Part shown: one piece after another, positions 1 to 64,000 of the stretch
Numbering within the stretch: position 1 is the first letter of the stretch
Layout of the letters: every line of letters starts with the position of its first letter
From: Meiothermus sp. Pnk-1
Lineage (GTDB): Bacteria; Deinococcota; Deinococci; Deinococcales; Thermaceae
Reading direction: 5' to 3'
Assembly (NCBI RefSeq): GCF_003226535.1
Contig: NZ_QKOB01000006.1
Location: forward strand, 149,136-213,135
Length of the DNA: 64,000 nucleotides
Made by a program: the position numbers and the translations under genes
Notes under the pieces: generated by a model
What the model was told of the DNA's origin: nothing
Databases searched by the model: none
What the model saw: only the letters and a program-made list of their open reading frames with translations

Positions 1-1497
1 CCGGCGCTGGCCCGCTACCTGGAGGCCCAAGGTTTCGCCGTGGAAGAACCACAGCACATCACCCTACCTATAAAAGCCCAGGTGGTTGCGCTGGGCAAAG
101 GCGCCCTTGAGTTTTCCCCCGCTGAACTCGACGCGCTGCAAAGCTTCTTGGCCCAGGGAGGAAGCCTATTATGGACCGCAACGCCCAAGGGCCTGTTCTT
201 CGGGAGTTGGGAGCGCAGTACCCTGGCCGATGCCATCCCCCTCGAGCCGCTGAAAGAAGATGGCGGGGTGGGCTTGGTGCTGGTTCTGGACGTCTCCGGC
301 AGCATGCTCGAGGCCGACAAGTTGGGGTTGGCGCTCTCCGGAGCGTTGGAGCTGATCCGCTCTGCCCGCGAGCAGGACTATATCGGGGTGGTGGCTTTCT
401 CCAGCGGTGCCCACTGGATCTTCCGGCCCCGGCCTATGACCCCACAGGGACGGCGCGAGGCGGAGAGCCTGCTCCTGTCGGCTCGTGCGGGGGGCGGCAC
501 CGTGATGGGCGAGGCCTATGCCCAAGCCCTGCAAGCGCTACAAGGGCTCAAGGTGCAAGACAAGCAGGTGTTGGTGCTTACGGATGGGTTGGTGCAAGAT
601 CCCACCCCGCCCATCCTGCAAGCGGCCCACCAGGCCCAAACGAGCAAGATTCGCACCAACACGGTGGCTCTGGGTACCGACGCGGACCGCGGCTTCTTGC
701 GCGAGCTGGCCCGGCAAGGCGGAGGGAGTTTTTACGACGTGCCCCGCCCGCAAGACCTGCCTCGCTTTTTCCTCGAGGAGGCCCAGCGAGCCTTCCGGCG
801 CGAGGCTCTGGTGGGGAACTTTCCCCTATCCTTGCGCCTTCACCCCATCACCCGTGGCCTTAACCCACCCCCCCTCTCGGTAATCCTTCCCGCCAAGACC
901 AAACCCTGGGCCCAGGGGCTGCTCTACTCGGGGGAGCGAGTGGCGCTGGCGGTAGGCGAGGCGGGGCGAGGGCGGGTGGCGGCTTTGGCGACCGATCTTT
1001 CGCGCTCGTGGCTAGGCTGGCGGGAGGTCAGCGGTTTTCTGGGAGGGATGGTGCGCTGGCTGGCCCAGACCCCGGCCCGCCCCCACATCCAGGCTTTGAG
1101 CCAACCAAACGGGGTGCGAGTGGTGTTGGAAGGCCAGTTCGAACACCCCTGGTTGCGCCACGCCGGCCTCGAGCAGGCTATGCCCCCGGTTGGGCCACTA
1201 CGCTACGAGGCCCTCCTGCCTCCGGGCTCGAGCGGAGAGGCGGTGGTGCTCGAGGGCGATCAACCTCGCCTTAGCCTACGCCTACCCGAGCTGCCCGAGT
1301 GGCGCCTAGAGGATGGACGGGTCCACTTGGCCAGGCTGGCCGAAGCCAGCGGAGGGCGGCTTCTGACCAGCCCTGCTGAGCTGCGGCAGCTTCCTAGCCG
1401 CGCCGACCTCTCTACCCGGCCCTACTTGTTGGGGTTGGCGATCCTGCTGTTTTTGCTTGAGCGCTACTTCGAGCGGCGGGTTGGATTAGGCCACTAA
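1..1497 (+). CDS. VWA-domain membrane protein, 5' end outside the window
   Basis: The frame is open from the first base, so the true start lies upstream. The middle of the protein is a von Willebrand factor A domain: the MIDAS motif DVSGS is encoded from base 289, followed by the later TDG motif that completes a metal-binding site. The C-terminus carries one hydrophobic segment (YLLGLAILLFLLERYF) just before the end, so the protein is probably membrane-anchored. The region before the VWA domain resembles the amidotransferase-like fold often attached to such VWA proteins in bacteria, but too little is present to be sure. The partner or ligand is unknown. The VWA call is firm; the cellular role is not. 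Confidence 0.85.
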   Translation, partial: PALARYLEAQGFAVEEPQHITLPIKAQVVALGKGALEFSPAELDALQSFLAQGGSLLWTATPKGLFFGSWERSTLADAIPLEPLKEDGGVGLVLVLDVSGSMLEADKLGLALSGALELIRSAREQDYIGVVAFSSGAHWIFRPRPMTPQGRREAESLLLSARAGGGTVMGEAYAQALQALQGLKVQDKQVLVLTDGLVQDPTPPILQAAHQAQTSKIRTNTVALGTDADRGFLRELARQGGGSFYDVPRPQDLPRFFLEEAQRAFRREALVGNFPLSLRLHPITRGLNPPPLSVILPAKTKPWAQGLLYSGERVALAVGEAGRGRVAALATDLSRSWLGWREVSGFLGGMVRWLAQTPARPHIQALSQPNGVRVVLEGQFEHPWLRHAGLEQAMPPVGPLRYEALLPPGSSGEAVVLEGDQPRLSLRLPELPEWRLEDGRVHLARLAEASGGRLLTSPAELRQLPSRADLSTRPYLLGLAILLFLLERYFERRVGLGH

Positions 1498-1534
1498 TGT
1501 TTCTCTCGAGGTTCTCACCTACACTGGCAAAGAT

Positions 1535-3457
1535 ATGCGTCTGGCTCTTTTGGCGCTGGTATTGGGCCTGGCGGCCTGTGCACAGCGGGGCGTCTCCCCC
1601 TCTCAGATTCGCCTTGACTATAGCGGTCAGGGAACCCTGGATTTAAACGTAAGCTACTCCACCGCCTGGAAGCTTATCCCCGGCAGCCCCTGGCTGACCA
1701 CCACGCCCGCCGAGGGGCTAGGCCCGGCCCGGGTGAGCTTACAGGCTAAGCCGACGGAGCTTCCCGAAGCGCCTTCCATCAGCACCGACTTGCAATTTTC
1801 CGGCGATCTCCAAGGGAGCACCAAGGTCACCCTCCCGCTGGTCAAGCTCAGCGGCCAAGTCCAGGCACCTCCGTCGCAAACCTCCTTCTCTCTCGAGGCA
1901 GGCGCCGTCCCCCTGCGTGGCAAGCCCCAGAACCTCTCGACCGGTGAAATCCTGGTCAAGTACCGCTCGAGCGGGCTGGAGGGAAGCCGCACCGCTCTGC
2001 ATGAGCCGGTCGAGATCGTCCCCCAGGGGGCCGCACTCCTCTCCAGCGACCGCCTCAACCGATTGGTCAAGCTTCGGACTTCCGACCTCCAAACCGCGCT
2101 GCGCCGCCTACAAAGCGACCCCCGGGTGGAGTGGGCCGAGCCCAATGGGATCGTCTGGGCCTTGGGCGAACCTGCCGATGAATTCTATCCTCTGGAGTGG
2201 CATTTGCGCCTCACCGGGGCGCGCTTTAGCTATTTGGGCTCCTATCCCAATCCGGTGACGGTCGCAGTGGTAGATACCGGGGTGCGCTATGACCACCCTG
2301 ACTTACAGGGCCGGTTGGTGCTTCCCGGAGAGGGCGCGCTTGACCTGGTAGAGGGCGACTCTGACCCCACCGATACCGGCGATATCGCGTCTCCTGATAA
2401 GGGCAGCCACGGCACCCATGTGACCGGTATTATCACTGCCGGCGCCGGTACGTTTGTTGCTCCTTGCCCGAACTGTAGTAACAGCGGGGTGGTGGGGGTG
2501 GCCTGGCCAGCCCCAGTCAAGGTACTTCCCATCCGAATACTCGACGAGAGCGGCAATGGCACCTTCGAGGCGGTAGCGGCGGCTATCCGTTATGCCGCAG
2601 GCATCCCGGTGGAATTCGACGGGAAGAAGTACGTCAATCCCCAGCCAGCCTCGGTGATCAACCTCTCCTTGGGCTCCACGACGCAATCCCAAGCTATGTG
2701 TGAAGCCGTGGCCGAAGCCACCGCGCGGGGCGTGGCGGTGGTGGCGGCGGCAGGGAATGGGGGCGGAACCGCCTACTACTATCCAGCCTCCTGCCCCGGG
2801 GCGATCAGCGTGGGCGCCACCGATTACAACTTTGGCGGGCTTCCACGCCCGGCTTGGTATTCCCAGCGAAACGACCGCGTAAGCGTCGCCGCTCCCGGTG
2901 GAGACACCGCCCAGTTCACCGGCGGCCTCCTATGCCGCAACAAGCAGACCGAAGACGAGCGCCCCTGCCCGGATGGCATCCTCTCCACTACCTGGAACTT
3001 TAACACCAACCAGCCCAACTACGCCTTTTACATGGGCACTTCCCAGGCTGCTCCCCAGGTGGCGGCAGCGCTAGCCCTGCTCATCTCGAGCGGCCAAGCC
3101 AGCGATGGTCAAGCCGCTTGGGAACAGCTCAAAAGCCACCTCACCGACCTTGGTCCGGCCGGTAAGGACGACGCTTACGGCCTAGGGTTTCTCAACTTGC
3201 CGGGGGCGCTGGGCCTAAAGCTTCCGCCAGGGCCTTATGTGCTGGCGCTGGAGGGACCCACCCCCCGGCTCCTCAGGCCCGATGCCTCTGGGTACTTCGA
3301 GACTTACGTGATGGCCGGAGACTACGAACTCAGGTCCTGCCGTGACGATTCCCAAAACGGACTATGTGACGCCAGCGAACCACGTACCGTGCGACAACTG
3401 CAGGTGCCGTCCCAGGCCGAGTTCAGCATGGGGTTGCAGCGCGTACCGACTCCCTAG
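1535..3457 (+). CDS. Secreted subtilisin-like serine protease (S8 family) lipoprotein
   Basis: A 640-residue protein with a lipoprotein signal (residues 1-15, lipobox LAAC). Residues about 25-110 look like a BACON-type beta domain, then an inhibitor-like propeptide region leads into the S8 catalytic domain. The triad is visible as Asp247 (VVDTGVRYDHPDL), His292 (HGTHVTGI) and Ser503 (GTSQAAPQ). The last 75 residues form a small beta-rich domain containing DDSQNGLCD, which may bind a metal. A TACACT hexamer at 1520-1525 lies 9 nt before the ATG with no convincing Shine-Dalgarno, so the mRNA may be nearly leaderless. Likely an envelope or extracellular protease; the substrate is unknown. Confidence 0.93.
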   Translation: MRLALLALVLGLAACAQRGVSPSQIRLDYSGQGTLDLNVSYSTAWKLIPGSPWLTTTPAEGLGPARVSLQAKPTELPEAPSISTDLQFSGDLQGSTKVTLPLVKLSGQVQAPPSQTSFSLEAGAVPLRGKPQNLSTGEILVKYRSSGLEGSRTALHEPVEIVPQGAALLSSDRLNRLVKLRTSDLQTALRRLQSDPRVEWAEPNGIVWALGEPADEFYPLEWHLRLTGARFSYLGSYPNPVTVAVVDTGVRYDHPDLQGRLVLPGEGALDLVEGDSDPTDTGDIASPDKGSHGTHVTGIITAGAGTFVAPCPNCSNSGVVGVAWPAPVKVLPIRILDESGNGTFEAVAAAIRYAAGIPVEFDGKKYVNPQPASVINLSLGSTTQSQAMCEAVAEATARGVAVVAAAGNGGGTAYYYPASCPGAISVGATDYNFGGLPRPAWYSQRNDRVSVAAPGGDTAQFTGGLLCRNKQTEDERPCPDGILSTTWNFNTNQPNYAFYMGTSQAAPQVAAALALLISSGQASDGQAAWEQLKSHLTDLGPAGKDDAYGLGFLNLPGALGLKLPPGPYVLALEGPTPRLLRPDASGYFETYVMAGDYELRSCRDDSQNGLCDASEPRTVRQLQVPSQAEFSMGLQRVPTP

Positions 3458-3487
3458 CCAGCCCGCCAAGCGCTACACTGGGCATGG

Positions 3488-4642
3488 GTGCGACGGCTCA
3501 TATGGGTTTTGTTATTGATTGGTCTGGCGGCGCTTGGCTACTGGGCCTTTCCGCTTCTTCAGGCGTTCTTTCGCTACGGTAGCCTTCCGCGCAGTCTCAA
3601 TAACCCCCTCAACGTGTTGGTGCAAGGGGTATCGCCAGAGTATTCCGGTTACCATACCCGTGCTCCGGAGAACTTTCGCGGTCACGCCGATACCTTGCTT
3701 CTGGTCCGCTTCGACCCCGGCCAGAAGCGGGTGGTGGTGCTTTCCATTCCCCGCGACACCTATGTGCAACTCCCCGGCCACGGCTACCGGAAGATCAACG
3801 AGGCCAACGTACTGGGCGGCCCCGAACTAGCCAAGCAGGCGGTCTCGAGCTTGGTGGGGGTGCCGGTAGATGCTTACGTTTCTATCAGTACAGAAGCCTT
3901 ACGCCAAGCGGTAGACGCCTTGGGTGGGGTGGTGGTGTGCGTGGAACGTCCCTTGCACTACCGCGACAGCGCAGCTCAGCTCGAGATCAACCTCGAGCCC
4001 GGCTGCCAGCGGCTCGACGGCAAGAACGCCGAGGCCTACCTCCGCTTCCGCAAGGACGCGCTGGGCGACATCGGGCGCATCCAGCGCCAACAAGCATTTT
4101 TTCAGGCCCTGCACGAGCAACTGTTGAGCCCGGCGGGGGCGCTGCGGCTACCGCAGGTGGTGGCTGCGGTAGAGGCCAACCTTCGCACGGATTTGGGCCG
4201 CGCCCAGATCGGGCAGTTGCTGGGCTTCGCCATGCAGCGGCCCAGCCTGGTGAGCCTGCTGCTGCCGGGCGGTTTTGGTGGTGGCTGGGAAGTGGACCAG
4301 GCAGGGCTCGAGGCGCTGGTAAAGCGCTACTTCAAAGGCCAAGGGGCCGAGCAGGCCGCCGCGGTTCAGGATCTGCAGGGTCGGGTGGCTTCGGTGATCT
4401 ACGCCCCTGAACAGTGGGAGGAGGCCAAGCAAATGCGCGACACCCTCCACCGGTTAGGGATGCGGGTGATTCTGCGCGAAGTGGATGCAGCCCCCCAACA
4501 CAGCGAGGTGCTCTCCAACGGGGATTCAGGTTTGGCTCGAGCCTTAGCCAGCCAGCTGGGAATCTCCTGGCGCATCTCCGGGGAGACCACCTTGGGGGCT
4601 GACCTCACCGTGCGGCTTGGCGCAAGCCGCACGAACCCGTAA
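3488..4642 (+). CDS. LytR-CpsA-Psr (LCP) family envelope protein
   Basis: A 384-residue protein with an N-terminal transmembrane segment (about residues 4-22) followed by an LCP catalytic domain: the run VVVLSIPRDTYVQLPGHGYRKINEAN is the conserved phosphate-handling arginine region, shown here in part only (SIPRDTYVQLPG). The C-terminal 100 residues match the LytR_C accessory domain (VIYAPEQWEEA...). LCP proteins attach glycopolymers from undecaprenyl-phosphate carriers to peptidoglycan or to other cell-wall acceptors on the outer face of the membrane. The start is GTG; TACACT at 3474-3479 lies 8 nt before it, consistent with a leaderless mRNA. The gene stands alone between the protease and tRNA-Leu. 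Confidence 0.9.
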   Translation: MRRLIWVLLLIGLAALGYWAFPLLQAFFRYGSLPRSLNNPLNVLVQGVSPEYSGYHTRAPENFRGHADTLLLVRFDPGQKRVVVLSIPRDTYVQLPGHGYRKINEANVLGGPELAKQAVSSLVGVPVDAYVSISTEALRQAVDALGGVVVCVERPLHYRDSAAQLEINLEPGCQRLDGKNAEAYLRFRKDALGDIGRIQRQQAFFQALHEQLLSPAGALRLPQVVAAVEANLRTDLGRAQIGQLLGFAMQRPSLVSLLLPGGFGGGWEVDQAGLEALVKRYFKGQGAEQAAAVQDLQGRVASVIYAPEQWEEAKQMRDTLHRLGMRVILREVDAAPQHSEVLSNGDSGLARALASQLGISWRISGETTLGADLTVRLGASRTNP

Positions 4643-4645
4643 AAT
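4617..4645 (+). promoter_or_regulatory. Promoter of tRNA-Leu
   Basis: TTGGCG (4617-4622) and TAAAAT (4640-4645) are separated by exactly 17 bp and end 20 bp before the tRNA, a good match to a housekeeping sigma-factor promoter. It is embedded in the last codons of the LCP gene. Confidence 0.7.
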
Positions 4646-4665
4646 ACGTAGCGCTGTCTATCTGT

Positions 4666-4751
4666 GCCGGGGTGGCGGAATGGTAGACGCTACGGACTTA
4701 AAATCCGTTGGGGGAAACCCCGTGTGGGTTCGAGTCCCATCCCCGGCACCA
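4666..4751 (+). tRNA. tRNA-Leu (UAA)
   Basis: An 86-nt class II tRNA. Acceptor strands GCCGGGG and CCCCGGC pair perfectly, the discriminator is A, and CCA is encoded (4749-4751). The anticodon stem ACGGA/TCCGT encloses the loop CTTAAAA with anticodon TAA. The long variable arm and the T-arm GGGTTCGAGTCCC are both present. Confidence 0.97.
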
Positions 4752-4825
4752 CGTTTTTCGCACCGAGCCTGATTGCCCTGAGCCCATGTTGAGCCCGCAG
4801 CATTAGAAAAAGGGAGTGTGAAACT

Positions 4826-5044
4826 TCAGTCCGAGGAGTCGTCGCGTACGAAGCGGATTTCAAGCCGCATCCCGAGCACCTCGGCGATGCGCTCGAGGGT
4901 GGCCACGGTGTGGCCCTGGTAGTTCTCGGAGAGCCAACGTGGGACGTTGCCCCGGTCGGTGCCGAGGCGCCGGGCCAGCTCGGCCTGGCTGAGTCCGGCT
5001 CGGGCCAGGGCCTCGCAGATGGCCAGCACAGTCTCACTCGGCAT
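4826..5044 (-). CDS. XRE-family helix-turn-helix protein, antitoxin-like
   Basis: A 72-residue protein that is almost entirely a Cro/C1-type HTH: ALARAGLSQAELARRLGTDR forms the first helices, then PRWLSENYQGHTVATLERIA, then a basic/acidic tail ending VRDDSSD. The ATG at 5044 was chosen because it begins just before the HTH; a longer frame upstream has no supporting similarity. Small XRE proteins like this are often antitoxins or autoregulators, but no recognisable toxin is next to it. It overlaps the preceding coiled-coil gene by 11 nt, so the two are probably co-transcribed. Confidence 0.75.
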   Translation of the reverse strand: MPSETVLAICEALARAGLSQAELARRLGTDRGNVPRWLSENYQGHTVATLERIAEVLGMRLEIRFVRDDSSD

Positions 5045-5324
5045 CGGCCAGGGCCTCCTCGGCTTGCTCGGCGCTCGAGGCCAGCAGCACCACCTTGGCG
5101 TGGAGGTCGGCCTCGAGCTGCTCCCGCTCGTCGTCGCCCAGCGCCGCACCGCGCAGCCGCGCCCGCAAGTCGGCCGCGCTCTGCTCCAGCTCCACCAACA
5201 GGGCCTCGAGGGATTGGGTCTTGAGGCTCCTTCCTGGGCGAGGGGTGAGGGTGAGGCCCCTCAAGAGGGCCTCTTCTCGCGCTTGCGGATGTTGAGCCTG
5301 GCCCGCTCGATGTCCTTCTGCCAT
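5034..5324 (-). CDS. Small coiled-coil protein of unknown function
   Basis: The C-terminal 62 residues (SLEALLVELEQSAADLRARL through AEEALADAE) are rich in Leu, Glu, Arg and Ala with heptad-like spacing, a likely coiled coil. The first 33 residues of the ATG-initiated form are Arg/Gly-rich and overlap the upstream gene by 64 nt, so the true start may be a downstream TTG or GTG near 5190. I do not recognise a family. It lies between another coiled-coil gene and an XRE gene, all on the same strand and overlapping. Confidence 0.45.
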   Translation of the reverse strand: MAEGHRAGQAQHPQAREEALLRGLTLTPRPGRSLKTQSLEALLVELEQSAADLRARLRGAALGDDEREQLEADLHAKVVLLASSAEQAEEALADAE

Positions 5325-5461
5325 TTGCGGATGAGGGTCACGTCAGGTTGGGGCTTGGCCTGCTCCCTGGCGATCTTGGCCTCGTGCTCGGCGATCACGG
5401 CTTCCAGGCTCTCGATCTGCTTGCGGAGCTTCTTGTTCTCGCCATATACAACTGTTGTCAA
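5261..5461 (-). CDS. Small coiled-coil protein of unknown function
   Basis: A 66-residue, strongly charged protein: NKKLRKQIESLEAVIAEHEA followed by IARE and a Lys/Arg-rich tail, with clear heptad periodicity. The start would be TTG, and it lies inside an inverted repeat (5452-5473), which suggests that a regulator, possibly the XRE protein two genes downstream, controls it. No family assignment is possible from sequence alone. Confidence 0.5.
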   Translation of the reverse strand: MTTVVYGENKKLRKQIESLEAVIAEHEAKIAREQAKPQPDVTLIRKWQKDIERARLNIRKREKRPS

Positions 5462-5473
5462 TACTTACAACAG
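5452..5473. promoter_or_regulatory. Operator-like inverted repeat
   Basis: CTGTTGT (5452-5458) and ACAACAG (5467-5473) are perfect 7-bp arms around an 8-bp spacer. It covers the first codons of the coiled-coil gene that reads leftward, a typical place for an autoregulatory operator of the downstream XRE protein. Binding is inferred. Confidence 0.5.
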
Positions 5474-5715
5474 GTAGGCTCATCGCACCCAAATGCATTT
5501 CAATGCAAAAAGTCTAGCAAACCGGACAACTAAATGCGCGTGTGTAACGGCATTTTGTGCCTGTTTGTGGACGAGGGGCATACCGTAAAACCCGCGGGTA
5601 GCGGGACTCTCAAGACCGTCCTTGCGGGCGACAGTCAGAAGGCGGCATACAGCCGCCTTAGCCAGACCCCCTCGAGCGCGACCCCCCGTATCCGGCCGTA
5701 CCACGCCGGGCATTA
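5474..5715. other. Non-coding gap with a strong hairpin
   Basis: About 240 bp without a convincing gene. It contains the palindrome TGCATTTCAATGCA near 5495 and a perfect 8-bp stem AAGGCGGC/GCCGCCTT (5639-5646 and 5652-5659, loop ATACA). A short rightward frame from 5534 includes GHTVKPAGSGTLKTV, weakly reminiscent of the C-terminal tail of IS200/IS605 TnpB proteins; this is too little to call a mobile element. Confidence 0.4.
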
Positions 5716-6174
5716 TTAGGGCGCGGACGGCGGGTTCGGGTCGGTAGGCAGGCTCGGCGTACCCGTATCCAGTTGTAATACCGCGGAGCCCTCGAGGATC
5801 ACCACCAAGCGGTAGTAGTTTTCCAAGGCCGGTTTTTCGGGAGCGGTGGGATTTTGCGGTGCGGCCGCGCCGGTGCTTTCGGGCGGTGGGGTGGCAAGGG
5901 GCAAGCGGACCTCGAACTTACCCGGCCCCTCGACCCACAACGAGCGCTCGGCCAACAGGGTTTCCTCCTTGTACCACTTGAGTTCGATATAGCCCGGCCG
6001 GGGCATCCGGCGTACCTCGAGCTTTGCCACGATTTCCCTCTCGGAAGGCTCGAGGGTCCCGTAGAGGCTCGGGCGATCCGGGAAAGCGACCCGTTCGGGG
6101 ACTAGCGGCAAAAAAGTATACCGGCACGAGGCCAGCGTCAAGGCCAGAACGAGAACGGTCAGAACGCGGGTCAC
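5716..6174 (-). CDS. Hypothetical lipoprotein
   Basis: A 152-residue protein with a signal peptide and lipobox (MTRVLTVLVLALTLASC), so it should be lipid-anchored at the membrane. The mature part is predicted to be beta-rich; PPPEST and neighbouring Pro-rich residues form a linker. I do not recognise a family. Its GTG start overlaps the rsmE stop codon (GTGA), so it is translated from the prmA-rsmE transcript. Confidence 0.75.
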   Translation of the reverse strand: MTRVLTVLVLALTLASCRYTFLPLVPERVAFPDRPSLYGTLEPSEREIVAKLEVRRMPRPGYIELKWYKEETLLAERSLWVEGPGKFEVRLPLATPPPESTGAAAPQNPTAPEKPALENYYRLVVILEGSAVLQLDTGTPSLPTDPNPPSAP

Positions 6175-6869
6175 ACACCTTCTCCTGCGGTCACCAGGCT
6201 CAGCAGGGCCAGCGGCGCCGTCTCCGCCCGAAGGATACGCTGTCCCAATGTGACCGGGGTGAAGCCCCGCTCCGTCAAAGTTTGCATCTCGTCCTCGCTA
6301 AACCCCCCCTCCGGCCCGGTCGCGAGGGTTATCGGCCTGCTTAGGTCGAGCACGTCACGCACCCGCACCGCACTTCCCGGATGGGCCGCCAAGCCCTGCT
6401 CGACGGGAGGAATAGCCGATAGCGGGATCGGGGCCAGCACCTCGGGAACCGTGGTCCGCCCCGATTGTTTAGCCGCCTCGAGCGCCACCCGGCGCAAGCG
6501 CAGGAGCTTCCCCTCCCCTATCTCTTTAGGAACTGAATAAACACATACCAGCGGGATGATCCTGGTCGCCCCCAGCTCAGTGGCAGCCCGCACCACGTCA
6601 GCCAGTTTGTCGCCTTTGAGCAGGGCCACGTAGAGCACCACCGGCACGGGGACCTCGCGGCTGGCAGGCCAGGTCGCGGTGACCTCTAGCTCCACTACCC
6701 CACCCTCGACCGCACGAACTACGGCCCGACCTTCCAAACCTTCACCGTCAAAGACCGTGAGGGTATCCCCCGGCCTAGCCCGGAGCACCTCCGCCAGATG
6801 GCGGGCCTCTCGCCCGGTGAGGGTCAGCAGGGGCGCTAGCTTGGGAGCAAAAGCGCGGTGGGGCCTCAT
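6171..6869 (-). CDS. rsmE: 16S rRNA (uracil1498-N3)-methyltransferase RsmE
   Basis: A 232-residue SPOUT methyltransferase. The N-terminal PUA-like domain begins MRPHRAF and includes EARHLAEVLRARPGD; the C-terminal SPOUT domain carries LATGPEGGFSEDE and LGQRILRAETAPL, which form the AdoMet-binding knot. It methylates U1498 (E. coli numbering) of 16S rRNA in the assembled 30S subunit. The ATG at 6869 was preferred to a longer frame since it opens the conserved domain and overlaps the prmA stop as ATGA, showing coupled translation of two ribosome-modifying enzymes. Confidence 0.95.
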   Translation of the reverse strand: MRPHRAFAPKLAPLLTLTGREARHLAEVLRARPGDTLTVFDGEGLEGRAVVRAVEGGVVELEVTATWPASREVPVPVVLYVALLKGDKLADVVRAATELGATRIIPLVCVYSVPKEIGEGKLLRLRRVALEAAKQSGRTTVPEVLAPIPLSAIPPVEQGLAAHPGSAVRVRDVLDLSRPITLATGPEGGFSEDEMQTLTERGFTPVTLGQRILRAETAPLALLSLVTAGEGV

Positions 6870-7627
6870 GGTTTGCGATAGGTCAAATGCATCCACTCGC
6901 CTTCCTGGCGGCGATGTAGGCTTTCGAAGCCTTGCGCACGCATGGCGCCATCCACTAAACTTTCACGCTCGCGCAATATACCGGTCATCAGCATCAAGCC
7001 GCCCGGAAGCAGGTACTTGGGGTACTCGGGGGCGAGCTGGGCATGGAGTTCGGCATACAGGTTGGCGACGATGAGGTCAAAGGAACCTTGGGCGTCTTCC
7101 AGCGTTCCGACATAGAATTCGGGGTCTACCCCATTGGCTGCGGCGTTATCGCGGGCCTGGGGGATCACCGCCGGATCGTTGTCGATTCCCACGGCCTGAG
7201 CCCCCAGCACCTGAGCGGCAATAGCCAGGATCCCCGAGCCGGTTCCCAGGTCCAGCACACGCATTCCTGGCCGGACGTGCTGGGCCAAGGCTTCCAGGGC
7301 CATGCGGGTGGTCTCGTGGTGGCCAGTACCAAAGGCCATGCCGGGCTCGAGCAGGATGCGTAGTTCGTCCCCTACCCACTCATGCCAGGGGGCCAGCACC
7401 ACGAAGGGCCCTGCTCGCACCGGCTTGAGGTCGCGCCGCCAGGCCTCGAGCCAGTCGGTGTCGGGCAGCTCGAGCCACTCCCCGGGGAGGGGCAGCTCGA
7501 GGCGCTGGGGGAAATAGGCCCAGACCTCGCCGGGTTTCTCCTCGAGGCCCCGGGCCCCTAAATCGAAGAGCAGCGGCGTGTACGCGTCGAGGGTGTCGAA
7601 GTCGCCTTTCAGACGGAAGACGTGCAT
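6866..7627 (-). CDS. prmA: Ribosomal protein L11 methyltransferase PrmA
   Basis: A 253-residue class I methyltransferase. The N-terminal substrate-recognition domain is followed by the AdoMet site VLDLGTGSGILAIAAQVLGA and acidic loop GIDNDP, then the catalytic-region sequence FDLIVANLYAE. AFGTGHHETTRMALEAL is diagnostic of PrmA. The enzyme trimethylates L11 at several amino groups using S-adenosylmethionine. It is the first gene of the prmA-rsmE-lipoprotein run, 12 bp after the zinc-binding protein gene. Confidence 0.96.
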   Translation of the reverse strand: MHVFRLKGDFDTLDAYTPLLFDLGARGLEEKPGEVWAYFPQRLELPLPGEWLELPDTDWLEAWRRDLKPVRAGPFVVLAPWHEWVGDELRILLEPGMAFGTGHHETTRMALEALAQHVRPGMRVLDLGTGSGILAIAAQVLGAQAVGIDNDPAVIPQARDNAAANGVDPEFYVGTLEDAQGSFDLIVANLYAELHAQLAPEYPKYLLPGGLMLMTGILRERESLVDGAMRAQGFESLHRRQEGEWMHLTYRKP

Positions 7628-7639
7628 AGAGAATATCGT

Positions 7640-8533
7640 CTAGGGTCTGGAGGCCAAGGTCAAGCTCTCGCACACCGCCCGCCCGTTCCAGCGAATCAAG
7701 CCTAGGTAGGTGTTCACCTGGGCATCGAAAGCATCCGAGTAAATACGCGCTGTTTTGGCCCCGGTGGCCTCGGCCAAGGCGCGGGCTTCGGCAGGACTAA
7801 ACTGCGGCTCGGTGAAAACGACTTTCACGCCCTGGCGCTTCATCTCCTGGGCCAAGCGGGCAAAGCTCTGGGGGCCTCTTTCCTGTCCGGCGAAATCGGC
7901 GATGGAGCCTACGATGGTGATGCCGTAGGCGCGGGCAAAATACAAAAGGGCCTCGTGCTGGCTCACGACCTTGCGCTTGTCCACCGGGACCGCGCGCAAA
8001 CAGGCGCGCACCTCGGCGTCGGCCTTCTGGATCGCGGCGATGTAGCGGCTGGCGTTGGCAGTGTAGGTGGCCTTGCCGGCCGGATCAAGCTGGCCCAGCG
8101 TGTCGCGGATCCGCTCCACGTAGCGCACGCCATAGGCAGGGTCAAGCCAGAGGTGGGGGTCGTAGGCGGTGTGGGCGTGGCCTTGTCCTTCCTCCCCGGA
8201 GTGCTCATCACCTTCAATCAGGCCCGGCATCCCCTCGGCCAACTCGACTACCCTGGATCCTTGAGGAAGCTGGGCCTTCAATTTGTCCAAAAAGGGCTCG
8301 AGGCCCAGCCCGTTGGCAAATAGCACCCGCGCTCTCGATAGCTCCCGCATCGTCGAGGGGCGGGGCTCAAAGCTGTGGGGATCAGCCCCCAAAGGAACCA
8401 CCGCCGTCACCCGGACCCGCTCTCCGCCCACGTTGCTTAGCATATCCGCGATAAAACCCGTGGTGGCCGTGGCCGCGATCGGCTGGGCCATCGCCAATCC
8501 GAGCAACACCGTCAAAGCTGGCCATACTCTCAT
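7640..8533 (-). CDS. znuA: Zinc ABC transporter substrate-binding protein (ZnuA-like)
   Basis: A 297-residue cluster A-I (family 9) solute-binding protein with a signal peptide (MRVWPALTVLLGLAMAQPIA). Metal-ligand regions are visible: DPHSFEPRPS, a His/Glu-rich loop (DEHSGEEGQGHAHT) followed by DPHLWLDP, SQHEALLYFA, and FTEPQFSP. The His-rich loop favours zinc over manganese. The ATG at 8533 precedes the signal peptide; the longer frame starts inside the operator region. No permease or ATPase gene is adjacent, so the rest of the transporter must be elsewhere. The divergent Fur-family gene and the AT-rich palindrome suggest zinc-dependent repression. Confidence 0.92.
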   Translation of the reverse strand: MRVWPALTVLLGLAMAQPIAATATTGFIADMLSNVGGERVRVTAVVPLGADPHSFEPRPSTMRELSRARVLFANGLGLEPFLDKLKAQLPQGSRVVELAEGMPGLIEGDEHSGEEGQGHAHTAYDPHLWLDPAYGVRYVERIRDTLGQLDPAGKATYTANASRYIAAIQKADAEVRACLRAVPVDKRKVVSQHEALLYFARAYGITIVGSIADFAGQERGPQSFARLAQEMKRQGVKVVFTEPQFSPAEARALAEATGAKTARIYSDAFDAQVNTYLGLIRWNGRAVCESLTLASRP

Positions 8534-8542
8534 GGCATTATT

Positions 8543-8558
8543 TGATATTGATATATCA
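8543..8558. promoter_or_regulatory. Fur/Zur-type operator between znuA and fur-family gene
   Basis: TGATAT-TGAT-ATATCA is an inverted repeat of 6-bp arms in an AT-rich stretch within otherwise GC-rich DNA, in the 58-bp gap between two divergent genes. Its base composition and position fit a Fur-family operator. Binding by the neighbouring regulator is inferred. Confidence 0.6.
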
Positions 8559-8591
8559 TTACTTGTCAAGGGGAGGTGGTATGCTTAACTC

Positions 8592-8975
8592 ATGCGGCGC
8601 AACACCCGGCAGCGAGAAGCCATCCGCCAAGTCCTACGGGAGTCGGGACGGCCTCTTTCCACCCAGGAAGTCCTCCAGGCGGCGCAGGAAAAGGTACCCG
8701 GCTTGGGGATCGCCACCGTATACCGAACCCTCAACAGCCTGCTCCTGGAGCAGCAGATCTCTGCCGTAGAACTCCCCGGCGAGACCCCCCGCTACGAGAT
8801 AGCCGGGAAGCGGCACCACCACCACTTCCACTGCACAGCCTGCGGCAAGGTCTTTGAGATCGAAGGCTGCCCAGGCGACCTCGAGCGGCTGGCTCCCCCT
8901 GGCTTCAAGGCCGAACGCCACGAGATCGTGTTGTACGGGCGCTGCCCGGAGTGCCCTTCGGCAAGCAAGCGCTAA
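8592..8975 (+). CDS. Fur-family transcriptional regulator (probable Zur)
   Basis: A 127-residue protein. The winged helix spans residues 1-75 (RQREAIRQVLRESGRPLSTQ, then GIATVYRTLNSLLLEQQ) and the dimerisation domain holds the metal sites: HHHHFHCTACGKVFEIEGC and a final CPEC. The two CxxC motifs form the structural zinc site. TATGCT at 8580-8585 ends 6 nt before the ATG and no Shine-Dalgarno is seen, so the mRNA is probably leaderless. Divergence from znuA makes zinc uptake regulation (Zur) most likely; PerR or Fur cannot be excluded by sequence alone. Confidence 0.9.
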   Translation: MRRNTRQREAIRQVLRESGRPLSTQEVLQAAQEKVPGLGIATVYRTLNSLLLEQQISAVELPGETPRYEIAGKRHHHHFHCTACGKVFEIEGCPGDLERLAPPGFKAERHEIVLYGRCPECPSASKR

Positions 8976-8977
8976 GC

Positions 8978-9937
8978 CTATGGCGGGTTCACGCCATACA
9001 CCCGCAGGCGCTGTTTGAGCTCATCGTCTGCCCGCCCCCTGGCCCCGAAACGGGTCACTACCCATCCAGCGACCTGAACGGCGAGCCTCCCGGCGGCTTG
9101 GGCGTCGCGGGAGCGTAGGTAGTGCCCTAAAAAAGCTCCACCGAAGGCGTCTCCTGCCCCCGTAGCATCTACCGCGACGTCCGCGGTGGCCTCGAGGTGG
9201 ATCACCCGGCCCTTCTCGGCGATGAGCGCCCCTTTGGGCCCCAGCTTGAGCGCAACGGTAGCCTCCGGATACAGCTCGACCAAGGTCTCCAGCACCTCGT
9301 CTGGCTCGGTGGCCCCGGTGAGGGCCCGGCCCTCCTCGAGGTTAGGGAACAGAAAATTTATCGGGAACTCACGCAGGATTTGGCGGAAGCGGCGCGGCCC
9401 CAGTTGCAGGATCATCTGGTACGAACCCGGATCGAAAGAGACCGTAGCCCCAGCTTCTGCCGCGAGCCGGGCGGCCTGAAGCGCGGCTTGGCAGGGCGGA
9501 TTGGTAAACACTGACCAGGCCGTGATGTGGACGTGAGCGGCCGCTTGCAGTACTTCTACCGGCAATTCCTCAGGCCGCAGGTCGAAGTCGGCGCCCTGGG
9601 AAGTCAGGTTGGAGCGCTCCCCGTTGGCGTCGATGAACACCACGATTACCCCGGTGGGTTTGGCCTCGCTCCAAATCACATGGGGCTCAACTCGCTCGGC
9701 CTCGAGCTCCTCTACCGCGAAAGTCCCGAAACGATCCCGCCCGACTTTCCCCACAAACGCGCTGGGGTAGCCCACCCGCGCCGCCCAGACCGCCAGGTTG
9801 GCGCTCGAGCCCCCTCCCGCCAGCTGCACCCGTCCCGTGGTGTCGCCCCCCGGCAGAAGCGGATGGTCCGGCTTGGCCAGCACGTCCCAGGTAAGGTCGC
9901 CGACGGCGACTAGGGGGCGGTAGCTGGGTTTGGTCAT
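8978..9937 (-). CDS. PfkB-family carbohydrate kinase
   Basis: A 319-residue ribokinase-fold kinase. The N-terminal signature is GGGSSANLAVWAARVG and the C-terminal PfkB signature is DATGAGDAFGGAFLGHYL, with the catalytic Asp in GAGD. Substrate residues do not identify the sugar; ribokinase- or fructokinase-like activity is possible. The start at 9937 is 14 bp after gcvPB, so it is probably the last gene of the glycine cleavage operon, although no metabolic link is obvious. Confidence 0.9.
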   Translation of the reverse strand: MTKPSYRPLVAVGDLTWDVLAKPDHPLLPGGDTTGRVQLAGGGSSANLAVWAARVGYPSAFVGKVGRDRFGTFAVEELEAERVEPHVIWSEAKPTGVIVVFIDANGERSNLTSQGADFDLRPEELPVEVLQAAAHVHITAWSVFTNPPCQAALQAARLAAEAGATVSFDPGSYQMILQLGPRRFRQILREFPINFLFPNLEEGRALTGATEPDEVLETLVELYPEATVALKLGPKGALIAEKGRVIHLEATADVAVDATGAGDAFGGAFLGHYLRSRDAQAAGRLAVQVAGWVVTRFGARGRADDELKQRLRVYGVNPP

Positions 9938-9951
9938 AATCCAGGGTACGC

Positions 9952-11406
9952 CTATTCCCCCGGATCCCAACGCAGCTTGGGCCTGCGGTTGGCCTGCACC
10001 TCGTCCAGTCGGCGCACCGGGGTCGAGTAGGGAGCCCCTTCGAGCCAAACTTGGTCTTTGTTCAGCAGCGCTCCGGCAGCCTGGGCAAAGGCCTCGAGGG
10101 TTTCCTTGCTCTCGGTTTCGGTAGGCTCAATCATCAGGGCTTCCTTGACGATGAGCGGGAAGTAGACGGTAGGCGGGTGGAAGCCCAGCTCGAGGAGCCC
10201 CTTAGCTACATCGAGGGTCTTGATGCCCTCCGGCGGCTGGGCCACGAACTCGTGCATGCAGGTGCGATCGTAAGGGATGCGGTAGCCCTGGTCTTTGAGC
10301 AGCTCCTTGAGGTAGTTGGCATTGAGCACCGCCAGGGCCGCGCTCTTTTTGATCCCCTCGGCCCCCAGCATCCTGATGTAGGCATAAGCCCGCACCAACG
10401 CCCCGAAGTTGCCGTAAAAGCTCCTGACCTGACCGATGCTATGCGGGAGGTCGTACTCGAGCGCGTAGGTTTCGCCGTTCTTAACCACTTGCGGAACTGG
10501 CAGGAAAGGCGCCAGGTGGGCCTTGACCCCTACCGGTCCCGAACCGGGGCCGCCGCCCCCGTGGGGCACCGTAAAGGTCTTGTGCAAGTTGAGGTGCACC
10601 ACGTCGAAGCCCATGTCGCCGGGCCGGGCCATGCCCATCACCGCGTTGAGGTTGGCCCCGTCGTAGTACAGCTGCGCTCCCACCGCGTGGGCGGCCTGGG
10701 CGATCTCAAGGATATTGCGCTCAAACAGCCCCAAGGTGTTCGGGTTGGTGAGCATGATCGCCGCCACGTGCGGGCCGAGCTCGGCCCGGAGGGCTTCTAG
10801 GTCCACTTCTCCGTCGGGGCCTGAGGCGATCTCCTTCACGGTATACCCGGCCATGCTGGCCGTGGCCGGGTTCGAGCCGTGGGCCGAGTCCGGGACCAAC
10901 ACCACCCGGCGCTGTTCGTGCTCCCCTCGGCTTTTGTGATAGGCCCGGATGATCAGGATGCCGGTGAGTTCGCCGTGCGCCCCGGCAGCAGGCTGCAGGG
11001 TAGTGGCATCCATCCCGGTGATCTCGGAGAGGTCCTGCTGCAGCTCGTACATCAGTTGCAGCGCTCCCTGCACGGTCTCGGGGGCCTGATAGGGGTGCAA
11101 GTCGGCGAAGAGGCCCACCGCCGCCTCGTGCACCTTGGGGTTATATTTCATGGTGCAGGAACCGAGCGGGTAGAAGTGGGTATCCACCCCCATCTGGCGG
11201 CGGGAGAGGCCGGTATAGTGGCGCACCAGGGTGAGCTCGTCCACCTCGGGTAGTTTGGGCGGCGTGGCCCGAAGGTTATCGGGACCCAGCAGGGCCGCCA
11301 GATCCACCTCCGGCGCCTTCGGCGGGGTGATCCCGCGGCGGCCTGGCACGCTCTTCTCAAAGATGAGCGGCGATTCGACGACGGTTTCCTTTTTGTCAGC
11401 GATCAT
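9952..11406 (-). CDS. gcvPB: Glycine dehydrogenase (decarboxylating) subunit 2
   Basis: A 484-residue PLP enzyme subunit. [16 protein letters not shown] contains the PLP-binding lysine and glycine-rich loop; upstream [16 protein letters not shown] and [11 protein letters not shown] are typical P-protein sequences. With subunit 1 it forms the alpha2beta2 P-protein that decarboxylates glycine and passes the aminomethyl group to lipoyl GcvH. Split P-proteins are usual in Thermus. The 55-bp gap before it contains a short piece of dispersed repeat. Confidence 0.97.
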
Positions 11407-11461
11407 GCTTCACCCCAAAGAGGTAACACGTGATACGCCAGATGCTTTTGACGTACGACAT

Positions 11462-12763
11462 TCACCGCAACACCTCGCGCAAAGCCTCAGCCAGGTTGTC
11501 CAGGTCGGCCTCGGTGTGCTGCTCGGTGCAGGCGAAGAGGGCCAGGTTGGGGCCGTACTCCGCGGGGACCGGGGTGGCGGCGGCGATGCCCTTTCGGGCC
11601 AAGGCCAGCCGGACCTCGAGCGCCCCCTTGGGCAGCCGCACGGCGAACTCGTTGAAGAAAGGCTCAGGGGTGACGAGTTCGACCCCGGGAATGCGGGAAA
11701 GCCTCTCCGCCAGAGCGTGGGCCATCGCCACCGAGCGGGTGGCTACCTCCTTGAGCCCCTGCGGGCCTAAGGCGGCGAGGTACACCGCCCCCATCAACGC
11801 GGTGAGCTGGGCATTGGTGGTGATGTTGGATTTGGCCTTGCTGCGGCGGATGTACTGCTCGCGGGCTTGCAGGGTCAGGATATAGCCGCGCTTGCCGTCG
11901 GCGTCGGTGGTCTCGGAGACCAGCCGACCCGGCAGCTGGCGCACCAGGTCTGCGCGCACCGCCATGAAACCGAAGTGCGGCCCTCCAAAAGCCATCGCGT
12001 TGCCCAGGGGCTGCCCTTCCCCTACCGCAACGTCGGCGCCATACTCGCCGGGGGGCTTGAGCAGCGCCAGCGAGAGGGGATCCACCACCGCCACGAGAAG
12101 GGCCCCGGCGGCGTGCGCGGCCTCGGCGAGGGCGGTGAAGTTGTGTACGCTACCGAGAAAGTCGGGGTTTTGCACCACTACCGCGCCGGTCTCGGGAGGG
12201 ATGGGGTCGGCGGTGGACTCGAGCGTCACCAGCTCCGCCCCGATCGCCTCCAGGTAGGTCTTAACCACCCGGCGGTACTCCGGGTGGACACTTTTGAGGA
12301 TCGCCACCCGCATCCTGCCGCTTTCCCGCAGCGCCAACAAGGCCCCTTCCGCCAGCGCCGTAGAGCCGTCGTACATGGAGGCGTTGGCCACCGGCAGGCC
12401 GGTGAGTTCCGAGATCATGGTCTGGTATTCGAAGATGGCCTGCAACAGCCCCTGGCTGGCCTCGGGCTGGTAGGGGGTGTAAGCCGAAAGAAACTCCGCC
12501 CTGGCCGCCAGCGCCGGGACCGCTGCGGGGATGTAATGCGCGCGGATCCCGCCCCCTAGAAACCCCACGCTTGCCGATTGGTTCTTGGCGGCCAGGGTAC
12601 GTAAGTGGCGCATCAGCTCTGCCTCGGTCATGGCGGTGTCGAGCTGCAGGGGCGGATCCACGATCTCTTGCGGCAGGTCACGGTAAAGATCTCTGAGGTG
12701 TTTCGCGCCGACCCGCTCGAGCATCTGCTCGAGGTCGGCCTCGGTGTGGGGGGTGTAGTCCAT
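11462..12763 (-). CDS. gcvPA: Glycine dehydrogenase (decarboxylating) subunit 1
   Basis: A 433-residue protein matching the N-terminal half of fused GcvP. It lacks the PLP lysine, as expected for this subunit. Recognisable segments include FLGGGIRAHYIPAAVPALA near the start, SAYTPYQPEASQGLLQAIFEYQ (shown here only as YTPYQPEASQG) and NITTNAQLTALMGAVYLA. It works with the gcvPB product. It lies 51 bp after gcvH in the order T-H-PA-PB. Confidence 0.97.
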   Translation of the reverse strand: MDYTPHTEADLEQMLERVGAKHLRDLYRDLPQEIVDPPLQLDTAMTEAELMRHLRTLAAKNQSASVGFLGGGIRAHYIPAAVPALAARAEFLSAYTPYQPEASQGLLQAIFEYQTMISELTGLPVANASMYDGSTALAEGALLALRESGRMRVAILKSVHPEYRRVVKTYLEAIGAELVTLESTADPIPPETGAVVVQNPDFLGSVHNFTALAEAAHAAGALLVAVVDPLSLALLKPPGEYGADVAVGEGQPLGNAMAFGGPHFGFMAVRADLVRQLPGRLVSETTDADGKRGYILTLQAREQYIRRSKAKSNITTNAQLTALMGAVYLAALGPQGLKEVATRSVAMAHALAERLSRIPGVELVTPEPFFNEFAVRLPKGALEVRLALARKGIAAATPVPAEYGPNLALFACTEQHTEADLDNLAEALREVLR

Positions 12764-12814
12764 GGGGATCAGCTTATAAGAGAAGGCGGGGGGCGAACGT
12801 CGCCCAGGCTATAG

Positions 12815-13198
12815 CTACTGGCTTTGGGCGAAGGCTTGGTAGGCGGCCGCATCCATCAGGACCTCGAGGTCGGCGGAGTTGTCAGGGCGCAGTTTGAAGA
12901 TCCAGCCATCCTGGTAAGGGCTCTGGTTGAGGAGTTCCGGGGCTTCCTCGAGCGCTGGGTTGACCTCCACCACCTCTCCGGCCAGGGGAGCGTAGATATC
13001 CGAGGCGGTCTTGACCGACTCCACCACCGCTACCGCCTCTCCGGCTTTGTACTTCTTTCCCGGTACCGGCAGCTCCACGAATACCACATCGCCCAAGGCG
13101 TCTTGGGCATAATCGGTGATGCCCACCACGGCTAGCCCGTCCTCGAGCCGCACCCACTCGTGGGACTTGGTGTAACGCAGATCGTTCGGATAGTTCAT
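12815..13198 (-). CDS. gcvH: Glycine cleavage system H protein
   Basis: A 127-residue lipoyl carrier beginning [20 protein letters not shown]. The lipoylation motif is [18 protein letters not shown], with the modified lysine in SVKT. It shuttles the aminomethyl group from P-protein to T-protein and then is reoxidised by dihydrolipoamide dehydrogenase. A much longer frame runs upstream through gcvT in another register; the ATG at 13198 fits the family length. It starts 14 bp after gcvT. Confidence 0.97.
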
Positions 13199-13212
13199 AG
13201 GGCCTCCCGGGG

Positions 13213-14265
13213 TCATTTTAGCCTGACAAAGGGAGGGGATACGAGGCGAGCCGGGTAAGTTTTGCTGCGGATCTCCACCTCGAGGTGGCCCGACTCGGCA
13301 CCCGCGCGCACATAGGCCAGCGCAATACCCTTCCTGAGCGAGGGGGAGAGGGTTCCTGAGGTAACCCGGCCTACCTCCGCCCCGCCCGAAAGTACCGCAT
13401 ACCCCTCGCGGGGAATGCCCTGCTCGAGCAGGAGGCCTACCAATATCCGCTCGCAGCGCCTGGCGAGCAAAGCCGCTTTTCCGTAGAATTCCTTGTGCTC
13501 CTTGACCACCCAGCCAAACGGGGTACAGCGGGGGTCGGTCTCGTCGGTGAGTTCGTGGCCGTAGAGAGGGAAACCGGCCTCGAGCCTTAGGGTATCGCGG
13601 GCCCCTAAGCCACAGGGGGTCACCCCGGCCCAAAGTAGCGCATCCCAGACCGCTTGCACGTCCTCGGCCTGGGTGAAGATCTCGAAACCGTCCTCGCCGG
13701 TGTAGCCGGTGCGGGCCAGGCGGGCCGGTCTTTCCGCCACGGTAGCGGTGAAGGTGTCGTTTTTCCGCTTGCTCGAGAGGTCTACGTCGCAAAATTTTTG
13801 CAACACCTCGGCGGCCTGGGGGCCTTGCACGGCCAGCAGCCCGGTGCGTTCGGAGGCGTCCTCGAGGCGAACGGCAAAACCCTCTGCCAGGCGTTGCAGA
13901 TGGTGCCAGTCCTTCTCGATGTTCGAGGCGTTGACCACCACCAAGTACTCCTCTTCCGCTGTGCGGTAGAGGTAGATATCGTCTACTACCCCGCCCTGTT
14001 CGTTGGGCAGCATCGAGTACTGCGCCCGCCCCACCTTGAGCTTGGAGACGTCGTTGAGGGTGGCGTACTGAAGGAAGTCTAAAGCCTGGGGCCCGCGCAC
14101 CCAGAACTCGCCCATGTGGCTTACGTCGAAGACCCCCACCCCTTCGCGCACGGCCAGGTGCTCGGCGGTGATCGAGGTGTACTGGATGGGCATCCAGTAG
14201 CCTGCGAAAGGGGCCATCTTGGCTCCTAGTTCCTGGTGGACTTTGGCCAGCGGTGTGGTTTTCAT
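13213..14265 (-). CDS. gcvT: Glycine cleavage system aminomethyltransferase (T protein)
   Basis: A 350-residue tetrahydrofolate-dependent enzyme. Family segments include [50 protein letters not shown] and the C-terminal [20 protein letters not shown]. It releases ammonia and forms 5,10-methylene-THF. I chose the ATG at 14265; a GTG three codons upstream is possible. TATGCT at 14275-14280 (minus strand) lies 9 nt before the ATG. The 76-bp gap to mglA is too short for a glycine riboswitch. Confidence 0.97.
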
Positions 14266-14341
14266 CTCGAGCACAGCATATCAGCTAGGCTCGAGAAAGC
14301 CCGGCGACCTCACCCCACCTTGAGGCAGGAGCACAAAGCAA

Positions 14342-14932
14342 TCAGCTGGTAGCAACTACCTTGGCCAGCACCTGGCGGCTCACCGCCTTGAGGGTATCGA
14401 AGACCCCGGTCCCATTGCTGGCCACCGCTTCGAAGATCGGGTAGCGCTGTTCGGGATCGATGACCGCGTGGATCATCTCTACCGGGAGGGCGTCAGGGAG
14501 GTCACGCTTGTTGGCCTGCAACACCAAGGGCACATCCTCGGGGCGAATGCCGTACTCGGCTAGGTTCTCCCGCAGGTTGCGCATGGACTCGGCGTTGGCC
14601 CGCAGGCGGTTGGGGGCGGAATCCGCCACGAAGACGATCCCATCCACTCCGCGCAGGATTAGCTTACGGCTGGCGTTGTAGAAGACTTGGCCCGGCACCG
14701 TGTAAAGGTGAAAGCGGGTTTTGAAGCCCTTGACCTCGCCCAGGTCCACAGGCAGGAAGTCGAAGAACAGGGTACGTTCATCCTCGGTGGCGAGGGAGAC
14801 CATCTCCCCTTTGCGGTTCTCCGGCACCTGCTGAAACACCCATTTGAGGTTGGTGGTCTTGCCAGACATGCCGGGGCCGTAGTAGACGATCTTGAAGTTG
14901 ATCTCTCGAGCAGCGAAGTTGATGGTGCTCAT
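14342..14932 (-). CDS. mglA: Small GTPase MglA
   Basis: A 196-residue Ras-like GTPase. The P-loop is [15 protein letters not shown], the G3 region reads [20 protein letters not shown] (TVPGQ in place of DTAGQ, typical of MglA), and G4 is [10 protein letters not shown]. MglA sets cell polarity and drives gliding or twitching through type IV pili; the Thermus thermophilus protein is structurally known. It is the second gene of mglB-mglA. Confidence 0.96.
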
Positions 14933-15023
14933 ACGAATCCTGCCTGTGATGGACTCTGCCCGGCCCGCCGGGCCGACCAGAGAGAGTAAGCTGCCAGCCG
15001 AACTGCCCTATCCCTTCGCATAG

Positions 15024-15515
15024 TCAGCTTCCGAAAAGCTCGTCTAACAGGGCGTTGGCTCCCTCGCGGTACTCGGTGTCGATGCCCAGCTTCTGCGGGC
15101 TCACCACCGACTCTGCGGCTATGCTGGCCAAAGCTTGCGCCGACTTGCGGGCGAAGAGCTTGACCCGGCCCACCGGGGTGGAGTTGTCGAAGATCACCAG
15201 GAGCAAGGCGTGCTCTCCGGCCCCTTCGACGTACAGGCTCTGATGCTGGCCTTGGTGAACCTGCTCGCTAAACTGTAGCTCTCCCAACATCCTGGCCAAG
15301 GCCTGGGTGGCGGCGGCATTCCCTGCCACCAAGGTCGCCAAGGAGTCTAAGGCCGGGGGACGAGGAGCCCAGAGCGCTTCTTTATGGGCGAGCACAAAGC
15401 CTTTGCGGTCAACCAGCATAGCGTAGCGGGCCCCGCTCTCCCGCAGAAGCTCATCGAGCACCCCTACGGCCTTTTCGAAAGCGGCCCCGTAGAGTGCCAC
15501 AGTAGGTTCGACCAT
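15024..15515 (-). CDS. mglB: MglB, Roadblock/LC7 GTPase-activating protein
   Basis: A 163-residue Roadblock/LC7 protein starting MVEPTVALYGAAFEKAVGVL. The RLC7 fold is seen in YAMLVDRKGFVLAHKEAL and in GEHALLLVIFDNSTPVGRVK. It stimulates the GTPase activity of MglA and marks the lagging pole in species where this was studied. The start at 15515 matches the family length; a longer frame runs back into the divergent gene. It is 91 bp upstream of mglA on the same strand. Confidence 0.93.
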   Translation of the reverse strand: MVEPTVALYGAAFEKAVGVLDELLRESGARYAMLVDRKGFVLAHKEALWAPRPPALDSLATLVAGNAAATQALARMLGELQFSEQVHQGQHQSLYVEGAGEHALLLVIFDNSTPVGRVKLFARKSAQALASIAAESVVSPQKLGIDTEYREGANALLDELFGS

Positions 15516-15533
15516 AGTATGGTTTACTCTAGC

Positions 15534-16874
15534 ATGATGAAGCTGCCCAAACATGTTTATCAGTACGCCCGCGAAACCCTGGCCCATCTGGTGAGCTTTC
15601 CTACCGTTTCGGCAGAAGGTAGGGCCATCCCCGAGACCGCTCAAGCCGTGGCCAAGCTGCTCGAGGACCTAGGCCTCAAGGCCGAGATCCACCCCACGCC
15701 CGGCGCCCCGGTAGTCTACGCCGAGGGCGGGGAAGGCGGCCCGACCATGCTGTTCTACAACCACTACGACGTGCAACCCGCCGACCCGCTCGAGCTGTGG
15801 GAGAGCGACCCCTTCACCATGACCGAGCGCGACGGACACTGGTACGCGCGGGGCATCAGCGACGACAAGGGGGAGCTCACCTCGCGCCTGGCGGCCCTCA
15901 AGTGGCTCATCGAGGAGCACGGGAGGCTGCCTTTTAGGGTCAAGTTCGTCATCGAGGGCGAGGAAGAGATCGGAAGCCCCCACCTCGAGGCCTACGTGCG
16001 CGAGCACCGAGAGCGCCTCACAGCCGACGCGGTGATCTGGGAGTTCGGCAGCGTGGACACCTCGGGGCGCCCGCTGGTCTACTGCGGGCTCAAGGGCATC
16101 GTGGCGGTGGAGCTGCGGGTGCGCACCGCCGCCTACGACCTGCATTCCTCGCTGGGCGCGGTGGTGCAGAACCCCATCTACCGCCTCTCGGCGGCCCTGG
16201 CCAGCCTGCGCGACGACGAGGGCAAGGTACTGATCGAGGGTTTTTACGATAAGGTACGGCCCCTGAGCGAGGGCGAGCAGAGGAGCCTCGAGGCCATCCC
16301 CGACGAGTCGGAAGACCTGGCCCAGCTCTACGGCGTAAAGGGGTTTTTGGGCGGGGCCAAGGGCAGCGAGTTCTACCGCCGCCTGGCCGCCCTTCCGGTG
16401 GTCAACTTCAACGGCTTCCACGCCGGCTACGGCGGCCCCGGCTCCAAGACGGTGCTGCCCGCCGAGGCCTTCGCCAAGCTGGACTTCCGCCTGGTCCCCG
16501 ACCAGGAGCCCTCCGAGGTGGTCGAGCTGCTGCGCCGCCATCTCGACAAACACGGCTTCACCGACGTAGAGGTGGTCACGCTCGAGGTCGGCGAGCACCC
16601 CGCCCGCAGCGACCTGGAGGCCCCCTGGGTCCAGCAGGCCGTGGAAGCCCTGCGCGAGACCTACGGGCTCGAGCCCATCGTGCACCTCAGCTCCGGCGGC
16701 AGCGGCCCCATGTACCCCTTCACCCACTACCTGGGGGCCCCGGTGGTGGCGATCGGCATCAGCTACCCCGGCAGCCGGGTACACAGCCCCAACGAGAACA
16801 TCCGTATCGCCGACTTCGAGCGGGGGGTGGCGGCGATCAAGCGGGCGCTGGAGAAGTTTGCTGCCCTGCCCTAG
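15534..16874 (+). CDS. M20-family metallopeptidase (dipeptidase)
   Basis: A 446-residue di-zinc exopeptidase. Metal and catalytic regions are YNHYDVQPADPLELWESDPF, GRGISDDKGEL (encoded as ARGISDDKGEL), the catalytic Glu pair in VIEGEEEIGSPHL, and SSGGSGPMYPFTHYLGAP near the end. The central dimerisation domain is present (KGIVAVELRVRTAAYDLHSS). Two adjacent ATGs lie at 15534 and 15537. TACTCT ends 6 nt before the second, favouring it if the mRNA is leaderless. The gene is divergent from mglB with only 18 bp between starts. Confidence 0.94.
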   Translation: MMKLPKHVYQYARETLAHLVSFPTVSAEGRAIPETAQAVAKLLEDLGLKAEIHPTPGAPVVYAEGGEGGPTMLFYNHYDVQPADPLELWESDPFTMTERDGHWYARGISDDKGELTSRLAALKWLIEEHGRLPFRVKFVIEGEEEIGSPHLEAYVREHRERLTADAVIWEFGSVDTSGRPLVYCGLKGIVAVELRVRTAAYDLHSSLGAVVQNPIYRLSAALASLRDDEGKVLIEGFYDKVRPLSEGEQRSLEAIPDESEDLAQLYGVKGFLGGAKGSEFYRRLAALPVVNFNGFHAGYGGPGSKTVLPAEAFAKLDFRLVPDQEPSEVVELLRRHLDKHGFTDVEVVTLEVGEHPARSDLEAPWVQQAVEALRETYGLEPIVHLSSGGSGPMYPFTHYLGAPVVAIGISYPGSRVHSPNENIRIADFERGVAAIKRALEKFAALP

Positions 16875-16883
16875 CCTCGAGCC

Positions 16884-17813
16884 ATGCGGCTTTTGCTCAT
16901 CGGGGTTCTGCTCGCGGGAAACCTCTGCCTGGCCCAAAGCGGCCTGGCGGTTGACGATCTCGCCAAACGCAGCTACGGCGGCGGGCGGATCGCCATCGAG
17001 CGGGTGCTGGAGCGTAACCCCGACTTCACCCGATACCTCATCCGCTACCCTTCCGATGACCTGACCCTCTACGGTTTCATGAACGTGCCCACCGGGAAAG
17101 GCCCCTACCCGGTGGTGCTGGTGCTGCACGGCTACGTCAACCCCGCCACCTACCGCACCCTGGCCTACACCACCCGCTACGCCGACGCCCTAGCCCGCAT
17201 GGGCTACGTGGTCCTCCACCCCAACTACCGGGGCCACCCGCCTTCGGAAGGCAAACCCGACCCACCTTTCCGGATAGGCTATGCGGTGGACGTGCTCAAC
17301 CTATTGGCCATCGTGCGGGCTCAGGCTGGCCAACCCGGCCCTCTGGAAAAGGCCGACGGCGGACGCCTGGCCCTCTTTGGCCACAGCATGGGCGGGGGCA
17401 TCGCGTTGCGCGTCGCGGTGGTAGACCCGCGGGTCCGGGTGGTGGTGCTCTACGGCTCGATGTCCGGCGACGAGGCGAAGAATGCCCAGCGCATCTACTA
17501 CGTATTCTCAGGGCGGCAGCGGGGCCAGGAGGAGCTGCGCACCCCGGCCTCGGAGCTGGCCAGGATCTCGCCCATCAACTACCTGAGCCGCACCCAGGCC
17601 GCCTTCAGCGTGCACCACGGCACCGCCGACCCTCAGGTACCCTACGCCTGGAGCGTGGAGCTGTGCCAGAAACTAAAGGCCCTGGGCAAACGCACCGAGT
17701 GCTTTGGCTACGCCGGAGCAGGCCATCTCTTTCAGGGGCGGAACGACCAGGTATTTTTGCAGCGCGTCCAGGCGTTTTTCGCCCGGACGCTGAAAGGTGC
17801 CGATAGTCGATAG
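16884..17813 (+). CDS. Secreted alpha/beta hydrolase (prolyl oligopeptidase/dienelactone-like)
   Basis: A 309-residue protein with a signal peptide cleaved near LCLAQS. The fold motifs are VVLVLHGYVNP (oxyanion region), GHSMGGGIALR with nucleophile Ser168, HHGTADPQVPY (acid) and YAGAGHLFQG (His). This fits an S9-type peptidase or esterase acting outside the cytoplasm. It follows the M20 peptidase by 9 bp, so the two are probably co-transcribed and may act together on peptides, though that is inference. Confidence 0.88.
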   Translation: MRLLLIGVLLAGNLCLAQSGLAVDDLAKRSYGGGRIAIERVLERNPDFTRYLIRYPSDDLTLYGFMNVPTGKGPYPVVLVLHGYVNPATYRTLAYTTRYADALARMGYVVLHPNYRGHPPSEGKPDPPFRIGYAVDVLNLLAIVRAQAGQPGPLEKADGGRLALFGHSMGGGIALRVAVVDPRVRVVVLYGSMSGDEAKNAQRIYYVFSGRQRGQEELRTPASELARISPINYLSRTQAAFSVHHGTADPQVPYAWSVELCQKLKALGKRTECFGYAGAGHLFQGRNDQVFLQRVQAFFARTLKGADSR

Positions 17814-17863
17814 CCGGTAGCAGCGGCAGTGTGTCCTCATCGACTGGCTTGACCGGCCTCCGT

Positions 17864-18982
17864 ATGCGAAGCCTTTACGTCCACGTCCCCTTCTGCCCCA
17901 CCCTTTGCCCCTACTGCGACTTCCACGTAGTGCGGCGGCAGGGCGGGATCGTGGAGGCTTACCTCGAGCGCCTCGCCGAGGAAGCCGCAGCGCTCTACGA
18001 GCGCTTCCCCAGCCCGCTGGACACGCTCTACTTCGGGGGCGGGACGCCGAGTTTCCTGCGCGCTCACGAGCTCGAGCGCCTCTTCGCCGCCCTGCCCTGG
18101 CGGCTATCGCCCGGCGCGGAGGTGACCATGGAGGCCAACCCCGGCACCCTGAACCGCGAGCGGCTGGCGCTGCTCAAACACCTGGGGGTCAATCGGCTTT
18201 CCATCGGCGTGCAGAGCTTCCAGGACGGCGTGCTCAAAACCCTGGGCCGCGCCCACGGGAGGCGGGGGGCCTTCCAGGCAGTAGAAATGAGCCTGGAAGT
18301 GGGGTTTCGCACCTCCATCGACCTGATCTTAGGGCTGCCGGGCCAGGACTTCGAGGCCGACCTGCGCGAGGCCGCCGCGTTGGGGGTGGGGCATGTCTCG
18401 GCGTATACGCTCCAGGTCGAGCCCGGCACCCCCTTCGCAGTGCGGGGCGTGCGGCTGGACGAGGACCTCGAGGCCGCCGCCTTCGAAGCCGCCGAGGCGA
18501 TCTTAGGGGAGGCCGGGCTGTTGCGCTACGAGGTCTCCAACTTCGCCCGGCCCGGCGAGGAGAGCCGCCACAACCGGGCCTACTGGCGCAACGACTTCTG
18601 GGGCGCGCTGGGGCCGGCGGCGGCGGGGCACTACCCCAAAGGGGTCGAGGGCCACGAGGTCTACTCGGTCAGGGCCACCCACCCGCCGCTCCCCCGCTGG
18701 CTGGCGGGCGAAGCGCCGGCGGTCGAGGCCATCGGCCCGCTCGAGCACGCCCGCGAATCGCTGATGCTGGGCTTGCGGCTCTGCGAGGGGGTGGACGTGG
18801 GCGCGCTCGAGGGGCGGACGGCCCTGGATCTGTGGACCCCCTTGCGGCCTGCGGTCGAACAGATGGCCTCGGAAGGTCTCCTCAGGGTGCAGGGAAAGCG
18901 CATCTGGGCGAAAAACCTCGGCGCCATTCACCCCCTGATCTTGCGGTTGTGGGCGGCGCTCGAGCTTACAAAAGCCGGATAA
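17864..18982 (+). CDS. hemW: Radical SAM protein HemW (coproporphyrinogen oxidase-like)
   Basis: A 372-residue radical SAM protein. The cluster motif CPTLCPYCDF (CxxxCxxC) is at residues about 10-17; the fourth cysteine that marks true HemN is absent, so this is more likely HemW, a heme chaperone, than the oxidase. Other motifs are YFGGGTPSFL, VTMEANPGTLNRERLALL and NRLSIGVQSFQDGVLKTLGR. The HemN C-terminal domain is at the end. The ATG at 17864 was chosen because it opens the conserved MRSLYVHVPF; an upstream GTG at 17831 adds only poorly conserved residues. Confidence 0.93.
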   Translation: MRSLYVHVPFCPTLCPYCDFHVVRRQGGIVEAYLERLAEEAAALYERFPSPLDTLYFGGGTPSFLRAHELERLFAALPWRLSPGAEVTMEANPGTLNRERLALLKHLGVNRLSIGVQSFQDGVLKTLGRAHGRRGAFQAVEMSLEVGFRTSIDLILGLPGQDFEADLREAAALGVGHVSAYTLQVEPGTPFAVRGVRLDEDLEAAAFEAAEAILGEAGLLRYEVSNFARPGEESRHNRAYWRNDFWGALGPAAAGHYPKGVEGHEVYSVRATHPPLPRWLAGEAPAVEAIGPLEHARESLMLGLRLCEGVDVGALEGRTALDLWTPLRPAVEQMASEGLLRVQGKRIWAKNLGAIHPLILRLWAALELTKAG

Positions 18983-19076
18983 ACACCCGGCCAAGGGCCT
19001 CGAGGTCGCCCAGATTCTCCTAGCGCCGGTCGATCTCCAGCAGATTGCGAAAACCGATCATGCCGCAGTACCTCAG
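18966..19076 (-). pseudogene. Remnant of a HepT (HEPN) toxin gene, C-terminal part only
   Basis: Reading leftward, one frame gives MIGFRNLLEIDRR, a TAG stop, then ENLGDLEALGRVFIRLL. This matches the last 35 residues of HepT-type HEPN toxins, whose active motif is RNxLVHxY. Here the His and Tyr region is lost and a stop interrupts it; the N-terminal 100 residues are missing. It lies right after the decayed mntA and overlaps the end of hemW. Identification is by motif only. Confidence 0.6.
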
Positions 19077-19506
19077 GCCGGGTCACCCAACCACTGCCTT
19101 TTCATAGCCTCCCGCTGGATGCGCAAGAGGGGCTCCAGGTCCTAGTACTCCCGCACCACCCGCGAAACATAGCTGCCCGCGCAAAACCCCTCCCGCCGGT
19201 AAATTACCTTGTTGGCCCGCACTACCTCGAAGGCCAGCACCGGCGGGGCCTGGTTCAAAACCACCAGGTCGGCGCGCTCAAAACCGGCTTTCACCAAGTC
19301 GGTGAGGATCTCCAGCGTGGGGTCGGGTTCGGGGGGCTCGAGGTACACCGCCAGGTCCCAATCGCTATCCGGGCGAGCCCCCCAAAGGCGCGGGAGCCGA
19401 ACAAGAAAGCGGCTTGCACCTGCGGATACCCGGCAAACACGGCGCAAAGCTGATCTGAAAAGCTCCCCACAACCCCTAGGGTAGCAGAAAGCCGCCCCTC
19501 TGCCAT
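19073..19506 (-). pseudogene. Decayed MntA-type nucleotidyltransferase (antitoxin) gene
   Basis: An N-terminal frame from 19506 reads QVQAAFLFGSRAFGG and a second frame continues ARPDSDWDLAVYLEPPEP. The two halves of the GSxxxG...DSDxDL active site are joined by a 6-G run (19378-19383); one extra G would restore the frame. Farther on, a TAG at 19142 splits VVREY from DLEPLLRIQREAMKRQ, which is also typical MntA sequence, and the natural stop is at 19073. With a frameshift and a stop the gene is probably dead, although a homopolymer sequencing error could explain the first defect. Confidence 0.75.
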
Positions 19507-19541
19507 GCCATCATCATGTTTTACCATGCTATCATTCAAGC

Positions 19542-19790
19542 ATGATCAGAACCCAGATCCAGCTCGAAGAGAATCAGCTGCGCCGCCTCCGCGAGCTGGC
19601 CTATCGGGAAGGCATCTCGGTCTCTGAGGCCATCCGAAGGGCCGTAGAGTGCATGTTGAAGGATGAGAGCCAGGAGTGGAAGGGGCGGAAAGAGCGGGCC
19701 CTCAGGGCCGTGGGACGCTTCGCCTCCGGCCTGCAGGACGTAAGCCGCTCCCACGACCGCTACCTGGAGGAGGCCTTTGACTCTCGTTGA
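19542..19790 (+). CDS. vapB: VapB-like ribbon-helix-helix antitoxin
   Basis: An 82-residue protein. The N-terminal RHH domain reads MIRTQIQLEENQLRRLRELA followed by YREGISVSEAIRRAVECML, a CopG/MetJ-type DNA-binding fold. The charged C-terminal half should bind the toxin. TATCAT at 19530-19535 ends 6 nt before the ATG. It overlaps vapC by 14 nt and is expected to repress its own operon. Confidence 0.88.
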   Translation: MIRTQIQLEENQLRRLRELAYREGISVSEAIRRAVECMLKDESQEWKGRKERALRAVGRFASGLQDVSRSHDRYLEEAFDSR

Positions 19791-20205
19791 CACCTCGGCA
19801 CTATACGCGCTGCTCGACCAAGACGACGGGAATCACGCCTCCGCACGGGAAACCTGGGAGCGGCTACTGGGCGAGGACGAGCCTCTGGTGACCCACCTCT
19901 ACGTAGGGGTGGAGGCCACGGCCCTGGCCCAGCGCCGTTTGGGCCTGGAGGCGGTGCGGGCCTTGGAGGAACTCCTGGGGGTGGTGTCCCTACACCCGGT
20001 GAGCCTTACCCTTCATCAGCAAGCCCTGGCGGCCCTGCTGGGAACGGGTCGTCGGGAGGTGAGCCTGGTGGACTGGGTGAGCTTCCTTTTCATGCGGGAG
20101 CATGGCCTCTGGCGAGCCTTCGCTTTTGATCGTCGCTTTGCCGAGCAGGGTAATACCAACCCTTTAGTCGGTCATCCCAACCCCACCCTGACCCTCCCCT
20201 GCTAG
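19777..20205 (+). CDS. vapC: VapC-like PIN-domain ribonuclease toxin
   Basis: A 142-residue PIN protein starting at TTG (19777): MTLVDTSALYALLDQDDGNH has the first acidic residue, VEATALAQ carries the second (Glu), and SLVDWVSFLFM plus AFDRRFAEQG the last Asp pair. It probably cleaves RNA. The usual family ending is about FAEQGF plus a few residues; here 17 more residues (NTNPLVGHPNPTLTLPC) are encoded by a palindromic intergenic repeat that supplies the stop codon. Confidence 0.9.
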   Translation: MTLVDTSALYALLDQDDGNHASARETWERLLGEDEPLVTHLYVGVEATALAQRRLGLEAVRALEELLGVVSLHPVSLTLHQQALAALLGTGRREVSLVDWVSFLFMREHGLWRAFAFDRRFAEQGNTNPLVGHPNPTLTLPC

Positions 20206-20310
20206 GGGAGGGAACTCTACGAGGCTGGGTTTTCAGGTGGAAAAGCCCGAGGTGAGGACAGGTGGCGAGGCCCTATGCCACCCACCTTCCCCTGCGGGGG
20301 GAGGGTGGGG
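20192..20310. repeat. Palindromic GC-rich intergenic repeats
   Basis: CCCTCCCCT-GCT-AGGGGAGGG (20192-20212) is a perfect 9-bp hairpin overlapping the vapC stop. A second imperfect copy in related sequence lies at 20281-20310 (CCCACCTTCCCCTGCGGGGG followed by GAGGGTGGGG). These resemble REP-like elements; the intervening DNA has no gene. Confidence 0.6.
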
Positions 20311-20368
20311 TAAACTGTTCGCATTGGCCTTCTGTGCTTTCGCGCGGCGAAACACCCTCAAGAGCGCT

Positions 20369-20626
20369 CTAGTTTCGCTCCACCGCCCCGATGTCGCAGC
20401 TCCCGCTCTGCGGACGGCTGACCCCGCGGGCGTCGGTGGAGACCGGGTTGCCGCCCAGGTCGGTGCAGGCCGAGGCCGGCACCTTGTCCAGCACCGGGCT
20501 GCCCGCGTTGGGCAGGTGGGTCCGCACCGGGCCACCGTTGTCGGCCAGGGCGCCCAGGCTGGGGTCCTGGCCAAGGGTGTCGGTGCTGTCGCGGGTGAAG
20601 GTGCAGTCGGCGTTGCTCTGGATCAT
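20369..20626 (-). pseudogene. C-terminal fragment of a beta-helix (CSLREA-type) surface protein
   Basis: The 85-residue frame contains DPSLGALADNGGPVRTHLPN, AGSPVLDK, ACTDLGGNPVSTDARGVSRP and GSCDIGAVE, the characteristic last repeat and C-terminus of right-handed beta-helix surface proteins (NGGPT...GSPAIDxG...DQRGxxRP...CDIGAxE). A stop codon (TAG) lies just before ATG 20626, so hundreds of N-terminal residues are absent. This is a truncated remnant rather than a functional gene. Confidence 0.75.
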
Positions 20627-20693
20627 CCTCCTCTAGCAGGGTCGCTCCGAAGGGTACGCCAATCATGTTACCAGGCCCCTAACCCAACTTTAG

Positions 20694-21644
20694 CTAGAAA
20701 ACCACATCGAAATCAGTCTTAAAGGGCTTGCCACTTACTTGGAACGCGAGGGTTCCAGTAATTCGCATGCCCGCTGTGGGAGGCTTGCCGTCTACCAGGA
20801 AGATTACCTTTATGCAAAAAGAAGCTTTGGTAGCGTTGAACATGCCATCAAAAAGAGCCTGAAGACCAGAAGCGTCATTCACTGCCGCGAAAAGTCCTCC
20901 CGTTTCAGCAGCAACATTTTGCATGCGGGTGAAATCAAGGCTGCTGGGGTCTCCCAAACCTACCATATAAACCTTGACGCCATTTGCCCTCGCATAATCG
21001 CTAGCTTGAGAGGAAGACTTAATGCTGGAGTTGTCCGCACCGTCAGTGAGCACCAATTGCACACGATTACCGTTTTTTGCCCTTAAGAGATCGACCCCAT
21101 CATATACTGCATCCCACAAATTAGTTGCTCCCAATGCAAAAGTGGCTTGGTCAATAGCTGCGTTGAGGAGGTCCTTGTCAGCGGTGAAATTTTGCCATAG
21201 GCGAATGGCCAAATACGAAGAGGTTGGAGAAGTAGATGCGTCAAAAGAGGCCACTGCAGCCTGGTCATCTGGAGTCAAGCGACCAACGAAAGCCTTGGCT
21301 GCATCGCGACGCTTCTGGTTGGGATCGGTTGAGTCCATAGAGCCCGTGGAATCCAAAGTGATCAAACAGTTCAGCGCTTTCTGAACGCTGATTTGTCCAC
21401 ATATAGTTGCTGTACCGACTACGCTAGAAGAATTGGAAACCTTAAGGTTATTCACCCCCGGGTTTTCTACCCTACCGACGGTAAGGACTGCACCATTGGC
21501 GTCCAAAGCGCTCAGGTTGAAACTGGCTGAGCCCTCGCTCCGGTTCACGACATAGCCATTGAGGCTCACCTTGGAAGGGATGGGATTCTGAGAGCTGCAT
21601 GCACTTACCAACGAGAGCAGTAGCAACCAAAAGGTTTTTTTCAT
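20694..21644 (-). CDS. VWA-domain lipoprotein
   Basis: A 316-residue protein with lipoprotein signal MKKTFWLLLLSLVSACSSQ. Residues about 100-270 form a VWA domain: CLITLDSTGSMDSTDPNQKR holds the MIDAS DxTGS, and VQLVLTDGADNSS the second metal loop. Short beta-rich regions flank it. The start at 21644 was chosen for the signal peptide. Base composition is clearly lower in GC than surrounding genes, as is the next gene upstream, suggesting recent acquisition. The ligand is unknown. Confidence 0.87.
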   Translation of the reverse strand: MKKTFWLLLLSLVSACSSQNPIPSKVSLNGYVVNRSEGSASFNLSALDANGAVLTVGRVENPGVNNLKVSNSSSVVGTATICGQISVQKALNCLITLDSTGSMDSTDPNQKRRDAAKAFVGRLTPDDQAAVASFDASTSPTSSYLAIRLWQNFTADKDLLNAAIDQATFALGATNLWDAVYDGVDLLRAKNGNRVQLVLTDGADNSSIKSSSQASDYARANGVKVYMVGLGDPSSLDFTRMQNVAAETGGLFAAVNDASGLQALFDGMFNATKASFCIKVIFLVDGKPPTAGMRITGTLAFQVSGKPFKTDFDVVF

Positions 21645-21702
21645 AGAGCACCTCTTGTGTTTTGGAGTACGCGCCAGCACGTGTACATCATGGGGTTAAG
21701 TA

Positions 21703-21746
21703 CCCCACGGAAGGCTTCATAGCTTTGAAAAGTGCCTTCCGTGGGG
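21703..21746. terminator. Long inverted repeat between csgG-like and VWA genes
   Basis: CCCCACGGAAGGC (21703-21715) and its perfect complement GCCTTCCGTGGGG (21734-21746) form a 13-bp stem with an 18-nt loop. It follows the csgG-like gene on the minus strand. No T-tract is present, so it may be a terminator or an mRNA-stabilising hairpin. Confidence 0.5.
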
Positions 21747-21771
21747 GTCCCAAGAAGAGGAGGATACTTGG

Positions 21772-22536
21772 TTATTGTTGTACTGGCTTACCTGTCATAT
21801 CATAACGGAAGTAGTTTTTAGGCAAGCGCTCAATAATCGATTGGGTAGCAGCGTCAATCATTATCGATAAGGCCTTAGCCATCGGTGTGTTATTGTATGT
21901 GCTCAGCCCGCCCACAAGTGGAATAAAGCCACCTCCAAGACCTGCGATATTGGTATCCGTAGCCTCGGCCTCTACCGGGAAGGCTGCTAAAATAGCACCA
22001 CTCCGGGTATCAACCAAACGCACATCTACGCGAATGTAAGACTTTTTTTGCGAAACCAGCCCGCCGATAAAAGGAATAGCACCTAAACCCCCGGTTCCTG
22101 AAGCATTGGGTTCAAATCCAGTAATCACACCCGTAACGATTACATCAGCCCCGGTGAACTCATTTTGCTGATTGGAAAAGGCGGCCTCACTGCGCAGCTG
22201 ATTGAGGATGCTGCGGTCGTACACCACAAAGTGGTTGCTGTTGACCAAGGCTGTGTTGAGCATGGTGGACACGTCAGCACCCACTCCAGTGGTAGCGACA
22301 GGAATGTTCAGCCCAAAAAGATTCAACACCTGTGCTGTACCTACGGACACCCCTCCTCCACCACATTGAGGGGTGTTGCAATCGAAGCTAGCTACCACGA
22401 TCCGAGCTCTCGGGCCACTGTAGTTGGAATAATCAACCTTTTTGATTTCCTTACCGGCCACAGTTGTACTGACAGAAGGCGCACACGCCGTGAAAATGAC
22501 AGCTAAAACCACCAAAAGGCCGCTTATCCTTCTCAT
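21772..22536 (-). CDS. CsgG-family lipoprotein
   Basis: A 254-residue protein with lipobox MRRISGLLVVLAVIFTACAPS. The CsgG-like fold is supported by RIVVASFDC, GADVSTMLNTALVNSNHFVV, YDRSILNQLRSEA, GADVIVTGVITGFEPNASGT and VDVRLVDTRSGAIL. CsgG forms the outer-membrane secretion pore for curli in enterobacteria; many CsgG-domain lipoproteins in other phyla have no known substrate. No csgA, csgE or csgF homologue is nearby. GC content is low compared with the window. The neighbouring VWA lipoprotein is a possible partner. Confidence 0.82.
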   Translation of the reverse strand: MRRISGLLVVLAVIFTACAPSVSTTVAGKEIKKVDYSNYSGPRARIVVASFDCNTPQCGGGGVSVGTAQVLNLFGLNIPVATTGVGADVSTMLNTALVNSNHFVVYDRSILNQLRSEAAFSNQQNEFTGADVIVTGVITGFEPNASGTGGLGAIPFIGGLVSQKKSYIRVDVRLVDTRSGAILAAFPVEAEATDTNIAGLGGGFIPLVGGLSTYNNTPMAKALSIMIDAATQSIIERLPKNYFRYDMTGKPVQQ

Positions 22537-22698
22537 GCCTACTTCACCGCCTTTTATAAGAAGATTCTTTTTTTATCGCCGCTTGACAGCAAGAATAACC
22601 TTATAAAGGCATTTCTTGCTGGCAGTGAGAATCTTACCAAATCTTCTAAGAAAAATGAAAGAGGTGAGGCTTTGCTTTTACTTTGTCCAAAAAGATTT
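22537..22698. promoter_or_regulatory. AT-rich upstream region with inverted repeat
   Basis: This gap is much richer in A and T than the rest of the window. CAGCAAGAA (22587-22595) and TTCTTGCTG (22613-22621) are perfect 9-bp arms around CCTTATAAAGG-like sequence. It probably holds the promoter and an operator for the csgG-like gene. TCTTATAAAA on the minus strand near 22550 could supply a -10 element; no clear -35 is seen. Confidence 0.4.
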
Positions 22699-25647
22699 TT
22701 AGATCACTAAGTACAACAACTCACTCACCGCCTGGGCGTACCGCTCCTGGGTCAGGCCCTTCTTGGGGATGCGGAAGCCCGGCGGGTGCTGGATGAGCTC
22801 GGGGCGCGGGGTGAGCTCGCGCAGGGCCTTGGCGTCGTAGTCGAGGGGCCAGTGGTCGAAGACGACCATCAGGTGGGTGAGGTCTTCGGTGATGGAGGCC
22901 ACGCGCTTACTCTCGGCCAGTAGGCGCAGACGGGTGAGGGCCAAAAAGTTCTCGACCTCGGCGGGTGGCTCGCCGTAGCGCTCGCGTAGCTCCTTGGCGA
23001 TGCGGGCCACCGCGGCCAGGCTCTTGCTCTCGGCCAGGCGGCCGTAGTAGCGGCTGCGGGCCTCGGCGCTGGGGATGTACTCGGGGGTGAGGCGGGCCGA
23101 GACCTGAAGGTCGAGGGTGACGTGGCGCTCGGGCTCCTTGGCCTCGCCCTTGAGCTTGGCGATGGCCTCGGCCAAAAGCTCGGTATAAACCTCGAGGCTC
23201 ACCGCGCGGATGTGCCCGTGCTGCTCGGGGCCTAGTAAGTTGCCAACCCCGCGGATCTCCATATCCCGCTCAGCCAACAGGTGGCCTGAACCCAAATCGG
23301 AAAGGTCGGCGATGGCCGAGAGGCGGCGTTCGGCGGCCTCGGTGAGGCGCGGGGGGTGGAAGAGGTAGGCGTAGGCCTCCTGGTCGCGCCGGCCCACCCG
23401 GCCCCTTAGCTGGTAGAGCGCGGCCAGGCCCAGCCGGTCGGCCCGCTCGATGACGATGGTGTTGGCCTCGGGGATGTCCAGGCCGCTCTCGATGATGGTG
23501 GTGGCCAAGAGCACGTCGAAGGCCCCCTCGGCGAAGGCCAGCATCACCTCCTCGATCTGGCCCTCGGGCATCTGTCCGTGCACCATGCCGATGCGGGCCT
23601 CGGGGACTAAGGCCTCGAGGTAGCGCCGCCGCGCCTCGATGGTGGCGACCCGGTCGTGGACGTAGAAGACCTTGCCCCCGCGCTCGAGCTCGTTCATGAG
23701 CGCCTCGCGCACCAAGCCGGGGTCGTAGGGGGCCAGGTAGGTCTGGATGGGCTTGCGGCCCGGGGGCGGGGTCTGGATGCTAGACATGTCGCGCAGGCCC
23801 ACCAGGGCGCTGTAGAGCGTGCGGGGGATGGGGGTGGCGGAGAGGTAGAGGGTGTCCACGGCTTCGCGCAGCTCGCGGATGCGCTCCTTCTGGCCCACCC
23901 CGAAGCGATGCTCCTCATCGACGATCAGCAGGCCCAGGTCCTTGAAGCGCAGGTCGGGCGAGAGCAGGGCGTGGGTACCCACCACGATGTCGATCTGGCC
24001 CTCGGCCAGGCCCTGCTTGATCCGGGCGGCCTCGGCATCGGAGGTGAAGCGCGACAGCGCCGCCACCTGCACCGGCAACCCGGCCAGGCGGCTCTTGAAG
24101 GTCTGGTAGTGCTGCTCGGCCAACAAAGTGGTGGGCACCAGCATCGCCACCTGGGCCCCGTGGCCCACCACCCGCCAAGCCGCCCGCAGGGCCACCTCGG
24201 TCTTGCCGAAGCCCACGTCGCCGGAGATCAGGCGGTCCATGGGGTGGGGGCGCTCGAGGTCGCGCAGGGTCTCCTCGAGGGCCTTCTCCTGGTCGGGGGT
24301 GAGGGTGTGGGGGAAGTTCCGCTCGATCAGGGGGTCGAGTTCGGGGTTGGGCGGAAAAGCCCGGCCCGGCGTGGCGGCCCGCTTGGCGTGGAGCACGATC
24401 AGGCGGGCGGCCAGTTCCTCGGCGTCCTTCTGGGCCTTTTCCTTGGCCCGCTTCCACTCGCCCTTGCCCAGGCTGGAGAGCCTGGGCGGGTCGTCGGTGG
24501 TGCCGGGGTGACGCTTGAGCAGGGGGAGTTGCTCGACCGGCAGGTAGAGCTTGCCCTCCCCGGCGTACTGCAGGATCAGGTAGTCGCGCTTAGCCCCCAG
24601 CACCTCGCGGGGTTCCAGCCCCAAAAACTGCCCGATACCGTGCTCGGGGTGGATCAGGTAGTCGCCCGGCTCGAGCGCCCCCACGTCCTGCACGTCCCCC
24701 CCCACCACTTTCTGGATGCGGGCCCCGCCCGCGCCGAAGGCGTAGAGGTGAGGCTCGGTGAGGTAGACCACCCGGCGCTCGGGGTCGAGGAAAGCCCCCT
24801 CGTAGGGGCCGGGGACGAAGGTGAGGAGGCCGGGGTGGGCCTCGAGCTGCCCCGCAAAGCGCAGGGGGAGCCCCTCGAGCTTGCGCCGTAGGTAGTCGCG
24901 GCTCTTGGGGTGGCGGTAGAAGAACACCGCCGCGTAGCCAGCCTCCAGCCAGCCCTGGAGGTCGGCCTGGAGCTGGCTGATCCGAGCGCGGTAGGGCGGC
25001 AGAGCCTGATACCCCAGGTCGAGTTTGGGCAGCTCCGGCCCTCCCAGCCCGAACGTCACCCGTTCGCGAGCGGCGAGGTGCGGCCACAGCTCGGCGGGGG
25101 CCAGCGCGGGGGTGTCGAGGAAGACCGGGCCGGGGAAGTGTTCGATCTTGCGACTGCTCCAGGCCTCGGCCTTGCCGGGCTTGGCCGCCAAGACCCAGCG
25201 CCCTTTGCTCTCCCCGGCTACCTTGATGGCCTCGAGCTCGTCGCCGAAGAACTCCAGCCGCAGGTCCTCGAGCTCCAACACGTCGCCCTGCACCTTGAAG
25301 TCCTCCTCGCGCAGGTAGCCCATGCGGTAAAGCCGCTCGAGGAGTTCGGAGCGCAGGTAGCGCTGCCCCACCGAAAGCACCAGCCGCCAGGCCGAGGGGT
25401 CTTGGGGGAAGGCCGCCAGGGCCTCCTCGTAGCTGAAGACGAAGAGGGCCTTCTCGCCGTGGGCCTCGAGGCCAGGGTTTAGGTAGACCCCTGCGCCGAA
25501 GGGCTCGAGGGTGCGGTACAGCTCGAGGCGGTGTTCGGGCGCAAGCAGTACCGCGGGGGGGTTGGTTTGGGAGAACAGCTGGGCTCGAGCCACCTGGGGT
25601 AGGCCCGGGAGGTAGTGGTTGAGGATTTGGTCCTTGGTTAGCGCCAT
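22699..25647 (-). CDS. mfd: Transcription-repair coupling factor Mfd
   Basis: A 982-residue protein, shorter than the 1100-1150 of E. coli. The order is a UvrB-homology region, the RNA polymerase interaction domain (about residues 330-400; [20 protein letters not shown]), then the translocase motor: [18 protein letters not shown] (Walker A), [16 protein letters not shown] (Walker B), [36 protein letters not shown] and [20 protein letters not shown]. The TRCF C-terminal domain closes it. Mfd removes stalled RNA polymerase and recruits UvrA. The gene is transcribed alone. Confidence 0.97.
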
Positions 25648-25783
25648 ACTGGAGTGTTACGTATCGGCAAGCCCATAAATATACCCACCCTACTCAGGGC
25701 GGAAGCCACCAAACACCTCAATTGTACGCCCATCGGGAACAAGCCCCCTGCTCCTCAGAAGAACACGGTAAACTGAAGCAGAT

Positions 25784-25882
25784 ATGGCGGCGATAGCAAC
25801 CGATCTTGCCCCCTTCGCCCTGTCGGACGCCGACCTCTGTACCGTGATCCTCATCCTGTGTCATGCTGCTTATCATCTCTAA
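25784..25882 (+). CDS. Possible 32-codon leader ORF overlapping the LpxB-like gene
   Basis: ATG 25784 opens a frame reading MAAIATDLAPFALSDADLCT and 12 more residues to TAA at 25880, overlapping the next gene by 20 nt. TAAACT at 25769-25774 ends 9 nt before its ATG, and the downstream gene has no Shine-Dalgarno. This looks like a leaderless short ORF that could couple translation. No family match; it could be fortuitous. Confidence 0.3.
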   Translation: MAAIATDLAPFALSDADLCTVILILCHAAYHL

Positions 25883-27026
25883 CGGTAACGCGGAAGATCT
25901 CATCGGTAGCCATCTGCTGCGCTTTTTCCAGGTACCCGCACGGGCTTTGCCGCTGGTGGGGCGGGGGCTCGCCTATGAGCGAGTCGGGGCCGAGGTTATC
26001 GGCCCGCGGCAGGAAATGCCGTCGGGAGGATTTCCTTTCGGCAGCCTCCATAACCTCATCGCCGATCTGCGCAGCGGGTTTATCAGCCAAAACCTCAAGC
26101 AATGGGAAGCGGCTTTCAGGGGTAGCAGCGGGTGCAAAGCGATCGTAGCGGTCGGAGATGCCTATACCTTGCTCATCGGGGTGGCTTTTGGGCGGGGGCT
26201 CCCTCTGTTTCACATCAATCCGCTGGTTTCGGCTTACTACCTGGAAGGCCAGTCCCTGCAGCAACGGCTCAGCCGGCTCAATGAGCTAGGAGCGGAGGAC
26301 TTTTTATGGTATGAGCGCTGGGCCCAGCGCCGGGCTCGAGCGGTCTACGTACGAGACCAGGTCAGCGAAGCTCGGCTGAAGCGATTAGGGATTCCTCACG
26401 CGCGTTTTTACGGTAGCTTCGCCATGGATATCCTGCCTCCGCCGCAAAAACAGCTCCGGGGAATCCTCGACGGCCGGCCGGTCATCGCGCTGCTACCCGG
26501 CTCCCGAGGCGATGTCGCTTTTAGCCTACCCCGCATGCTGAAAGCGACCTTATACCTGAACGAGTTGCAACCGCTGGTGGCGTGGCCTTTAGGGTTCGAG
26601 GGAATCCGGGTGCCGGAAGGCTGGACCCTTGCCCTCCAGGGGGAGGAAATGGCGATCGCACACAAGGGACAGCACCGGGTCTTTCTGCTGCGGGGCTACT
26701 TCTCGGAGATCTTACACCACGCCAAGGTTGCCCTCGGCACCGCGGGGACCGCCAATGAGCAGGCCGCCGGGCTGGGTATCCCGGTGGTGGGCTTCCCGAC
26801 CCCCGGACCGCAGTTCACCCTAGGGTTTGCCCAGCGGCAACGCCGGCTGCTCGGCCCCGCCCTCACCCTGGCGAAGCCTGAAGCGACCGAGATCGCACAG
26901 GCGGTCCGGGCAGTCCTCGAGGAGGAGCGCTACAGGCTGGCCTCAGCAGCGGGCAAAACACGTATTGGCCCTCCGGGGGCCCTACCCCGCATCGCCAAAG
27001 AGATTCAAGAGGTCTTAGGTGGTTGA
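25863..27026 (+). CDS. Lipid-A-disaccharide-synthase-related glycosyltransferase-like protein
   Basis: A 387-residue protein resembling LpxB-related proteins known from Thermus, Deinococcus and cyanobacteria. The N-terminus MLLIISNGNAEDLIGSHLL matches the SNGxGEDxIA start of this family; later IALLPGSRGDVAFSLPRML is the LPGSR motif, and LGTAGTANEQAAGLGIPVVG is the donor-binding motif. True LPS lipid A synthesis is unlikely in this group, so the acceptor is unknown; a glycolipid is plausible. The next gene, a GT4 glycosyltransferase, overlaps its end by 8 nt, and the two probably serve one pathway. Confidence 0.85.
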   Translation: MLLIISNGNAEDLIGSHLLRFFQVPARALPLVGRGLAYERVGAEVIGPRQEMPSGGFPFGSLHNLIADLRSGFISQNLKQWEAAFRGSSGCKAIVAVGDAYTLLIGVAFGRGLPLFHINPLVSAYYLEGQSLQQRLSRLNELGAEDFLWYERWAQRRARAVYVRDQVSEARLKRLGIPHARFYGSFAMDILPPPQKQLRGILDGRPVIALLPGSRGDVAFSLPRMLKATLYLNELQPLVAWPLGFEGIRVPEGWTLALQGEEMAIAHKGQHRVFLLRGYFSEILHHAKVALGTAGTANEQAAGLGIPVVGFPTPGPQFTLGFAQRQRRLLGPALTLAKPEATEIAQAVRAVLEEERYRLASAAGKTRIGPPGALPRIAKEIQEVLGG

Positions 27027-28104
27027 AGTCGCCTTCCTCACCGACGCCCCGCGGGTCGCCGGGAGCGAAACCTGGCTCTTGGCTTACCTGCCCCTCCTGC
27101 GGCAGCACGGCCTCGAGCCCACCCTTTACCTGAGCACCCACCCCGCCCTGGACGGGTACGCCCAGCGGCTCGCCGAAGCCGGGGTGGCGCTGCGGCGCTA
27201 CGAGAGGCTGGAGGGCGCGTTTCCAGCCATGGGCCAGGCCCACCTGCGGGTGATTCAAGCCTGGCAACCGCGCACCTATGGTCGGGCCTTCGCTCACCTT
27301 CCTCGCCCCAACGCCGCGGTGATCCACGACCAGCTCGAGTACCATTACCCCTATGGCCTGCGCCCGCTGTTTCGCCTGGGGTACTGCCTGAGCAAAGCCC
27401 GCGCCTTGCGCAACGCCGACGCCCTGATTACGGTGTCGGAATGGGGAGAAAGTCATCTGAGGCGCTTGGGGTTATCCAAGGTGTTCTCGGTACCCAACGG
27501 GGTGGACGTCGAGCGCTTCAAGCCCTGCCCCAAGCGGCGGCCCGAGCTGCGCACAGGCTTCGGATTTCGGCGCTTCACGGTGCTGGTCCCAGGGCGCATG
27601 TCGCCCGAGAAAAACCCCTTGGCCGCTTTGTCTGCGGCCCGCTTTTCCCCGGATTTGGATTTCGTTTTTGTGGGAGACGACGACTCGCAGACCGGGCACC
27701 TGGTCAAGCGGCTGGCCCGGGTATGGAAGCTCGAGAACGTACGGTTCTGGGGCAAGCGCTGGGACATGCCGGCGCTGTATCAAGCGGCGGATGCGGTGTT
27801 GCAACCTACCTTGGCCGAGAACCAATCGCTGGTGACCCTGGAAGCCATGAGCAGCGGCCTCCCGGTAGTCTCGAGCCCCATCCCCGCCCAGGCCGAGCTC
27901 ATTCGAGACGGCGTGGAGGGCTTGTTGGTGCCCCCGCACCCCAAGGCCCTGGCCAAGGCGCTGGAAATGCTGGCTGGCGATCCCCAAAAGTCCAACGCCC
28001 TAGGAAAGGCCGCTCGAGCCCGGGTACTCGAGCGGCACACGCTACAGCACAGCGTTTCCAGGCTGGCCCAGGCCTTGCTGGGCCGGCTAGAAGAGGCTGG
28101 CTGA
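27019..28104 (+). CDS. GT4-family glycosyltransferase
   Basis: A 361-residue GT-B glycosyltransferase starting at GTG inside the end of the LpxB-like gene. The C-terminal nucleotide-sugar domain shows VPNGVDVERFKP, VLVPGRMSPEKNPLAAL and the E-x7-E region PTLAENQSLVTLEAMSSGLP. The start HVAFLTDA-like segment (VEVAFLTDAPRVAGSETWLL) is normal for GT4. The sugar and acceptor cannot be read from sequence. Coupling to the upstream gene suggests a glycolipid or surface glycan. Confidence 0.9.
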   Translation: MVEVAFLTDAPRVAGSETWLLAYLPLLRQHGLEPTLYLSTHPALDGYAQRLAEAGVALRRYERLEGAFPAMGQAHLRVIQAWQPRTYGRAFAHLPRPNAAVIHDQLEYHYPYGLRPLFRLGYCLSKARALRNADALITVSEWGESHLRRLGLSKVFSVPNGVDVERFKPCPKRRPELRTGFGFRRFTVLVPGRMSPEKNPLAALSAARFSPDLDFVFVGDDDSQTGHLVKRLARVWKLENVRFWGKRWDMPALYQAADAVLQPTLAENQSLVTLEAMSSGLPVVSSPIPAQAELIRDGVEGLLVPPHPKALAKALEMLAGDPQKSNALGKAARARVLERHTLQHSVSRLAQALLGRLEEAG

Positions 28105-28138
28105 AAAGTCGTTGGCCATATCGGGTAAACTAGCGGGC

Positions 28139-29371
28139 GTGAAAAACTACCTGGAGATGCTCGACAAGCTCGCCGACGTCACCGTACAAGTAGGCCTCAA
28201 CCTGCAAAAGGGCCAAGAACTCGTCATCACCGCGCCCATCGAAGCCCTCCCGCTCACCCGGAAGATCACCGAACGAGCCTACCGGGCTGGGGCCAAGCTG
28301 GTGACGGTGATCTACAGCGACGAAGAATCCACCCTGGCCCGTTATCGGCTCGCCCCCTCCGAGGCCTTCGACTACGCCCCGGCCTGGCTTTACGAAGGGA
28401 TGGCCGAGGCCTATGCCGCCGGCGCAGCGCGGCTGGCCATCACCGGGCAGAACCCGGCCTTGCTCAAAGGCCAAGACTCAGAGCGCATCAGCCGGGCCAG
28501 CAAAGCCCAATCCATCGCCAACCAGCGGGCCCTCGAGCTCATCACCGGCTTCCATATCAACTGGAGCATCGTCGCCTACGCCACCCCGGCTTGGGCCAAG
28601 ATGGTCTTTCCCGACCTGCCCGAGACGGAGGCCGTAGAGAAGTTGTGGGAGGCTATCTTTAAGGCCTCGAGGCTGGATACTGACGACCCGGTGGCGGCTT
28701 GGGCGGCGCACAACGCCAACCTGCACAAACGGGTACGGTTCCTCAACGAGAAACGCTACGCCGCCTTGCACTTCAAGGGCCCCGGCACTGACCTCAAGGT
28801 GGGCCTGGCCGACGATCACGTATGGTCGGGCGGAGCCGCGACGGCCAAGAACGGGGTGGTCTGCAACCCCAACATCCCCACCGAGGAGGTCTTCACCACC
28901 CCCCACAAAGACCGGGTGGAAGGCTACGTCAGCAGCAGCAAACCCCTGGCCCACCAGGGCAGCCTGCTAGACGGGATCCGGGTGCGCTTCGAGGGAGGCC
29001 AGATCGTCGAGGCCAGCGCCAAAGTGGGCGAAGATATCCTAAGGCAGCTGCTCGAGACCGACGAAGGAGCCCGCCGTCTGGGCGAGGTGGCCTTGGTGCC
29101 CCACTCCTCCCCCATCGCGCAGTCGGGGATCTTGTTCTACAACACCCTCCTCGATGAAAACGCGGCCAGCCACATCGCCTTGGGCCAGGCTTACAGCGAG
29201 TGCATCCGGGGTGGGGAGCGCCTGAGCCGGGAGGAACTCGCCGCCCGGGGGGCCAACGCGAGCCTCATCCATGTAGACTGGATGATTGGGTCGAACGAAA
29301 TCGACGTAGACGGCATCACCCACACTGGGCAGGCCGAACCGCTGATGCGCAGGGGGGAATGGGTGAGCTGA
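28139..29371 (+). CDS. M29-family aminopeptidase (AmpT/AmpS type)
   Basis: A 410-residue thermophilic metalloaminopeptidase. Metal-ligand segments are GVVCNPNIPTEEVFTTPHKD (Glu), FEGGQIVEASA, EVALVPHSSPIAQSG (His), LLDENAASHIALGQAY (Glu/His/Tyr region) and NASLIHVDWMIGSNEIDVDG (His, Asp). I chose GTG at 28139, since TAAACT at 28126-28131 ends 7 nt before it and the family N-terminus is KNYLEMLDKLADV; an upstream start at 28112 lies before the promoter element. It removes N-terminal residues from peptides. Confidence 0.93.
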   Translation: MKNYLEMLDKLADVTVQVGLNLQKGQELVITAPIEALPLTRKITERAYRAGAKLVTVIYSDEESTLARYRLAPSEAFDYAPAWLYEGMAEAYAAGAARLAITGQNPALLKGQDSERISRASKAQSIANQRALELITGFHINWSIVAYATPAWAKMVFPDLPETEAVEKLWEAIFKASRLDTDDPVAAWAAHNANLHKRVRFLNEKRYAALHFKGPGTDLKVGLADDHVWSGGAATAKNGVVCNPNIPTEEVFTTPHKDRVEGYVSSSKPLAHQGSLLDGIRVRFEGGQIVEASAKVGEDILRQLLETDEGARRLGEVALVPHSSPIAQSGILFYNTLLDENAASHIALGQAYSECIRGGERLSREELAARGANASLIHVDWMIGSNEIDVDGITHTGQAEPLMRRGEWVS

Positions 29372-29433
29372 AGACGAATCCAGCCCATTGCTATCGCGCT
29401 GGCCACTTGAATTGGGGCATCGGGTCGTGCTGA
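29372..29433. other. Start of a 402-bp gene-free repeat region
   Basis: The interval 29372-29773 holds no credible gene. It is filled by a 7-bp tandem repeat and a 42-bp repeat array, both annotated separately, and ends with the promoter-proximal region of the GH13 gene. Confidence 0.6.
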
Positions 29434-29444
29434 CGTCGTACGCT

Positions 29445-29509
29445 ATACGCTAAACGCGACTTGCGTCGTACGTCATACGCAATACGCAAAACGCCAGACG
29501 CTAAACGCG
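29445..29509. repeat. Heptanucleotide tandem repeat (NNACGCN)
   Basis: Consecutive 7-mers ATACGCA, ATACGCA, AAACGCC, AGACGCT, AAACGCG occupy 29475-29509; a shorter block ATACGCT, AAACGCG is at 29445-29458. The period is strictly seven bases within each block. Such decayed short tandem arrays are often intergenic in Meiothermus-like genomes; function is unknown. Confidence 0.75.
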
Positions 29510-29554
29510 GGGGACGATCCCCTACCCCGCCTACCGGCGGCGAAGGAAGCGTCT

Positions 29555-29680
29555 CGGGACGGCGTACCGCCGTACACCCAAGGGACGATCCCCTATCGGG
29601 ACGAGCAAAGCTCGTACGCCTAGGGGTAGATTCCCTTCGGGACGGCGTACCGCCGTACACCCGGGGGACCGATCCCCTTC
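29555..29680. repeat. Three tandem units of a 41-42 bp hairpin repeat
   Basis: CGGGAC recurs at 29555, 29597 and 29638 (spacing 42 and 41). Each unit reads CGGGAC, a short hairpin (GGCGTACCGCC twice, GAGCAAAGCTC once), GTACRCC, then a G-run and a GATYCCCT block. Units 1 and 3 share a perfect 24-bp core (29556-29579 and 29639-29662). The same design occurs inside the pabB-pabA gene. Confidence 0.85.
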
Positions 29681-29773
29681 GTATGACGTACGACATTTGA
29701 TAGCGGGGGATATACAAATCTAGAAAGCGTAGGACCCCTAAAGGCAGAATAGACTGGGGCCAGGGGGAGCATC

Positions 29774-32700
29774 ATGGGGTATCGCCACGGTGTACGAATA
29801 TGCCACGCAGCAAAGGTCGGAAGCCTAGAGTTTCACGTTTCGGCCAAAGCGCGCCGTTATTACCAGTTTGACCTGTCGCTGTTCTCTTCTTCGGGCAATG
29901 TGATCTTCGCCGACTTTGAAGCCGCCCGGCGCTTCGCGGCGGCTATGAATGCCAAGCGCGACCTGGCAAATCACCCCGAGTCCGCGGTGAGCGCGGCCCA
30001 GATCGCGGCGATGGGGCTCATCGACGAGATGCTGCACTTCGTGGTGGAACAATACCGCCGCCAACACAACCCCCACGTAATGCTCGAGGCCCTTGGGGCG
30101 CTCGAGGCCACCCTGGGTGCCGATACCCTAGAAACCGCCCTGCGGGCTTTTGCCCAGGAATTCCCCCCGATCCGGGTCTACCGGGGCGAGCTCGCGCTGG
30201 ACGAGTACCTCTCGGGCCATACGGAGGGGCGGGCCAATCGAGAAATCCTGCTGGAAGAGATGTTGATGCTCTGGCTGGCCAACGCCAACCCAGCCTTTGC
30301 GCCTTTCCTGGAACTTTTCGACGACGCCGCGCTCGAGCACTCAACCGCCTATTTGTCCATCATCCAGGGCCTCGAGGCCTTCTTCGAAGCCCAACCAGCC
30401 TCCAGCGAAAGCGGCGTGAGCCTATTCCGCACCCTACGCCTTCCCGCGCTGATGCACCCCGACTCGCTCGAGGCCCAGCTCGAGTTCCTGCTCAAACGCT
30501 TCGGTGGTACCCTGGGCCGTTTCGCGCAGCGCATCCTGACCGGGATCGGTGTGCTCAAAGAAGCGGCCCGGTCGTTCTGGACGCCGGTCCATTTCGACAC
30601 CCCACCGGGCCACGGGATCACCGCTGAGATGTATAACTGGCGCTCGAGGGACGCCGAGTACGAACCCGAAGCCTTCAGCCCCGACGTGGACTGGATGCCC
30701 CGGGTGGTGCTCCTGGCCAAGAATACCTTCGTCTGGCTCGACCAGCTTTCGAAGAAGTACGCCCGGCCCATCACCACCCTAGATCAGATCCCCGAGGAGG
30801 AGCTGGACATCCTGGCCAGTTGGGGGATCACCGCCTTGTGGCTCATCGGCCTGTGGGAACGAAGCCCGGCCTCTCGGCGGATCAAGCAGATGATGGGTAA
30901 CCCTGACGCGGTAGCCTCGGCCTATTCGCTGTACGATTACGTCATCGCCAAAGAGCTGGGAGGTGAAGCGGCGCTGGAGGTGCTGCGGCAAAGGGCCTGG
31001 CGGCGGGGTATCCGGCTGGCTTCGGACATGGTGCCCAACCACACCGGCATCGACAGCAAATGGGTGATCGAGCACCCCGACCGGTTTATCAGCCTTCCCT
31101 ACCCGCCCTATCCCACCTACACCTTCAACGGCCCCGACCTGTCCTCGGATCCCCGCGTGGGGATCTTCCTCGAGGACCACTACTATGACAAATCCGACGC
31201 CGCCGTGGTATTCAAGCGGGTGGACCGCCGCACGGGTGAGGTCCGCTACATCTACCACGGCAACGACGGCACCGCCATGCCCTGGAACGATACCGCCCAG
31301 CTCAACTACCTCAACCCCGAGGTACGCGAGGCGGTGATCCAAACCATCCTGCACGTGGCCCGGCAGTTTCCCATCATCCGCTTTGACGCCGCCATGACCC
31401 TTACCAAGCGGCACATCCAGCGGCTGTGGTGGCCCGAGCCGGGAGGGAGCCCCTGGGGAGCGTCCATCCCCAGCCGGGCCGAGCACGCTATGCCCAAAGA
31501 GGAGTTCGACCGGCTCGTGCCCCAGGAGTTTTGGCGCGAGGTAGTAGACCGCTGTGCCGCAGAAGCCCCCGATACCCTCTTGCTGGCCGAGGCTTTTTGG
31601 ATGATGGAGGGCTACTTTGTGCGCACCTTGGGAATGCACCGGGTCTACAACTCGGCCTTTATGAACATGCTGCGCGATGAGAAAAACGGCGAGTATCGGG
31701 CCATCATGAAAAACACCCTGGAGTTCGAGCCGGAGATCCTGAAGCGCTTCGTCAACTTCCTCAACAACCCCGACGAAAAGACGGCAGCAGAGCAATTCGG
31801 CAAGGGAGACAAGTATTTTGGGGTGATGACCCTGTGCGCCACGTTGCCGGGGTTGCCGATGGTCGGGCACGGGCAGGTAGAGGGCTTTAGCGAACGCTAC
31901 GGGATGGAGTACCGGCGGGCCTACTACGACGAAACTCCCGACCAAGGGTTCATCCGCTACCACCACCAACAGATCTTCCCCCTATTCAAGCGGCGCCACC
32001 TCTTCGCCGAGGTGGAGCACTTCGTGCTCTACGACTTCTCCTCAGAGGAAGGTGTCAACGAGGATGTGTTCGCCTACTCCAATCGCCACCAGAGCGAACG
32101 GGCGTTGATCGTTTACCACAATAAAAATACCTACACCAAAGGATGGGTCCATACCTCGGTGGCTCAGGCGGTGAAAACCGGGGAAGGTCGGGAGATGCTA
32201 AAGCGTACGCTGGGGCAGGGGCTGGGGCTAGGTACAGATAGTTGGGCCATCTTCCGCGACGCGGTGAGCGGCCTCGAGTACCTACGCCCCTCCCGCGAAC
32301 TCCACGAACGAGGGCTCTACCTCGAGCTAGGCCCCTATCAGCGGCACGTTTTCCTGGACTGGCGCGAGGTGAGTGACCCCGAGGGCATCTACGCCCGCCT
32401 CGCCCACATGTTGGGCGGGGCGGGGGCGGCGAGTGTGGAAAGGCTAAGGCAAGAGCTTTGGCTCGAGCCCGTTTTGACCCCCTTCCGCCAGCTCGTCAAC
32501 CCGCAGCTGTTCGAAAAGCTGATCGGGGCTAGGGTGAGCAAGGGGAAGCCCGACAAAGCCGTGCTCGATGAGGGCAGCAACAAACTCAGCGCACTCGTGG
32601 AAGCCGCGCGGGAGTTCGGCGGAAGGCCCCTCAACCCCGACCTCAAAGCCCTCCGCAAACAGCTCGAGGCCTTGTTGCGACTGCCCGCCTTCGTGGAGGG

Positions 32701-33349
32701 GCTAGAGCCTGCTCGGGCCACCCCATCCAAGTCCACCACGGCCCGCCTCAGCCGCAAGCCGAAAAGAGCCCCCCGCAGTTCCCTGCCGGCTAGCCTGGAC
32801 GACCGGGTCGAGCGCTGGGGGGTCCTCTTGGGCTGGCTGTTCGTCCAACCTTTGGCCGACGATCCCCAAACCCGGATTCGCCTGCTCGATGAGTGGCTGT
32901 TGGGCCGGGTCTTGGCCGACACCCTGCGGGAGATGGGACTTGGCGAGGGCGAAGCCGAACGCGCGGTGGGGCTGGTCAGGGTACTCCTGGCGGCGCAGCC
33001 TTGGCTTGCCGAAGAAGCCCCCAAGCCCCAAAAGGCCAAGAAGCAGCTCAAGGCTTGGCTGCAGGACCCGCTGATCCAGCGCCATGTGCAAACCCACCGC
33101 TTCGAAGGGGCGGTATATTTCAATCAGGAAGCCTTCGAAGCGATGCTTTCGGCCATGGTCCGGCTGGTGGCGGTGGTATCCGCTGGCGAGCCGGGGCGCA
33201 AAGTGGCCGACACCCGGCGGATCGTGCGGGAGTGGTACGCGGTGCTCGAGCGCTACCGCTCGGCGGCCCTCAAGGCCGGGTACCGCCTAGATAAGTTGCT
33301 CGAGCCCGCCCCGACCCGCAGGAAAAAGCAGGCCGCCGCGCAGCCCTAA
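29774..33349 (+). CDS. Very large GH13 alpha-amylase-family protein
   Basis: A 1191-residue protein with a GH13 TIM-barrel at about residues 350-720. Region I is DMVPNHTGID, region II FDAAMTL with nucleophile Asp538, region III LLAEAFW with acid/base Glu606, and region IV LNNPDEKT with Asp667. All three catalytic acids are present, but region IV has Pro where His is usual. The 300 residues before the barrel are helical and unrecognised; the 350 after it contain a Lys/Arg/Ala-rich linker (TTARLSRKPKRAPRSS) and another helical domain. No signal peptide, so it acts on cytoplasmic alpha-glucan. AGGGGGAG precedes the ATG by 4 nt. A GTG six codons further in is possible. Confidence 0.88.
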   Translation: MGYRHGVRICHAAKVGSLEFHVSAKARRYYQFDLSLFSSSGNVIFADFEAARRFAAAMNAKRDLANHPESAVSAAQIAAMGLIDEMLHFVVEQYRRQHNPHVMLEALGALEATLGADTLETALRAFAQEFPPIRVYRGELALDEYLSGHTEGRANREILLEEMLMLWLANANPAFAPFLELFDDAALEHSTAYLSIIQGLEAFFEAQPASSESGVSLFRTLRLPALMHPDSLEAQLEFLLKRFGGTLGRFAQRILTGIGVLKEAARSFWTPVHFDTPPGHGITAEMYNWRSRDAEYEPEAFSPDVDWMPRVVLLAKNTFVWLDQLSKKYARPITTLDQIPEEELDILASWGITALWLIGLWERSPASRRIKQMMGNPDAVASAYSLYDYVIAKELGGEAALEVLRQRAWRRGIRLASDMVPNHTGIDSKWVIEHPDRFISLPYPPYPTYTFNGPDLSSDPRVGIFLEDHYYDKSDAAVVFKRVDRRTGEVRYIYHGNDGTAMPWNDTAQLNYLNPEVREAVIQTILHVARQFPIIRFDAAMTLTKRHIQRLWWPEPGGSPWGASIPSRAEHAMPKEEFDRLVPQEFWREVVDRCAAEAPDTLLLAEAFWMMEGYFVRTLGMHRVYNSAFMNMLRDEKNGEYRAIMKNTLEFEPEILKRFVNFLNNPDEKTAAEQFGKGDKYFGVMTLCATLPGLPMVGHGQVEGFSERYGMEYRRAYYDETPDQGFIRYHHQQIFPLFKRRHLFAEVEHFVLYDFSSEEGVNEDVFAYSNRHQSERALIVYHNKNTYTKGWVHTSVAQAVKTGEGREMLKRTLGQGLGLGTDSWAIFRDAVSGLEYLRPSRELHERGLYLELGPYQRHVFLDWREVSDPEGIYARLAHMLGGAGAASVERLRQELWLEPVLTPFRQLVNPQLFEKLIGARVSKGKPDKAVLDEGSNKLSALVEAAREFGGRPLNPDLKALRKQLEALLRLPAFVEGLEPARATPSKSTTARLSRKPKRAPRSSLPASLDDRVERWGVLLGWLFVQPLADDPQTRIRLLDEWLLGRVLADTLREMGLGEGEAERAVGLVRVLLAAQPWLAEEAPKPQKAKKQLKAWLQDPLIQRHVQTHRFEGAVYFNQEAFEAMLSAMVRLVAVVSAGEPGRKVADTRRIVREWYAVLERYRSAALKAGYRLDKLLEPAPTRRKKQAAAQP

Positions 33350-33352
33350 CCC

Positions 33353-34486
33353 CTACTCCAGCAACGAGCAAAGGCCGAGCAAACCTACGTCCTGGGGCTT
33401 CTTGCCCAGGGCCGCTCGGGCCACCGCCCGGCCGCAGATGGCCCCTACTACATTCCCGGTGCCGCTATAGGCCCCGATAGCCCATACCCCAGGCCGCACC
33501 TCCTCCGCTACGGGTAAGCCATCCTCGGCGTAGCTCACCGAGGCCGCCCAACGGTGGGTGATCTGAGCTTGGACCCCAATCGAGCGGAGCAGATTTTCCA
33601 AACGGGTCTGGATGGCCTCGCTGGGCGCATCCGCATAGGTCCACTCGGCCTCCAGATCGGCATCACGCCTCCCGCCCAGGGCGAGGCGCCCGTCGGGGAG
33701 CTGTTGCCAGTAGTCGTAGCCCCAGCGGGTGTAGACCGGGCGGGGAAAATGGACTTCCGGCGCGGGGGCCGTAGCGAGCATCTGCAACCGGGCGGTGCGC
33801 ACCCGGCCAGAAAGCTCGGGGAAAAGCCGCTCGAGCCCACCGTCTACCGCCACGATGACCCGTCGGCAGCGGATCCGGGCCTTGGGGGTGCGGATTTCCT
33901 GAGCGCTGATCTCCCAAGCCGGAGTGCGCTCGAAGAGCCAAGCCCCCCTTTCGAGCGCCCGCTGGGCCAGGGTGCGGCAGCGCTGCAAGGGATTGAATAC
34001 CCCGTCGCTGGGGATCAGTACCCCTCGGCCTTCGGGACCTTCGTAGGGTTCGGCGGGAAAGCCGTCGGCCTGTAGAGCCCGGTAATGTACGAGGCAGTCT
34101 CGCTCCTCCTCTTCCGAGGCGGCGATCCGCAGCGAGCCTACCCGGCGAATAGCCGCGGGGGTCTCTTGGAGCATGCGTTCGATTTGCTCGAGGGTGGCTC
34201 GATACACCCTCCGGGCGAAGCCGCGCCCGAACTGCCGTACGGTCTGGTGGTAGAACTTGGCCAGCCCGGCCAGCAAAAACCCCCCGTTGCGTCCTGCCGC
34301 CCCGCCCGCGACCCCCTTTGCATCAATTCCGACCACCTGGCACCCCAAGCCCAGCAGCTCATGAATGGCCGCCAGCCCGCTCCCGCCCAGCCCGACCACG
34401 CAAACTTCGGCCTCGAGGTCGCGCTCGAGCTCGGGCAGCCCCGGCCAGGCTCCGTCATCCCAGATCGGCGAGTTCGGCAGATTCAC
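33353..34486 (-). CDS. FAD-dependent amine/amino-acid oxidoreductase (DAO family)
   Basis: A 377-residue flavoprotein. The dinucleotide motif VCVVGLGGSGLAAIHELLGL is near the N-terminus, followed by VVGIDAKGVAGGAAGRNGGF, typical of glycine oxidase and gamma-glutamylputrescine oxidase relatives. The C-terminal FAD contact is VWAIGAYSGTGNVVGAICGR. The N-terminal WDDGAWPGLPEL resembles the start of putrescine-oxidase-like proteins. The substrate is not determined. It ends convergently with the GH13 gene and 16 bp from the tRNA-Ala terminator. Confidence 0.86.
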   Translation of the reverse strand: MNLPNSPIWDDGAWPGLPELERDLEAEVCVVGLGGSGLAAIHELLGLGCQVVGIDAKGVAGGAAGRNGGFLLAGLAKFYHQTVRQFGRGFARRVYRATLEQIERMLQETPAAIRRVGSLRIAASEEEERDCLVHYRALQADGFPAEPYEGPEGRGVLIPSDGVFNPLQRCRTLAQRALERGAWLFERTPAWEISAQEIRTPKARIRCRRVIVAVDGGLERLFPELSGRVRTARLQMLATAPAPEVHFPRPVYTRWGYDYWQQLPDGRLALGGRRDADLEAEWTYADAPSEAIQTRLENLLRSIGVQAQITHRWAASVSYAEDGLPVAEEVRPGVWAIGAYSGTGNVVGAICGRAVARAALGKKPQDVGLLGLCSLLE

Positions 34487-34502
34487 GCCATCAGCTTACA
34501 TA

Positions 34503-34533
34503 AAACCGAGCCGGGCTGTCTCCGGCTCGGTTT
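34503..34533 (-). terminator. Rho-independent terminator of tRNA-Ala
   Basis: AAACCGAGCCGG and CCGGCTCGGTTT pair over 12 bp with a 7-nt loop, directly after the tRNA on the minus strand and followed there by TTTTA. Confidence 0.8.
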
Positions 34534-34538
34534 GGGTC

Positions 34539-34613
34539 TGGTGGAGCTGGAGGGATTTGAACCCCCGACCTTGTCCTTGCAAAGGACCTGCTCTCCCGCT
34601 GAGCTACAGCCCC
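34539..34613 (-). tRNA. tRNA-Ala (UGC)
   Basis: A 75-nt tRNA with acceptor GGGGCTG paired with CAGCTCC (one G-U pair) and encoded CCA. The anticodon stem GTCCT/AGGAC holds loop TTTGCAA, anticodon TGC. D-arm GTAGCTCAGCGGGAGAGC and T-arm GGGGGTTCAAATCCC are standard. Confidence 0.97.
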
Positions 34614-34632
34614 AAACCGTCGAGCACCCAGG

Positions 34633-34661
34633 AGTATAGCAGCCCTCGAGCCCAAACGCAA
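34633..34661 (-). promoter_or_regulatory. Promoter of tRNA-Ala
   Basis: On the minus strand TTGCGT (34656-34661) and TATACT (34633-34638) are separated by 17 bp; the -10 is 20 bp before the tRNA. It is divergent from the rpsB promoter with 5 bp between the two -35 elements. Confidence 0.75.
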
Positions 34662-34666
34662 ACAGT

Positions 34667-34695
34667 TTGCCAAAGCCCTCCTTCCCGGCTATAAT
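34667..34695 (+). promoter_or_regulatory. Promoter of rpsB-tsf
   Basis: TTGCCA (34667-34672) and a consensus TATAAT (34690-34695) with exactly 17 bp between, one of the best promoters in the window. It implies a leader of about 100 nt before rpsB. Confidence 0.85.
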
Positions 34696-34707
34696 TCCCC
34701 TTTGGGT

Positions 34708-34762
34708 GCGCCGAAAGCGATCTGGGGCAGGGAGAGGTCCCCAGATCAAATGCGGCCGGCGC
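34708..34762 (+). ncRNA. Structured 5' leader of rpsB mRNA
   Basis: Two nested pairings are visible: GATCTGGGG (34719-34727) with CCCCAGATC (34739-34747), and outside it GCGCCG (34708-34713) with CGGCGC (34757-34762). This folds most of the leader between promoter and Shine-Dalgarno. Ribosomal protein leaders with such stems often bind their own product (here S2), but the function is inferred. Confidence 0.55.
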
Positions 34763-34802
34763 AAACTCCAATCCCACTCCAACCTCTCCCGTTAGGAGAA
34801 GC

Positions 34803-35552
<750 letters not shown>

Positions 35553-35585
35553 CGTTAGCGAAGCGCAATCAAGGGTGAGGTCAAC

Positions 35586-36176
35586 ATGACGCAAACCGAA
35601 CAGATCAAAAAACTCCGCGAAGCTACCGGCGCGGGGATGATGGAAGTGAAAAAAGCCCTCGAGGACGCGGGCTGGGACGCCGAGAAGGCCACCATCCTGC
35701 TACGGGAGCGGGGGGCGCTCAAAGCCGCCAAGAAGGCCGACCGCGAGGCCCGCGAGGGAATCATCGGCTACTACATCCACCACAACGCTCGGGTGGGGGT
35801 GATGGTCGAGCTCAACTCCGAAACCGACTTTGTGGCCCGCAATGAGCAGTTCCAGCAGCTCGCCAAGGACATCGCCATGCACATCGCCATGGCCAACCCC
35901 CGTTACGTGAGCGTGGAAGAGATCCCGGCGGAGGAACTGGAGAAGGAGCGAGCCATATACATCCAGCAGCTTCTAAACGAGGGCAAACCGCAACCCATCG
36001 CCGAGAAAGCCGCCGAGGGCCGGTTGCGCAAGTTCTACGAGGAGACCGTGCTGCTCGAGCAGCCTTTCGTCAAAGACGACAAGGTGAAGGTAGGCGACCT
36101 GATCAAAGCCGCTGTAGCCAAGGTCGGCGAGAACATCGTGGTAAGGCGCTTTGCCCGCTTCGAGGTAGGAGCGTAG
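35586..36176 (+). CDS. tsf: Elongation factor Ts
   Basis: A 196-residue EF-Ts of the short Thermus type, lacking the full second subdomain of the E. coli protein. It has the N-terminal UBA-like region ([20 protein letters not shown]) and the core [20 protein letters not shown], which contacts EF-Tu to release GDP. It follows rpsB as usual. A terminator separates it from pyrH. Confidence 0.98.
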
Positions 36177-36190
36177 GGTTGTCGAAGGTC

Positions 36191-36939
<749 letters not shown>

Positions 36940-37018
36940 GAATCCAGCGGTTGAGCAGCTTGCCCTCGACTTCAAGCTATAAGCTAGGAACGACAAGCAA
37001 GTCTTTGGAGGTAAGACT

Positions 37019-37576
37019 ATGCTCAAAGAGCTCTACACCGAGACCCGCAACCACATGCAAAAAGCGCTGGAGGCGCTCGAGCACCACCTTTCTAGCCTGC
37101 GTACTGGACGGGCCAACCCGGCGATCCTCAAATCCATCCGAGTGGATTACTACGGCTCGCTGATGCCCATTGACCAGCTGGGAACCATCACCGCGCCGGA
37201 CCCCCGCACTTTGGTCATCCAATCCTGGGACGCGGGGGCGCTCAAGTCCATCGAAAAAGCCATCCGCGATTCGGACCTGGGCCTCAACCCCAACAACAAA
37301 GGAGACTCCCTCTTCATCAGCATCCCCCCCCTCACCGAGGAGCGCCGCCGCGAGCTGGTGAAGGCGGTGAAGCACTATGCCGAAGAAGCCCGGGTAGCCG
37401 TGCGCAACGCCCGGCGCGAGGCGGTGGACAAGGCTAAGAAGCTGGGCAAGGAGCAGCATCTCTCCGAGGACGATATCAAGCGAGCCGAGGCCGAGATCCA
37501 AAAGATCACCGACGAGTTCATCGGTAAGGTGGACGCTGCGCTGGAGAAAAAGGAGCACGAAATTCTGGGTGGGTAG
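37019..37576 (+). CDS. frr: Ribosome recycling factor
   Basis: A 185-residue RRF. Segments [36 protein letters not shown] and [20 protein letters not shown], plus the C-terminal [20 protein letters not shown], are conserved. It splits post-termination ribosomes with EF-G. A GGAGGT Shine-Dalgarno precedes the ATG. Confidence 0.98.
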
Positions 37577-37661
37577 TGCCAAATGGCCAGCCCTCCACAC
37601 CTCGAGCCGGTCCCATAACCCCAGCTTTGCGGTTATGCTGTTGGGTCAAGGAGGCTAACCC

Positions 37662-38552
37662 ATCATCGAAGAACCGCCGCAAAGCAACAAACCTGAACCC
37701 CCCGGGGAGTCCCTGGCCACCCGGGTGATCTCCTCGGTGGTGGGGGTGGCCATCCTGGGTTTCATCATGTGGGTAGGGCTACCGCTGGTGGTCCCGGCGC
37801 TGATCTTCTTGCTCTGGCTAGGCAGCGCCGAGCTGCGGGACATGCTGGCCAAGCGGGGAATTGAACTCAACATGACGTTTTTGCGTGGGGGCGGCTTGCT
37901 GGTGCTGGTCTTCTCCTACCCCCCGCTCTCCGCCCAATACCCGGGCATCCCCTGGCGAGAGATCGCCTTGGGGCTGGTGCTTATCGGCGCCTTCAGCTAC
38001 GAGCTGCTCAACGGGGCCAACATCCCCCGCTTCGCCTACAGCTTGATGGCCTTCTTATACCTGCCTTGGACGCTGGGGTACTTCCTCTTGCTGCGCTACC
38101 ATCCCTACGATGATACCTTGGGCATCTGGACGCTGACCCTCCCCTTGCTGGCCACCTTTGCTACCGACGTGGGAGCGTACTTTATCGGCAGGTTCTTCGG
38201 GCGAAACAAGCTAGCCCCAACCATCAGCCCCGGCAAGACCGTGGAGGGCTCTATCGGGGGCATCCTGGGCAGTTTTGTGGTGCTCCTCATCTACACCTCC
38301 ATCGTGCGGCATTTTTATCCTGAGAGCGCCTTTTCCCTTTTGAGGCCGCTCGAGCTATTCGTCTTCAGCCTGCTGCTCTCGCTGGCCGCCCAGCTCGGCG
38401 ACCTCACCGAGTCCATGCTCAAGCGCTACTGCGGAGTAAAGGACTCAGGGAGCTTTCTGCCTGGCCACGGGGGGCTTTTAGACCGTATGGACAGCGTGCT
38501 CTTCGCGGTTCCGCTGGCTTACTACCTGCTGGCGATCTTTTACCCTATCTGA
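37662..38552 (+). CDS. cdsA: Phosphatidate cytidylyltransferase (CDP-diglyceride synthase)
   Basis: An integral membrane enzyme with about eight hydrophobic segments and the signature [20 protein letters not shown] with DRMDS. It makes CDP-diacylglycerol from phosphatidate and CTP. The conserved N-terminus ([18 protein letters not shown]) begins before the first GTG (37725), and a stop codon lies at 37656. AAGGAGG at 37648-37654 stands 7 nt before ATC (37662), which I take as a likely non-standard AUC start; ATC at 37665 or CTG at 37713 are alternatives. uppS, which usually precedes cdsA, is absent. Confidence 0.88.
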
Positions 38553-38559
38553 GGCCCAA

Positions 38560-39684
38560 ATGCCGGAAGCTTCGACCAAGCGAGTCGTCATCTTGGGTTC
38601 TACCGGCTCCATCGGAACCCAGAGCCTGGATGTCTGCCGCTGGCGCGGCTACCGGGTGGTGGGGCTTGCCGCCGGGAGAAACCTCGAGGCCCTAGGTGAG
38701 CAGATCCTCGAGTTCCAGCCCGAGATCGTCGCCGCCGATGCCTCCATCCAACCCGAGCTTCGGCGGCGCTTTCCTGAGCTCGAGCTAGCCACCGCCGAGG
38801 AAGTCGCCGTCCACCCGGCGGATGTGGTAGTAGCCGCCATTCCGGGCCTGGCCGGGCTGCCGGGAGTCCGCGCGGCGGTACGGGCCGGGCGCAGGCTGGC
38901 TTTGGCCAACAAGGAAAGCATGGTGGCGGCAGGAGCGCTTCTTTGGGCCGAGGCCGAAGCCAGCGGAGCGGAGATCCTCCCGGTGGATTCCGAGCACTCC
39001 GCCCTCTTTCAGTCCCTGGCCGGTGAGCCCTTCGGGGGTGTGGCCGAGCTGATCCTGACCGCCTCTGGGGGGCCGTTCCTACATGAGCCCGCCGATCTCT
39101 CCGGGGTCACCCCCCAGATGGCCCTCAACCACCCGCGCTGGAGGATGGGGCCCAAGGTGACGGTGGATTCCTCTACCCTCTTCAACAAGGGGCTGGAGGT
39201 CCTCGAGGCCAAGGAGTTCTTCCGGCTTCCTTTGGAGAAAATCAAGGTGCTGATCCACCCCCAGTCCTACGTACACTCGCTGGTGCGCTTCCAGGATGGC
39301 AACCTCAAAGCCCAACTGGGCCCTACCGACATGCGCTTGCCGATCCAGTACGCCCTCACCTACCCCGAACGCCCCCCCACCCCGCTCCGCGACCTGCCGA
39401 TTCCCGAGCGGCTCGAGTTCTATCCGCCCGACCTAATACGCTTCCCCGCGCTGGCCCTGGCCTATGAAGCCGGACGGATGGGGGGCTTGGCCCCAGCAGC
39501 CTTGAACGCCGCCGACGAAGTCGCGGTGGAAGCCTTTCTGAAGGGGCAGATCGGTTACCGGGACATCGTCCGGATCCTCGAGAAAGTGTTATATCAAACC
39601 CCCGCAGGTACGCTCACCTGGGAGAATATCGAACAGGCGGATCGCGAGGCCCGGCGGTTGGCCCGGGAGTTGACCGGGGTCTAG
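38560..39684 (+). CDS. dxr: 1-deoxy-D-xylulose 5-phosphate reductoisomerase
   Basis: A 374-residue enzyme of the MEP isoprenoid pathway. NADPH motif: [20 protein letters not shown]. Metal and substrate motifs: [34 protein letters not shown] and [19 protein letters not shown]. Converts DXP to MEP. It starts 7 bp after cdsA. Confidence 0.98.
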
Positions 39685-39707
39685 CGGTTTCAGCTTTCGG
39701 AGCATCC

Positions 39708-40754
39708 ATGAGTTTACTCTGGTTCATCCTGATCATCGGAATCGCCATTTTCGTCCACGAGCTGGGTCACTACTGGGCCGCCAAGGCGCAAGGGGTGGGG
39801 GTCAAGACCTTTGCCCTGGGATTTGGCCCCCAACTCCTGGCCTTTCGCTGGCGCAACACCGACTGGCGGCTCAACCTAATCCCGCTGGGCGGCTACGCCG
39901 AGATCGAGGGGATGCAAGAACTTCCCGGCACGGCTCCTCACGGCTATGCTCGGCTTTCGATCCCCGGCAAGCTGTTGGTGTTGGTGGGTGGGGTGGTCAT
40001 GAACCTCCTGCTGGCGTGGGTCTTGCTGGCTACCGTCTTCGCCACCGAGGGCGTACCCCGGGGGCAGGTGGACAACAGCCGGGCCATCATCACCCAAGTC
40101 ACGCCGGGAAGCCTGGCCGAGCGAATCGGGTTGCGCCCCGGTGACGTCATCACCGCGATCAACGGCCATCGCTTGACCAGCGTGGGCGAGATCACCCGGG
40201 TGCGGCAAAAACCGGGGGCCTACACCTTTACGGTCGAGCGGGGTAAACAGCGCCTCGAGGTCTCCTTTATTTGGACAGGCACCCCCCAAGAGCGCATCGG
40301 AATCGGGCTGGCCCCTTACCAGGAGTTTGTCAAACTGCCCTTTTGGCAAGGGTTGATCGAGGCCCCCAGGCTTACCCTGCGGCTCGTCCCGCAGTTTTTT
40401 AGCAGCCTGGTGCGCGGGGTGGGGGGGGCCATCTCGGGCAACCCCTCTGGGGACGTAGCCGGGCCGGTGGGGATCGCAGTCGCTACCGGGGAAGCCGCTC
40501 GGCAGGGGCTGGGTAGCCTCCTCACCTTGGCCGCCGGGCTCAACCTCTCGCTGGCCATCTTCAACCTGCTGCCCATCCCCATCCTCGACGGTGGACGCAT
40601 CTTTTTCGTGCTGCTGGGAGGCTTTTTAGGCCTCTTTGGCCGCCGGATTCGGCCCGAGCAGGAAGCCTACGTGAATTACCTAGGGCTGGCCTTCTTGCTG
40701 TTTTTGTTCGTGCTGTTCACGTTCAACGACATCCGCCGCCTGATGGGCGGGTGA
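39708..40754 (+). CDS. rseP: Site-2 protease RseP (M50 family)
   Basis: A 348-residue intramembrane metalloprotease. HELGH is at residues 17-21 in the first membrane helix; the PDZ domain is about 115-200 (GSLAERIGLRPGDVITAING), and the third zinc-binding motif is NLLPIPILDGGRIFF. The last helices follow. It cleaves membrane-bound regulators such as anti-sigma factors or leftover signal peptides. End of the rpsB-to-rseP cluster. Confidence 0.96.
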   Translation: MSLLWFILIIGIAIFVHELGHYWAAKAQGVGVKTFALGFGPQLLAFRWRNTDWRLNLIPLGGYAEIEGMQELPGTAPHGYARLSIPGKLLVLVGGVVMNLLLAWVLLATVFATEGVPRGQVDNSRAIITQVTPGSLAERIGLRPGDVITAINGHRLTSVGEITRVRQKPGAYTFTVERGKQRLEVSFIWTGTPQERIGIGLAPYQEFVKLPFWQGLIEAPRLTLRLVPQFFSSLVRGVGGAISGNPSGDVAGPVGIAVATGEAARQGLGSLLTLAAGLNLSLAIFNLLPIPILDGGRIFFVLLGGFLGLFGRRIRPEQEAYVNYLGLAFLLFLFVLFTFNDIRRLMGG

Positions 40755-40757
40755 GCT

Positions 40758-40883
40758 TTGTGGCTTGAGAAAACCCGAGCTGAGTTTCTGCGCCACGCCG
40801 AGAATTACCCCACACATCCCGAGCATTCGCACCGGGTAGACTGGGGCCTACGTTGGATGCCTCTAGGCCAACTACACCCATGA
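40758..40883 (+). CDS. Possible small protein, 41 residues
   Basis: A frame from TTG 40758 reads LEKTRAEFLRHAENYPTHPE then HSHRVDWGLRWMPLGQLHP. The composition looks coding-like, rich in His, Arg and Trp, and it sits 3 bp after rseP. No family match. It could also be a leftover of a larger gene; a second 14-codon frame (40880-40924) overlaps the next gene's ATG. Confidence 0.3.
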   Translation: MWLEKTRAEFLRHAENYPTHPEHSHRVDWGLRWMPLGQLHP

Positions 40884-40920
40884 AGTTTCCCGCTTCCCAC
40901 CTCGCTGCGAAAGGTCACCG

Positions 40921-41559
40921 ATGAACCAAGCCACCGTGCTCATCCCCGCTTACAACGAGGAAACCACCGTAGCCGAGGTGGTGCGGGTGGCCCGTCAGGC
41001 CGGATACCCGGTCGTGGTGGCCGACGACGGCTCCAAAGATCGGACTTCCGAGGTCGCGTGCGCAGCCGGGGCCCAGGTGGTGCGGCTCGAGCCCAACCGG
41101 GGCAAGGGGGCTGCCCTGGCGGCGGGCTTAGCGGCGGTCCAAACCCCTTTCGTGCTGCTGCTGGACGCTGACTTGGTGGGGTTGAAACCGGAGCACCTGC
41201 ACCGTTTGCTCGAGCCGGTGGTCTCCGGGAAGCTGGACATGGCCATCGGCGTGTTCCGCTCGGGGGGCCTGATGACCGACTTTGGCAACCGGGCTACGCC
41301 CTATTTGTCGGGGCAGCGGGCCTGCCGGGCGGAGTGGCTCCGGGGAGTGCCCCATCTGGCCCTCGAGCGCTGGCCCGAACCCCTAATCACCGACCACCTG
41401 CGCCGAACCCGGGCCCGCTGGGCCTACGTGCCGCTACCCGGAGCCAGCCAAGTCATGAAGGAGAAAAAGCGCGGCTTCTGGAGAGGGTTTTGCTACCGGC
41501 TGGGGATGTACCGCGATATCCTGCGGTACTGGATAGGGGGACGGCGAAGGGCACGCTAG
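40921..41559 (+). CDS. Glycosyltransferase family 2
   Basis: A 212-residue GT-A glycosyltransferase. ATVLIPAYNEETTVAEVV and VVVADDGSKDRTSEVA form the nucleotide-binding start; FVLLLDADLVGLKPEH contains the DxD metal motif. The C-terminal part has a basic amphipathic region (KEKKRGFWRGFCYRLG), possibly for membrane contact. Substrates unknown. It is followed 53 bp later by mqnC on the same strand. Confidence 0.9.
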   Translation: MNQATVLIPAYNEETTVAEVVRVARQAGYPVVVADDGSKDRTSEVACAAGAQVVRLEPNRGKGAALAAGLAAVQTPFVLLLDADLVGLKPEHLHRLLEPVVSGKLDMAIGVFRSGGLMTDFGNRATPYLSGQRACRAEWLRGVPHLALERWPEPLITDHLRRTRARWAYVPLPGASQVMKEKKRGFWRGFCYRLGMYRDILRYWIGGRRRAR

Positions 41560-41612
41560 GACAATCCCGCGCCCGATACCTTTTTCCCAAAGTCAGGTTG
41601 TACCATAGGGCC

Positions 41613-42746
<1,134 letters not shown>

Positions 42747-42763
42747 GCGCGGCATGATTCGGG

Positions 42764-43930
42764 TTAATTCCGGAACACCACCTCTTCCCGCCGGAAGTTG
42801 CGCACCGCGAGCATCAGGGCCAACCCTGAAAAGAGCAGCGTGCTCAGCCAGGTCAGGGTGATTTGCCACCCCTCAGCGGAGCCTTTTACCAGCCCGTCCA
42901 ACAGGAGCATCACGTTGAAGGCCGGGACCAGGTAGAACCAGCTTTGCTGGGTCAGGAAGTCTGAGAACTGCAACAGCAAAAGCGGAACGATGAACGCCAG
43001 CAATAGCGGAGCCATGTAGCTCTGGGCCTCCTTGAAGGTACGGGCGTACACCCCCAGCGAAAGCTGCACCGAAACCATCATGGCCGCAAACAGCACCGCG
43101 GTGAGCAAGAGCGCCAGATAGCCTGTGGGCTCGAGGCTCAGCCCCCCACCCAAAGCAGAGCCACCCAGCATCTCTTTAGGGGCTAGGCTGCGCATGAGCG
43201 TGCCCCCCAGGACGATTCCCGCCACCCCGGCGAAGGCCGCCGCCAGCGCCACCGTGAGCACCGCTAGGGCTTTGCCCAAGACGATTTGGAGCAGCGGAAC
43301 CGGGGCGCTCAAGAGGGCCTCCAGGGTTCCCTTCTCCTTCTCGCCTGCCGTCGCGTCGATCGCCACCGCCTGGCCGCCGTTGAGGATGAAGATCACCAAA
43401 AAGTAGGGGATCAAAAAGGCGAAGACCCCCGCCGCCTGCTCTTGAGGACGGGAGGCGTCCTGGGTGCGGATGCTGACCGGCTCGAGGATCTGGGCCGAGA
43501 GCCCACGCTCTTGCAGGGCCTGGGCCACGAGTCGATCCTTGTAGCCCCGCAGGGCTTCTTGGATCTTGTCCACCACCAGGCTGCTCTGGGTGGCTCCGCT
43601 CAAGCGTCCGTAAACGGTGAAGGTACTCCCCTGATAGCCCACCGCGGCTTGAAACTTCTTCCCCCGGACATCCTCGAGCGGACTATCGGTGGGAACCGGC
43701 TCGAGCTTGGCCGCGCGCAAGGCGGCGATAGCCGCTTCGGGAAGGTTCTGCACCCCGATTTTTTGCGTGGCCTCGGCAGTCTTACGGGCAGCATTGCCGA
43801 AGAAAAGAAGCGGGCCGTACATCAGCACCGGCATCAGGACGATGGGCAAGATCAGCGTGGTGAAGAGTACCCGCCGCTCGCGCAAGGTGGAGAGCAGCTC
43901 CTTACGAAAGATGCGAAGCGCCTCGTTCAC
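42764..43930 (-). CDS. ABC transporter permease, NatB-like (ABC-2 type)
   Basis: A 388-residue membrane protein. An N-terminal helix after RIFRKELLSTLRERRVLFTT is followed by a large extracytoplasmic domain (about residues 45-180), then five to six helices starting at YFLVIFILNGGQAVAIDATA with GEKEKGTLEALLSAP, the signature of ABC-2 permeases. It pairs with the ATPase gene upstream, whose stop overlaps its start by 4 nt (ATGA). NatAB-type sodium extrusion is the best-known role; another export substrate is possible. Confidence 0.9.
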   Translation of the reverse strand: MNEALRIFRKELLSTLRERRVLFTTLILPIVLMPVLMYGPLLFFGNAARKTAEATQKIGVQNLPEAAIAALRAAKLEPVPTDSPLEDVRGKKFQAAVGYQGSTFTVYGRLSGATQSSLVVDKIQEALRGYKDRLVAQALQERGLSAQILEPVSIRTQDASRPQEQAAGVFAFLIPYFLVIFILNGGQAVAIDATAGEKEKGTLEALLSAPVPLLQIVLGKALAVLTVALAAAFAGVAGIVLGGTLMRSLAPKEMLGGSALGGGLSLEPTGYLALLLTAVLFAAMMVSVQLSLGVYARTFKEAQSYMAPLLLAFIVPLLLLQFSDFLTQQSWFYLVPAFNVMLLLDGLVKGSAEGWQITLTWLSTLLFSGLALMLAVRNFRREEVVFRN

Positions 43931-44649
43931 GCCACCACCCCCTGCACCTTGTGGACGAAGGCGCGCTCGAGGCTCCCCTCACCGATCTCCCGGGCTTCGG
44001 CGGTGGTTCCCTCATAGACCAGCCTACCCCCGTAGAGGAACCCCACCCGGTCGCATACTTCTTCGGCCTCGCTCATCACGTGGGTGGAATAGATCAGGGT
44101 CTTGCCGAGGTCCCGGTACCGCTTGACAAAATCGAGCAGCGCCCGCCGAGCAAACACGTCCAGCCCGCTGGTGGCCTCATCCAGCAGCAAAACCGGCGGC
44201 TGGTGCAGGATGGCCCGCGCGATGACGGTTTTCTGGCGCATCCCGGTGCTCATCTCTTTGACCAGCTTCCCGATGGCATCCTCCAGCCCCAGCAACCCCA
44301 CCACCCAATCCAGCCGCTCCTCGAATACCTTGCCGCCGATGCCGTAGAACCCGGCGAAGAACTCCAGCACCTCTCGCCCGGTGAGCCGCTCGTAGACCTG
44401 CATCCCCCCGTTGACGATGCCCAGATTGCGCCGTACCTCGAGGGGTTGTCTTCGGATATCGAAGCCCGCCACGGCGGCGGTTCCTCCGGTAGGGGTAAGC
44501 AGCGTCGCCAGCATGCGGAGGGTGGTGGTCTTCCCTGCCCCGTTCGGCCCCAAAAGGCCATAGACCTCGCCGGGTCGTACCTCGAAGCTCAGGTGATCCA
44601 CTGCGCGGAAGCGTTTGTAGTCTTTGGTAAGCCCTTCGATTTTGACCAT
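43927..44649 (-). CDS. ABC transporter ATP-binding protein, NatA-like
   Basis: A 240-residue ATPase with Walker A GPNGAGKTTTLRML, signature VKEMSTGMRQKTVIARAIL and Walker B PPVLLLDEATSGLDVFARRA, then a TH switch region (STHVMSEAEEVCDRV). The signature is STGMRQK, close to NatA of Bacillus. First gene of the natA-natB-like pair. Confidence 0.93.
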   Translation of the reverse strand: MVKIEGLTKDYKRFRAVDHLSFEVRPGEVYGLLGPNGAGKTTTLRMLATLLTPTGGTAAVAGFDIRRQPLEVRRNLGIVNGGMQVYERLTGREVLEFFAGFYGIGGKVFEERLDWVVGLLGLEDAIGKLVKEMSTGMRQKTVIARAILHQPPVLLLDEATSGLDVFARRALLDFVKRYRDLGKTLIYSTHVMSEAEEVCDRVGFLYGGRLVYEGTTAEAREIGEGSLERAFVHKVQGVVA

Positions 44650-44696
44650 ACCTGCCTTTTGGGATCATCTTACCCGCCTCGGTCAAAATACATGCC

Positions 44697-44720
44697 AGGA
44701 GGGCCCGCGCGGGCCCTCCT
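44697..44720 (-). terminator. Terminator after the DANNN lipoprotein gene
   Basis: AGGAGGGCCCGC and GCGGGCCCTCCT form a perfect 24-bp palindrome 15 bp after the stop of the lipoprotein gene; TATTTTG follows on the minus strand. Confidence 0.65.
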
Positions 44721-44735
44721 GTGGCGCAGGGCAGT

Positions 44736-45275
44736 TTACTGGCAGTTCGCCCGCAAGGTCAGGTCGTAGCCGGGGTAGCTCTCCCCTTGGTAGGGGTTGG
44801 TGCTGTCCTTGGCTTTGCTGCTATCGTAGCCGTTCCAACCCTTTTTGACGTTGACGGTGCCGACGAAGATATAGGTTTTGCTCCCCTCGCTGTTGGCGTA
44901 AAGCAGGTACTTGCTGCCGCTATCGGCGATGTCCTCCCCGTTATCTAGCTTGCTATTGTTGTTGGCATCGCAGTAGGCATACACTTTGTAAGCCGCTTCG
45001 TTGGCGCTGGTGGGAAGCTCCATGACGTAGGTCTTGAACTGGTTGATGTTTTTGATCTCCTGCTGGTTGTCGTAGGTGGGCAGCCCGCCCTGGCCGATTC
45101 CTATCAGCGCCAAGCGCACCTTGCTGGTGTTCACGTTGGCCCACTTGTAGGTGCCATCCTGGCTGTCTACAAACGAACCCAAGACCTGCTGCCCCCCGAC
45201 CCCGGGCAACAACCCACACCCGGCGAGAAGACCGGTGGCTGCGACCAACCCCAATAGCTTTGCTTTCAGATTCAT
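44736..45275 (-). CDS. Hypothetical lipoprotein with EF-hand-like motif
   Basis: A 179-residue protein with lipobox MNLKAKLLGLVAATGLLAGC. The mature part is beta-rich, with YCDANNNSKLDNGEDI resembling a calcium-binding loop (DxNxNxxxDxGE). AT-rich codons such as AAC/AAG in the second half stand out mildly. No family recognised. A Shine-Dalgarno (GGAGGTGAT) precedes the ATG. It lies alone between two exporter operons. Confidence 0.8.
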   Translation of the reverse strand: MNLKAKLLGLVAATGLLAGCGLLPGVGGQQVLGSFVDSQDGTYKWANVNTSKVRLALIGIGQGGLPTYDNQQEIKNINQFKTYVMELPTSANEAAYKVYAYCDANNNSKLDNGEDIADSGSKYLLYANSEGSKTYIFVGTVNVKKGWNGYDSSKAKDSTNPYQGESYPGYDLTLRANCQ

Positions 45276-45386
45276 GTCATCACCTCCAAGGCAGAAGGTA
45301 TTGGGGCCAGCTTAGGCCTGGCTAAGCCGGAGCTGACCCGTCGCTGTGTAGAGGGTTAATGCGGGCTTGAGCCCGGCTTATTAGCT
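45276..45386. other. Non-coding gap with hairpin
   Basis: CGGGCT-TG-AGCCCG (45362-45375) forms a 6-bp hairpin just after the stop of the permease gene on the minus strand, followed there by a weak T-tract; it may terminate that operon. The rest carries the Shine-Dalgarno and probable promoter of the lipoprotein gene. Confidence 0.4.
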
Positions 45387-46214
45387 TTACCCAGTCCGCT
45401 TAAGCTTGCCGGTACGCTTGGCCCACCGCTCGGCCTGGTGGAATACCCAAAGCCCTGCCGGGATCAGGACTACACCCATCAAGAGCAGGACGCCCAGCTC
45501 GGGCAGCACCGAGGAGATCGGGGCCCCCACCAGGTGGTGCGGTGTGGACTCGGGGTTGTTGATGCCCATGAGCTTGCGCGAAGCCTCGAGGGCGTACGTC
45601 GCCGGGCTCAGGTAGGCCAGGGGTTGCACCCAAGCAGGCAGTACATCCACCGGATAGTAGATGCCCGAGACCAACAGCAGGACTCCCTGAAAGATATTGG
45701 TGGCCTGCGCCCCGTTCTCCGGGCTCATCACCGGGAGGACCGCGGCCATCAAGCCCAAGCCCATAAAAGCCAGGCTCGCCACGAGCAAAACCACCAAGAC
45801 CCCCAGCAGGTTGGCCCCCGAAACCGAGACCTGGATGAAGATCACCAGCCCTACTAAGATCACCACCGTCCTGAGGATGCTGTAGATGACGGCGAAGAGC
45901 GAAACCCCGGTGAGGTGAATGAGCCTCGAGACTGGGGCCATGAAGGTGTACTCTAAGGTCCCCTCCCAGCGCTCGTAGCTGATGGAGTTGGCGATCTCGT
46001 TGTACATGGCCGACAAGAACGACCATAGCAGCACCCCCAGCAAGAGGGTGAGGGTGAGCCGGAAATCCCCCTGGGCCTTTCCGATCAGGGCGATGGTGGC
46101 CGAGTTGACAATGGCGTAAAAGACGAACACCACCACCCAGCTCAAGTAGCGCCGGGTCAGGTGCCAGTCACGGAACACGAAGGCCCACATGGGCCGCCAG
46201 TATCGCTCAAGCAT
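45387..46214 (-). CDS. ABC-2 type transporter permease
   Basis: A 275-residue protein with six predicted helices. It begins MLERYWRPMWAFVFRDWHLT, and the conserved ABC-2 segment YERWEGTLEYTFMAPVSRLI is typical of DrrB/NodJ-like exporters; a second conserved region is SGIYYPVDVLPAWVQPLAYL with SPATYALEASR. It works with the ATPase encoded 47 bp upstream. The cargo (lipid, polysaccharide or drug) is unknown. Confidence 0.9.
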   Translation of the reverse strand: MLERYWRPMWAFVFRDWHLTRRYLSWVVVFVFYAIVNSATIALIGKAQGDFRLTLTLLLGVLLWSFLSAMYNEIANSISYERWEGTLEYTFMAPVSRLIHLTGVSLFAVIYSILRTVVILVGLVIFIQVSVSGANLLGVLVVLLVASLAFMGLGLMAAVLPVMSPENGAQATNIFQGVLLLVSGIYYPVDVLPAWVQPLAYLSPATYALEASRKLMGINNPESTPHHLVGAPISSVLPELGVLLLMGVVLIPAGLWVFHQAERWAKRTGKLKRTG

Positions 46215-46261
46215 AAAGCTCCTTTCGGTCGCGTGGTATGTCGCGCGCCGAGCGTGTGACG

Positions 46262-47077
46262 TCAGACGTTCTCCTCTTCGTCGTCGATTTCCTCGCCGGT
46301 CAGGATAATGAAAGCCTCCTCGAGGTCATCGGTTCCAGCTTGCGCTTTGAGATCCGCCGCGCTCCCTTCCGCCACCAGACGACCATGGGCCAGGAAACCG
46401 ATGCGGTCGGAAAGCCTCTCGGCCTCGGCCATGTCGTGGGTGGTGAGGAGAATGGTGGTTCCCGCTTCACGGCGCAAATCCTCCAAAAAGGCCTGCACAT
46501 CTCGACGGCTCTTAGGGTCCAGACCGGTAGTGGGCTCGTCTAACAACAGCAGCGGCGGGTTGATGAGTAACGCCCGGGCGATGGCGATCTTCTGCTGCAT
46601 CCCCCGGCTCATCTCTTCGATGGGGTCGGTGAAACGGCGGGACTCGAGCCCCAAGCGTTCCAAGATCTCCATCGCCCGCCTCTCCGCCTTCTTGGGCTCG
46701 AGGCCATAAAGCTGCGCGGCGTAGAGCAGATTCTCGCGCGGCGAGAGCTTTTTGTAGAAGGCTGCGTCCACGCTCACCCGGCCCATCTTCCGGCGCAGTT
46801 CACGCTCGCCCTCGGGCAGCTCGTGCCCCAGCATTCGCACCGTACCGCCGTCGGCGGTGAGCAGGGTAGAAAGGATGCGAATAAGGGTAGACTTCCCCGA
46901 GCCGTTGGGGCCCAACAAGCCGTAGGTTTCCCCCTCATACACCTGGAAGCTCACCCCCTTGAGGGCCCATTCCTCCTTCACCACACTGTGAAATATCCCC
47001 TCGCGCTTGCGAAATACTTTCCTCAGATCTCGCACTTCAATGGCCGTCTTGGTTTTCACAGGTGTCTGCAACGTCAT
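46262..47077 (-). CDS. ABC transporter ATP-binding protein
   Basis: A 271-residue ATPase: Walker A LLGPNGSGKSTLIRILSTLL, signature IEEMSRGMQQKIAIARALLI, Walker B NPPLLLLDEPTTGLDPKSRR, and the H-switch LTTHDMAEAERLSDRIGFLA. The C-terminal EEIDDEEENV tail is acidic. It is the first gene of the operon. Upstream is a 170-nt leader with its own promoter, a short ORF and a hairpin, suggesting post-initiation control. Confidence 0.93.
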   Translation of the reverse strand: MTLQTPVKTKTAIEVRDLRKVFRKREGIFHSVVKEEWALKGVSFQVYEGETYGLLGPNGSGKSTLIRILSTLLTADGGTVRMLGHELPEGERELRRKMGRVSVDAAFYKKLSPRENLLYAAQLYGLEPKKAERRAMEILERLGLESRRFTDPIEEMSRGMQQKIAIARALLINPPLLLLDEPTTGLDPKSRRDVQAFLEDLRREAGTTILLTTHDMAEAERLSDRIGFLAHGRLVAEGSAADLKAQAGTDDLEEAFIILTGEEIDDEEENV

Positions 47078-47120
47078 AGCTCCTCCAGCGAAAAGCTTCT
47101 CAAGCCATCCAAACAGAACA

Positions 47121-47138
47121 GGCGGCCCGAAGGCCGCC
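47121..47138 (-). promoter_or_regulatory. UUCG hairpin in ABC operon leader, possible attenuator
   Basis: On the minus strand GGCGGCC-TTCG-GGCCGCC makes a 7-bp stem with a stable UUCG tetraloop, followed by TGTTCTGTTT. This has the look of an intrinsic terminator between promoter and the ATPase start. Confidence 0.5.
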
Positions 47139-47197
47139 AGCTCTCACAGGACATCGTTTCGTCCCGATAGTCGCGGAGTTCGGGTCAGGGTGAGCGC

Positions 47198-47233
47198 CTA
47201 GAAGCGCACTCTAAGCATGAGGATGTTGCTCAT
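47198..47233 (-). CDS. Candidate leader peptide, 11 residues
   Basis: In the leader of the ABC operon an ORF reads MSNILMLRVRF then TAG, beginning 20 nt after the predicted transcription start, with AGGTGT a few bases before it. It stops 60 nt before the hairpin. Leader peptides of this kind act in attenuation; evidence is positional only. Confidence 0.35.
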   Translation of the reverse strand: MSNILMLRVRF

Positions 47234-47253
47234 CGTTACACCTACCGCTCCGT

Positions 47254-47282
47254 AGTGTAACCGCTGGTCAGCCCTTTTGCAA
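47254..47282 (-). promoter_or_regulatory. Promoter of the ABC exporter operon
   Basis: On the minus strand TTGCAA (47277-47282) and TACACT (47254-47259) are separated by 17 bp. It predicts transcription from about 47247, leaving 170 nt of leader. Farther up, TATAAT-like bases near 47315 have no suitable -35. Confidence 0.75.
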
Positions 47283-47378
47283 GGCGGGTTGTAGCGCATA
47301 GGCCACAGGTATGATTATAACGTAATAGTCCTCGAGCCCGATCAGCGTAAAACCCAGCCCGAACGACACCCCCCACCC

Positions 47379-48515
47379 TTAGACGATGTGGCGCTCGGTA
47401 GCTCGAGCCCGGTTCGAGAACCGCTCGTAGCGAAGCGGATCTATGTTGAGGGTAGCGGCGCGGCCCTCGGTGATTTCCTCGGCCATCAGGCGACCCACCG
47501 CGGCGGCCTGCTGAACCCCATGCCCGCTAAAGCCACACGCATTGACCCAGCCCTCCACCCCTGGCATCCGGCCCAGGATGGGGGTGTGGTCAGGGGTGAC
47601 CTCGTAATACCCCCACCAGGAAGCCTTGCGATCCAAAGCGGTTTTGGCCAGCCAGGGAAAGCGGTCAAGGCCGGCCTCGAGGGTGGGCTCGAGCCAGGCC
47701 CAGTCCATTCCCGTAGCGAAGCCCACATCGGCCAGGTTGCTCTTGCCGAAGATGAGCCGCTCTCCCTCCGAACGGAACCAGAAACCGCTCGCGAGGTCGA
47801 TGGTGAGCGGGTAGCTGTGCTTCCAGGCGGTGGGGGCGGTGGTGAAGACCATCCGCCGCGCGGGCCGCACCGGGATCTCCAACCCAGCCCGCCGCCCCAC
47901 CTCGCCCGCCCAGGCCCCGGCGGCGTTGAGGAGGTATGGAGCTTCAAACGTAGCGCGGCTGGTTTCTACCCTCCACACTTGCCCCTGCCGGAATGCCCGG
48001 AGAAGCTCGGTCTCGAGGTGCAGCTCCATCCCTAACGTACGCGCCCGGCGCAGGTATTCCATCGTGATGCCGTGGGGGTCCACCACCCCATCGGCCGGGC
48101 CCAAGGTAGCCCCGGCAAGCCCTTTGGGATCGAACTCGACGATATGCTGCGCGTCCTCGAGGCATAGCTCCTCCACCGGAACCCCGAGCGAGCGCTGCAG
48201 CTCCACCGCTTTATGGTGCTGGGGCCATTCGGTTTCGGGCACCAAGAACAGGTAGCCGATAGGCCGATAGGCCGCCTGCGGCATCTGGCGGTATTCCCGG
48301 ATGCTCTCCCAGGAGAGCAGGATGTTGGTGGGCTCGGAAAACTGCACCCGTACCCCCGCCGCACTCTTACCGGTGGAACCCATCGCCGGCGCAGGGGCTG
48401 CCTCGAGGAGGCGTACCTTCAGCCCCCGTTCGCCCAAGCGGTACGCACACGCCGCCCCGATAATCCCCGCGCCGATGAGCAAGACATCGGCCGTATACAC
48501 AGCGCTTTCCCCCAT
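47379..48515 (-). CDS. FAD-dependent oxidoreductase (sarcosine/proline dehydrogenase-like)
   Basis: A 378-residue DAO-family flavoprotein. VLLIGAGIIGAACAYRLGER is the FAD-binding motif, GSTGKSAAGVRVQFSEPTNI and LLNAAGAWAGEVGRRAGLEI follow, and the C-terminal contact is GWVNACGFSGHGVQQAAAVG. This arrangement matches sarcosine oxidase beta or glycerol/proline dehydrogenase relatives. The substrate is not known; a secondary amino acid is likely. It stands alone downstream of the phosphate transporter. Confidence 0.87.
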   Translation of the reverse strand: MGESAVYTADVLLIGAGIIGAACAYRLGERGLKVRLLEAAPAPAMGSTGKSAAGVRVQFSEPTNILLSWESIREYRQMPQAAYRPIGYLFLVPETEWPQHHKAVELQRSLGVPVEELCLEDAQHIVEFDPKGLAGATLGPADGVVDPHGITMEYLRRARTLGMELHLETELLRAFRQGQVWRVETSRATFEAPYLLNAAGAWAGEVGRRAGLEIPVRPARRMVFTTAPTAWKHSYPLTIDLASGFWFRSEGERLIFGKSNLADVGFATGMDWAWLEPTLEAGLDRFPWLAKTALDRKASWWGYYEVTPDHTPILGRMPGVEGWVNACGFSGHGVQQAAAVGRLMAEEITEGRAATLNIDPLRYERFSNRARATERHIV

Positions 48516-48548
48516 GCCCTACAGCTAAACCACCTCACCACGGGCTTG

Positions 48549-50162
48549 TCAAATCTTCGAGGAGCGATCGAGCGGCGGCTGAGCCGGGGCATCGAGATCG
48601 CGGGCTAGGGCAGCAAGGCGGGTCAAGCTCTGGTCGAGCTCCTCCAACACGATCAGCAAATCGAGGTGAGCCAGGGTGGTAGCCCTAGACTCGACCCGAC
48701 CGTGCTCGAGGCGCAGCAGGTGGGAGCGGCGCAGATCGAGCAGGTAGCGCTCTACCTCCTGCCGCTCGGCCACCACCTGGTCTGCCAAAGCTGCGTTGCG
48801 CGTAGCCAGGGCAGCCAGGGCCAGCCGCAAACGCCGATGGGTACGCTCGGCGGCGGCCGCCAACTCGGCCCGTCCCTCGCTGGAAAACTCTAGATGCTGC
48901 TGGTAGAGCTTGTTCTGCATCCGCAATATGCGCCGCACCTGGTCGCCCATGTGCTCGATCTCACTGGCGGCGATCATCAGCATCAGCGGGGCTTCCCCCG
49001 GATGGCGCGAGGAGAGCTCGCTCAGGTACAGCACCACCGCCCGGGTTAGCTGGTCCACCTTCTCCTCACGCCGGGCCACCTCGGCGGCGTTCCCCTGGCC
49101 ATCCGCCAGGATCCGCACCGCCTCGGCCAGCATCTGGGCGAGTTGGTCACCCACCCGGCTCACCTCCCGCAGGGCCAGGCTCGAGGCCAGCTCGCGCGAG
49201 GCCAAGGCCTCGGCGGAGAGGTACTTGGGCGAGACAGCTTGCGCGGTGTTAGGGATCAGGCGGCCCATCAGGGCCTCGAGGGGGCGCAGCAAGGGCAACG
49301 CCAGCAGCGAAGCCAGCAGATGGTAAAGGGTGTGGGCCTGGACCACGGCACCCCCAGCCCCTAACCCCAACGCCCCGGCCAAGCCTTGGCTGAAAGCGGC
49401 AAAAGGCCCCATCAGCAACAAGAAAACCCCCGAGAGCAAGGTCTTCCAGCCCACGTGCGCCCAGGCGATCCGCCGCCCCAGCGGGGCCCCGCTCCAGTGG
49501 GTGAGCACCAGCAAGAATCCAGAGCCCGCCCCTCCCCCCAGCAGCAGCGCCAAAGCCGCCGAAAGCGACAGCGCCTCGGCCCCGGCCAGCGCCAGCGCCA
49601 AAGCCGCCACCGCGTTAGCCGATCCCAGCAAGGCGGCCAGGGCGAAGCCCAGCCCCCATAGCCCCAGGGGGCTGGCCTCGAGGCTTTGCCGCACTAGCCG
49701 GAAGAGTTCGCTGTCCATCGCCGGGAGCAGGTTTTGCACCATCAGGTTGATCCCTAGCAGCAACAACCCCAACCCCATCAGCATCTCACCCCAGCGCCGG
49801 GCCTTGTTCCACAGGCTGAGCAGGTACCCCACCCCCACGATGGGCAAGGCCACCGCGCTCAAGGGGGTAGCGGCGAGTTGCAGGGCCACCGTGGCTCCGG
49901 CCTTGGCCGCCAGTCCCAGCACCAGCGCGGTAGCGAAGGAGGTAATCCCGGCTTCGGCCAGACCGATGGCCGTAAGGGAGAGGGCCGAGCTGTTGAGCGA
50001 AAGCGCCCCTACCACGACCCCGGCCAGCCAGGCCCGCAGCGGGTTGGCTGTGGCGGCGGTAAGAATACGCCGGGCCGATCCCCCCAAGAGCGCCGACAGC
50101 GCTTCGGAGAGGAGCTTGAGACCTAAAGTCAAGATAGCCAGGCCGCCAAGAGCGATCAGCAC
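48549..50162 (-). CDS. Na/Pi cotransporter family protein with PhoU domain
   Basis: A 537-residue protein. Two inverted Na/Pi repeats give about nine helices (first: GVVVGALSLNSSALSLTAIG; second: ALAGAEALSLSAALALLLGG with GAGSGFLLVLT). The QSSS-type motif of family members appears as SLNSSAL. The C-terminal 200 residues form PhoU-like helical bundles (LMIAASEIEHMGDQVRRILR). It imports or exports phosphate with sodium. The start is GTG; a 27-bp tandem repeat lies just upstream. Confidence 0.9.
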   Translation of the reverse strand: MLIALGGLAILTLGLKLLSEALSALLGGSARRILTAATANPLRAWLAGVVVGALSLNSSALSLTAIGLAEAGITSFATALVLGLAAKAGATVALQLAATPLSAVALPIVGVGYLLSLWNKARRWGEMLMGLGLLLLGINLMVQNLLPAMDSELFRLVRQSLEASPLGLWGLGFALAALLGSANAVAALALALAGAEALSLSAALALLLGGGAGSGFLLVLTHWSGAPLGRRIAWAHVGWKTLLSGVFLLLMGPFAAFSQGLAGALGLGAGGAVVQAHTLYHLLASLLALPLLRPLEALMGRLIPNTAQAVSPKYLSAEALASRELASSLALREVSRVGDQLAQMLAEAVRILADGQGNAAEVARREEKVDQLTRAVVLYLSELSSRHPGEAPLMLMIAASEIEHMGDQVRRILRMQNKLYQQHLEFSSEGRAELAAAAERTHRRLRLALAALATRNAALADQVVAERQEVERYLLDLRRSHLLRLEHGRVESRATTLAHLDLLIVLEELDQSLTRLAALARDLDAPAQPPLDRSSKI

Positions 50163-50169
50163 CGTTGCA

Positions 50170-50220
50170 CCTCCCCGCTACGCGGCGAAAGAAACGCCTC
50201 CCCGCTACGCGGCGAAAGAA
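50170..50220. repeat. 27-bp tandem repeat upstream of the Na/Pi gene
   Basis: A 24-bp identical block (CCTCCCCGCTACGCGGCGAA plus AGAA) occurs at 50170-50193 and 50197-50220. Each copy holds the short palindrome CCGCTACGCGG. It overlaps the region expected to contain the transporter promoter and ribosome-binding site. Confidence 0.75.
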
Positions 50221-50331
50221 GCATCTCCGCCCGGCTCGAGCTACAAATCACCCCGCAAGTATAGCGCGTTGCTACCTGAATTTGCCCCAAAGCCACCCCT
50301 CCGGGAAGCCCCGGCTTTTATCCTAAAAACC

Positions 50332-50955
50332 ATGAGCTTGGTCATCCGTCCCTACACCGAGGCCGATTACCCCGCGCTTTTGCACATCCAGCGCGAATGC
50401 TTCCCGCCCCCCTACCCCGAGGAGCAGCTGTGGAGCCTCGAGCAGATCCGCTCGCACGTGGAGCATTTTCCAGAGGGCGCTTTGTGCGCGGTGCTCGAGG
50501 GGCAGCTGGTGGGTTCTTGCACCTCCCTCATCATCCAGTGGAACCCTGGCGAAGCAGCCCACTCCTGGGGCGAGGTTACTGACTGGGGCTTTATCCGCAC
50601 CCATAACCCCAGGGGCAACACCCTCTACGGGGTGGACATCGCAGTCCGGCCTGCCTACCGGGGCCGAGGCATCGCCCGAGCACTTTACCAAGCTCGCTAC
50701 GAGTTGGTGCGGCGGCTGGGCCTGGAGCGGTTCCTGGCCGGAGGCAGAATGCCCGGCTATCACCGCTACCAAGACCGCCTCACCCCCGAGCAGTACGCCC
50801 AAGAGGTGATCGCGGGCCGCATCCTTGACCCGGTGATCACCCCCCAGCTCAAAGCCGGGCTCAAACCGCTTCAGGTGGTGCGGGATTACCTCCCAGACGA
50901 AGAGTCGGGGAACTGTGCGCTGCTGCTCGAGTGGCGCAACCCCGACCGCGCGTGA
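50332..50955 (+). CDS. GNAT-family N-acetyltransferase
   Basis: A 207-residue acetyltransferase. The first half (SLVIRPYTEADYPALLHIQR) opens the fold, and the acetyl-CoA site is VDIAVRPAYRGRGIARALYQ (R/Q-x-x-G-x-G/A). The C-terminal part (PGYHRYQDRLTPEQYAQEVI) occurs in GNAT relatives linked to carbon-nitrogen hydrolase proteins. Substrate unknown. ATG 50332 was chosen because TATCCT (50319-50324) ends 7 nt before it; a much longer frame reads antisense through the transporter gene. Confidence 0.9.
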   Translation: MSLVIRPYTEADYPALLHIQRECFPPPYPEEQLWSLEQIRSHVEHFPEGALCAVLEGQLVGSCTSLIIQWNPGEAAHSWGEVTDWGFIRTHNPRGNTLYGVDIAVRPAYRGRGIARALYQARYELVRRLGLERFLAGGRMPGYHRYQDRLTPEQYAQEVIAGRILDPVITPQLKAGLKPLQVVRDYLPDEESGNCALLLEWRNPDRA

Positions 50956-51271
50956 TCGCCACGCTAGCCTAACTGCCGCGCCGTCCTGGGCACCGTGCTC
51001 GTGGACGAGACTCGGCGGAACCTCGCCCAGCTCTCCTGGAAGGAACTGGGCGGCCAGCGGGGAGAACTGCTCGATAGAGCGCAAAGCCTAGGAGGCCGAG
51101 CACGGCCAGGAGATGCCGGTGTTGGCGCAATCACAGCCTCTTCGCCAGCGACCTACCCCTCGGGCTCGAGCAAAGCCGCCAGGAGCTCCGTACAGCTTTG
51201 GCCGGGTTCAACTCTTCGAGGGCTGGTCGCAAGTGCGCGTTTGGAACTTTGTTGCCGCGCCATGAACGCCG
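50956..51271. other. Gap with decayed coding-like sequence
   Basis: About 316 bp with no gene I can support. Short segments look coding in alternating frames, for example VLVDETRRNLAQL and LFASDLPLGLEQSRQELRTA, separated by frame changes, which suggests a decayed gene. No family could be named. Confidence 0.35.
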
Positions 51272-52009
51272 CTAGCCCCTTGACGACGGCCCGGAGGGCC
51301 GGAAATGGGTGATCAGGGCCTCGAGCACGCTATCTAATGGCTTGCCTACGGACAGGAGGCCGATGCCTGTCCCGGCGAGGAGGAGCTGGCCCTCTAGTTC
51401 CTGTGGCCTAATGTAGGCCAGGAACACCGGAAGGCCCATCTGGGTGGCGTGATCTACCACCTTCTGCCGGGTAATGCCCTCCACCCCGCCCTCTAGCACC
51501 CACAGCTCCCCATCGCGCCACAGCAACGGGCTGGTGCGGCTGCCATCGACCACATGCCCGTGAACATCGAGCAGCAGGCCCTCGAAGCAGCCCTCCTGCT
51601 CGGCCTCGCGCCGGGCGAGGCGGTACGGAAGGTAGTTGCCACTCTTGTAGCGGCCAAGGTCGGGGTGGACCCGCAGCGAGGTGACGTGGACGCTCACTCC
51701 GTAGGTATAGGCGGGCTCGGGGGGCGGGGCGAAGGGGCGGGCGCTCGAGGCGTACCCTTCGGGAGCCACCGCCAGCCGCAGCAACAGGTCCGAGCGCTGC
51801 TCGCGGTAGTGCTCGACCTCCCGCTCGAGCGCCCCGAAGCCCGGAAAAGCGATACCCAGTGCCTCGGCGTGGTGGCGCAGGCGCTCGAGGTGCTCGGGTA
51901 GCCACAGCGGCTCGCCACCCTCCAGGCGCAGCGTGGTGAACACGAAGAAGCCATGCCAGAAGGACTCGGGGAGCGAGGTGCCGACGGGTTGACCGTTGAT
52001 GCGGATCAT
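51272..52009 (-). CDS. pabC: Aminotransferase class IV, probable 4-amino-4-deoxychorismate lyase
   Basis: A 245-residue PLP protein of fold type IV. It opens MIRINGQPVGTSLPESFWHG; the PLP lysine lies in DLGRYKSGNYLPYRLARREA, and the conserved ELWVLEGGVEGITRQKVVDH (EGxxxxxTR-type) follows. It overlaps the pabB-pabA gene by 4 nt, and that context identifies it as the enzyme converting aminodeoxychorismate to p-aminobenzoate rather than a branched-chain aminotransferase. Confidence 0.87.
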   Translation of the reverse strand: MIRINGQPVGTSLPESFWHGFFVFTTLRLEGGEPLWLPEHLERLRHHAEALGIAFPGFGALEREVEHYREQRSDLLLRLAVAPEGYASSARPFAPPPEPAYTYGVSVHVTSLRVHPDLGRYKSGNYLPYRLARREAEQEGCFEGLLLDVHGHVVDGSRTSPLLWRDGELWVLEGGVEGITRQKVVDHATQMGLPVFLAYIRPQELEGQLLLAGTGIGLLSVGKPLDSVLEALITHFRPSGPSSRG

Positions 52010-53982
52010 GGCTCAGGGTTCAGCGAGAGAAAGTTGCCCAGCAGCACCATCCCGTACTCCGAGAGCAGGCTCTCCGGGTGGAACTGCACGCCCCAAGCTG
52101 GGCGTCGCCGGTGGGAAAGCGCCATGCACAGCCCGGAGGCGGTCCAAGCCTCCAGCCGCAGCACCGGGGGCAGGTCGCAGAGGAGCAGGGAGTGGTAACG
52201 GGTGAAGCGGGCCGGACTGGGCACTCCCGCGAAGATCCCCTCGCCGCGGTGCTCGAGCCAGAAGGCTTCGCCGTGAACCGGACGGGAAGAGCGCTCCAGG
52301 CGTGCCCCCAGCACCACCCCCAGGGCCTGGTGCCCCAGGCAGATCCCCAGGAAGGGCAGGCGGGCCTCGAGCGCGGCTCGGGTCCACTCGAGGGTCCGGC
52401 CCGCCGTCGCCGGCTCGCCCGGCCCCGGCCCGACGACGAGGTGGGTAGCCCACGACAGATCGGGCGCTTCGCCGTGGTCAACCACCCGGACCTCGGCCCC
52501 CAGCGCCCTAAGGTAGTCCACGAGGTTGTAGCTGAAAGAGTCGTGATTCTCCAGGAAGATCACCCGGCCTCCCAGGCGTCTTGCCGGTATCGGCGGCCTC
52601 CAAACGCTGTCTCGACGCGGTAGGGCCGGGGCCTGCCCCTCCCGACCCTGCCCCAAAGCTTGCAGTAGGGCTTCGGCCTTGGCCTGGGTCTCGGCGTACT
52701 CGCGCTCGGGATCGCTCTCGATGACGATGCCCGCCCCCGCCGAGAAATAGCCCGTCCCGCCCGCGAAGCTGAAGCTGCGGATGAGGATGTTGAAGTCGCA
52801 CCCCCGCCCCGAGACGTAGCCCATGGAGCCGGTGTAGGCCCCCCTCGGCACCGGCTCGAGCTCGGCGATGGCGCGCATCACGCTCTCCTTGGGCGCGCCG
52901 GTGATGGTCCCGCCGGGGAAGATGCTGGCGAAGGCCTCGCGCAAGGGGGCCCGGCTCCTGCCCCGCACCTCGGAGACCAGGTGCATGACGTGGGAGTAGC
53001 GCTCGAGCGTAAAGGCTTCGCTCACCTCCACGCTTCCCGGCTCACATACCCGCGCCAGATCGTTGCGCAACAGGTCCACGAGCATGACGTGCTCGGCCCG
53101 CTCCTTGGCGCTGGCCCGCAGTTCGGCCCCCAAGGCCTCGTCCTGCTCGGGGGTCCGGCCCCTGGGGCGGGTCCCGGCGATGGGCCGCGCGGTGATGACG
53201 CCATCCCGGTAGTCAAACAGTCGCTCGGGGCTGCCCGAGACCACCGCGTAGCCCTTTTCCGCCGGCCCGCCCTCGAGCAGACCCATGAAGGGGCTGGGAT
53301 TGTGGCGCCGCAGGGCCCGGTACAGGGCCAGGGGGTCCACCCCGTGCGCCGCGAAGCGGAAGCGGTGGGAGAGGTTGACCTGGTAGACCCAACCGGCCCG
53401 GATGCGCTCTTGCACCTCCGCGACGCCCGCCAGAAAGGCCCGCTCGGGGTAGTCGCCGTGCAACTCGACTTGCGGCAGCGGTCGAGGCTCGGCCAGGACC
53501 GGGGCGAGCGCCGTGGAGGGGCTCTGGACGCGCTGCCCCTCGAGCCAGGCATACCCCTCGGGGTAGTAGTAGAACGCCGCCTCGGGCAGTCCGGGCATGG
53601 GGGAGTGGGTGGGCAGCCCCAGGTGACGGGCGTACTCGTAGGCGAAGAAGCCGATCCAGGCCGGGAAATACCCACCGGCGTACCGGGCTTGCCCGGTCCC
53701 GAAGGGAATCTGCCGCCCGGCGTACCGGGTCTGCCCGGTCCCGAAGGGAATCTGCCTCGCTCCCAAGCCCTGCTCGAGGTAGCGAAAGACCTCGAGCGCG
53801 TCCCCCACCGCCTCCCCGTCGAGGTAGGTGATGCCTTCCCACACCTCCAGCCGCCGCGTGGCCCCCACCCCGAGCAGGGTCAGCCGCCCGAAGGGGGTTA
53901 CCACCCCGGCGGACTCGAGCAGGGCCGGGCGCAGGCCCTGGGACCGGGCCCAGGCGTAGAGGGTGGCGGCATCCTCCTGCAT
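52006..53982 (-). CDS. pabBA: Fused aminodeoxychorismate synthase, PabB-PabA type
   Basis: A 658-residue fusion. Residues about 1-455 are the chorismate-binding synthase (VYQVNLSHRFRF, PIAGTRPRGRTPEQDEALG, LRNDLARVCEPGSVEVSEAF, FPGGTITGAPKESVMRAIAE). Residues about 485-658 are a class I glutamine amidotransferase with LENHDSFSYNLVDYL, catalytic Cys in FLGICLGHQALGV and His in QFHPESLLS. The order synthase-amidotransferase is like TrpE(G) fusions. The active-site motif is PIAGT, not PIKGT of E. coli PabB, so anthranilate synthase activity cannot be ruled out; pabC next to it supports PABA synthesis. A 14-residue tandem repeat interrupts the N-terminal domain. Confidence 0.9.
   Translation of the reverse strand: MQEDAATLYAWARSQGLRPALLESAGVVTPFGRLTLLGVGATRRLEVWEGITYLDGEAVGDALEVFRYLEQGLGARQIPFGTGQTRYAGRQIPFGTGQARYAGGYFPAWIGFFAYEYARHLGLPTHSPMPGLPEAAFYYYPEGYAWLEGQRVQSPSTALAPVLAEPRPLPQVELHGDYPERAFLAGVAEVQERIRAGWVYQVNLSHRFRFAAHGVDPLALYRALRRHNPSPFMGLLEGGPAEKGYAVVSGSPERLFDYRDGVITARPIAGTRPRGRTPEQDEALGAELRASAKERAEHVMLVDLLRNDLARVCEPGSVEVSEAFTLERYSHVMHLVSEVRGRSRAPLREAFASIFPGGTITGAPKESVMRAIAELEPVPRGAYTGSMGYVSGRGCDFNILIRSFSFAGGTGYFSAGAGIVIESDPEREYAETQAKAEALLQALGQGREGQAPALPRRDSVWRPPIPARRLGGRVIFLENHDSFSYNLVDYLRALGAEVRVVDHGEAPDLSWATHLVVGPGPGEPATAGRTLEWTRAALEARLPFLGICLGHQALGVVLGARLERSSRPVHGEAFWLEHRGEGIFAGVPSPARFTRYHSLLLCDLPPVLRLEAWTASGLCMALSHRRRPAWGVQFHPESLLSEYGMVLLGNFLSLNPEP
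53675..53758 (-). repeat. In-frame 42-bp tandem repeat within pabBA
   Basis: Two adjacent 42-bp units (53675-53716, 53717-53758) differ at only a few positions and encode RQIPFGTGQTRYAG and RQIPFGTGQARYAG. Read on the minus strand each unit has CGGGAC, a hairpin (CGGGCA..CCCG), GTACGCC and GATTCCCTT, the same order as the intergenic array at 29555-29680. Confidence 0.85.
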
Positions 53983-54018
53983 CGCCTCCCACGATTGTAA
54001 AGCGGGCTCGGGGTCCCC

Positions 54019-54570
54019 CTAATGGAAGACGTTTCTGTACACGTCCAGCAGCTCAATCGAGCCACCCAAACACGGCAAGGGGATCTCCCCGCTCCCTACT
54101 ACGTCCTCCTGCTGCCAGCGCCCGGTCGGATCGCGGAAGAAGTGGCGGATGGTCATGGCCTCGGTATCCACCACGAGGTAGGTCTGGAGGCTGCTGAGGC
54201 TGCGGTAGGCCCATAGCTTCTCCCGTAGGTCGATGGTCTTCGTGCTCTCCGAGACCACCTCCACCAGGATGCAGGGGTCGGTTTCGTAGTACTCGTTCGC
54301 GGGCTCGGGCGCGCAGACCGCCATCACGTCGGGGTAGTAGAAGGCGTCCTCGAGGCGCAGCTTCATGTCGGAGGCGAATACCCGGCAACCCTTGCCGTCG
54401 GCGAGGTCGGCCAGCAGGCGCAGGACGTTCACCACGATGCGGTTGTGGCGACGGCTGGCCCCCGCCATCGCATACATCACGCCCCCCACCAGCTCGTGCT
54501 TGACGGGGCTGTGGCGCTCGAGCTCGAGGTATTCTTCGGGCGTGAGCGGCTTGGGGAGGGGGTTGACCAT
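54019..54570 (-). CDS. Uma2-family (DUF820) restriction-endonuclease-fold protein
   Basis: A 183-residue PD-(D/E)XK-fold protein. It starts LTPEEYLELERHSPVKHELV, and the putative nuclease core has YYPDVMAVC (Asp), CILVEVVSEST (Glu) and REKLWAYRSLSSLQTYLVVD (Lys, Tyr). Uma2 proteins are very abundant in thermophiles and cyanobacteria; whether they cut DNA in vivo is not settled. It lies between pabBA and metH with no clear partner. Confidence 0.9.
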   Translation of the reverse strand: MVNPLPKPLTPEEYLELERHSPVKHELVGGVMYAMAGASRRHNRIVVNVLRLLADLADGKGCRVFASDMKLRLEDAFYYPDVMAVCAPEPANEYYETDPCILVEVVSESTKTIDLREKLWAYRSLSSLQTYLVVDTEAMTIRHFFRDPTGRWQQEDVVGSGEIPLPCLGGSIELLDVYRNVFH

Positions 54571-54595
54571 AAGCTCAGTGTAGCCCAGCCCGCCG

Positions 54596-57500
54596 CTACA
54601 GGTTGAAGTACTTCGCCGAGGGGTGATGGACCACGATGGCGCTGGTGGATTGCTCGGGGTGAAGCTGGAACTCCTCGGAGAGTTCCACGCCGATCTCCTG
54701 CCACTGCAAGAGCTCTTGCAGGTATTTTTGGTCCTCTAGCCTTGGGCAGGCCGGATAGCCGAAGCTGTAGCGGCTGCCCTGGTAGCCCTGCTGGAACAGA
54801 GCTTGCAGGTCGGTGGCGTCGTCCTGGGCGATGCCGAGTTGCTGACGCACGCGCTTGTGCCAGTACTCGGCCAACGCCTCGGCCATCTCCACCGAGAAGC
54901 CGTGCCAGTAGAGGTAGTCCTGGTAGCGGTCGGAGGCGAAGAGCTTGGCGGCGTGCTGGGAGGCGGCGCGGCCCATGGTCACCACTTGGCAGCCCAGCAC
55001 GTCGCGCGCGCCGTTTTCCCAGGCCGCTCGCGGCATCCAGCTTTCCTCGTCGCCCAGCGGGTCGGCGTAGCGGGGGCGGAAGAAGTCGGCGATGCAGAGG
55101 TGGCGGCTAGCACCGCCGCGCGCGGCGGTGCCCATCTGGCGGGGGAAGTCGAAGGCGAAGAGCTCTTCTCCGCTTTGGGGGTCGAAGACGATGAGCTTGT
55201 TCTTGTCGGAGGCTACGGGCCAGAAGCCGTAGGCCACAGCGGGCTCTAAGGTCCCCTCGTGCATGGCTTGCTCGAGCAGCTGGCGGAAGATGGGCTCGGC
55301 CTCGCGCTCGAGCTTCGCCGCGTACTCCGCCTTGTCCATCTCGCCCCGGCGGAAGCCCCACTGGCCGCGGAAGAGGGCATTCTTGTTGACGTACTGGGCG
55401 ATCACGCCGAGGTCGAGCCCGTTGCCCGGAGCCAGGGGCCGGCCCCCCCGCCTAGTCGGCCTCTTCCCTTCGGCCCGCACCACCTTGCGGCCCCAGAAGG
55501 GCGGGCGGGGGATGCGCGGGGCAGGGGGAACGTTGGAGGGGACGTACTCCGAGCCGGCCTTGAGCTTCTCCATGAGGATCTCATAGGCAGTCTTGTACTT
55601 GTGCCCGCTCTGCTCGCGGCTGGTGAGCCTGGGCGGGGCGTGGCCGCAGAGCTCGTCCATCAGTTGCAGGCCGTCGAAGGCGTCGGAGGCGTAGTAGACC
55701 GGGCCGGTGGTGTAGGTCTGGCGCAGGTCGTGCTCCACGTAGTGGCGGTTGAGGGCCGCTCCGCCCAGAATCACCGGGATGCGGTAGCCCCGCTCGCGCA
55801 TGTACTCGAGGTTCTCCTTCATCACCACCGTGCTCTTGACCAAGAGGCCGCTCATGCCCACCGCGTTGGGCCGATGCTCCTCCACGGCGGCCAGGATCTC
55901 CTCGATGGGCTTTTTGATGCCCAGGTTCACCACCCGGTAGCCGTTGTTGGAGAGGATGATGTCCACCAGGTTCTTGCCGATGTCGTGCACATCGCCCTTG
56001 ACGGTGGCGAGCACCATGGTGCCCTTGTGGACGCCCTCCAGCCGGTCCATCTTGGGCTCGAGGTAGCGCACCGCCGCCTTCATGCATTCGGCGGCCTGGA
56101 GCACGAAGGGGAGCTGCATCTTGCCCGCGCCGAAGAGGTCGCCCACCACCTTCATGCCCTCCAAGAGCACCTCGTTGATCACCGAGACGGGGGTGTAACC
56201 GGCCTGCAACGCGGCCTCGAGGTCGGCCTCGAGGCCCACCTTGCGCCCCTCGATGATGCGCCGCTTGAGGCGCTCCTCCACACTAAGCCCGGCCAGGGGG
56301 TCGGCGGCAGACGAGCGCTCGACCTTGTGCTTGGCGAAGTAGTCCACGAAGGCGAAGAGGGGGTCGTAGGCCACCGAGCCGTCGGGGTTATAGCGGCGGC
56401 GGTCGTAGATGAGGTCGAGGGCGAGCCGGTACTGCTCCTCGGGGATCTGATTGATGGGCAGGATCTTGCCCGCATTGAGGATGGCCGCGGTGAGCCCGGC
56501 CTGGATGCACTCGTCGAGGAAGACCGAGTTCAAGACCACGCGGGCCTGGGGCGAGAGGCCGAAGGAGACGTTGGAGACCCCCAAAATGAAGCCTACCTCG
56601 GGCAGCAGCTCGCGCAGGCGGCGGATGCCCTCGATGGTCCAGAGGGCCAGCTTGCGGGTGTCCTCGTCGCCCTGGGTGATGGGAAAGGTGAGCAGGTCGA
56701 AGAGGATCGAGCTTCCTGGGATGCCGTGGAGCCGGGTCAGGCGCTCGTACATGCGCAGGGCGATCTCCACCTTGCGCTCGGGCGTCTTGGCCATCCCGGC
56801 CTCTTTGTCCTCGTCGATGGTGAGGGCGACCAGGGCGGCGCCGTGCTGGCGGGCGAGGGAGGCTATGCGGTCGAACTTCTCCAGGCCGTCCTCGAGGTTG
56901 ACCGAGTTGAGGATGGCCCGGCCTCCCAGGTGCTCGAGGGCTTCTTGCATCACCTCGACCTGGGTGGAGTCGATCATGAGGGGGATTTGCACCGAGGTGG
57001 CGAAGCGCTTGACGACCTCGCGCATGTCGCGCACCTCGTCGCGGCCGGTCCAGGCCACCGAGACGTCGAGGACGTGGGCCCCTTCGGCCACCTGCTCCTG
57101 GGCCAGCTCGAGCATCCCCTCGAAGTCGCCGGCGAACAAGAGTTCGCGGAACTTCTTGCTCCCCGTGGCGTTGGTGCGCTCCCCCACGATGAGGATGCCG
57201 GTGTCCTGCTTGAGCGGCACCGCCTGGTAGAGGCTCGCCACCTGCGCCGGGAACTGCGCCGGGGGCCTCGCGGCCTGCGGGTGGCCCCCCAGGGCCTCGG
57301 CCAGGGCGCGGATGTGCTCGGGGCCGGTTCCGCAGCAGCCGCCCACCACGTTGAGGCCGTACTCCTTCACGAACTTCGTCTGCCAGCGCACCAGCTCCGC
57401 AGGAGTGAGGTCGTAGACCACCCGGCCCCCCTCGTTGCGCGGCAGGCCGGCGTTGGGCAGGCAGGAGACCCAGCGGGTGGAGTTCTGGCAGAAGAAGCGG

Positions 57501-58324
57501 ATGTGCGAGTCCATCAGGTCGGGGCCGGTGGCGCAGTTCATCCCGATGACGTCGATGGGGAGCGACTCGAGCGCGGTCAGGGCGGCGTTGTCGTCGGTGC
57601 CTACCAGCATGGTCCCGGTGGACTCGATGGTGACCTGCACCTGCAAAGGCACTTCCCGGCCCACCTCGCGCATAGCCGCCCGGGCCGCTAGCACCGCGCA
57701 GCGCACCTGGAGGATGTCCTGGGCGGTTTCGATGAGCAGGAGGTCTACCCCGCCCTCGATCAGGCCGCGGGCAGCGGTGCGGTAGGAATCGAACATCTCC
57801 CGCCAACCGATCTGCCCCAGGCTGATGAGCTTGGTGCCCGGCCCCAGCGAACCGGCCACGAAGCGGGGCTTCTCCGGGGTGGAGAGTTTATCGGCCTCCT
57901 GGCGGGCGATGCGGGCCCCCAGGTAGGCCAAGTCCTCGGCCTCGGCCTCGAGCCCGTACTCCACCAGCACGTGAGGGAAGGCCCCGAAGGTGTTGGTCTC
58001 GATCACGTCGGCGCCGGCCTCGAGGTAGCTTTTGTGGATGCGGGCGATCACGTCGGGCCGGGTACGGTTCAAAACCTCCGGACAGCCGTTGTAGAGCTCG
58101 CCGCCATAATCCTTCGCCTGCAGGTCATACTTGAAAATTTCGGTGCCCATCGCCCCGTCATAGACCAACACCCGCTGGGAAAGGGCTTTTAGGTAGGGGA
58201 AGGTTTCAGCCCGCTCCTCCCGCCGGTAACCCAGATGGGTCAGCGGCTCCTCTCCCCAACCCTGGCCTTTCAGATGAGGGCAGCCCGGGCCACAGGCGTG
58301 ATCGGCGGAGGTAGAAGAAGCCAT
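54596..58324 (-). CDS. metH: Cobalamin-dependent methionine synthase
   Basis: A 1242-residue protein with all four modules: homocysteine domain (VYDGAMGTEIFKYDL, zinc cysteines incl. GGCCGTGPEHI), folate domain (ILIVGERTNATGSKKFRELL), cobalamin domain (GTMVLATVKGDVHDIGKNLV, with the cobalt-ligand His), and the AdoMet reactivation domain (RYSFGYPACPRL). It makes methionine from homocysteine and methyl-THF. The ATG 58324 was chosen over an upstream frame; even so the N-terminus has an extra Cys/His stretch (HACGPGCPHLKGQ). A basic insert of about 20 residues (55430-55490) interrupts the linker to the last domain. No cobalamin riboswitch is visible. Confidence 0.96.
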   Translation of the reverse strand: MASSTSADHACGPGCPHLKGQGWGEEPLTHLGYRREERAETFPYLKALSQRVLVYDGAMGTEIFKYDLQAKDYGGELYNGCPEVLNRTRPDVIARIHKSYLEAGADVIETNTFGAFPHVLVEYGLEAEAEDLAYLGARIARQEADKLSTPEKPRFVAGSLGPGTKLISLGQIGWREMFDSYRTAARGLIEGGVDLLLIETAQDILQVRCAVLAARAAMREVGREVPLQVQVTIESTGTMLVGTDDNAALTALESLPIDVIGMNCATGPDLMDSHIRFFCQNSTRWVSCLPNAGLPRNEGGRVVYDLTPAELVRWQTKFVKEYGLNVVGGCCGTGPEHIRALAEALGGHPQAARPPAQFPAQVASLYQAVPLKQDTGILIVGERTNATGSKKFRELLFAGDFEGMLELAQEQVAEGAHVLDVSVAWTGRDEVRDMREVVKRFATSVQIPLMIDSTQVEVMQEALEHLGGRAILNSVNLEDGLEKFDRIASLARQHGAALVALTIDEDKEAGMAKTPERKVEIALRMYERLTRLHGIPGSSILFDLLTFPITQGDEDTRKLALWTIEGIRRLRELLPEVGFILGVSNVSFGLSPQARVVLNSVFLDECIQAGLTAAILNAGKILPINQIPEEQYRLALDLIYDRRRYNPDGSVAYDPLFAFVDYFAKHKVERSSAADPLAGLSVEERLKRRIIEGRKVGLEADLEAALQAGYTPVSVINEVLLEGMKVVGDLFGAGKMQLPFVLQAAECMKAAVRYLEPKMDRLEGVHKGTMVLATVKGDVHDIGKNLVDIILSNNGYRVVNLGIKKPIEEILAAVEEHRPNAVGMSGLLVKSTVVMKENLEYMRERGYRIPVILGGAALNRHYVEHDLRQTYTTGPVYYASDAFDGLQLMDELCGHAPPRLTSREQSGHKYKTAYEILMEKLKAGSEYVPSNVPPAPRIPRPPFWGRKVVRAEGKRPTRRGGRPLAPGNGLDLGVIAQYVNKNALFRGQWGFRRGEMDKAEYAAKLEREAEPIFRQLLEQAMHEGTLEPAVAYGFWPVASDKNKLIVFDPQSGEELFAFDFPRQMGTAARGGASRHLCIADFFRPRYADPLGDEESWMPRAAWENGARDVLGCQVVTMGRAASQHAAKLFASDRYQDYLYWHGFSVEMAEALAEYWHKRVRQQLGIAQDDATDLQALFQQGYQGSRYSFGYPACPRLEDQKYLQELLQWQEIGVELSEEFQLHPEQSTSAIVVHHPSAKYFNL
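55432..55490 (-). repeat. Repeat-like insert inside metH
   Basis: The segment encoding GKRPTRRGGRPLAPGN is absent from usual MetH sequences. On the minus strand it contains CCGAAGGGAA and CTAGGCG blocks in the order found in the reverse complement of the 42-bp repeat units. Similarity is short and partial. Confidence 0.4.
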
Positions 58325-58411
58325 ACCCTCCAGTGTAGGGAGCTCGGGGGGGAATGGAAAGAGCTTCCCGTTACCCCTAACCCGACCCGGTGGCTCTGCT
58401 ATCGTTAGGAC

Positions 58412-59962
58412 ATGTCCGACGCCAAACCTAGCGACCTCACCCGGGGAATCCTCTTCACCGATGAGTACCAACTGACCATGGCCCAGGTCTACTACCGGTT
58501 GGGCTTAGCAGAGAAACCCGCCCTCTTCGAACACTTCTACCGGCGCAACCCCGACTACGGACAGCATCAAGCGGGGTACTGCATCTTCGCCGGCTTGGAC
58601 CCCCTGCTCTCTTGGATGCAGGGGGCGCGCTTTGACGACCCCACGCTCGAGGCCCTCCGCGGCCAGAAGAGCCGCTCGGGAAAACCCCTTTTTGACCGGG
58701 ACTTTCTCGAGTACCTGCGCCAGCATGGCTCCTTCGAAGGGCTCTCGCTCAAGGCCGTCGCCGAGGGTCGGGTAGTCCACCCTCAGGTTCCTTTGGTGGT
58801 GGTCGAAGGGCCGCTCTTACAGGCTCAACTGCTCGAGACCATCCTGCTCAACCGGCTCAACTTCGAGACCCTGATCGCCACCAAGGCCAGCCGGGTGCGC
58901 GAAGCGGCGGGCGAGAGTACCGTGTTGGAGTTTGGGGTTCGCCGGGCTGCGGGAGAAGCCGGAAATGCCGCGACCCGAGCCTGCTTGATCGGAGGGGCCG
59001 ACCGCAGCTCGAATGTAGGGATGTCGTACGAGCTGGGCCTGCAAGCTGCCGGAACCCACGCCCACAGCCTGGTGCAGGCTTTTATGGCGCTGGGGATGAG
59101 CGAGCTGGAAGCCTTCCAGGCTTTCGCCGAGGTCTACCCCGACGACACCGTGCTGCTGGTGGACACCGTAGACGTGCTCGAGTCGGGCATCCCCAACGCC
59201 ATCCGGGTCTTCGAGGAGCTCAAGCGCAAGGGGCACCAGCCGGTAGGGGTCCGGCTCGACTCGGGCGACCTGGCCTATCTCTCCATCCGCAGCGCTCAGA
59301 TGCTCAACAAAGCCGGAATGGAAGAGGTCTCGATCGTGCTTTCCAGCGACCTCGACGAGCTGGTGATCTGGCAAATCCACACCCAGATCCGCCAGGAAGC
59401 CCGGCGCTATGGGGTAGATCCCGACCACCTCATCAACCGGCTGGTCTTCGGGGTGGGCACCCGGATGGTGACCAGCTGGGGCCAACCCGCCCTGGGCGGG
59501 GTCTATAAGCTAGTAGCCATGCACGACGGGGGGGAGTGGAAACCGGCCATCAAGGTCTCCGAGTCCATCGAGAAGATCCTCAACCCCGGCCAGAAACGGG
59601 CCTGGCGCATCTACGATGACCGGGGCTTAGCCAGCGCGGACTACCTGACCCTGGCCAATGAAGACCCCGGGGCCGAGCCGGTGATCACCCTCCGCCACCC
59701 TACCGACCCCGGGAAACAGCGGCGGCTTTGGCAAAGCCGGTGCAGCCTCGAGCCCCTGCATGAGGAGGTCTTCCGGGGCAAGCGCCTGTTCGACCCTTTG
59801 CCCCTCGAGGCCCTGCGGCTGCGGCGCAAGGCCGACGTAGAGCGCCTCGACCCCGGGGTGCGGCGACTGGTCAACCCTCACGAGTACCACGTCTCCCTCT
59901 CGCAAAAGCTATGGAGCCTCAAGGCGCAGATGGTAGAGGGGCTGGGCTCGAGCCACCCCTGA
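58412..59962 (+). CDS. pncB: Nicotinate phosphoribosyltransferase
   Basis: A 516-residue NAPRTase. Motifs: [18 protein letters not shown] at the start, [20 protein letters not shown] then [20 protein letters not shown] (with the phosphorylated His region), [20 protein letters not shown], and [15 protein letters not shown]. It makes nicotinate mononucleotide from nicotinate and PRPP in NAD salvage. TATCGT (58400-58405) ends 6 nt before the ATG. It is divergent from metH. Confidence 0.95.
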
Positions 59963-59987
59963 GGGGGAACGCCTCGGATGGGGTTCA

Positions 59988-61757
59988 TCAAAGCCCCAGT
60001 TCGTTGATAAGGGCTTGGTCAGAGTTGTCCTCGAGCACCTCTTCGGCCTTGGTCGCCCAGGCAGGAAAGGGAAAGGTAAGGGGCATGGGAATCGGGAGTT
60101 CGGGCTGTTGAACGATCATCGTGCCCTGCGGAAGGATCACCGCCCGTTCGCGAAAGGAGGGGGGCAAGTAGCGGTACTCGGGGCGCTCGGCTTCGGCGGC
60201 GTCGAGGCGGCCCACCACCCGAATGGCGGCGTTGCCCACCACCCGGCGCTCGACCTCGGAGGCGGTCTGCTGGGCCCCGATCAGGATCACCCCTAGGCTG
60301 CGCCCACGCTCGGCGATGTCGAGCAGGATGTCCTTGATGGGGCTCTCGTCCTCGCGCGGAGCATATTTGTTCAGCTCGTCCAAGACGATAAAAACTCGCC
60401 CCCCTCGGCCTTTTTCCTTCTTCTCAAAGATCTCGCGCAAAATCGCCCCCACCACGAACATCTGGGCCTGCGCGGAGAGCTGGTGGAGGTCCACCACGTT
60501 CATCTGAAACTGCCCGGCCAGCGGATCGGGGGGGTTCCCTGCCCTGTCGCCGCGGATGAGGTGGGAGACGTTGCCAACGGCGGCCCGTAGGCGGCGGACA
60601 AAGGCCTCGAGCGTTCCCCGGGCCTGCCGGGCAACCCAGCGGGGGTCACCTTTACCCTCCTCGTCCCCTTCAGGGCCTAGCAGCTTGAACTCCACGTAGC
60701 GCACCAGCTGGGCGAAGCTCGACAGGCGCACCTTGCCCAGGCTATCGAAGCTCACCTCGGCCACCGCCTGGCCCACCTCGTCGTTCCAGTCCTCCACCGT
60801 CAGGTACGGCCCCTTTTGCCCTTCAGCCAGCTTGCGCAGGCGCTCCGTCACCTGGTCGATCAGGAAGCCTAGGTTGCTCATGGCCCCCCGGTCGGCAAAG
60901 AGAAAAGGTAGGAGGCCGCTGGAGCAAAACTGTACCAAGTCCCAATAGTAAGGGCTTACCCCCACCGGGCGGCTTTCCACGTCAGGGATGATATCTCCCG
61001 GAATAGGCTTGGGCGGAGCGCGAAAATCCACGCTCCTAAAGGGCCCCGGCTCGAGGCCCAGGCGGCGGTATTCCTCGCGCTGAGCGGGGGTGAGGCGGTT
61101 GTTGGGTTTGTCGAGGTGGAAGAGGTCTTCTCCTTTGACGTTGAAGAGCAAGGCCCGGGCACTTGCGGCGTCGTGCAACACCCCGGAGTTGAAGAGGCTA
61201 TAGAGCAAGAAAGTAGCGTAGCTGGTCTTGGTCGCCACCCCTGAGATCCCCGAGACGTTGACGTGTCCGCCCTTGACCCCGTTCAAAAACTCCAGGTTCA
61301 AGTAGGCCACCTCGCCGTTCTTGAGAAACCCCGCCGGAAGCCGGGTAGAGCCCTTATGGTTGCTCATCCTGTCGTAATAGAGAGCCCGCTCGAGGGCTTC
61401 GGCCTGGGCCAAGTAGACCTTAGAGCCGGGGTCGGGGGGGAGGTATTCCTCGGGCTCGAGGCGCGTCACCTTGACGTGCGCGGCATAAGACTTGCTCACC
61501 GGCAGCAGCTCGCGCTGGGCCAAAAACACGTCGGTGTCGAACTGCGAACCCTCGTAGAGCTTCAAGACTTGGTCCACCAGGCCGTAGTACCGAATCGTAC
61601 CTAGGGTGGGGTCGGGGTGGGCGAACTCGACGTAGACCACATCGTCGAGCCGCAGGAAACACCCCTCCTCCACCGCTACCCAAAAGTCCAGGGCCCCGGC
61701 CTCGCGGCTACCCAACACCATTCCGACCTGCTTCAAGCGACCCTCCGGTTTAGCCAA
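59988..61757 (-). CDS. herA: HerA-like ATPase/translocase
   Basis: A 589-residue protein. The N-terminal HAS-barrel (residues about 10-110) precedes an ATPase domain. The P-loop region reads SGISGVATKTSYATFLLYSL, which lacks the Gly before Lys of the standard GxxxxGK[ST]; Walker B is VFIVLDELNKYAPRED, and the sensor loop VILIGAQQTASEVERRVVGN matches HerA. It should be a hexameric dsDNA translocase working with the NurA nuclease encoded just upstream; the genes overlap by 8 nt. Used in double-strand break end processing. Confidence 0.85.
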   Translation of the reverse strand: MAKPEGRLKQVGMVLGSREAGALDFWVAVEEGCFLRLDDVVYVEFAHPDPTLGTIRYYGLVDQVLKLYEGSQFDTDVFLAQRELLPVSKSYAAHVKVTRLEPEEYLPPDPGSKVYLAQAEALERALYYDRMSNHKGSTRLPAGFLKNGEVAYLNLEFLNGVKGGHVNVSGISGVATKTSYATFLLYSLFNSGVLHDAASARALLFNVKGEDLFHLDKPNNRLTPAQREEYRRLGLEPGPFRSVDFRAPPKPIPGDIIPDVESRPVGVSPYYWDLVQFCSSGLLPFLFADRGAMSNLGFLIDQVTERLRKLAEGQKGPYLTVEDWNDEVGQAVAEVSFDSLGKVRLSSFAQLVRYVEFKLLGPEGDEEGKGDPRWVARQARGTLEAFVRRLRAAVGNVSHLIRGDRAGNPPDPLAGQFQMNVVDLHQLSAQAQMFVVGAILREIFEKKEKGRGGRVFIVLDELNKYAPREDESPIKDILLDIAERGRSLGVILIGAQQTASEVERRVVGNAAIRVVGRLDAAEAERPEYRYLPPSFRERAVILPQGTMIVQQPELPIPMPLTFPFPAWATKAEEVLEDNSDQALINELGL

Positions 61758-62694
61758 ATAGCGTCTGTACGATCTTACGCCGAATCACTTCGCCCTGGCC
61801 CATATAACGCCCCAGAAACATCTCCAAAGCCCCTACCGCGATGAGATTCTGCGGGGCCCGGGGGTCACGGGCCGGCGAGGAGGCCATGGCACACAAAAGG
61901 CTCACGGAAAGATCGGCCAGCCGACGGGCTTCGTAGGGCTCGACAACCGTAGTCTCAACCCGCATCAGCCCAGCCCCGCCGTGAAAGGGTGCGCTGGGGC
62001 TAAGGGGCAACCTGATGTACCAGGAAAAGACGTCCACCCGACGGCCCATCCCATAACCGGGTAGCCGAAAGATGGGGGTGCGCTCGTAGGGCTCGAGCCG
62101 GTAAAGCAGAGCCTGCTCCTCAGGAGGCAAGTACAAGCCCGGCATGGTCTTGGTGTAGCCCAGCAGCGGATGCTGGGTGGGCTGCCCGGCGAGGTAGATC
62201 TGCCCATCCATCACCACCAGACAGCCATCGCCGCAAAGCGCCAGCGCCAGCTCGGCCTCGAGGCGGCGCATCACCTCGGTGACCTTGCTGCGCAGGTTTT
62301 GCAGATCGGCCGCTCGCGCGCTTTCGGGTTCATACACCAAACTCCCAAACCGCAGCGGCTCCACCTCCAGGCCCTCCGGGTGCAGGAGCACCCGCCGCAT
62401 CTTAGGCTCCCCCGCCAAGCGAATCCCTGCGCCATCGCGCACCACAGCCCCGGCGGCCACCGTAGCGAGGATGGCTCGGTGCCCCTCTGGATCCACCACC
62501 ACCGCATCCACCCGCTGGCGACCGTCCACCATGTACAGCACCGGCCAGTCCGACGGCGGGACCATGGCCGGGCGCTTGGCCTCCCACGCGGTTCCTTCGA
62601 TGCCGGTCTTGACCTCCTCGCGGGCGGGGGTCTCTTCGAAGCCCACCTGGGGCAGGGCATAGTCAGGGTTCCAAGCCTCCAAGCGCCACTGCAT
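61750..62694 (-). CDS. nurA: NurA-like nuclease
   Basis: A 314-residue protein. It has the NurA motifs: MVDGRQRVDAVVVD (first Asp), VVMDGQIYLAGQP (second Asp) and the C-terminal PQNLIAVGALEMFLGRYMG. A long helical middle part follows RSKVTEVMRRLEAELALAL. It is expected to be a 5'-3' exonuclease/endonuclease that acts with HerA to resect ends. Immediately upstream of herA and overlapping it; Deinococcus and Thermus have the same pairing. Confidence 0.85.
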   Translation of the reverse strand: MQWRLEAWNPDYALPQVGFEETPAREEVKTGIEGTAWEAKRPAMVPPSDWPVLYMVDGRQRVDAVVVDPEGHRAILATVAAGAVVRDGAGIRLAGEPKMRRVLLHPEGLEVEPLRFGSLVYEPESARAADLQNLRSKVTEVMRRLEAELALALCGDGCLVVMDGQIYLAGQPTQHPLLGYTKTMPGLYLPPEEQALLYRLEPYERTPIFRLPGYGMGRRVDVFSWYIRLPLSPSAPFHGGAGLMRVETTVVEPYEARRLADLSVSLLCAMASSPARDPRAPQNLIAVGALEMFLGRYMGQGEVIRRKIVQTLFG

Positions 62695-62747
62695 GCCCCC
62701 AGCATAACTTAGCGCCGCCCCAAGGGTCAGCCCTGGCTCGGGGTGGG

Positions 62748-63854
62748 CTACTGATTCTTAGCCACGCACTCCTGCGCTTCCTTGAAGTCGTTTTGCAGCT
62801 CGAGGGCTTTCTGGCACTGGGCCTTGGCCCCGGCCTTGTCACCCAGTACCTCGTTGGCCTTGCCCAGCCAGTAGCGGAAGCTGGCGTTTTGCGGCTCCAG
62901 CGCCACGGCCTTGGTCAGATTGAAACGGGCCTTTTGCGCGTCGCCCAGCTCGAGGTAGACCCGACCCAGCCCGGCGTAAGCCTCGGGATAGCGCACCGGA
63001 GAGAGCGCCACCGCGTTTTCATAGGCGGCTCCGGCGGGCTTCCAGCTTTTCAGGCACTCCAATGCCTGCCCCTGGTAGACATAGACCTCGGCGTTGCCCG
63101 GAGATAAAATGGCGGCCTGGTTGAGGTGCGAGAGGGCCCCCGCACAGTCTTTGCGGGCGAGCAAAAAGGTACCGTACTTGAGGCGCAGGTCGGCGTCCTT
63201 GGGGTACTTGCCCACCGCGTCGTTGTAGACCTTGAGGGCCTCGTCGGGCTTGCCGCTGGCCACGTACAGGCTGGCCAACGTCGAACGCAGGGAAGGGTCA
63301 TCGTCGAGGGCGATGGCCCGGTTGGCCGCCTCGATGGCCCGCTCGTACTGCCCCTGCAAGCCCAGCACCACCGCCCGCCAAGAGTAAATGGGGGCGTATT
63401 TGCTATTGACCCGCTCGGCATCGCGCAGCACGCTCAGGGCCTGGTCCAAGTTGCCCTTGGCCGCCTCGCGGTTCTCGGCGAAGCGGAAGGAGTCGGTGTA
63501 AGCCTGGGCCAGAGCGATGTAAGAGTTGATAAAAGTAGCGTTCTGGGCGATCGAGCGGCGCAGGTTCTCGATGGCCGCGGTCATCAGGCCCAGGCGCATC
63601 TGGTTGCGGGCCAGGAAGTACAAACTCTCCGCGCTCGAGTTACACTCCTTCACCGCCCGCTCAAAGAAGGGTTGGGCGGTCTCGAAGCGGCCCGCGTTGT
63701 AAAACTGCAAACCCGTGCGCAGGTTGCGCTGGCAGCTGTTCTGTGCGGAGGGGTCCGCCGCAGCAGTCTGGGCTATCGAGCCTGGCACCAGCACAAAGGC
63801 AGTGCCCACCAAGACTAAGCTCGTACGCACGAGGGTAGAAAACCACACACGCAT
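62748..63854 (-). CDS. Secreted tetratricopeptide-repeat protein
   Basis: A 368-residue protein with signal peptide ending about residue 28 (VLVPGSIAQTAAAD). About eight TPR units follow, for example QFYNAGRFETAQPFFERAVK and GLQGQYERAIEAANRAIALD and YLELGDAQKARFNLTKAVAL. It should form a scaffold outside the cytoplasm; partners are unknown. It begins 16 bp after hslU, so it may share its transcript. Confidence 0.9.
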   Translation of the reverse strand: MRVWFSTLVRTSLVLVGTAFVLVPGSIAQTAAADPSAQNSCQRNLRTGLQFYNAGRFETAQPFFERAVKECNSSAESLYFLARNQMRLGLMTAAIENLRRSIAQNATFINSYIALAQAYTDSFRFAENREAAKGNLDQALSVLRDAERVNSKYAPIYSWRAVVLGLQGQYERAIEAANRAIALDDDPSLRSTLASLYVASGKPDEALKVYNDAVGKYPKDADLRLKYGTFLLARKDCAGALSHLNQAAILSPGNAEVYVYQGQALECLKSWKPAGAAYENAVALSPVRYPEAYAGLGRVYLELGDAQKARFNLTKAVALEPQNASFRYWLGKANEVLGDKAGAKAQCQKALELQNDFKEAQECVAKNQ

Positions 63855-63870
63855 CGTCTTCCTCCAAACC

Positions 63871-64000
63871 CTAGAGAATATACCGGGACAGGTCCGGCGA
63901 GGCCACCACGCTGGCTAAACGAGCCTCCACGTATTCCTTAGTAATCTCTACTTTTCCCAAGTCAGTCTGGAACGACACCTCTTCCAGCACCCGCTCGAGC
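63871..64000 (-). CDS. hslU: ATP-dependent protease ATPase subunit HslU, 3' end only
   Basis: The frame at the window edge reads LERVLEEVSFQTDLGKVEIT then KEYVEARLASVVASPDLSRYIL and stops. The pattern LEE(V/I)SF...YVxxRL...DLSRYIL is the conserved C-terminus of HslU, whose tail inserts into HslV to activate it. The N-terminal part lies beyond the window, so the call rests on 42 residues. Confidence 0.8.
   Translation of the reverse strand, partial: LERVLEEVSFQTDLGKVEITKEYVEARLASVVASPDLSRYIL

Follow-up and report, generated by a model that had tools for sequence, protein, structure and literature searches.

The question raised by this locus is whether a short segment of the pabBA gene is a copy of a repeat that is dispersed through the genome and has entered the coding sequence in frame, as the first-pass annotation of this DNA proposed. 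The window, that is, the whole 64,000-nucleotide stretch of Meiothermus sp. Pnk-1 that was analyzed, contains pabBA on the minus strand at 52006–53982. The gene encodes a fused aminodeoxychorismate synthase in an open frame of 658 aa, in which Pfam identifies Chorismate_bind (3e-86) and GATase (2.5e-39, glutamine amidotransferase) domains. The genome itself (G000) is a 3.5-Mb draft in 36 contigs, of which the stretches around the repeats were read.

The insertion in pabBA

Two adjacent 42-bp units encoding a 14-residue duplication, as described in the annotation, are present at 53675–53758 on the minus strand. They form an in-frame insertion of 84 bp, the edge of which is ambiguous by 1 bp, and add 28 residues to the predicted protein, RQIPFGTGQTRYAG and RQIPFGTGQARYAG, 14 residues each. 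On the minus strand, each unit contains, in this order, CGGGAC, a hairpin, GTACGCC and GATTCCCTT. With the covariance model described below, for which the E-values are rough, the core of the first unit (CGGGAC, a CGGG/CCCG hairpin, GTACGCC and GGCAGATTCCC) was located at 53704–53743 on the minus strand with a score of 47.7 bits and a genome-wide E-value of 4.1e-7. The core of the second unit, at 53663–53701 on the same strand, has the same stem and differs at two loop bases; it scored 36.9 bits in one covariance search and 30 bits genome-wide (E = 0.0066). As a pair, the pabBA units fold no better than shuffled sequences (z = −0.75).

PabB-like proteins were found in 60 relatives, and 24 Thermales homologues were aligned with the pabBA product. 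Exactly the 28 inserted residues are missing from all 24, and the outcome that the annotation named as contrary to its proposal, namely the same 14-residue segment in distant homologues, was therefore not seen (0 of 24). In PabB of Allomeiothermus silvanus DSM 9946 (G001), of the genomes G002, G006 and G011 and of about 20 more Thermales genomes, the insertion is absent and its flanks are contiguous; at the DNA level, too, the flanks are uninterrupted in the nearest genomes. With 84–93% identity on both flanks in G001, G002 and G006 and an empty site in the nearest genomes, the insertion would most simply postdate the split from A. silvanus. A related-protein search of the genome contigs with PabB yielded distant PabB-like proteins only. 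A position in a poorly conserved loop of the N-terminal domain is plausible from the alignment; in a structure model of PabBA based on 19 sequences, the pLDDT of this domain was mostly 30–60, which is too weak to place the loop.

The insertion itself is the only feature that would suggest a decaying gene in which the in-frame state is coincidental. However, the frame is intact over its full length, both domains are complete, and the coding scores upstream and downstream of the insertion are equal, which makes decay very improbable. The near identity of the two units is what would also be expected if a PabB loop had simply been duplicated in tandem and had only a chance likeness to the intergenic repeats. 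Against such a duplication, a single copy from which it could have started is missing in the relatives, the first unit is recognized by the model at E = 4e-7, and the peptide frame QIPxGT..YA also occurs in an unrelated gene of G006. This explanation is hardly credible, and chance resemblance or local duplication is excluded by the empty sites together with the genome-wide counts given below.

The dispersed hairpin family

Searched as a gapped pattern, the conserved blocks gave 98 matches in the Pnk-1 genome and none for the reversed control, which excludes chance. A covariance model built from 39 units recognizes 156 copies in this genome. The search of the genome and its relatives that the annotation had recommended thus disposes of its second contrary outcome, a lack of other copies. 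In the close genomes, 19 (G001), 18 (G002) and 30 (G006) copies were found by the same model. Genomes of group g4, taken to be Meiothermus, contain 0–9 copies, those of group g3 contain none, and all 27 genomes of group g5, taken to be Thermus, have 0 copies; group g2 is taken to be Calidithermus.

The unit, of about 42 bp, has the architecture GGACGATCCCCTTCGGGAC, variable stem-loop, GTACACCGG. The conserved blocks of the family are CGGGAC, GTACRCC and GATYCCC, and GACGAT is present in most units of the relatives. The pabBA units, which are homologous to this family, belong to a GTACGCC/GGCAGATTCCC subtype that is also present in genes of relatives. At the position where the common intergenic variant has TAGATTCCC, which would be a stop in the reading phase of pabBA, CAG is found in the copies of pabBA and G006. 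Among known RNA families, only tRNAs were found in the window and three loci. A viral origin of the unit was considered and rejected, as the exact 19-bp core, searched as one variant only, had no match in IMG/VR.

A common secondary structure, the last of the checks suggested in the annotation, was found as a shared hairpin with covariation. In a pattern-selected set, in which the stem was left unconstrained, 98.7% of the cells of helix 1 pair, and the whole tested structure contains 43 double-change cells compared with 10 after shuffling. The corresponding values for the covariance-fitted set, which is biased toward the model by construction, are 99.4% paired and 127 double-change cells compared with 30. 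When the helix partner was slid by one column, pairing decreased to about 30%. In the 156-copy family, the sequence of the stem is therefore free to vary while its pairing is kept. Because template switching at quasi-palindromes could also yield perfect stems without selection, the covariation is evidence of hairpin maintenance and not of its cause.

With about 156 copies in the genome and empty sites in the PabB relatives, the proposal of a dispersed repeat that entered a coding sequence in frame is borne out. Very probably, a short palindromic element that spreads as DNA in the branch of the Thermaceae comprising Meiothermus, Calidithermus and Allomeiothermus recently entered pabBA in frame and gave rise to the segment.

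Copies within genes and between genes

With genes called by codon usage and open frames, so that the calls are statistical, the other genomes have 53 of their 81 units within genes, compared with 10 of 161 in G000. The former value is not an enrichment, since most of a bacterial genome is coding; it indicates that genes are not avoided. The genic units use all six phases (sense 9/26/5, antisense 14/3/6), and thus no single peptide is selected.

Alignments with empty sites at the DNA level confirm insertions in six genes, namely pabBA, hycD-like, hycE-like, thiO-like and alpha/beta hydrolase genes and one, without a Pfam match, that we take to be DUF885-like. The hycE orthologues of G000 and G001 have insertions at different sites, both of which are empty in G002, and one of them, in G001, consists of exactly one 42-bp unit. 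The alpha/beta hydrolase gene has 0 units in G000, G001 and G013, 1 in G002 and 4 in G006. This variation indicates that units expand inside genes, and the suggestion that a repeat of this length can grow by whole units without breaking the frame is thereby supported. Units are likewise spanned by RefSeq CDSs of A. silvanus, namely those of a RES-family protein, a secretin and a hypothetical protein.

Several loci are rich in units. A hyc hydrogenase-like cluster (L205 3024–8468; G000 C6:39.2–44.7 kb) has at least 4 separate in-frame unit clusters, and its copy on an A. silvanus plasmid has other units at other sites. On plasmids or possible plasmids of G006, G002 and A. silvanus, many units were also found in genes for type IV pili, secretin and conjugative coupling (L231, L232, L233, L335, L321, L234); these units often lie in the same linkers and differ in number and orientation.

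In the Pnk-1 genome, about 150 copies lie between genes; of its 70 clusters, 7 are genic and 63 do not belong to the in-gene set. The intergenic array of the window, at 29555–29680 on the plus strand, consists of three units with the stems GGCG/CGCC, GAGC/GCTC and GGCG/CGCC. Its blocks follow the same order as in the pabBA units, as the annotation stated, but the likeness is not exact, since most intergenic copies have GTACACC instead of GTACGCC, many have GATCCCC, and the period is mostly 40–44 bp. Of the 22 steps in genic arrays and those of the relatives, 19 have a period of 42 bp. The array is accompanied on the plus strand by a left heptamer arm, (ACGCNNN)n, at 29430–29509, and a right arm, (CGTNNGA)n, approximately the reverse complement of the left-arm motif, at 29678–29700. 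Array listing and alignments further define a 30-bp nested element, CCCCGCCTACCGGCGGCGAAGGAAGCGTCT, at 29525–29554 (plus strand) between GATCCCC and CGGGAC. Numerous arrays, as well as the insertions in hycD and hycE, contain this element nested at the same position; it is sometimes longer, and it is also seen at L205 3024–3135 and 6079–6185.

Arms with a 7-bp period were found at 57 of the 63 intergenic G000 clusters and at none of the 67 others, which are the 7 genic clusters of G000 and 60 clusters in other genomes (Fisher, 2e-30). There are thus two strata, an arm-flanked intergenic composite in the Pnk-1 genome and an arm-free genic form in the relatives, and the intergenic copies are not the direct look-alikes of the genic form for which they had been taken. 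Heptamer repeats also occur independently of the units, with 1197 pattern matches in G006, and are absent from most other relatives.

The gaps that hold intergenic G000 arrays are 20 convergent, 33 tandem and 5 divergent, compared with 34/125/47 in the background, and the arrays thus favor gene ends and avoid divergent gaps. Together with the strong fold of the window array as single-stranded DNA (z = −5.5), this avoidance of divergent promoters is consistent with functional nucleic-acid elements, such as REP/BIME-like terminators, mRNA stabilizers or protein-binding hairpins, that are selected between genes and for which genic copies would be rare accidents. However, most copies of the relatives are genic and arm-free, and purifying selection against promoter damage would give the same avoidance; we consider such a function unlikely to account for the family.

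In intergenic arrays, neighboring units have like stems in 8 of 88 cases, where 14.3 are expected (P = 0.04), whereas genic arrays, for example those of four units, show largely uniform stems. This difference suggests that the growth of intergenic arrays is due in part to the addition of foreign units, and that of genic arrays to duplication on the spot. At array edges, runs of AAAAAA/TTTTTT substitute part of the first unit (L186, L196, L198, L209, L218, L221 and others), and contigs C1, C2, C7 and C8 terminate within or just past arrays. This looks like a difficulty of short-read assembly, and the true arrays may be longer than those assembled.

Mode of spread and comparison with known repeats

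The Pnk-1 genome has one Y1_Tnp, in a 143-aa frame, and no unit flanks it. Across the relatives, a unit lies near 5 of 29 Y1_Tnp loci, and no clean link between the number of Y1_Tnp genes and the copy number of the units was seen among the genomes. Mobilization by a RAYT was rejected on these two grounds, the unflanked sole Y1_Tnp and the lack of a clean copy-number link. No mobilizing gene was identified among the Y1 transposase loci checked, and no target-site duplication was seen at the insertions.

As a mechanism, a single unit of about 42 bp would enter a new site, where the folded single strand may be what the spreading machinery recognizes. The copying may be performed by a trans-acting activity, either an HUH-type or other ssDNA enzyme or template switching during replication. 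Within a gene, the unit could survive as a predicted 14-residue linker, as it is 42 bp long and often free of stops, and would then give rise to further tandem copies, 42 bp at a time; the predicted peptide is probably tolerated rather than useful. In the Pnk-1 genome, the unit would have become embedded in the heptamer arms, and it is this composite form that may have undergone the intergenic explosion. More generally, we tentatively propose a mobile palindromic family of thermophilic Deinococcota in which the machinery reads the fold of the hairpin rather than its sequence. The unit would be tolerated in every frame, may thereby serve as a general supplier of linker peptides, and would still be changing in copy number within genes.

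Passive multiplication, by replication slippage, quasi-palindrome template switching and recombination between arrays, would require no dedicated mobility. It is consistent with the largely homogeneous tandem copies of genic arrays, with nearly perfect stems, as template switching between the arms would make, and with units that have no association with a transposase. However, it leaves unexplained both the lone 42-bp unit at an unrelated new site in hycE of G001 and the mixed stems of adjacent intergenic units, and we regard it as rather doubtful.

The family can be compared with the RPEs of Rickettsia and the WPEs of Wolbachia, which are short dispersed palindromic repeats that lie in frame in unrelated genes and add peptides to their products (PMC3767692, PMC10969869). 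The Meiothermus family resembles them in its dispersed hairpin core (156 copies, helix 99.4% paired in the fitted set) and in its in-frame presence in six unrelated genes with empty homologues, where the peptides are predicted. RPEs are alphaproteobacterial, of about 100–150 bp by their first description, and encode a conserved peptide; by these descriptions, the Meiothermus unit is set apart by its 42 bp, tandem expansion, six phases and variable stem. Intragenic REPs of the GTAG and CGTC superfamilies, as in Opitutus terrae and Thauera, are hairpins of 20–40 bp that occur singly or clustered within ORFs, and intergenic REPs of these superfamilies prefer convergent and tandem gaps (PMC3733652). 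Hairpin units in ORFs and in convergent or tandem gaps are common to both; however, the Meiothermus family has neither a consistent terminal GTAG/CGTC tag nor a linked RAYT flanked by units. Lacking this tag and RAYT as well as the size of RPEs, the family is assigned to neither group, although it is similar in its working.

CRISPR arrays differ in that they alternate a repeat with unique spacers, whereas the units here abut head to tail and their variable part is a self-complementary stem. Cyanobacterial small dispersed repeats (SDR) are very short, mobile and able to sit in genes; they belong to a different phylum, and the likeness is one of description, not of sequence. In integron attC sites, the structure is conserved while the stem sequence varies, which is an analogy of recognition only.

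In-frame palindromic insertions have been discussed mainly for Rickettsia, Wolbachia and some REP-rich genomes (PMC3767692, PMC10969869, PMC3733652), and none of Thermus, Meiothermus and Deinococcus is named in the main text of the REP survey (PMC3733652). No earlier description of such Meiothermus/Calidithermus repeats was found in the open-access literature. The family is a separate case of a known phenomenon, without an earlier report in the open-access papers searched; it is unusual, as the annotation held, but not unprecedented, given the RPEs, WPEs and intragenic REPs. Here, the hosts are free-living thermophiles with intermediates of 0, 1, 2 and 4 units and with orthologues hit at different sites, which allow the movement of the element, and tolerance versus use of the peptide, to be tested. 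For annotators of these genomes, recurring peptides of the GRSPSGR-, ADDPLSGRxxPVHR- and QIPFGTG-types are to be read as translated DNA repeats and not as domains.

Units also lie close to the C-terminal zinc-finger region of TnpB-like genes, at L315 2473–2507 (G001) and L323 2493–2532 (G002), and a Y1_Tnp remnant lies close to the latter gene.
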